Shown: positions 1-20,732 of the stretch, piece after piece
How positions within the stretch are numbered: the stretch's first letter is position 1
How the letters are laid out: each line of letters opens with the position of its first letter
Origin: a virus
Strand: one strand, 5' to 3'
Virus record (IMG/VR): IMGVR_UViG_3300006802_000755
Span: 1 to 20,732 of that record
Length of the DNA: 20,732 bases
Notes under the pieces: model-generated
The model's input: only the letters and a program-made list of their open reading frames with translations
The model's database searches: none
Told to the model about the DNA's origin: nothing
Made by a program: the position numbers and the translations under genes

Positions 1-3000
1 AGAGAAGCCCAATCATATACAGGTGGTAACTTAGATTTAATAGCCGGTGGGGCTTTTCTTGGCGGTATCGCCGGTCGGTTTGGTATAGAGCCTGCACTAG
101 CTCGTACCGTAGAGCAAAACGTAGCGCGTAAACTACTGGGGCGTGTTGTGCGGGGGGCTGCAGAAGAAGCGCTGCCTGAAGCAGCACAAGCGGGGCAGGA
201 ACAACTCGCTCAGAATATTGCCCTTCAAAGAGAGGGTTTTGACGTACCAACAGGACGCGGTGTTGCAGGGCAGGCTGCATTTGAAGGGCTTGCCGGGGCG
301 GGTATTGGTGCAGGTGTAGGGGCTATAAGGCCGGGGCGCGTAGAGGAACTCCCACCGGAGCCGATGCCGGAGCCGGAACCGGAACCGACACAAGAGGAAA
401 TACGGCGGCTAACATATAGCGGGGACTTAGACCCAAATACGCTATATGCTTCGGAGTCAGAGGACAGCGCGAGAGCTAGAGAGCGCGTAGCAGGGGCTGA
501 TGAATACCTTGCTGCTGTAAATGAACCGCCTATTACCCCCGAAGAATTTAGAAACATACCTCCTGATCTGTTTGCAGCGGACGGTACTGCCGATAGCGTT
601 GCTGAGTTTGTCCTGACACGTAGGAAGAGCGGGGCGAGAGCATCAGACGTAGGAGCACCAGACGTAACAGCACCGAGCCCTTCCCCGGAGGAGGCTCTTT
701 ACGAAGGTCTTACGGGGAATGCACCGCCAGTAGGCCGCCCGCGTCCGCCACCTAAGAAAGCCCCTGCTGCTTGGACGGAAGAAGATGAAACCGCTCTTAG
801 AGAGGCCAGAACTCTAAGAGATACAAACATAGAGGCCCAAGGTAGAGCTGAGTCTGAGGAAGCGTACCAAAACCGCTTTATGGCTCAAGAAGAAGCCCAG
901 CGTAGTGCTAGAGAAACCGTTACAGAGTTAGAAGCTCGTAAGGAAGCCGCAGCAGCCGCAGCCGCCAGACCATCTACGTTAGACTTGCAGCCGTCACAAG
1001 CAAGACCAAGAGCGCGTGTGCGCGGGCAAACTATAGAGCAAGAGCTTTCTACGTATATTAAAGCGCTGGGCGGCATACGTATAACTAGGGACCCTTCAGG
1101 TGGCCTTACTCCAGAAGGCCAAGAACTGCAGGCTCTTAAAGATAAAACCAAGAAACAAGGTGTGCTACGACCGAAGTCAGATAAGGGTATGTCTCCCGAG
1201 GATGCTCTCCGCCGACTGAAGGATGATAGGTGGTTATCGGAAGACGCCGACCTCAATGACATGTATGACCTTATAGATAGGTCCCTCAATGTCGAAGAAG
1301 GAGTGTACCACCCCGAAAGCTTCAAGGTTGCCGAGGGGGATAGGGGGCGTGGACTCATACCAGAGGAAGAAGTTGATAGGGACTTGGATGAGGTTCTGGC
1401 TACGCTGCCAGAAACAGGGCGGGCTGTTACCCCGGCAGAGAGAGCCACACTTCGCACTAAATATGTAGAGCGTGGCTACGACGCGGAAAGCGCCGTAGCT
1501 GAAATGTTAGAAGCACGGGGGCGGGCGGAAGAAACAGTAGCGGAAAGAAAGCCCACTGCAGAGGCTCCTACACCTGCGGCCCCTGCCGGTATGACTAGGC
1601 TGTACAGGATGGAAAGTACACCAGAACAGGTAGCTTCGGGACGTAATATCGCTGACTGGATCAAACAATCTCCTGTCTATCAAAATGCGGAGAAGGCGGG
1701 GGGGCGCTGGTTCACAGACGATTTGGATGAGATTAACTGGTACCGCCAACATGAATACCCTGAAGGGCGTATGGTATATGTCGATGTACCAACCGCTGAA
1801 GCTGAGAAATATAGAGTCAGCAACATTCCATTGAAACCCGGTGATAAAGACGTAGCTGACAATCCAAGAGCTTATTCCCGCCGCCCCGACAAAGAATTTT
1901 TTATACCCTCTGCGCTAGCCGCAGCGGCCAAACCCACACCTGCAGCTACACCCACACCTGAAGCTCCACCCACACTCGACGCTGCTGCAAACGAGCTAGC
2001 TGCTGCGCGTAACATAGCAAGCAACCTAGGCATTAAAAACGCCAACAGTATGGATAGGGAGCAACTCAATAACGCTATAAAAAACGCTAGAAGAAAAATA
2101 GATAGTAAAAATGAAGCGGCGCAAAAGTCTCAAGAAACGGATTATAAAGCGGTAGTAAATGCCGGTGGTGCGGGGCTGGGAAGAGGCACAAGAAAATACC
2201 GCAACTCTGCATCGGCACTTCCGTTCTTCCAAAGTATTTTAGGGGGGATGAAGTCCCCTACGCTAAGGGCAGTTCTATACTCCCTTACAACAAGCGACAT
2301 AGTGCGGTGGTTTAGAGGCAAACTACGAGACATAACGGTAGTTGATACGTTTATGAAGCGTATGGACAGCACTCGTAATAGGCTACTTAAAGAAATCGCA
2401 GCCGTGAGTCCGGACTGGGCTTCGTTGATTAGAACAGCTAAGAAGGATGCAGACGCTTTAGCAGACCTTTTTTACGACGCCACCATAAATAATATCGACC
2501 CTGAAGTTCGTGTGGTAAACCCTACGGCTACCGAACGGCGTGTGTATGCGCAGTACGACAACCTAGCTAAAAATGCAAAAGCGCTAGCTATATTCAAAAG
2601 TGTTAAGGAGCAAATGAATAGCGCTATCGACAAGCGTATAAAGCATATGCAAGACACTCTTAGAGCAGGTGGGTTTGACCAAGCGCAAATAAAGGCGGCT
2701 ACTGAGTTTCTAGAAATAATTAAAAAAGAACGAACTAGACTAAAGTTCTATTTCCCGCTGATGCGTTTTGGCCGCTACTGGGTTAGCTACAATAAAGGGA
2801 AAGACTTAGAGTTCCGTATGTTTGAGTCGTGGGCTGAGCGCGAAAGGTTTATGAAGTGGCGTACAGCGGAGGCTAAAGCTAACAACGAAGTCTTAGAAGA
2901 AACTGGGCGAGGGGACGACCCCAGCCAGTTGAGAGACTTGTTTGGTACCAATGTAGTCGATCAGAACTCGGCTATAGCTAAAGTTATGAAGGTACTAAAC

Positions 3001-5037
3001 GCCTCGGGTAGAAACCCGAATATAGATGAGCTTAAGGCGGATGTATTCCAGCTATACTTACAAACATTACCAGACGGTGATCTTAGAAAGCACCTTAAGC
3101 CAAGAAAAAATGTGCGGGGTTATAGCACTGACGCGCTTAGGACTTTTGTATCTCATCAGGTGAGCGTCTCAAATAATCTAGCTGCTCTTGAATACAAGTC
3201 CAAAGTCAGGGGTCACATACAGGGTATGTACGACCAGATAAGGGAGGAGTATGCCGGGACACCGGATATGGAGAAACTTCTCATAGTCGCAGGAGAAATG
3301 GCGGGTAGGGTAGAAAGAGCTTTCAGTCCTGCCGAGCTAGATGGTGTTGAGCAGTTTTTTGATAAGTTCGCTCGCTGGGGGAACCAGGCATCATTCTATT
3401 ACTTCCTAACTTCTGCAAGGACTGCGTTGATACAGTTAACGCAGGTCCCCATTGTGACGGCCCCTTTGCTGGCTAAAGAGTTTAAGATTTCTACAGCGCA
3501 GGCTAACGCTCTGCTGGCTAAACGAGTGTCTGGGAAGCTATACGATCTAGAGACGCACCTGCGTAGAGCGCCTAAAGAACTTAGAAAGGCTATAGAGGCT
3601 GCTTACAAAGAAGGAGACGATACGGGGGCGTTCGATACGGGGTACATATCCGATCTTACATATATGAAGCGAACCCACACTACGACATCTGAGTCTAGCT
3701 CATACGAGCGGTTAGGTAGGGGCGGTCAGTTTGCGCTTAAAGTTCTTCGGGGCGGGTTTCAGTACACCGAAAGCAGTTCAAGAAAACTCGCGTATATGAC
3801 TGCCTTTGAACTTGCGTATAAGCGTCTAATAGACGGAGGGGTGGACGCCGATACCGCTCAGGTACAAGCTCAAGACACTGCGGAATCTGTAATGCTTGAG
3901 TCCTTGTTTGATTATAGGCAGTGGAATAAGCCCAGACTTATGACTGCTACAGGGGCCAAGCTGGGTACGCAATTCTTGACGTATCCGTTACAGATGTATT
4001 CGTTGCTTGCACGTAACTTTTATAACCAACTAAAACGGTCTGGGTTATCTAAAGAAGAACGTAGAGCCGCCCGTAGTACGCTGGCCGGTGTTTTGCTGAC
4101 GACTGGGCTGTTCGGTGGTGTAACTGCTTTGCCGCTCTTCAGTGTAGCCCTAGGCGTGCTGGATATGCTAAGCGATGCTACTGAGGATGATGACGACCCA
4201 AGAGACCCGCTCAACCATCGTAGTTGGGAGCTTTGGTTTCGTAACGAGTGGCTCCCCCAAACCTTCGGTACAGGTAGCGGCATAGCTAGAACCTTTGGTC
4301 TCGGCGAAGATCAGAGTCGGTTGTTGGAACGCGCGGTTTTATATGGGCCTGTGTCGGCCATAACAGGGCTCGATATTTCTTCGTCCGTGTCGCTGGATAA
4401 CATCTTCTTTGGTCGGTTTGACGTAGGTTCGGTGGATAAAGAAGGTCTGGAAAACTTAGTATACGCAAATGCACTTGGGCCTTTCGGGGGTATGCTGGCT
4501 AATTGGACTACCGCTGCTTCGGACTTTAGCGACGGGGAATACCTGAGAGGATTTGAAAACATACTGCCTTCCGCCCTTAAACAACCGCTACGCGCCTATA
4601 GATACGGAACCGAGGGCAACCTGACCCGTCGGGGGGATACGGTGCGGAGCCGTGAGTTCTACACTGTTGGGCGGCTAGCAACCCAAGTCCTAGGCTTTAC
4701 TCCGACAGAAGTAAAAGAGAAGTACGATGTCGATGAGTTGGTGTACACCATTACAGAAGAAGCAAATAGCCGTAAATATGACGCTCTGGACGCAATAAAC
4801 AAAGCGCTCGAAGATTACGGGCAGGACAGCCCAGAGTTCGACAGAGCTATACAGGAAGCCCGTGCGTATTCACAGGCCAACCCTAACGACCCTATAACCT
4901 ACGAGAGTATACAGACTTCTGTTAACGGGCGGATACGAAACCGTGTTCTGGCAGAGATGGGCGGCGGCAGGTACCAAGCCCCGCGATGGTTGCCCCGTAC
5001 AATGGCTGAGACAGACCGCTACAAAGAAAGAAAATAA
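1..5037 (+). CDS. Giant phage polyvalent protein with PLxRFG motif (5' partial)
   Basis: The frame is open from base 1 to the TAA at 5035-5037, so the gene begins outside the window; at least 1678 codons are present. Codons below count from base 1. Glycine-rich hydrophobic patches lie near codons 13-28 and 90-110. Acidic and Ala/Pro-rich linkers follow. An ART-like segment is at about 531-640. The signature PLMRFG is at 919-924, followed by a conserved-looking region (LTSARTALIQLTQVP, then KLGTQFLTYPLQMYSLLARN). A hydrophobic stretch near 1359-1390 is followed by an acidic run (DATEDDDDPRDP), resembling C-terminal large-polyvalent-protein domains. Proteins of this type are known as very large phage proteins thought to be packaged and injected with the DNA. 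Role as an ejected internal virion protein is inference. It is the only rightward gene and converges on the replication block. Confidence 0.85.
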   Translation, partial: REAQSYTGGNLDLIAGGAFLGGIAGRFGIEPALARTVEQNVARKLLGRVVRGAAEEALPEAAQAGQEQLAQNIALQREGFDVPTGRGVAGQAAFEGLAGAGIGAGVGAIRPGRVEELPPEPMPEPEPEPTQEEIRRLTYSGDLDPNTLYASESEDSARARERVAGADEYLAAVNEPPITPEEFRNIPPDLFAADGTADSVAEFVLTRRKSGARASDVGAPDVTAPSPSPEEALYEGLTGNAPPVGRPRPPPKKAPAAWTEEDETALREARTLRDTNIEAQGRAESEEAYQNRFMAQEEAQRSARETVTELEARKEAAAAAAARPSTLDLQPSQARPRARVRGQTIEQELSTYIKALGGIRITRDPSGGLTPEGQELQALKDKTKKQGVLRPKSDKGMSPEDALRRLKDDRWLSEDADLNDMYDLIDRSLNVEEGVYHPESFKVAEGDRGRGLIPEEEVDRDLDEVLATLPETGRAVTPAERATLRTKYVERGYDAESAVAEMLEARGRAEETVAERKPTAEAPTPAAPAGMTRLYRMESTPEQVASGRNIADWIKQSPVYQNAEKAGGRWFTDDLDEINWYRQHEYPEGRMVYVDVPTAEAEKYRVSNIPLKPGDKDVADNPRAYSRRPDKEFFIPSALAAAAKPTPAATPTPEAPPTLDAAANELAAARNIASNLGIKNANSMDREQLNNAIKNARRKIDSKNEAAQKSQETDYKAVVNAGGAGLGRGTRKYRNSASALPFFQSILGGMKSPTLRAVLYSLTTSDIVRWFRGKLRDITVVDTFMKRMDSTRNRLLKEIAAVSPDWASLIRTAKKDADALADLFYDATINNIDPEVRVVNPTATERRVYAQYDNLAKNAKALAIFKSVKEQMNSAIDKRIKHMQDTLRAGGFDQAQIKAATEFLEIIKKERTRLKFYFPLMRFGRYWVSYNKGKDLEFRMFESWAERERFMKWRTAEAKANNEVLEETGRGDDPSQLRDLFGTNVVDQNSAIAKVMKVLNASGRNPNIDELKADVFQLYLQTLPDGDLRKHLKPRKNVRGYSTDALRTFVSHQVSVSNNLAALEYKSKVRGHIQGMYDQIREEYAGTPDMEKLLIVAGEMAGRVERAFSPAELDGVEQFFDKFARWGNQASFYYFLTSARTALIQLTQVPIVTAPLLAKEFKISTAQANALLAKRVSGKLYDLETHLRRAPKELRKAIEAAYKEGDDTGAFDTGYISDLTYMKRTHTTTSESSSYERLGRGGQFALKVLRGGFQYTESSSRKLAYMTAFELAYKRLIDGGVDADTAQVQAQDTAESVMLESLFDYRQWNKPRLMTATGAKLGTQFLTYPLQMYSLLARNFYNQLKRSGLSKEERRAARSTLAGVLLTTGLFGGVTALPLFSVALGVLDMLSDATEDDDDPRDPLNHRSWELWFRNEWLPQTFGTGSGIARTFGLGEDQSRLLERAVLYGPVSAITGLDISSSVSLDNIFFGRFDVGSVDKEGLENLVYANALGPFGGMLANWTTAASDFSDGEYLRGFENILPSALKQPLRAYRYGTEGNLTRRGDTVRSREFYTVGRLATQVLGFTPTEVKEKYDVDELVYTITEEANSRKYDALDAINKALEDYGQDSPEFDRAIQEARAYSQANPNDPITYESIQTSVNGRIRNRVLAEMGGGRYQAPRWLPRTMAETDRYKERK
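1933..1986 (+). repeat. 18-base tandem repeat in a Pro/Ala linker
   Basis: Three consecutive 18-base units (starting 1933, 1951 and 1969), each beginning CCCACAC, encode PTPAAT, PTPEAP and PTLDAA. The units degenerate from left to right. They lie just after the ART-like segment of the giant protein and look like an in-frame flexible linker made by unit duplication. Confidence 0.7.
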
Positions 5038-5059
5038 GCCCCCCACCGGGGTGGGGGGC
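5038..5059 (-). terminator. Hairpin terminator between convergent gene blocks
   Basis: A 9-bp GC stem (5038-5046 with 5051-5059) and a 4-base loop start one base after the stop codon of the giant gene. Reading leftward, the stem is followed by TTATTTTCTTTCTTTG, a T-rich tail typical of an intrinsic terminator. Reading rightward the tail is CACAGTTATAT, which is weaker. It therefore mainly ends the leftward block, and may also slow rightward transcripts. Confidence 0.75.
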
Positions 5060-5064
5060 CACAG

Positions 5065-5259
5065 TTATATACGCCAAGCTCGTATACCTTTAACGCCGTG
5101 CTCTATAACTGCCTTTACAAACATAGTGAGTCCTCTTTCACTTGCTTCCTTGGACACCCGTTGTGTAGCGGAGTCTTGATCTAAGCAAGGTATGAAAAAA
5201 GATTCTCCTAGCTTTAGAGCACGCCACTTCAGGCGGTACTTAATTCCCTCCACCAGCAT
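5065..5259 (-). CDS. Small phage protein, 64 aa, function unknown
   Basis: This is the last gene of the leftward block. Its ATG at 5259 overlaps the end of the primase-helicase gene by 20 bases, and it stops just before the terminator hairpin. The protein starts MLVEGIKYRLKWRALKLGES, continues with FFIPCLDQDS, and ends GVKGIRAWRI. The pattern 'W-x-L-x-x-GESFFIP' followed later by an R/K-rich body and a terminal 'GIRAWRI' strand resembles small proteins common in phage replication regions, which have no known biochemical role. The SD upstream of the ATG is weak, so translation is probably coupled to the upstream gene. The GTG at 5253 is an alternative start. Confidence 0.6.
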   Translation of the reverse strand: MLVEGIKYRLKWRALKLGESFFIPCLDQDSATQRVSKEASERGLTMFVKAVIEHGVKGIRAWRI

Positions 5260-8197
5260 CTGCTACTTTCTCATCCGCTAGCGTTTCTGGGTCTGGGCGG
5301 ACACCATCAAAATACGAAGACTTCATATCCAACACTAAACATTTAGACAGCACAGAGGGGCCGTCCATCCCCTTGCCCATATGCTTACTGAAGTCCCTCG
5401 CTAACAACACTCCCTGCCGCTTAAGCTCTGCAAGAGTATCTTTGTAATTGATCTGTCTAGAGGAGCAGAACCTTTTGAACTCTCCCGTAGCCACAAACAA
5501 CTTAAATGTGTCAGGCTCATACCGTAGGAACAACGGGCCTTTAGGTTCGCGAAGCGGTGGGTTGGACATATTGTGCCTCGCGTTAACCGTACCGTCCACG
5601 ATCAGGAGGTTCTGAATGTGTCGGTTTATGTAGTCTCCGACTGTTCCAGCGCAAGACATGATGGGGGGAGTAACTTCATCTCTCAGTTCTGATACCTGAG
5701 ACTTCAGCCACTTCATAATAGGAGCGAAATCCCAGTCAATAAGCTCCAACTTTTTAGCAATAAGCCCACCGACGAGGTTACAAGCGAAGACATCGGACCA
5801 AAACCGTTCACGGGGCGTTAACTCAAGGTGCTTGTCTATGTACGCCTGAGTCCGTTTTAGTTCTTCTTTTATGCTCTCCACGTTGTCTACTAAGTACTGG
5901 ATGTACACCGGCCCAGCCAGACCGTAATTCTCCATGAGCTGATGGTCAAACATTTCCTTACCGAGGTCGCGGTCTATGGCGGTGTTCATCTCGATCTTAG
6001 CTTCGATTATCCGCATCTTCTCGCCGTCCGGATCGCTTTTTGCCGTAGACAGCTTTTCATAGAAGGAGGCGTTTGAACTGCACAGGGTTATGGATTGCCA
6101 CCTCGTGTTGTTATCACGCAGCTTGTTAGCCCCGTTAGTCATCCGATCTTTACCAACCCCCTGGGAGGCTGCGTAGGCAAGCGAAGAAAATTCTTCCGCC
6201 GACATATTCGTAATTTCATCCAGTGCATTATGCAGGTGGTTGTTTACACCAAACTTAAAAATAGTAGCGTTGAGTGTGTCATCCTTAGAACTACACAAGT
6301 CTTTCGGTGCGCCATACACGCTATTAGCCATGTGCAGAATGGTGGTCTTGCCCGTACCTGACCGGGGATGGATTAAGTTGATGAGCGCCCCGCTGTGCCC
6401 CGTAAACTTAAATAGTGGGGAGCCAAAAGCTGTAAGCATCCCAAACGCCGCCGCTTCCATACCGGAGCGGCCATAAAGCTTTGCTACTTCTTTCCACTTG
6501 TCCAAAGAGCCCTTCTCGTGGATAAAAGCCGCCCTGGCTTCTGTGGCGGAAGACGGTGGGCTATGGAACACCCCGTCTTTTGTATATTCCTTATCACCCA
6601 GTACAAACTTAGTGTCACTATCCATCCATCCAAATTGCAGTCTCATTTTTTCGGCCTCCTGTTGCCATTGTAGTGCGCTCAATGACGCAGATAAGTATCT
6701 AAATAATCGCTCAAACTCTTTCTTCATCCCGCAAACTACTCCCTGTTCAGCTAGTGAAGTCCGGAGTTTATCTATGTTCGCTAAACTAGAGTTGGGCAGT
6801 ATGAAAGTTCGAACACCGTCTTTTGGTAAATGCAGTCGCATAACAACTACTTCTTTATCCACGGGGTCAAACATCCGTTTCACTATGTATAGGTCGTGTG
6901 CGTAGACCTCGACTACATCGCCGTCTTCGGTCTCCATGTATATGCCGCCACCCGCACCTCTAACGTACCCTGTCGGCATCTTAGGGATGAAGTTCTTAGC
7001 CACCCAATCTACTGGTATGTCTACAGAGTCTTTCTTAACTTCTTCCGGCTCGTCGTCCGGTTCGTCGCAACGAAGTATTTTGTGCTGGTCTGGGTCCGCA
7101 GCTATTACCCGTTTAGCGAGAGCAATAGGGGAGCCAACTTTATTTTTATAGGGGCACCCTTTGCATCCCCCCGGATTGTCTGCCTCGAACGTAGCGCAGC
7201 GATGCGGCTCCTTAGTGGACGCAGCAATTTTTTCGGTCTCTACTGGATTATAGTCTTTATAACCCTTTGACAGCGTGTGGATCGCAGTGTCTCTGTCTTC
7301 ACACTGGGTTGCTATGGATAGGGCGTGCCACCACTGGTTATAAGTTAGTGACTCCCTATTTAGGAACGCCTCCTTTATTTGCCTACAGCCTGCGTCCTTC
7401 AAGCTGCGCTGCATGAGCCCTTTGAAGCTATGGGCTATGGACTCTTGCTGCTTCTTAAACAGGGGGCTTTCAGCCCTCCTACGAGCGTGCTTATCCTCCT
7501 TAGCTTCCTGCTTCTTTATTTTTTTCTGCTTAACCTCTACAGCAACGTCTAAATCTATGCCTAATAAGTCTGCAAGTTCCTGCGCCGTAATAGGATTTAC
7601 TTCTTCCTTTAGTACGGTAACCGGAAGCGGGGTCTCCCCTTTATAGTTTAGACTGTTCGGAACACGAAGTATTCGCGCGGTTTCAAAAACCGCTCTATCG
7701 ACGTAGAACTGCTGCACCCTGCAGATTTCTGCCAGTTTGTCGGCAATAGTTTCCCATAAAGTTGGCCCTATTGCTTCTTCTAATATCCAGTAGGCGTGTA
7801 TGCCGCGCCCAGAGTTAACTATGACTGGTACGGGGAGCCCAACTAATTCACAGAACTCTTCCAGAGCTTCTAGGGCGGCATCTTGGGTTAAGTAGCCTTG
7901 AGGTACACCAGTCTTTGGGTCGGGTGTGCCTTTGTCAGGGCCGCAGTCTATGTCTACCCAGAAGGATTTTAACGCTGCTACGTTATCTTTACGTCTATTT
8001 TCACCAGACTTGTACTTAGCAACGCCAAAGAACACGTTACGCTTTTGCGCTACAAATCTAGCTATAACCTCGGCGGCTTCCTCGCGGGTCTGTACTAACT
8101 TCTGACTAGTGCTCTGCGTCCCATCACCACTAATACCCACAATGGCAAACCAGCCTTCTTCGGGCTGTACTGCCTGTAGTAGATCAAATGAGGACAT
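5240..8197 (-). CDS. Primase-polymerase (AEP type) fused to a P-loop helicase, 985 aa
   Basis: The N-terminal domain carries the three motifs of archaeo-eukaryotic-type primases: FWVDIDCG with D82 and D84, SGRGIHAYW with H134, and D167 followed by ARILRVPNSLNYKG. A middle region (about 285-350) has a C-rich knuckle, CATF...NPGGCKGCPYK (C334, C345, C348), typical of PriCT/zinc-binding linkers. The C-terminal half has Walker A PRSGTGKTT (about 611-619) and Walker B NALDE (D660, E661), resembling DUF927-type or superfamily 3-like phage helicases. It probably unwinds the fork and makes primers, possibly longer strands. ATG at 8197 is preceded by AGGGG six bases upstream. Primase activity is family knowledge; the exact helicase family is less certain. 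Confidence 0.85.
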   Translation of the reverse strand: MSSFDLLQAVQPEEGWFAIVGISGDGTQSTSQKLVQTREEAAEVIARFVAQKRNVFFGVAKYKSGENRRKDNVAALKSFWVDIDCGPDKGTPDPKTGVPQGYLTQDAALEALEEFCELVGLPVPVIVNSGRGIHAYWILEEAIGPTLWETIADKLAEICRVQQFYVDRAVFETARILRVPNSLNYKGETPLPVTVLKEEVNPITAQELADLLGIDLDVAVEVKQKKIKKQEAKEDKHARRRAESPLFKKQQESIAHSFKGLMQRSLKDAGCRQIKEAFLNRESLTYNQWWHALSIATQCEDRDTAIHTLSKGYKDYNPVETEKIAASTKEPHRCATFEADNPGGCKGCPYKNKVGSPIALAKRVIAADPDQHKILRCDEPDDEPEEVKKDSVDIPVDWVAKNFIPKMPTGYVRGAGGGIYMETEDGDVVEVYAHDLYIVKRMFDPVDKEVVVMRLHLPKDGVRTFILPNSSLANIDKLRTSLAEQGVVCGMKKEFERLFRYLSASLSALQWQQEAEKMRLQFGWMDSDTKFVLGDKEYTKDGVFHSPPSSATEARAAFIHEKGSLDKWKEVAKLYGRSGMEAAAFGMLTAFGSPLFKFTGHSGALINLIHPRSGTGKTTILHMANSVYGAPKDLCSSKDDTLNATIFKFGVNNHLHNALDEITNMSAEEFSSLAYAASQGVGKDRMTNGANKLRDNNTRWQSITLCSSNASFYEKLSTAKSDPDGEKMRIIEAKIEMNTAIDRDLGKEMFDHQLMENYGLAGPVYIQYLVDNVESIKEELKRTQAYIDKHLELTPRERFWSDVFACNLVGGLIAKKLELIDWDFAPIMKWLKSQVSELRDEVTPPIMSCAGTVGDYINRHIQNLLIVDGTVNARHNMSNPPLREPKGPLFLRYEPDTFKLFVATGEFKRFCSSRQINYKDTLAELKRQGVLLARDFSKHMGKGMDGPSVLSKCLVLDMKSSYFDGVRPDPETLADEKVADAGGGN

Positions 8198-8206
8198 GTG
8201 TACCCC

Positions 8207-8224
8207 TGGGGGCGTAAGCCCCCA
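8207..8224 (-). promoter_or_regulatory. Stem-loop directly upstream of the primase-helicase RBS
   Basis: A 7-bp perfect stem (TGGGGGC 8207-8213 with GCCCCCA 8218-8224) and a 4-base loop abut the AGGGG SD of the primase-helicase gene. The message has no T tract after the stem, so it does not look like a terminator. It could affect ribosome access, protect a processed 5' end, or bind a protein. This role is inferred. Confidence 0.5.
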
Positions 8225-8244
8225 TTTGAGACAAGATAAAAAAC

Positions 8245-8475
8245 TTAACTAGAGAAAGACGCTATGTACTTCTCTATAGCCGCCTGAAGAGTAGACCGTG
8301 GGCTACCTCTACCGGAAAACCAGTTATAGATAGTCTGGCGGGACACCCCAAACTTTTTGGCTACGTCTATTACAGGCACGGAGTTCTTGATGCAGACGCG
8401 GCCAAGCTTGACGCCTAGCCGCTTCCCGTCCGCAACCCTATTCTCTTCGGCTATCGCAAGAGTATATCCAAGCAT
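8245..8475 (-). CDS. Small helix-turn-helix DNA-binding protein, 76 aa
   Basis: The protein contains VIDVAKKFGVSRQTIYNWFSG, a clear helix-turn-helix of XRE/Cro-like or resolvase-like type (A-x3-G-V-S-x-x-T-I-x-x-W). A short helix follows (STLQAAIEKYIASF). There is no second domain. The ATG at 8475 is chosen because GGGAG lies at a normal distance upstream, and it starts two bases after the TAG of the SSB-like gene. A GTG at 8487 in the same frame would add four residues. The product may be a phage repressor or transcription modulator. The perfect palindrome at 17688-17704 is one possible operator, but no evidence links the two. Confidence 0.75.
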   Translation of the reverse strand: MLGYTLAIAEENRVADGKRLGVKLGRVCIKNSVPVIDVAKKFGVSRQTIYNWFSGRGSPRSTLQAAIEKYIASFSS

Positions 8476-8477
8476 GA

Positions 8478-9359
8478 CTACTCCCACTCATTAAGTGCTG
8501 ATACGATATCCGAGCTAACATCACCTTTGGAGGGTTCAGCCCTCTTCTTAGCCCGCTTCTTAGGAGCCGCAACAGCCTCATCGCTGTCCTCTTCCTCCTC
8601 GTCAGGGGTACTATCGAAAGCAGCTACAGGCTTTCTAGTGACCTTATCGGTCTGAGCCGCCGTGAGTTTCGTGTACATGTCGAACTCAGGTTTCTCCCGT
8701 GCAGCCTTCACAAGCTCGTACTCTTCGTCGGTGATAATACGCTCTGCCGAGAAAGTAAGCTCCATCGTGGCAGCTTCGCTGTCAAAGGCAATAGTGGTCA
8801 CGATGTTATCCAGAGCCTCGTTGTTCGCTGTTACGTACTTAACGTAACTTTCGAACGGGTGAGCGGTGCCGGTACCTTTTCCAAACAAGGACTTAGCAGG
8901 GATATTGAACTGGTAGATGTCGCCGCTTTCATCACCAGCCAATAATACGGCAATACGCCGTTGGTACCGGCACGCTCTCCCCCCGTTAGCTCCCGAACCT
9001 TTGATGTTCTGCTGACACATTGCACAGTTCGAAGATTGCGGATCAGAAGAAGCGTCTTCGGGGGTCTTTCCGTCGTTAGACCAACAGTTAGGAAGCGTTG
9101 CTTCTTTCGTCGGGTCGTACTTATCTTTGTAATAGATACGGGATGGGTTAGTGAGGGCGTTGAGGATAATGACCTTGATATCCCCTCGCACTGCGTTGCC
9201 GACCTGCTCTCCGTTGATGATCCGCTTGAACGTGCCGTTGATATTCGACTGGATACGGCGGCTCGTAAAAGAGCCAGACGAGAATACCCCCTTAAGCTTA
9301 CTCTCGCGCGGCCCAGATACAGTCACACTGTTGTTTGTAAAAATGGTTACTTCGCCCAT
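8478..9359 (-). CDS. Probable single-stranded DNA-binding protein with four-cysteine motif, 293 aa
   Basis: The body is β-rich, with a cysteine set C92, C112, C115 and C130 that could bind zinc (CWSNDG... NCAMC ...RAC). The tail is acidic (TPDEEEEDSD, about 251-260), then basic (PKKRAKKRAE), and ends with an acidic/aromatic tip (ALNEWE). An acidic C-terminal tip is a hallmark of phage and bacterial SSBs that recruit replication partners. The gene lies between a coiled-coil protein and the HTH and primase-helicase genes, which fits replication or recombination. No OB-fold can be proved by eye, so the function is inferred. ATG at 9359 has AGGAG eight bases upstream. Confidence 0.5.
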   Translation of the reverse strand: MGEVTIFTNNSVTVSGPRESKLKGVFSSGSFTSRRIQSNINGTFKRIINGEQVGNAVRGDIKVIILNALTNPSRIYYKDKYDPTKEATLPNCWSNDGKTPEDASSDPQSSNCAMCQQNIKGSGANGGRACRYQRRIAVLLAGDESGDIYQFNIPAKSLFGKGTGTAHPFESYVKYVTANNEALDNIVTTIAFDSEAATMELTFSAERIITDEEYELVKAAREKPEFDMYTKLTAAQTDKVTRKPVAAFDSTPDEEEEDSDEAVAAPKKRAKKRAEPSKGDVSSDIVSALNEWE

Positions 9360-9370
9360 GTCTAGTGCTC

Positions 9371-9787
9371 CTATCGTGCTGTTGGTTTACGGACTTGAAC
9401 TACATACTTGCTTTCAACCTGTAGTCCAGCAGGATGTAAGTCTGGATTATCTTCCAGAAAAGTTTTCATGTTACCGTTGTGGATACGCTTCTCTAACAGA
9501 TAAGGCGCATCGTGTTGCATGACGAAATCGTAGATGCTTTGCCAATCGCTCGCCCAAAAACGAGACTGGATACGGCGGGACACGGTACCTGAAGCTGTCT
9601 TAATGCTGTCAGCATTTTGATCGTTACAAACATTCAGCAACTGATCGCCAATAACATCAAGCTCACGGCGCAGTACCTCCATCTCGGCCTTGTGCGCGTC
9701 TTCCTTCTCGTAGATTATGTTACGTTGTTTGATATATGCCTCTACCAGATCAGGTGTAGAGACAGTTCTGTTGTCTTCAGTTTCCAC
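9371..9787 (-). CDS. Coiled-coil phage protein, 138 aa, function unknown
   Basis: GTG start at 9787 with GAGGGAG upstream. The N-terminal half is strongly helical and charged (ITEKEDAHKAEME-like heptads around residues 20-55). The second half contains TASGTVSRRIQSRFWASDW, then EKRIHNGNMKTFLEDNPD and a short β-like end. This arrangement, a long helix hairpin followed by a compact β unit, recalls Gam/Gp157-type host-nuclease-inhibitor proteins, but no signature is strong enough to assign it. Its place next to the SSB-like protein and the SNF2 helicase suggests a role in recombination or end protection. Confidence 0.65.
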   Translation of the reverse strand: METEDNRTVSTPDLVEAYIKQRNIIYEKEDAHKAEMEVLRRELDVIGDQLLNVCNDQNADSIKTASGTVSRRIQSRFWASDWQSIYDFVMQHDAPYLLEKRIHNGNMKTFLEDNPDLHPAGLQVESKYVVQVRKPTAR

Positions 9788-9823
9788 TGGTTACTCCCTC
9801 AATTACGTTTTAGACTTAGTTAA

Positions 9824-11206
9824 CTAGGCGGCACTCTGAAGCGCGTCGCGGTATAAGTCAACGACTAATTTATGGTCCGCCATCTTTTTTCTCAAGACAC
9901 GATATAGCTTACGCTCTACCTCGCTACCTACTATATGTATGACTGTCATCGCGTTCTTCTGTCCAGGGCGGTCTATACGTGCATTAGCTTGTAGGTAGGT
10001 CTCTACGCTCGTAACTGGAGCGTACCAAATAACGGTGTCTGCAGCAGTGAGTGTGAGCCCATGAGACGCTGCTTGCGGTTGTATTAGCAGTACCTTCGGG
10101 TCTTTTTCTTCTTGGAACCGTCTGACCGCTTCAGACCTTTTATGTAGGCTGACGCGACCGTCGATGACGCTGCACGGTATTTTACTTTTGTTCAGAGACT
10201 CTTCTAGGATGTCGATAGTGTGGCTAAACGGAACAAACACGAGTGCCTTGTTGTTAGTTTCATTGATGGCTTCTATAACAGCTTGTACCCTGCTGGACGC
10301 ATCAAATTCGACCACAGCTCCGTTGTCCGAGTAAACCGCACCGCCCGATATCTGCAAAAGCTTGTTTAGCTTTGCGGCTGCGTTTATAGCCGTAATACTG
10401 TCGCCATCCGCGTCGCGAATGAACTGCTTCTGCATAAGCGTGTAGTACTTCTTTTGTTGCGCAGTAAGTTCTACATCTCTGTTCACAAACGTAACGGCGG
10501 GTAGGTCCAAACAATCTTTCTTTTCAAACCGAATCGCCGGTTGCAATATGTTATGCACGGTATCTTTCGCGCTTGGCTTAGGTATCCAGGTGTACTGAGA
10601 CAGCCTGTACATAACCATGTCGCGGAAAGCGCCTACATACTTGGGGCTGTTATCAGGATTTACCAGCCGTGCCAGACCGAAAGCATCAATAGGAGACTGC
10701 GCAGCGGGAGTGCCTGTCAGCATCCATAACCCGCAGCCCTTACTCACTATATCCCGAAGCGCTTTCCAGCGATTGGTCTGCGTGTTCTTGTAAGCATTGG
10801 CCTCATCGACCACCACAAGATCGAAGCCACCGTCCATTATCTCTTTTTTAACGATAGCTACGCCATCGTAGTTGATAATAACGAACTCTGCATTACCGCT
10901 AATGGTCTTAGCTCTGGTCTTTGCATCGCCATATGCCACCATACAACTCCGGTGCATGGCGAAAGTGAACAAATCGCGCTGCCAAGCGGACTTCATAATA
11001 GATAGCGGGCATATCACAAGGACTCGTTTGATCTTACCTTGTTTCATTAAGTGGTCCGCCGCCCATATGACGGACGCGGTTTTGCCCGTACCCTGCTCGT
11101 TAAAGCAGAACGCCTTCTTCCGTCTGGACAGGAAGTCAGCAGTAGCCTCTTGGTGTGCAAACGGTTTGTATTTTCCAGGCCACTCGTAATTCTTTAGTAT
11201 ACTCAT
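9824..11206 (-). CDS. SNF2/DEAD-like superfamily 2 helicase, 460 aa
   Basis: Superfamily 2 motifs appear in order. They are a Q-like FAHQEATADFL near 16-26, Walker A EQGTGKT (37-43), DEAN box (134-137), motif III LTGTP (163-167), a second RecA-like domain with VFVPFSH and IDGRV, motif V ASHGLTLTAAD (380-390) and motif VI QANARIDRPGQ (406-416). The DEAN box and QA-x-R-xDRPGQ ending are typical of phage SNF2-family DNA translocases. It lacks long insertions, so it is a minimal enzyme. Likely role: DNA remodelling during replication or recombination. The ATG at 11206 overlaps the preceding stop as ATGA, which implies translational coupling to the HNH-type gene. Confidence 0.92.
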   Translation of the reverse strand: MSILKNYEWPGKYKPFAHQEATADFLSRRKKAFCFNEQGTGKTASVIWAADHLMKQGKIKRVLVICPLSIMKSAWQRDLFTFAMHRSCMVAYGDAKTRAKTISGNAEFVIINYDGVAIVKKEIMDGGFDLVVVDEANAYKNTQTNRWKALRDIVSKGCGLWMLTGTPAAQSPIDAFGLARLVNPDNSPKYVGAFRDMVMYRLSQYTWIPKPSAKDTVHNILQPAIRFEKKDCLDLPAVTFVNRDVELTAQQKKYYTLMQKQFIRDADGDSITAINAAAKLNKLLQISGGAVYSDNGAVVEFDASSRVQAVIEAINETNNKALVFVPFSHTIDILEESLNKSKIPCSVIDGRVSLHKRSEAVRRFQEEKDPKVLLIQPQAASHGLTLTAADTVIWYAPVTSVETYLQANARIDRPGQKNAMTVIHIVGSEVERKLYRVLRKKMADHKLVVDLYRDALQSAA

Positions 11207-11472
11207 CCTTTTACAGAGTGGTCGCTGTTGCGGTTAAAGGAACGGTTTTTACTTTTCTTTTTAACACGCAAGTTTTTGCTTCCGTTCCCGCCGCCTTTGG
11301 ATAAAGGCTTTTTATGGTCAACGTCATTACCGTCACCTTTTGCGACCCGACCCTCCTTCTCTAATTTGTACCTAGCACGGTTCCTAGCAGCTCTGTTTTT
11401 TCTCTGCTCTGGGGTGCCGTGGTATTGCTCGTATTCTTTCCCGTATGGGCGCTTTTTATTGACATAGGGCAT
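11203..11472 (-). CDS. Small HNH-type nuclease-like protein, 89 aa
   Basis: Start chosen at ATG 11472, where AGGAG lies at a good distance; an in-frame start farther upstream would run into the nuclease gene. The protein is highly basic. It contains NDVDHKKPLSKGGGNGSKNL, followed by RVKKKSKNRSFNR. The D-H-x(2)-P-L-S-x-G-G pattern followed by an N-L-R and N-R signature matches small phage HNH-family proteins. The usual upstream CxxC zinc pair is absent, so whether it cuts DNA is uncertain. It sits between a Cas4-like nuclease and an SNF2 helicase and overlaps the helicase start. Confidence 0.7.
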   Translation of the reverse strand: MPYVNKKRPYGKEYEQYHGTPEQRKNRAARNRARYKLEKEGRVAKGDGNDVDHKKPLSKGGGNGSKNLRVKKKSKNRSFNRNSDHSVKG

Positions 11473-11482
11473 AAGGTGTCTC

Positions 11483-12145
11483 CTAGCTCTTGTTGAACTC
11501 ACAACTGGTAACTGGGCAGAACTTGCACAACGGGCCACTCACGGGGTTCCACACTCCGCTTTCGTGCGCCACAGCTAGCCGCTCCAGTTCGTCGCTAAAC
11601 ACCCCCATATAACTCAGCATGTCTTCCCTCTTGTGAATTTTCTTTATCAGATCGTTTGTAACCACAAACGCTAAAGCTGATTTAAGCTCTTTAAGTTTTG
11701 GATAGTGGACAAACGTAGCCGCTGCCATCAAGTCTAACTGTTTCGTGTCGGCGTAGCGTGTGTTTCGGCCCGTTTTATAGTCTATGATGTACCCAGTCTC
11801 TCCGTTTTCTATAAGTAGATCGACGATACCACGATACCAAACGTCTCTGTCGAAGAACCCGCAGGGCTCTAAATTCTCTCCGGCGCGCCGCACCCCCAGT
11901 TTCAGTTCGCAGTGTTTCTCGCCGTCTAGTTTTTTGAGCGCGTCAATGAACCTTGTTATGAACCCAAACTTTTCCGGTACGGGGGTGTCGTTTTTGACGT
12001 TAAGCTCAGCCGCCTTATGGACCTCGTTGCCGTATAAGATAGCTGCCGTCTGCGCGTCTTTAACGTCTCGTGCCACCTTCAAGTGATAATACTTTTTTGG
12101 GCACTGATCGAAGGTCTTTATACTGCTGTAACTCCAAGCCGCCAT
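11483..12145 (-). CDS. Cas4/RecB-like PD-(D/E)XK nuclease with Fe-S cysteines, 220 aa
   Basis: The core motifs are HK (H43), GIVDLL (D109), IIDYKTG (D122, K124) and a QL motif (Q136), the standard RecB-nuclease layout. One cysteine near the N terminus (C15 in TFDQCPKKYY) and three near the C terminus (C207, C210, C215 in CKFCPVTSC) match the iron-sulphur cluster arrangement of Cas4 and AddB nucleases. It probably degrades or trims single-stranded DNA ends. No CRISPR or Cas1 is present, so it is a phage recombination nuclease rather than an adaptation factor. The ATG at 12145 has GGAG seven bases upstream. Confidence 0.88.
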   Translation of the reverse strand: MAAWSYSSIKTFDQCPKKYYHLKVARDVKDAQTAAILYGNEVHKAAELNVKNDTPVPEKFGFITRFIDALKKLDGEKHCELKLGVRRAGENLEPCGFFDRDVWYRGIVDLLIENGETGYIIDYKTGRNTRYADTKQLDLMAAATFVHYPKLKELKSALAFVVTNDLIKKIHKREDMLSYMGVFSDELERLAVAHESGVWNPVSGPLCKFCPVTSCEFNKS

Positions 12146-12293
12146 TTGCTTTCTCCAGTGGCCAACGCCATTTCGTCCCGTTTTGCGGCGTAGGGTACCT
12201 CAACTTCCATACGATATCCACAAAGTTCTCCTGGGTTTTCGCTATGTCTCTCAATGTAACCATAAAGTCTAATGCGGTCTCAACTGGTCTCAC
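12060..12293 (-). CDS. Doubtful small ORF, 77 aa
   Basis: A GTG at 12293 with GGAG nearby opens a 77-codon frame (ATG at 12263 gives 67 codons). It contains TLRDIAKTQENFVDIVWKLR and then YPTPQNGTKWRWP, a protein-like composition. It would fill the otherwise empty stretch between the nuclease gene and the small membrane peptide. Against it, the last 86 bases overlap the nuclease gene in another frame and no family is recognised. Treat as possible only. Confidence 0.35.
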   Translation of the reverse strand: MRPVETALDFMVTLRDIAKTQENFVDIVWKLRYPTPQNGTKWRWPLEKANGGLELQQYKDLRSVPKKVLSLEGGTRR

Positions 12294-12324
12294 CCCGTGT
12301 CACTCCGTGTTATGTTTCTTCCGT

Positions 12325-12441
12325 TTATAAAAGCGCCGCCGCCGCTACACATAATAAAAAGGCCAGACCGGGGTTCGACTCCACCCCCCATACGGCCATA
12401 GCGAAGCAGTACAGCCCCACAGCCCTGCATAGGAAAACCAT
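12325..12441 (-). CDS. Tiny membrane peptide, 38 aa
   Basis: ATG at 12441, with GGAG ten bases upstream lying across the stop of the preceding gene. The peptide is almost entirely hydrophobic, in two blocks separated by a short polar turn: VFLCRAVGLYCFAMAVWG, then VESNP, then GLAFLLCVAAAALL. This fits a two-pass or hairpin membrane protein. Phages often carry such peptides as holin-like, superinfection or host-membrane effectors, but no specific family is recognised. No lysis gene lies beside it. The same bases contain a tRNA T-arm-like string when read on the plus strand. Confidence 0.55.
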   Translation of the reverse strand: MVFLCRAVGLYCFAMAVWGVESNPGLAFLLCVAAAALL

Positions 12442-12445
12442 AATT

Positions 12446-12811
12446 TTAGCTCCGGGTGAGCGCCTTAATCCGTGCCCCGGCGGCTCCCGGTTCAGGTCGG
12501 TCGTCGATGATGTAGTCACGAGTCACTCCATCTATAATTATACCAAGACAGGCTCTTGCGTGCGCCGCATGAGATATCCCACTTTCGGGATCAACATCTT
12601 CACCATCTACGAACGCAGCTATATGTCTCAGCGCTGCGTTGAGGTACACCATCATAGAGACGCTGGTGTCCCGCCAGTTATAGGCCCCGTATTTCTCAGC
12701 CCCCAACTCAAACGCAGCTGCCTCTTCAACTAACGCAGCTTGCGGGATGAGAGCGAGAGATGGTTTCTTTGTCCCGAATGAACTTTTTGGGTTGCTGTCT
12801 GGGGCTGTCAT
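12446..12811 (-). CDS. dATP/dGTP diphosphohydrolase-type protein (N-terminal domain family), 121 aa
   Basis: All-helical pattern AALVEEAAAFELGAEKYG with YNWR (about 25-47), then ALRHIAAFVDGEDVDPESGI followed by SHAAHARACLG (about 60-90). The E-x-G-A-x-K-Y-G...N-W-R and R-H-x-x-A-x-x-x-G-E-x-x-D-x-E-S-G-x-x-H signatures match the phage dATP/dGTP diphosphohydrolase N-terminal family (formerly DUF5664, distantly MazG-like). Such enzymes remove pyrophosphate from dNTPs, and some act in Z-genome phages, though many are found without them. The ATG at 12811 overlaps the GcrA stop as ATGA. Confidence 0.8.
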   Translation of the reverse strand: MTAPDSNPKSSFGTKKPSLALIPQAALVEEAAAFELGAEKYGAYNWRDTSVSMMVYLNAALRHIAAFVDGEDVDPESGISHAAHARACLGIIIDGVTRDYIIDDRPEPGAAGARIKALTRS

Positions 12812-13266
12812 TTTTCCACCGGCACGTGTGTTTTGTTGTGGTGCTCTACGCAATAAGAGCTGCCTTCTTTAATTGACCTACCGCAGAAACGCATGGCGTT
12901 GTCACTTGGAAACCCGTGTATGTATCTGCACCCATTGTTGCTCAGAACGCTGAACGCCTCGTCAATGGCCAGTAATGTTGCTTCGTCAACCTCTACAAAT
13001 GTTTCCGCATCTAACTGCGGTTCTGTTTTTACTTTGGGTTTAGGTTTGACTTGTGGTTGCGGCCTTTGTGCGCTCTTTATTTGCGGGAATACAACCACGT
13101 TTTCAAACCCAGTTACGACACCTTTCTGCAGTCCGAGCCGATGAGCTTTACCTACGACGGCGTTCTTACCACAACCTAACTCGCGCCCTATTTCAGCCGC
13201 AGACAGCTCCCCATCGCTCCATAGTTGCGTCAAACGTATGATTTTGTCCTGTGTCCAAAAACTCAT
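12808..13266 (-). CDS. gcrA: GcrA-family transcription regulator, 152 aa
   Basis: The N-terminal helix-turn-helix (FWTQDKIIRLTQLWSDGELS, then AAEIGRELGCGKNAVVGKAH and RLGL) and the C-terminal C113...FCGR (C128)...YCVEHH (C139, H142) are both diagnostic of GcrA. In Caulobacter, GcrA is a σ70-associated cell-cycle activator that favours GANTC sites methylated by CcrM. The family is centred on alphaproteobacteria and their phages. The linker is Pro/Lys-rich (QPQVKPKPKVKTEPQ). A phage copy could redirect host σ70 or time phage genes to the host cell cycle; that is inference. The ATG at 13266 overlaps the glycosyltransferase stop as ATGA. Confidence 0.9.
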   Translation of the reverse strand: MSFWTQDKIIRLTQLWSDGELSAAEIGRELGCGKNAVVGKAHRLGLQKGVVTGFENVVVFPQIKSAQRPQPQVKPKPKVKTEPQLDAETFVEVDEATLLAIDEAFSVLSNNGCRYIHGFPSDNAMRFCGRSIKEGSSYCVEHHNKTHVPVEK

Positions 13267-14045
13267 TTCACATTCCCTCCCGAACGCAAAATGTTTCCTT
13301 CGTAAACGTAAGTGCCCACATGCTTCAAATGAATAAACGGGTTAGCAAATATTTTGCCGCCGTGTTTCGCCCACAGCTCACAAAAATGGTAGTCCTCCGA
13401 CAGCAGACAACCGTCCGCGTCAATGCTGGTAGCGAAGAACTCGTGAGTTAAGGGTTTCACGTACTCGTCCGTATTTGGAACTTTTGCCCCCGACACTCTG
13501 TACGTTGGCACATGCGGTATCAGCTTCTCAAATACCTTACGCTTGATTAGCATAAACCCGGTGCCCCCGTGTCGGACTGTTACCAACCCCTCTTCGTTGG
13601 TCTCTGCATCGTCAACGCCAATAAGATTAAGAACGAACGAACCGCCAAAATCTCGGAGCTTTGTCCGTCCCTCTTTCGCAGCACGTTCAACTTGCTCCCA
13701 ATCCAATTCTTTCTTTGGGTATATACCGCAAACGATATCCTTATCCGCAGACACCAAAGCTTTTATAGCATCATGCCCGAACGCTATGTCTGCATCGACA
13801 AACATAAGGTAGTCGTGACCCGCTTCGAGAAATAACCTCACTAGCTCGTTCCGCGCACGAGTAATCAAGCTCTCATTAGTTATCTGCGCCCAAAAAACAT
13901 TTATCCCGTCGGCGCGTAACGTAGCCATAGATTGCAGCAGTCCTAATACATACGCACCTGTACACATACCGCCGTACATCGGCGTGGCAATTAAGAGGCT
14001 CTTGGGTTTAGGCTCGGAAACCGACACTTTAATATTATCATCCAC
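13263..14045 (-). CDS. GT-A fold glycosyltransferase-like protein, 260 aa
   Basis: GTG start at 14045, with GAGGAG six bases upstream. After an N-terminal β strand (SLLIATPMYGG) it has LITRARNELVRLFLEAGHDY, then LMFVDADIAF with a DxD motif (D84, D86), and RHGGTGFMLIKRKVFEKL. Near the end it has EDYHFCELWAKHGGKIF, followed by HLKHVGTYVYEG. These are the classic features of small phage GT-A (GT2-like) nucleotide-sugar transferases. Substrate is unknown: DNA bases, host surface sugars or virion protein are all possible. Its partner, a methyltransferase, ends just upstream. Confidence 0.85.
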   Translation of the reverse strand: MDDNIKVSVSEPKPKSLLIATPMYGGMCTGAYVLGLLQSMATLRADGINVFWAQITNESLITRARNELVRLFLEAGHDYLMFVDADIAFGHDAIKALVSADKDIVCGIYPKKELDWEQVERAAKEGRTKLRDFGGSFVLNLIGVDDAETNEEGLVTVRHGGTGFMLIKRKVFEKLIPHVPTYRVSGAKVPNTDEYVKPLTHEFFATSIDADGCLLSEDYHFCELWAKHGGKIFANPFIHLKHVGTYVYEGNILRSGGNVK

Positions 14046-14047
14046 GG

Positions 14048-14641
14048 TTAACTCCTCTTCTGAAGTGCAGCTTGGTAGCCCACATGCACCAACGATGCTC
14101 GCTCTGCCATTATATTTGTAAAGCTATCTATAGCGAGCTTAGGGCGATGTAACACGTCGCGGGGATTGCCCCATAGGTAGTCATCGAACACCATAATCCC
14201 ACTCACTTTAAGTAACGGCCACGCCATGCACGCATCTTGTAGCACCTGGTCCGCTGTATGCGCTCCGTCGATATAAATGAAATCGTATGGTGGAACTCTG
14301 TCGTATATAAGTTGCGCCAGCGCGTCCGTGGAGGTCTTCTTTATCTTGAAATAGGTGTGCCGCGTGTTCCTTATCGCCAACTGCATATTTTGGGAGAAGC
14401 GTTCTTCTGTGCCGCGCATATCGTCGGTAGTATGCTCTTCGCCACCGCCCCAAGTGTCCACGCAGTCTACGTGACCGCCCTTCTCGTCCATCATGTTTTC
14501 GACGATCCAAGCCGCACTTCGACCTTCGTAACTTCCAATCTCCAGAAAGCGGTTCCGAGCGGGTAGGAGCGGTATAAGTTGCTTCCATACATCTGGTGCC
14601 CAACTGAACCAATCTTTTGTAAACTCATATGCAGGCTGCAT
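14048..14641 (-). CDS. SAM-dependent class I methyltransferase, 197 aa
   Basis: Start chosen at ATG 14641 because GGGAG/GGAGAG lies a few bases upstream; a TTG at 14674 in the same frame lacks such support. Motif I is FLEIGSYEGRSAAWI (about 32-46), the acidic post-motif is VDCVDTWGGG, and a later YDFIYIDGAHTADQVLQD plus GIMVFDDYLWG complete the Rossmann pattern. The IDGAHT signature matches the small-molecule or sugar O-methyltransferase group Methyltransf_24 more than DNA methylases (no DPPY or NPPY motif). It overlaps the DnaA-domain gene by 17 bases and lies directly upstream of the glycosyltransferase. Confidence 0.85.
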   Translation of the reverse strand: MQPAYEFTKDWFSWAPDVWKQLIPLLPARNRFLEIGSYEGRSAAWIVENMMDEKGGHVDCVDTWGGGEEHTTDDMRGTEERFSQNMQLAIRNTRHTYFKIKKTSTDALAQLIYDRVPPYDFIYIDGAHTADQVLQDACMAWPLLKVSGIMVFDDYLWGNPRDVLHRPKLAIDSFTNIMAERASLVHVGYQAALQKRS

Positions 14642-14939
14642 TTTGCTCTCCCAACTGTAACAAAGCGTGTTCAATAGTATCTATATCTTTCTGTAGACCT
14701 TCGTACCGCTGCACGTATGTCGGTATGTTGCGAGCAGCATGGATAACTGTAGTGTGGTCTCTGTTAAACGCAGCCCCAATTTGAGGGAGGCTTTTATCGG
14801 TTAGCTTTCTTGCAAGAAACATAGCCACCATACGTGGGCGAGATAATCTTCTTTTCTTATCGTTTCCGATAAGTTCTTCGACCGTTAACCCGTAATATAT
14901 ACTTGTAGCTAGTTGTACATCTCTTATTCGCAAACCCAC
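14625..14939 (-). CDS. Stand-alone DnaA domain IV DNA-binding protein, 104 aa
   Basis: The sequence contains LSRPRMVAMFLARKLTDKSL, followed by PQIGAAFNRDHTTVIHAARN (through about residue 71). The RDHTTVIHA core (60-68) is the diagnostic DnaA-box recognition motif of domain IV. The ATPase domain III and the helicase-loading domain I are missing. It could bind DnaA boxes in the phage or host and either recruit, block or compete with host DnaA. The GTG at 14939 directly follows the previous stop, with GAGGAG at a good distance. A perfect TTATNCACA box lies in the gap at 17796-17804. Confidence 0.9.
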   Translation of the reverse strand: MGLRIRDVQLATSIYYGLTVEELIGNDKKRRLSRPRMVAMFLARKLTDKSLPQIGAAFNRDHTTVIHAARNIPTYVQRYEGLQKDIDTIEHALLQLGEQNAACI

Positions 14940-15209
14940 TTACTGCTCCTCATTTCCATTTATAGTTATAGAAGATTCACCGCCCATAACCTTAATGCCG
15001 TCTGAACCGGTGGTAACAGTATCGACATTCGGGGATGCCAATAGCTCAGCGTAAAGCTTCTGGGCTTCGTAAATAACGTCGGTAAGGAAATCTAACTGCT
15101 GTAGCGTCGATACCCCCTTACTTCCACCATCCCTCATAAACGCCGATAGCGACCTACCGTCGATGCGCGCCTCACCGTCTGAGTCGCTCCACACAAACGT
15201 AAGTTTCAT
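14940..15209 (-). CDS. Small phage protein, 89 aa, function unknown
   Basis: ATG at 15209 is preferred: it lies two bases after the DNA polymerase stop, with a GGGGG tract upstream. ATG at 15227, within the polymerase end, has a better-spaced GGAG and would add six residues. The protein starts MKLTFVWSDSDGEARIDGRS, has a helical middle (TLQQLDFLTDVIYEAQKLYA) and an acidic, Gly/Asp-rich end. No cysteines, membrane segment or catalytic motif are seen and no family is recognised. Its place between DNA polymerase and the DnaA domain suggests a replication accessory. Confidence 0.65.
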   Translation of the reverse strand: MKLTFVWSDSDGEARIDGRSLSAFMRDGGSKGVSTLQQLDFLTDVIYEAQKLYAELLASPNVDTVTTGSDGIKVMGGESSITINGNEEQ

Positions 15210-15210
15210 A

Positions 15211-17052
15211 TTATTTACAACCCCCATAGCTTGCTCCAATACCAGCCTCACAGTTCAACGGCAGTCCTTTCGCCCACGCCGGAGCTTCGCGCATACACTG
15301 CATAACAAACTCCTTGGCCTCTTCCGCTTCCGCCTCGGGCACCACACAACAAACGGCATCGTGTACCGTCATAACGACCTTGTAGCGGGAAGCGATCTTC
15401 AACATCTGTTCGCCAATGATGATACGAGCTAGGGCCTGACATAAATTTTCAATGACCTTACCTCCATATATCTTCGTAGCTGTAACAGAAGCTCCGCGCT
15501 TAGTGTCGTACACTAGCTCATAACCCTCGGTTCTTAAGTTGGGGTAACGTATGCTAAGGCCATTCGGAAGCCCTAGCGCTTCTCTATCCGGATCAGCCAC
15601 AATGAGGCCCCCCGTCCCCATCGTGAAGACTAAGTTATCTGCGTTAGTAGCTGGGGGTTTACGACGAATTAGAAAATCCAGTGCTTTATTGGCTATATTC
15701 CACAACTTGGGAATACTGGCATATGAACTCCGATAAGCCTCTACGATGGAGGCAGCTTCTCCTTCTGACACATCCACACCAAAAGAAGATAGCTGGTCGC
15801 GAAACCGAACAGCGCCCATCCCATATCCGCAACCTAGGATCGTCGTCTTACCGACAAACCTTTCATCTTTGTTTATGTCTTCCTCTGGTTTGTTGTAAAT
15901 TTTTGAGGCCATTATTTTGTAGACATCATCGCCATTTGAAAACGCCTTAACGAGGTCTTTCTGATCGGCAAGCCACGCTAGAGTACGCGCTTCGATCTGA
16001 CTGCTATCGCTATCAATAACTACATGGCCCGGAGGAGCTACTAGCGCGTCCTTAAGCACAGAGCCTCGCGGTAAGTTTTGCAAGTTCACCTTATCGTCGC
16101 CACCCCAGCGGCCTGTGTGCGCGGCGTAGTAGCGGAGCGGGATTGGTATGGGGCCACGCTTCCCTATTTCTATGAACCTAGCGGTTCGTGTTTCCTCAAT
16201 CGTGCTCTTTATCTTCAGCCTTGCGCTCACAAGCGTTTGCACTTTCAGATCATCGTGCTCAAGCAGCTCTTTGAAACCCTCATCGGTCTTGGAGAAAGCG
16301 AAAGTTTCCTTACCTGTGGTCTTACTCGTCTTCACGGGTGGCGTGATGTTTAGCTTGCGCAACGCAGCCGCAAACTTAGGATTACTCATTAACTCTTCTT
16401 TTGCTATCCCGACCTCTTCCAAAGTCTTGGCTTTGCTCTCCACGATAGATTGGAGATGCGTTTCAAGTAGCGCGGAGTCAATCTCTAGTTCTGGCTCTGA
16501 AAACATACGTATGGTGAGATCAATTAAACGAAGCTCGGTCAAAGGCACCAGCGGGGTAAGCTTTTTTAGCAGCAGGTAAGTTAGCTCAACATCCTGCTTA
16601 CAATACGCACCGTACTTGGCTAGCTCTTCCTTCGAAAAGCTAAGCCGCTTTTTCCCGATAGCGTCATGCACCTCCGTGCCTTTCTCACCCAGCTCGTAGT
16701 GTGTAGCCAGCGATGCTAGTGCAGCGCTTATCTCCGTACCGTGAACCGCGCGTGACATAGACATGGTATCTAGTATGCGCTTAGGGCGGATACCGAAACA
16801 CCAGTTAAGGATAGCCATATCGAACGCTGCGTTGTGAGCGAGTGCTGCGCTCTCCCCCCAGTTGAACTGCGCTAGGAACTCCCGAGTACGCTTGTGCGTT
16901 CCTGAAAACCACACAGTAGGCTCGTCGTCACGCTTGACCCCAACCCCAACAACCTCAAACCGCCTGTCACGTATGTAGGCTTCAGTAGTTTGTTTTTTGA
17001 GATTGAAGTCACGCGAGTAGTGCGTCTCGAAATCAATTGTTAGCAGTTCCAA
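15211..17052 (-). CDS. Family A DNA polymerase with 3'-5' exonuclease, 613 aa
   Basis: Exonuclease motifs: IDFET (D7, E9), AHNAAFDMA (D78) and YCKQDVELT (Y150, D154). Polymerase motif A is VIDSDSSQIEARTLAWL (D347, E354). The O helix runs R398-x3-K402-x3-L406-x3-Y410, so the residue equivalent to E. coli Phe762 is leucine. Motif C is MTVHD (H564, D565). No 5' nuclease domain is present, which fits phage replicative PolA. Sequence style is close to polymerases of many tailed phages, including Z-genome ones, but nothing here shows Z specificity. The start is TTG at 17052 with AAGGAG six bases upstream, a rare start for a polymerase that would lower its translation. Confidence 0.95.
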   Translation of the reverse strand: MELLTIDFETHYSRDFNLKKQTTEAYIRDRRFEVVGVGVKRDDEPTVWFSGTHKRTREFLAQFNWGESAALAHNAAFDMAILNWCFGIRPKRILDTMSMSRAVHGTEISAALASLATHYELGEKGTEVHDAIGKKRLSFSKEELAKYGAYCKQDVELTYLLLKKLTPLVPLTELRLIDLTIRMFSEPELEIDSALLETHLQSIVESKAKTLEEVGIAKEELMSNPKFAAALRKLNITPPVKTSKTTGKETFAFSKTDEGFKELLEHDDLKVQTLVSARLKIKSTIEETRTARFIEIGKRGPIPIPLRYYAAHTGRWGGDDKVNLQNLPRGSVLKDALVAPPGHVVIDSDSSQIEARTLAWLADQKDLVKAFSNGDDVYKIMASKIYNKPEEDINKDERFVGKTTILGCGYGMGAVRFRDQLSSFGVDVSEGEAASIVEAYRSSYASIPKLWNIANKALDFLIRRKPPATNADNLVFTMGTGGLIVADPDREALGLPNGLSIRYPNLRTEGYELVYDTKRGASVTATKIYGGKVIENLCQALARIIIGEQMLKIASRYKVVMTVHDAVCCVVPEAEAEEAKEFVMQCMREAPAWAKGLPLNCEAGIGASYGGCK

Positions 17053-17072
17053 CTCTTTCTCCTTCGTGGGAA

Positions 17073-17375
17073 CTATCCGGTTCTATCTCTGGCATCCCCA
17101 TCAATAGAAAAAATCTGAGAAACTACACGCCGCGAGAACGCTTCACCTTGGATGGTGCAGAGTTTGGCGTACAGCAAATCAATGTCTTCTTTTGGTATGA
17201 AGAAGAGCTGACTGTCAATAGGCACTGACTGCGAGGGGTAAAAGACTGTACGGAGCAACGCATCTACAAACCAGTGCCACTTACAAGCTAGCCCCCCACC
17301 GACACCCCACTGGAACTCTTCTGGGTGCGTTTCCATACGCTTCATTATAACTTCGACGCCTAGGTTCTTCTCCAT
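17073..17375 (-). CDS. Phage protein, 100 aa, function unknown
   Basis: The ATG at 17375 overlaps the preceding stop (TGATG) and gives a 100-residue protein; longer in-frame starts lie inside the VRR-NUC gene and are less likely. It has EEFQWGVGGGLACKWHWFVD and a later FFIPKEDIDLLYAKL near the C terminus, ending in FSRRVVSQIFSIDGDARDRTG-like charged sequence. No domain is recognised. Position directly between a structure-specific nuclease and the DNA polymerase suggests a replication accessory or nuclease partner. Confidence 0.65.
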   Translation of the reverse strand: MEKNLGVEVIMKRMETHPEEFQWGVGGGLACKWHWFVDALLRTVFYPSQSVPIDSQLFFIPKEDIDLLYAKLCTIQGEAFSRRVVSQIFSIDGDARDRTG

Positions 17376-17671
17376 CACTCTAACACCTCTAGGAGAACCG
17401 CCCGTAAAGAAGTCACATCTGAGCCGCATTGCAACCACGCGAGGCCCCCGGCGTTTTTTATTTGCGTTAATTCTTGCTGTTGCAGAGCGGTCGGTTTGTT
17501 TGTTCCGGCTTTACACTCAATGCCGATAAACCTCCCCCGAGCACAGGCTATAACATCGGGGACGCCTGAGCGACCAAAACCGTGTGTCTGCGGGAAAAAA
17601 TAATACACCTCAAGTTCGCGCAGCAACTTAGTTACTGCGTCTTTAACTTTACCTTCCGGTGTTCTTGCCAT
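17375..17671 (-). CDS. VRR-NUC domain nuclease, 98 aa
   Basis: This is a complete, compact VRR-NUC domain. It has an N-terminal helix (EGKVKDAVTKLLRELE), catalytic GVPDVI (D39) and GIECKAG (E52, K54), and then TALQQQELTQIKNAGG with the glutamine pair. This nuclease family is related to Holliday-junction resolvases and is common in phage replication modules, where it resolves or trims branched DNA. The ATG at 17671 has GAGGGAG upstream. It is the first gene after the regulatory gap, so it is probably the promoter-proximal gene of the operon. Confidence 0.9.
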   Translation of the reverse strand: MARTPEGKVKDAVTKLLRELEVYYFFPQTHGFGRSGVPDVIACARGRFIGIECKAGTNKPTALQQQELTQIKNAGGLAWLQCGSDVTSLRAVLLEVLE

Positions 17672-17687
17672 GATTATCTCCCTCTGC

Positions 17688-17704
17688 TTGTGACACTGTC
17701 ACAA
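17688..17704. promoter_or_regulatory. Perfect 17-base palindrome, candidate operator
   Basis: TTGTGACA, a central C and TGTCACAA form a perfect inverted repeat with 8-base arms. It lies 16 bases upstream of the VRR-NUC start codon, in the gap just after the terminator. This is the typical place and shape for a repressor or activator dimer site. No second copy was noticed in the window. The regulator is unknown; the HTH protein at 8245-8475 and GcrA are candidates. Confidence 0.65.
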
Positions 17705-17717
17705 ATAGGATTTGCGG

Positions 17718-17723
17718 TGTCAA
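17718..17723 (-). promoter_or_regulatory. Possible -35 hexamer TTGACA upstream of VRR-NUC
   Basis: A perfect TTGACA reads leftward just after the terminator T tract, upstream of the palindrome and the VRR-NUC gene. The hexamer at the usual spacing, GACAGT, is not a convincing σ70 -10 box, so either an activator is needed or the match is chance. If it is a promoter, the palindrome would overlap the -10 region and could block it. Confidence 0.35.
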
Positions 17724-17724
17724 T

Positions 17725-17757
17725 AAAAAACCCCCCGGTGAGTGGGACACCGGGGGG
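17725..17757 (-). terminator. Strong intrinsic terminator for the rightmost leftward operon
   Basis: A 10-bp GC-rich stem (17731-17740 with 17748-17757) and a 7-base loop are followed leftward by TTTTTT (17725-17730). This is a textbook Rho-independent terminator for genes 17813-20732. A weak second stem-loop lies just before it in the transcript. Confidence 0.88.
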
Positions 17758-17765
17758 CCAAGTTA

Positions 17766-17794
17766 GGCTGGGAAGAAGGAGAAAAAACCCAGCC
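17766..17794 (-). other. Second stem-loop just before the terminator
   Basis: A 7-bp stem (GGCTGGG 17766-17772 with CCCAGCC 17788-17794) encloses a 15-base loop whose leftward sequence begins TTTTTT. It precedes the main terminator in the leftward transcript. It could be a back-up terminator element, an RNA-processing structure or a protein-binding site; it is too weak and oddly tailed to call a terminator on its own. Confidence 0.45.
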
Positions 17795-17795
17795 G

Positions 17796-17804
17796 TTATG
17801 CACA
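17796..17804 (+). promoter_or_regulatory. Perfect-consensus DnaA box
   Basis: TTATGCACA matches the TTATNCACA consensus exactly and lies in the non-coding gap. The phage encodes a stand-alone DnaA domain IV (14625-14939) that could bind it. One such match somewhere in a window of this size is expected by chance, but one in a 141-base gap is less expected. Confidence 0.4.
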
Positions 17805-17812
17805 GTCGTAAG

Positions 17813-18709
17813 TTATAACTCCTGATCCATGTTTGCAATAGTGTAAAAAGTATCTCCGTTCTGGGACCTCCACTTATTGCCGACATCAAGAACATACGCG
17901 CTGGGCGACTTTTGCAGCTTGAGCATACCCAGTCCGTACTTCACCCAAGCCGGAAGCTCGGACTCTGTTAAAGGACTAAACTCCTTTGCGTCGGGTAAAG
18001 TTTTTGGAACTTCTTTATGTGTACAAACATAATAAGTGTCTTCCTCTATAACTACCGTGGCAAAAGATTTAGCTGCGGTAAGCATACTACTCCACGCTTC
18101 GTAGTCAGAAGCCTTCGACTGTAAGACCTCCAGTACCTCCGCTGGTGGAGGGGAGGGAATCTGCCCTAACATTTGCAAGCGTTGCTTAAGGGTCAGAGAT
18201 GCAAGATGCTTTTCCAAACTTTGCCTAAAGCTACGGTCGAAATCAGAAAGTTTGTTGAAGCTGTATACGTCGAGCCTTTCAATCGACGCTCTATTTATCC
18301 GTTCCTGCATATTGAACTGCTTAACGAACTTGCAAATCTTAGCCACAGCAATCTTGTGGTGGGAAGTGCGAATGGCTGCAGTATAGTTGTTAAGCTCGCT
18401 CGCCAGCGGAGACTCAACCTTGTAGTGCTTGTTGTTGCGGCCCCACCCCTCGCGGTCACTCACATCGCAAGAACCCATCTTTGACCCATTGCTCCCAAGG
18501 AAGGCGATCTTACAGCGCGCCCTATCGTTAAAGCTATAGGGGGTAAACACGATGCTCCAGTCCTTGCGTCGCCTACTTACCGCGACAGCCAAGTCCCAAG
18601 CGCGAGGAAATATAGAGGGTACGGTAGCCGCGTCACCCTTCCACTCGACGCTAAACTTAGGCCGGTCGGGCCATGGGTATGCGACGTTAGTTTTATTGTC
18701 CGTATTCAT
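17813..18709 (-). CDS. Phage protein, 298 aa, function unknown
   Basis: ATG at 18709 with AAGGAG upstream. The N-terminal part is Trp/Pro-rich (AYPWPDRPKF, FPRAWDLAVAVSRRRKDWSI), the middle is basic and helical (KHYKVESPLASELNNYTAAI, then SFRQSLEKHLASLTLKQRLQ), and the C-terminal third is β-rich with YYVCTHKEVPKTLPD and a terminal DTFYTIANMDQEL. No catalytic motif, zinc site or membrane segment is visible. It is the last gene of the operon containing the VWA-like protein and ends just before the terminator region, so it probably works with the three genes before it. Confidence 0.8.
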   Translation of the reverse strand: MNTDNKTNVAYPWPDRPKFSVEWKGDAATVPSIFPRAWDLAVAVSRRRKDWSIVFTPYSFNDRARCKIAFLGSNGSKMGSCDVSDREGWGRNNKHYKVESPLASELNNYTAAIRTSHHKIAVAKICKFVKQFNMQERINRASIERLDVYSFNKLSDFDRSFRQSLEKHLASLTLKQRLQMLGQIPSPPPAEVLEVLQSKASDYEAWSSMLTAAKSFATVVIEEDTYYVCTHKEVPKTLPDAKEFSPLTESELPAWVKYGLGMLKLQKSPSAYVLDVGNKWRSQNGDTFYTIANMDQEL

Positions 18710-18745
18710 TTCAGCTCTCCTTTCCGTTGCAATGCAACTCTACCC

Positions 18746-19600
18746 TTACCAATAACCCTTCAGGATATCGTCCACGCGGACCTTAACGTCCGCACGTTGT
18801 GTTGCGCTGTCCTTGATGTCGTCGATATCTAGGCCAGACAACGCCGCCTCAAGGTCGGCCCGCGCACGCTCAAGCTGCGGGTCTTTCGTTATGTTGAGGT
18901 GACCCAACAGATCGCACAGCTCGCGCGGGTTCTCTAGGAACGTGTCGTAGTAGCGTTTCTCCTGCCCCTCAACATCCGTCAGCTTGTCAGACATTGTGGT
19001 TAGCATCTTATGCAGACGGTCCCACGCATCCTGAGTCGCTTCCTTCAGCCGCTCGTTGAAGTTGTCCTCGTACCCACGTCGCATGTCGTCCAAGTCCTCC
19101 TGCGGGATATCCAACCGGAAGTCGCCGCTGTCCGGCAGAGGGCTGAACACAAGCCGTACACCGAACCGCCCCCGTATCTCACTAGCGTCGGGGTAGTCGG
19201 ACGGGTTGAACATGTAGCCTAAGCCCGTGGACTTAGCTTGGACCTGCTGCACCAAGTCGGGGTAGCGGCTCACGAACTTATCGACCAACGCATTGAAACC
19301 GTCGATACGGTCGTTCATCGCCGCCTTGTAATCGAACACGGCAGACACCGGGAGCAATCGCGGCCCACGGTCTAACCAGGGTAGCGTCCGCCAGAGGTGG
19401 AATTGCCGCAACGATGCTGAGAACTTGCGGATATCGTCGAGCATCTTAGTGCCCGCCATTAAATCCTTCTGCACACGCGCAGCGTTACGGGTAGCTTGGT
19501 TGTCAGTATTCACCTTGTCTGTCTGACCACGATCTAACTTCGTAGCCGTCCAGCAAGAGATATTGAGTTCAGTCAAAATTGCAGCGTTATTAATAGACAT
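18746..19600 (-). CDS. Helical phage protein, 284 aa, function unknown
   Basis: ATG at 19600 with GAAGGAG upstream. It starts MSINNAAILTELNISCWTAT, which is characteristic of a phage protein group found near MoxR/VWA-like genes and sometimes labelled DUF3150-like; that label is from memory and not proven here. The middle contains RFGVRLVFSPLPDSGDFRLD, and the rest is largely charged helix (ERLKEATQDAWDRLHKMLTT). No catalytic residues are evident. Position suggests a partner of the VWA-like protein, perhaps an adaptor in a chaperone- or protease-type complex. Confidence 0.8.
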   Translation of the reverse strand: MSINNAAILTELNISCWTATKLDRGQTDKVNTDNQATRNAARVQKDLMAGTKMLDDIRKFSASLRQFHLWRTLPWLDRGPRLLPVSAVFDYKAAMNDRIDGFNALVDKFVSRYPDLVQQVQAKSTGLGYMFNPSDYPDASEIRGRFGVRLVFSPLPDSGDFRLDIPQEDLDDMRRGYEDNFNERLKEATQDAWDRLHKMLTTMSDKLTDVEGQEKRYYDTFLENPRELCDLLGHLNITKDPQLERARADLEAALSGLDIDDIKDSATQRADVKVRVDDILKGYW

Positions 19601-19626
19601 AGTTCTTCTCCTTCGTTTCTAATCAG

Positions 19627-19878
19627 TTACTCGGTTGGTTCACCGGCCAACTTGGCCGTTAGGTAAAGCTCATGCGGCACTAACTCGACCGTCATAGTAT
19701 CGGCGCTGTCCTGCCAGACATGATAGGTGGAGTCTTTGCCCGAACGATACTTACGCTCGTACCGCTCGGCCCTGTCTAGGATACTCGTGAGCAGCGCCGC
19801 GTCCTCTATCGGCATGATGTAGTCCTTGTAGCCGATATGCACCACCGCTCGACGACCTGTCCCTTCTTTAATACTCAT
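19627..19878 (-). CDS. Small phage protein, 83 aa, function unknown
   Basis: ATG at 19878, with GGAGGAG six bases upstream lying over the end of the VWA-like gene. The protein begins MSIKEGTGRRAVVHIGYKDY and has a helix (DAALLTSILDRAERYERKYR) followed by a short β-like section (MTVELVPHELYLTAKLAGEP). No signature of a known family is seen. It is tightly placed between the VWA-like protein and the 284-residue protein and is probably co-translated with them. Confidence 0.72.
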   Translation of the reverse strand: MSIKEGTGRRAVVHIGYKDYIMPIEDAALLTSILDRAERYERKYRSGKDSTYHVWQDSADTMTVELVPHELYLTAKLAGEPTE

Positions 19879-19881
19879 TGC

Positions 19882-20732
19882 TTACTCCTCCGTATTGACG
19901 TGAATGGTCTGACCCGTGGTTGCATTGCAACCCTTGTTGTTGATGATGACCCACAGGACGGGGCACGGCCACATGCCACCCCAGTCATCGCCGACTTCGC
20001 CATCGGTAAACACAACAGCACACGCTGGCTTAATCCGCTTCTCCTCCAGATACTTGGTGACACACGACGGACGTGTACCGCCGCCACCCATAGGTCTGCT
20101 TTTGGTTGCGAACGTATCCAGTTCATCCTGCTCGTAGGTTTCGTGCCGCTGCACATCGTAGTCCCAGTAGATGAGATCGACCCGCTCCGGACGTACCGCT
20201 TGCATGGCACCGGACACACCACCCAGTATGAGTTTCATATCCTCAGGGTTACCCCAGATGGAACCGGACAAGTCTGACGCGAACACCACAGGCCCAAGGC
20301 TTATGGCTTCGGAGCCAGCAAAAACACAGTCGTCCGATAGCCCCATCAGGCGACGATTAGGTCTAGCGTAAGTGGACTCGTCCCGGCCAGAGCAATTACT
20401 GGACATGAACTGGAGCAGAGCATCGCGCCATGCCACCCGTGGGGTGACGAGATCATCAATAAGCCCACTTAGTCCACCAGCACCCTTACCGCAGAACCGC
20501 TTGTGGTTTTGAGCGCCCTTGTTAAGTGCATCTTCAACATCCTCCTTAAGCTTTTCCTTCTCCTCATCCGACATTTCGGAGGCACCATCCCAGTCGTGGT
20601 CGTCGAACCCATTGGGTTGTTTGGTGCTAGGTGTGCGCGGTCCTTTACCACCTCCACTACCTCCGCCGCCTTCTTCACCTTCCTCACCTTCCTCACCTTC
20701 CTCACCTTCTTCACCTTCCTCCTGCTCTTTGA
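19882..20732 (-). CDS. VWA-like / putative metallopeptidase protein (5' partial)
   Basis: The frame is open to the right edge, so the N-terminal part is outside the window. A repetitive GEE/GGG linker is followed by a charged helix and a von Willebrand A-like domain. It carries FASDLSGSIW (MIDAS-type DxSxS), GGGGTRPSCV (threonine metal ligand) and VVFTDGEVGDDWGG (TDGE). This layout fits the DUF2201 VWA-like family, whose members normally carry a metallopeptidase-like domain at the N terminus. Such proteins often pair with a MoxR-type AAA ATPase, which could lie just outside the window. The function in phages is not established. It is the most upstream gene seen in its operon. Confidence 0.82.
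   Translation of the reverse strand, partial: KEQEEGEEGEEGEEGEEGEEGGGGSGGGKGPRTPSTKQPNGFDDHDWDGASEMSDEEKEKLKEDVEDALNKGAQNHKRFCGKGAGGLSGLIDDLVTPRVAWRDALLQFMSSNCSGRDESTYARPNRRLMGLSDDCVFAGSEAISLGPVVFASDLSGSIWGNPEDMKLILGGVSGAMQAVRPERVDLIYWDYDVQRHETYEQDELDTFATKSRPMGGGGTRPSCVTKYLEEKRIKPACAVVFTDGEVGDDWGGMWPCPVLWVIINNKGCNATTGQTIHVNTEE
20671..20715 (-). repeat. 9-base tandem repeat encoding GEE units
   Basis: Five consecutive 9-base units (starting 20671, 20680, 20689, 20698 and 20707) of the form TTC-C/T-TCACC encode repeated G-E-E in the minus frame, plus a partial sixth unit. They form a highly acidic flexible linker before a Gly-rich stretch in the VWA-like protein. Slippage can change copy number without shifting frame. 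Confidence 0.85.

Follow-up and report, generated by a model that had tools for sequence, protein, structure and literature searches.

What might a phage do with the DNA-binding part of the replication initiator DnaA when it encodes nothing else of that protein? The question is raised by a small gene in a stretch of viral DNA of 20,732 nucleotides (IMG/VR record IMGVR_UViG_3300006802_000755; hereafter the window). In an earlier note, written from the letters of the sequence, an open reading frame at 14625-14939 had been read as a stand-alone DnaA domain IV, which could act as a competitor of host DnaA or as a phage origin binder. The reading frame was recovered at exactly these coordinates; its strand, which had not been stated, is minus:

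14625-14939, minus strand: stand-alone DnaA domain IV protein (dnaA-IV), 104 aa (PF08299, AlphaFold2, Foldseek, Shine-Dalgarno sequence, stop-start junction)

The GTG start codon lies immediately 3′ of the TAA that ends the preceding gene, an AGGAG Shine-Dalgarno-like sequence is located shortly 5′ of it, and the TGA stop overlaps the likely ATG (about 14641) of a methyltransferase gene. Junctions like these fit a tightly packed transcription unit of a phage.

The domain assignment had been made dependent on a match to the Pfam profile Bac_DnaA_C (PF08299). The 104-aa protein matched it with 84.2 bits (E = 6e-24; curated cut-off, 31.5 bits), residues 6-72 aligning with positions 2-69 of the 69 in the profile. 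PF08299 was the only domain found in the Pfam scan of the protein, and 104 aa are too few for the AAA+ domain III, in agreement with the claimed lack of an ATPase or helicase-loading domain. The claimed motif RDHTTVIHA is present at residues 60-68. Among sequences of solved structures, those matching the protein were exclusively DnaA, across domain IV. The AlphaFold2 model had a mean pLDDT of 95.7, and its best matches in the PDB by Foldseek were two complexes with box DNA, one of the M. tuberculosis DnaA-DBD (3pvp; TM 0.85-0.94) and one of E. coli DnaA domain IV (1j1v; TM 0.84/0.92). The protein is DnaA domain IV alone, and a chance occurrence of the motif is ruled out. Its score against the DnaA replication initiator family TIGR00362 was 87 bits (cut-off, 343.9), confined to positions 347-436 of 437, which places it outside that family; searches of PHROGs and PADLOC gave no match. 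Because domain III is missing, the protein can neither bind ATP nor form an initiator filament, melt DNA, or load a helicase.

In E. coli DnaA, bases are contacted by residues 399, 423, 432-435, and 438-439 (PMC5043019); the helix comprising residues 434-451 reads TnCACA, and Arg399 reads TTA from the minor groove (PMC5742627). The corresponding positions of the phage protein, assigned by alignment to 1j1v, are encoded by two segments of the gene:

14733-14831, minus strand: segment for residues 37-69, with P52 (E. coli 423), R60-D61-H62-T63 (432-435), and I66-H67 (438-439) (1j1v alignment, PMC5043019, PMC5742627)
14847-14858, minus strand: basic loop K28 K29 R30 R31, with K28 aligned to E. 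coli R399, the minor-groove reader of TTA

The contact set of the phage protein is K28, P52, RDHT, I66, and H67. P423, RDHT 432-435, and H439 are unchanged, and the only exchanges, R to K at 399 and L to I at 438, are both conservative; according to the alignment, M. tuberculosis DnaA likewise has K at position 399. Since the box-reading residues are kept, DnaA-box binding can be soundly inferred, and the protein is expected to bind DnaA-box-like sites (duplex forms, TTATCCACA and TTATGCACA).

Two contigs, G001 (60,295 bp) and G002 (33,778 bp), were near-identical to the window phage. G001 is probably near complete because its ends share 82 bp inside a repeat array. Between the window and G001, dnaA-IV differs by three and gcrA by five non-synonymous changes, with no synonymous change in either, while six neighbour genes together carry 14 non-synonymous and 19 synonymous changes (Fisher p = 0.004, post hoc and from small counts). 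The genes surrounding dnaA-IV are the following:

15211-17052, minus strand: PolA, a family A DNA polymerase of 613 aa, bounding a variable zone on the left (PF00476, 1.9e-35; PF01612, 2e-9)
14940-15251, minus strand: small gene between polA and dnaA-IV, 103 aa (74 aa in the G001 ORF call), no family match
14048-14674, minus strand: Methyltransf_24/O-methyltransferase-like protein, likely ATG at 14641 (Pfam)
13263-14045, minus strand: glycosyltransferase-like protein
12808-13266, minus strand: GcrA homologue (cell-cycle sigma-70 cofactor family), in the variable zone (PF07750, 85 bits)
12446-12853, minus strand: protein with the N-terminal domain of a dATP/dGTP diphosphohydrolase, in the variable zone (PF18909, 1e-27)
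11483-12145, minus strand: PD-(D/E)XK exonuclease, bounding the variable zone on the right (PF12705, synteny)

Both PolA (PF00476/PF01612) and GcrA (PF07750) had been named as neighbours in the earlier note, and both were confirmed by Pfam. The phage was also said to possess its own PolA and PrimPol; the former holds (PF00476), whereas the presumed PrimPol (985 aa) proved to be primase-helicase-like, with DUF927 and PHROG primase matches. The GcrA homologue scored 71 bits against NCBIfam GcrA, which is under the equivalog cut-off; judging from its presence, the host of the phage presumably belongs to the Alphaproteobacteria. The methyltransferase is probably not a DNA methyltransferase because Pfam places it with Methyltransf_24/O-methyltransferase-like proteins; the sole PHROG it matched carries a DNA methyltransferase label. 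Elsewhere in the window, at 148-5037, an ORF of 1629 aa (1782 aa in the G001 ORF call) contains Large polyvalent protein associated domain 39 (PF18858), and its product is likely a virion polyvalent protein.

Whether dnaA-IV belongs to the replication machinery of this phage group can be judged from related genomes. Window PolA has 423 relatives in IMG/VR, and gene order was compared, based on simple ORF calls, for the best 78 other contigs of these 423. The conserved order, to the contig limits, is vwa, g83, g284, VRR, g121, polA, the variable zone, exo, hnh, SNF2-type helicase, g138, ssb293, hth80, and primase; g83 and g121 were undetected in some of the 78. The interval between polA and exo ranges from 0.4 to 4.5 kb and, in 48 zones, comprises 276 ORFs in 108 gene clusters; it is a hypervariable cargo zone. 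In the window, it contains dnaA-IV, the genes for the methyltransferase and the glycosyltransferase, gcrA, and the dGTPase-like gene. In relatives, scanning the zone genes for known families revealed SutA-RBD, GcrA, Mor, and HTH proteins. Lone RNA polymerase alpha-CTD proteins were also observed there (L038:9062-9460 and L102:11974-12411; PF03118, 60.5 and 46.5 bits, respectively). GcrA was above the cut-off in two of 45 PolA relatives tested, PF08299 in none of them; eight of the 45 are contigs of 60-64 kb, and the others are partial. Since none of the 45 has PF08299, dnaA-IV is accessory and not the core initiator, and the relatives appear to replicate without it. Because the gene lies in a swappable accessory block, action on DnaA sites of the host is more likely than a role in starting phage replication.

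If the protein served the phage's own DNA, DnaA boxes might be expected on it. The window contains one exact TTATNCACA, at 17796-17804, compared with 1.3 expected by chance for TTWTNCACA. It is located in the following region:

17672-17812, minus strand: intergenic region of 141 bp 5′ of the VRR-polA-dnaA-IV run, with the exact TTATNCACA, a terminator-like hairpin, a palindrome, and a promoter-like site

Boxes with at most one mismatch numbered 28 in the window versus about 14 expected. The resulting ratio, 2.11, was the highest among the polA-region sequences compared, in which relatives without the gene reached up to 1.79; the rest of G001, with 1.12, was not enriched. Sites in the window were most densely grouped inside the helicase gene, where four with one mismatch fall within 400 bp; this group was borderline (p about 0.05 versus shuffles; codon-preserving and dinucleotide shuffles served as null models for the box scans). 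In the 60 kb of G001, two exact boxes were present and no cluster was clearly above chance. The same held for other phages: 62 loci with stand-alone DnaA domain IV among the matches listed (see below), covering 595 kb, contained 13 exact boxes versus 8.8 expected and 252 boxes with at most one mismatch versus 284 expected, and no clustering beyond chance was found across them. As the positive control, bacterial dnaA loci were subjected to the same test, and four of seven had box clusters. Scanning the window, its 60-kb relative, and the 62 listed loci thus uncovered no more than a weak excess, dispersed over the window, and an origin marked by DnaA boxes was set aside as a reading. Because the 62 listed loci show neither enrichment nor clustering while the controls do cluster, a phage origin built of consensus boxes is unlikely. 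Because of the one-mismatch excess and the borderline group in the helicase gene, the phage genome may itself carry binding sites. The protein may also have non-consensus sites as its targets.

Several other DNA elements were observed. Tandem 15-bp iterons, CACACGGATAATCAG (G001 iteron, CTGATTATCCGTGTG), are present at L013:18765-18840 (38765-38840 of G001), where genes are few and the cumulative GC skew is on its low side; they were found in no other IMG/VR genome, and the region is a possible phage origin. As a target of the DnaA-IV protein they were rejected, since they match the TTATCC half of the box and not the CACA half, which is read by the conserved helix. A seven-copy 15-bp direct repeat, TAGGTCCGCTCCCTG, lies near the early region (L013:15074-15197). 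The palindrome TTGTGACACTGTCACAA at 17688-17704 of the window overlaps the promoter-like site and belongs to a 17-bp type, TTGTGACAxTGTCACAA, that occurs six times in G001 (at 28794, 33500, 35445, 36226, 36790, and 38750), four copies being exact and several lying just 5′ of gene starts. This palindrome was absent from the related phage loci checked, and a phage regulator probably uses it as its operator.

The earlier note had implied that a stand-alone DnaA domain IV is a rarity. This is wrong because such proteins are common in phages and already annotated there. A scan of IMG/VR with a codon pattern for RDHTTVxHA, which is biased toward the intact motif, gave at least 120 stretches, of which 80 readable loci were kept. 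At least 62 among these 80 listed loci encode a stand-alone DnaA domain IV, defined as an ORF shorter than 300 aa that has its 5′ end closed and lacks an upstream Walker A motif; one of them is the window phage's own relative. Eight of the remaining loci among the matches listed were longer or had a Walker motif, and the rest were interrupted by the end of the locus. In a viral structure library, at least 56 matches were obtained at E ≤ 0.001, many of them labelled 'Chromosomal replication initiator, DnaA C-terminal'. The lone DnaA domain IV of phages is thus a large, previously annotated kind of protein. DNA reading appears to be conserved across the group, because 57 of 61 stand-alone phage proteins among the matches listed have R at position 399, which the search pattern does not include. 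Some 'phage' database matches (e.g., MT835859) were set aside as apparent bacterial contamination because they encode full-length DnaA; two records in the list of DnaA-matching phages carry Salmonella names. Seven distant phage proteins that were aligned were too diverse to yield a search pattern.

The tree was poorly resolved. Several stand-alone copies fell in the vicinity of S. meliloti DnaA, others branched elsewhere, and the window copy could not be placed; this scattered grouping suggests several origins of the stand-alone copies. Best identity of the dnaA-IV protein was to DnaA of Lentisphaerae (53% over 68 columns). That the gene was recently captured from the dnaA of an alphaproteobacterial host is disfavoured by this identity and by the lack of the residue preceding RDH, an insertion whose absence makes the gene unlike a recent alphaproteobacterial copy.

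In a raw listing, neighbours of stand-alone DnaA-IV elsewhere included DUF1376, primosomal, and replication-initiation proteins, DNA methylases, GapR, and GcrA, and lambda-O-like and DnaD-like replication proteins were also among them. In ctOK67 and RHph_N28_2, the stand-alone domain adjoins primosomal or replication-initiation genes. Such neighbours point to a replication role in those other phages. Among 50 records with DnaA-C-like genes, GcrA was above the cut-off in seven and DUF1376 was present in eight (seven above the cut-off). A limited search of open-access papers returned no functional study on DnaA domain IV proteins encoded by phages.

The explanation that we prefer, and consider a roughly even call, is that the lone domain IV occupies DnaA boxes of the host and competes with host DnaA, next to GcrA in the cargo zone. 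The company of the gene in that zone, GcrA here and stand-alone alpha-CTD and SutA-RBD in relatives, likewise speaks for a target in the host. The protein would be produced during infection, and the isolated domain, a helix-turn-helix of monomer size, would bind DnaA-box-like 9-mers of the TTATNCACA type. It would sit on boxes of the host chromosome, either at oriC or at DnaA-controlled promoters, and compete with full-length host DnaA there, so that replication initiation or the DnaA regulon of the host would be blocked or reshaped; the GcrA encoded in the zone would act in parallel on the host's cell-cycle programme. If, instead, domain IV were a transcription regulator of the phage, it would bind one or a few phage sites like a small HTH regulator, for example the exact box 5′ of its own gene run. 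The position of the window's sole exact TTATNCACA within that intergenic region and the one-mismatch excess fit such a role, which is nevertheless unlikely: one exact box is chance level, its place is upstream of the terminator-like hairpin and at a distance from the palindromic site where the gene run starts, and relatives retain the run without DnaA-IV.

A split initiator, in which domain IV marks the phage origin and another phage protein loads the helicase, is suggested by the DUF1376 (eight of the 50 records), primosomal, lambda-O-like, and DnaD-like neighbours in other phages. For the window phage, we regard it as quite improbable. An origin initiator should be present wherever the replication module is, and the domain was found in none of the 45 PolA relatives, despite their common gene order and conserved polA-region replication genes; furthermore, no box cluster clearly exceeded chance near dnaA-IV, in the 60-kb relative, or at the 62 listed loci, and the CACACGGATAATCAG iterons of G001 lack the CACA half. 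The origin-binder alternative of the earlier note is, therefore, disfavoured. The gene might also be a neutral or decaying passenger of horizontal transfer with little function, as its accessory nature, its confinement to the window lineage among the relatives tested, and the three non-synonymous and zero synonymous changes relative to G001 would permit. This is the least probable of these alternatives: the ORF is intact in three contigs, with a Shine-Dalgarno sequence and translational coupling, every contact residue is kept or conservatively exchanged, and phages widely carry stand-alone copies in which position 399 is conserved.

Competition with host DnaA, if it occurs, would constitute a natural, sequence-defined off-switch for bacterial replication initiation, and the polA-exonuclease zone would be a source of further lone-domain decoys of host regulators. 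A broader idea is speculative and, in our view, rather doubtful: in this group of 60-kb phages, the interval might be dedicated to the exchange of lone-domain decoys (DnaA-IV, alpha-CTD, SutA-like, and GcrA), detached parts of host master regulators that bind DNA or RNA polymerase and displace the complete host protein from its target; stand-alone DnaA-IV would then be a widespread means by which phages silence or rewire initiation in the host. If, in other phages, the proteins are origin markers, the adjoining DUF1376 or primosomal genes would have in them the origin-recognition half that they lack.

Compared with cellular DnaA (1j1v and 3pvp), the phage protein shares the sequence family, the fold (TM 0.84-0.94), and the base-contact residues, but it is devoid of domains I-III and has K where E. 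coli has R399; it also lacks the single-residue insertion that precedes RDH in DnaA of E. coli, B. subtilis, and S. meliloti. The NCBIfam PRK06030-type families (NF004688 and NF004686) likewise consist of short Bac_DnaA_C-type proteins; with 20 and 19 bits, under the respective cut-offs of 136 and 148, the dnaA-IV protein is not a member of them. The 'DnaA C-terminal' proteins of Caudoviricetes, such as BFVD A0A6J5LT00, Cellulophaga phage phi19:3 gp13, Octadecabacter phage DB2 gp52, and that of Rhizobium phage RHph_N28_2, are also phage-encoded and have the same single domain, usually in 90-250 aa; identity to the window protein is low (about 20-50%). Unlike these counterparts, the window copy resides in the polA-exonuclease cargo zone of a group of 60-kb phages otherwise without the domain. 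A precedent for a phage homologue of a host cell-cycle regulator is the GcrA encoded by the Caulobacter phage phiCbK, which was proposed to alter the replicative state of the host (PMC3556154). In the available portion of that paper, phiCbK carries GcrA rather than DnaA and no phage DnaA domain is reported, whereas the window phage encodes a homologue of GcrA and a DnaA domain IV in the same zone.

What the first reader, a model, noticed from the sequence alone, without database searches (positions are those of the whole stretch)
17813..20732. Four-gene VWA-like cassette with its own strong terminator
A VWA-like/metallopeptidase-type protein, a small protein and two large unknown proteins form one compact operon. 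VWA-like proteins usually work with MoxR ATPases as chaperone or protease systems. The phage role is unknown: anti-defence, host takeover or particle assembly are all possible. This is the best candidate in the window for an undescribed system.
Basis: partly seen in the sequence, partly recalled or inferred. Interest (0 to 1): 0.62.

Follow-up and report, generated by a model that had tools for sequence, protein, structure and literature searches.

The report
Phage AAA+/metallopeptidase-VWA remodelling operon
A phage operon, cut off at the window edge, encodes the metallopeptidase-VWA half of an ATP-driven protein-remodelling machine plus three partner proteins; its ATPase lies just outside the window and the gene set recurs in nearly the same order in dozens of uncultured phages, so it is real and important to them, although what it acts on is unknown.

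Summary
In detail: four packed minus-strand ORFs (VWA 19882-20730, cut by the window edge; 83, 284 and 298 aa), each internal start behind a clear ribosome-binding site, then a strong terminator. A 99%-identical contig (L001) supplies what was missing: a MoxR/midasin-type AAA+ ATPase directly upstream and a complete 448-aa VWA protein with an HExxH metallopeptidase domain. With polA, a downstream gene outside the operon, as independent bait, 20/20 viral loci carry the VWA and 284-aa genes, 19/20 the 298-aa gene, 17/20 the ATPase. Catalytic residues are essentially invariant. The ATPase + metallopeptidase-VWA pair is known (phage N4 gp24/gp25; jumbo phages). The 284-aa protein is DUF3150-related; the same ATPase-DUF3150-VWA triad sits on conjugative plasmids, and in MAG contigs near Rad52-like or Sak4-like genes, which argues against a purely virion-assembly role. 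The 298-aa protein belongs to a family with no database match and has dN/dS 3-4 times that of its neighbours. Most likely this is a core ATP-driven protein-remodelling (perhaps proteolytic) machine of the replication/takeover phase, target unknown. New variant of a known kind.

The parts
19882..20730 (-). C-terminal 282 aa of the HExxH-VWA protein (DUF2201_N/DUF2201), MIDAS D..S.S-T-D present; N-terminal part with HExxH lies outside the window (full 448 aa in L001:9503-10849)
   Evidence: Pfam DUF2201 1.2e-08 and DUF2201_N 4.4e-08; full form; invariant residues
19627..19878 (-). 83-aa small protein, conserved directly after the VWA gene; weak phrog_4367 match
   Evidence: leave-out profile E 1e-22
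18746..19600 (-). 284-aa DUF3150-related protein, third member of the ATPase-DUF3150-VWA triad
   Evidence: MinM2 DUF3150 match 5e-32; plasmid triads; leave-out profile 1e-120
17813..18709 (-). 298-aa protein (p298), new fast-evolving family next to or downstream of the DUF3150-related gene, C-terminal GMLKL...GVGxR-type motif
   Evidence: 66 of 66 loci with enough downstream sequence, leave-out profile E 5e-17, model pTM 0.74, dN/dS
17729..17759 (-). intrinsic terminator that ends the operon
17375..17671 (-). conserved neighbour, not part of the cassette: Hjc/VRR-NUC-like endonuclease, 98 aa
15211..17052 (-). conserved neighbour, not part of the cassette: family A DNA polymerase

Best explanation
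The genes are the 3' part of a core phage operon for an ATP-driven protein-remodelling machine. A MoxR/midasin-type AAA+ ATPase, encoded just outside the window, is expected to form the ring motor; the HExxH-VWA protein (DUF2201) is expected to dock on the ring, hold a target through its MIDAS metal site, and possibly cut it. The DUF3150-related protein is the dedicated third subunit. The 83-aa protein and the fast-evolving p298 are phage-lineage partners, p298 being the best candidate for the subunit that recognises the target or is itself acted on. The machine works in the replication/host-takeover phase on a complex connected with DNA metabolism rather than in building the virion. SHOWN: gene set, order, conservation, invariant catalytic residues, plasmid triads, evolutionary rates. 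INFERRED from NorQ/NorD, RavA/ViaA and midasin: ring formation, docking, remodelling. GUESSED: the target, the role of p298, and whether proteolysis occurs.
For: ATPase beside the VWA gene in L001 and relatives; ATPase profile matches midasin 1.5e-23 and CbbQ/NorQ about 1e-6; Walker, sensor and Arg-finger-like residues, HExxH plus N..D and MIDAS residues invariant or nearly so in 58-73 relatives at about 40% mean identity and in N4-like and cyanophage members. Core module with polA as independent bait. Located in the replication arm, on the strand opposite to the structural genes of the sister contig. The same ATPase-DUF3150-VWA triad on plasmids, three of the four inspected typed conjugative. 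MAG contigs place the triad near a Rad52-like or a Sak4-like AAA_24 gene. N4 gp24/gp25 are core genes and middle transcripts (PMC4193335, PMC7650795). Mechanistic precedent NorQ/NorD (PMC9976466).
Against: No interaction, ATPase or protease activity has been tested. Pfam AAA_5 is below its cut-off for this ATPase (18.0 against 22 bits). Nothing identifies the target. DNA-metabolism linkage rests on gene neighbourhood only. The p298 role rests on rate and linkage, and fast evolution may be relaxed constraint.
Confidence: 0.6

Rival explanations
1. Virion assembly: the ATPase and metallopeptidase-VWA protein fold and process structural proteins during morphogenesis, as proposed for group 2.2 jumbo phages and for the two-tailed archaeal virus ATV.
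For: Published proposal for the same ATPase + metallopeptidase-vWA architecture (PMC7824862); a peptidase domain would suit processing of structural proteins.
Against: The operon is in the replication arm on the strand opposite to terminase, portal and tail genes; the triad occurs on conjugative plasmids, which make no virions; the N4 pair is transcribed with the middle genes (PMC4193335), although that paper also reports virion proteins encoded near these genes in a roseophage.
Confidence: 0.17
2. Anti-defence or host takeover: the machine removes or inactivates a specific host protein, with p298 as the fast-changing target-recognition subunit.
For: p298 dN/dS 0.30 against 0.07-0.12 for the other genes measured; 12 non-synonymous and 0 synonymous changes between sister phages; the core triad is shared by phages and conjugative plasmids, both of which enter hosts as foreign DNA.
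Against: The module is present in essentially all members of the clade, beside polA, unlike typical accessory anti-defence islands; p298 was not found in the plasmid triads; most variable positions across the family lie in the helical hairpin, not in the beta domains where the sister-phage changes fall, which also fits relaxed constraint.
Confidence: 0.18
3. A phage-borne MoxR-vWA ternary conflict system used against competing phages, related in plan to the VMAP/iSTAND systems.
For: Same general plan: MoxR + vWA + a dedicated third component, with peptidase domains in the system (PMC7159879, PMC12839542).
Against: The third component here is DUF3150-related and the VWA protein has an N-terminal metallopeptidase-like domain instead of variable C-terminal effectors; no convincing PADLOC match; core conservation beside polA does not fit a defence island.
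Confidence: 0.03

Closest known systems
Phage N4 gp24 (AAA+ ATPase) and gp25 (vWFA / DUF2201), Schitoviridae core genes
   Same: Homologous ATPase and HExxH-VWA protein in the same order, all catalytic residues shared; core in their clade (PMC4193335, PMC7650795)
   Different: In the two N4-like loci inspected there is no DUF3150-related or p298 gene nearby; proteins only 21-33% identical; function unassigned there too
MoxR-vWA pair of group 2.2 jumbo phages (metallopeptidase fused to vWA)
   Same: Same two-protein architecture (PMC7824862)
   Different: Proposed for virion assembly; no DUF3150/p298 partners mentioned in the passage read
ATPase-DUF3150-VWA triad of Burkholderiales/Rhodovastum plasmids and of Synechococcus phage MinM2
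   Same: Three homologous proteins, adjacent or close
   Different: Order ATPase-DUF3150-VWA; no p298; function unknown
NorQ/NorD, RavA/ViaA, CbbQ/CbbO and midasin
   Same: MoxR/dynein-related AAA+ motor working with a MIDAS-bearing VWA domain (PMC9976466)
   Different: The phage VWA protein carries an HExxH domain; the cellular targets known for those systems have no counterpart identified here

Membership tests
MoxR AAA+/VWA chaperone pair | AAA+ ATPase with Walker A, Walker B, sensor 1 and Arg finger | tested here: met
   G43/G46/G48/K49, D118 E119, N158, R175 invariant apart from one G43S in up to 58 relatives; sensor/finger assignment by position is inferred
MoxR AAA+/VWA chaperone pair | Closest relatives in the MoxR/dynein-related branch | tested here: met
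   Profile best matches midasin 1.5e-23; CbbQ and NorQ 1e-6 to 2e-5; but single-sequence Pfam AAA_5 18.0 bits, below the 22-bit cut-off; no tree was built
MoxR AAA+/VWA chaperone pair | Adjacent VWA protein with intact MIDAS (DxSxS-T-D) | tested here: met
   D319, S321, S323, T385, D409 invariant; ATPase present in 34/34 VWA-baited loci
MoxR AAA+/VWA chaperone pair | Physical complex and ATP-driven remodelling | not testable with these tools
   needs protein work
DUF2201 (metallopeptidase + VWA-like) | Scores above the curated cut-offs of PF13203 and PF09967 | tested here: met
   L001 full protein 77.8 and 35.4 bits against 23.2 and 26.4
DUF2201 (metallopeptidase + VWA-like) | Active zinc peptidase | not testable with these tools
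   HExxH plus N111 and D115 invariant; activity unknown
DUF3150 (Pfam PF11348) | Scores above the PF11348 cut-off | tested here: not met
   no hit for the phage proteins; even the plasmid relative annotated DUF3150 scores 22.1 against 24.9. Filed only as DUF3150-related
DUF3150 (Pfam PF11348) | Homology to proteins annotated DUF3150 in the same gene context | tested here: met
   MinM2 5e-32; virus-only profile hits the plasmid proteins at 1e-42 to 1e-58
N4-like phages (Schitoviridae) | Giant virion RNA polymerase and N4-type core gene set | tested here: inconclusive
   The large virion protein matches DarB-like families, not vRNAP; polA is closest to Rhizobium phage TM3_14A and Pseudomonas phage KPP25; the whole sister contig was not scanned
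VMAP / iSTAND MoxR-vWA ternary conflict systems | Third component VMAP-C or iSTAND; variable effector domains on the vWA protein | tested here: inconclusive
   No such Pfam or PADLOC match, but dedicated VMAP/iSTAND models were not at hand

The most novel reading that the evidence does not exclude
A phage-encoded AAA+ unfoldase/metalloprotease whose conserved engine (ATPase, HExxH-VWA, DUF3150-related subunit), shared with conjugative plasmids, is steered by a fast-evolving phage subunit (p298) to dismantle a specific host or replication-fork protein.
Probability: 0.25. Interest if true: 0.8.

Novelty: new variant of a known kind. Interest (0 to 1): 0.5.

Why it matters
N4 gp24/gp25 have been listed as core genes of a large phage family with no assigned function. 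This clade shows the same pair inside a larger fixed unit, and shows that the core triad also lives on conjugative plasmids and, in some contigs, next to recombination genes. That narrows the possible functions away from virion building alone, names further subunits (DUF3150-related, p298), and makes direct tests possible in simple laboratory systems.

Tried and rejected
Pfam, NCBIfam, PHROGs and PADLOC scans of the 298-aa and 284-aa proteins gave only chance-level hits. Fold searches with both models gave no match at E below 0.001; the weak E2-enzyme-like and Mediator-like rows for p298 (best Z 6.8) are within the range stated as common for unrelated folds. PF11348 was sought directly in 14 phage records and not found, so DUF3150 is claimed only as relatedness through intermediates. 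Profile searches of solved structures with the DUF3150-related and VWA alignments gave nothing useful. I first read the 12:0 substitution pattern of p298 as a fast-changing binding surface on the beta domains; over the family the helical hairpin varies most, so that reading was dropped. The E-value of the window p298 against a profile that included its near-twin was replaced by a leave-out test. An alignment of all DUF3150 relatives was too diverse to drive a collection search. dN/dS of the small gene is not used, because many of its ORF starts run into the VWA gene. Literature searches for SXT/ICE cobS linkage and MoxR-Rad52 linkage gave nothing that was used.

Full report
WHAT IS THERE. The right end of the window carries four minus-strand ORFs in the order VWA (19882-20730, cut by the window end), 83 aa (19627-19878), 284 aa (18746-19600) and 298 aa (17813-18709). 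Gaps are 3, 26 and 36 nt and each internal start has a strong ribosome-binding site. A 12-pair G+C-rich hairpin with a T run ends the operon at 17759-17729 (the region folds with z-score -5.6), and it is nearly unchanged in the sister contig L001. The window is itself a whole record of a virus fragment, so the sequence to the right had to come from a relative.

THE MISSING PARTNER. Contig L001 (IMG/VR, 60 kb) is 99% identical over the aligned part. It shows the full VWA protein (448 aa) and, 43 nt upstream of it, a 378-aa P-loop protein with Walker A GESGIGKS. The family profile of this ATPase matches midasin best (1.5e-23), and the MoxR proteins CbbQ and NorQ at about 1e-6. The full VWA protein scores above the Pfam cut-offs for DUF2201_N (putative metallopeptidase) and DUF2201 (VWA-like); it has HENLH at residue 86 and a MIDAS at 319. 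In 58-73 relatives the nucleotide-binding, zinc-site and MIDAS residues tested are invariant wherever the column is present, apart from one G-to-S change at G43 of the ATPase, while mean column identity is about 40%. Both enzymatic halves are therefore under strong constraint.

CONSERVED LINKAGE. Three baits were used. With the DUF3150-related protein as bait, the best 80 of 276 viral loci were fetched. Of 46 with enough upstream sequence, all have VWA, 45 the ATPase and 34 a recognisable small gene; of 66 with enough downstream sequence, all have p298. With VWA as bait, 34/34 loci have the ATPase, 33/34 the DUF3150-related gene and 34/34 p298. With polA, which is not part of the operon, 20/20 loci with 8 kb upstream have VWA and the DUF3150-related gene, 19/20 p298 and 17/20 the ATPase; in the three without an ATPase the stored sequence begins at or near the VWA gene. 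Some loci repeat near-identical phages and each bait returns the closest relatives first, so these are not independent samples of all phages. The dominant order is ATPase-VWA-small-DUF3150-p298; in some loci ATPase and VWA are swapped, and in some other genes lie between DUF3150 and p298. This is a core module of a large clade of uncultured phages.

THE UNKNOWN PROTEINS. The 284-aa protein matches, at 5e-32, a protein of Synechococcus phage MinM2 annotated DUF3150, which sits between a MoxR ATPase and a VWA gene. The MinM2 protein in turn finds 42 plasmids, mostly of Burkholderiales. In the four inspected the order is ATPase, DUF3150-type, VWA, with the ATPase further upstream in one; three of the four are typed conjugative. 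A profile built only from viral sequences hits these plasmid proteins at 1e-42 to 1e-58. The Pfam model itself does not match the phage protein, so 'DUF3150-related' is the right term. The 298-aa protein has no family match; a good model (pLDDT 79.5, pTM 0.74) shows mixed alpha/beta parts at both ends and a long helical hairpin between, without a convincing fold match.

EVOLUTIONARY RATE. Between window and L001, p298 has 12 non-synonymous and no synonymous codon changes, against 14 and 25 in five other genes (Fisher p 9e-5). Across 15 further pairs its median dN/dS is 0.30, against 0.07 (ATPase), 0.10 (VWA), 0.08 (DUF3150-related), 0.12 (endonuclease) and 0.11 (polA), and it exceeds the DUF3150 value in 15 of 15 pairs. 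This is fast evolution. Whether it is adaptive is not settled: family-wide the helical hairpin varies most, which can also mean weak constraint.

CONTEXT AND FUNCTION. In the sister contig the terminase, portal and tail genes lie on the strand opposite to this operon. The operon lies in the replication arm with a Hjc-like endonuclease, polA, a PD-(D/E)XK nuclease, an SNF2 helicase and a DUF927 primase-helicase-like protein. In MAG contigs the ATPase and DUF3150-type genes, with VWA where the sequence continues, follow a Rad52-like gene (L111, Tenebribacter) or a Sak4-like AAA_24 gene (L112, Armatimonadetes); whether these contigs are chromosomal, plasmid or viral was not determined. N4 gp24 and gp25, the homologous pair, are core genes and middle transcripts (PMC4193335, PMC7650795). 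Together this favours a role in the DNA-replication/takeover phase.

MECHANISM. In NorQ/NorD the VWA domain is modelled as plugging the AAA+ ring, its MIDAS is needed for activity and proposed to bind the target, and ATP hydrolysis drives remodelling (PMC9976466). The same plan is the most economical reading here, with the HExxH domain adding possible proteolysis. A published proposal for the jumbo-phage pair is virion assembly with proteolytic processing (PMC7824862). The plasmid triads, the replication-arm location and the N4 timing speak against that as the shared role, but do not exclude it in this phage.

NOVELTY. The ATPase/metallopeptidase-VWA pair is known. The fixed association with a DUF3150-related protein, a small protein and p298, and the sharing of the triad with plasmids, were not found in the library searched: no paper held contains 'DUF3150'. 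That is a limited search, as most subscription papers are missing. I rate it a new variant of a known kind, interest 0.5.

Noticed in passing
L011:5464-6564, L012:5503-6612 (homologues of the window VWA protein, which hits phrog_1314): phrog_1314 is labelled 'HNH endonuclease', and several N4-like phage records carry that name for this protein, but members hit only DUF2201_N/DUF2201 in Pfam. The label is probably a misannotation that spread.
   Followed up: partly
L111:2268-5979, L112:795-8466: In MAG contigs the ATPase-DUF3150(-VWA) genes lie downstream of a Rad52-like gene (PF04098, L111) or a Sak4-like AAA_24 gene (L112), suggesting a link to single-strand annealing recombination.
   Followed up: partly
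L112:4495-5982: The ATPase ORF is 495 aa and appears to hold an insert that starts like an intein (ACFVRNTRISTASGEKFIQDMQIGDRV) in the motor domain; judged by eye only.
   Followed up: no
L009:5507-6388 and 6385-6732 (also L008, L010): Two overlapping consecutive ORFs both match the p298 profile weakly: the p298 gene may be duplicated or split, with the C-terminal motif on a separate 115-aa protein.
   Followed up: no
L058, L060, L066, L069, L071, L092: In these loci the ATPase and VWA genes are in swapped order (VWA-ATPase-DUF3150).
   Followed up: no
window 1-5037 (+): Large virion-type protein (1678 aa, open at the window start) with matches to DarB-like antirestriction and other giant phage proteins.
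   Followed up: no
window 5240-8197 (-): 985-aa protein with a DUF927 domain and primase/helicase-like PHROG matches, the likely primase-helicase of this phage.
   Followed up: no
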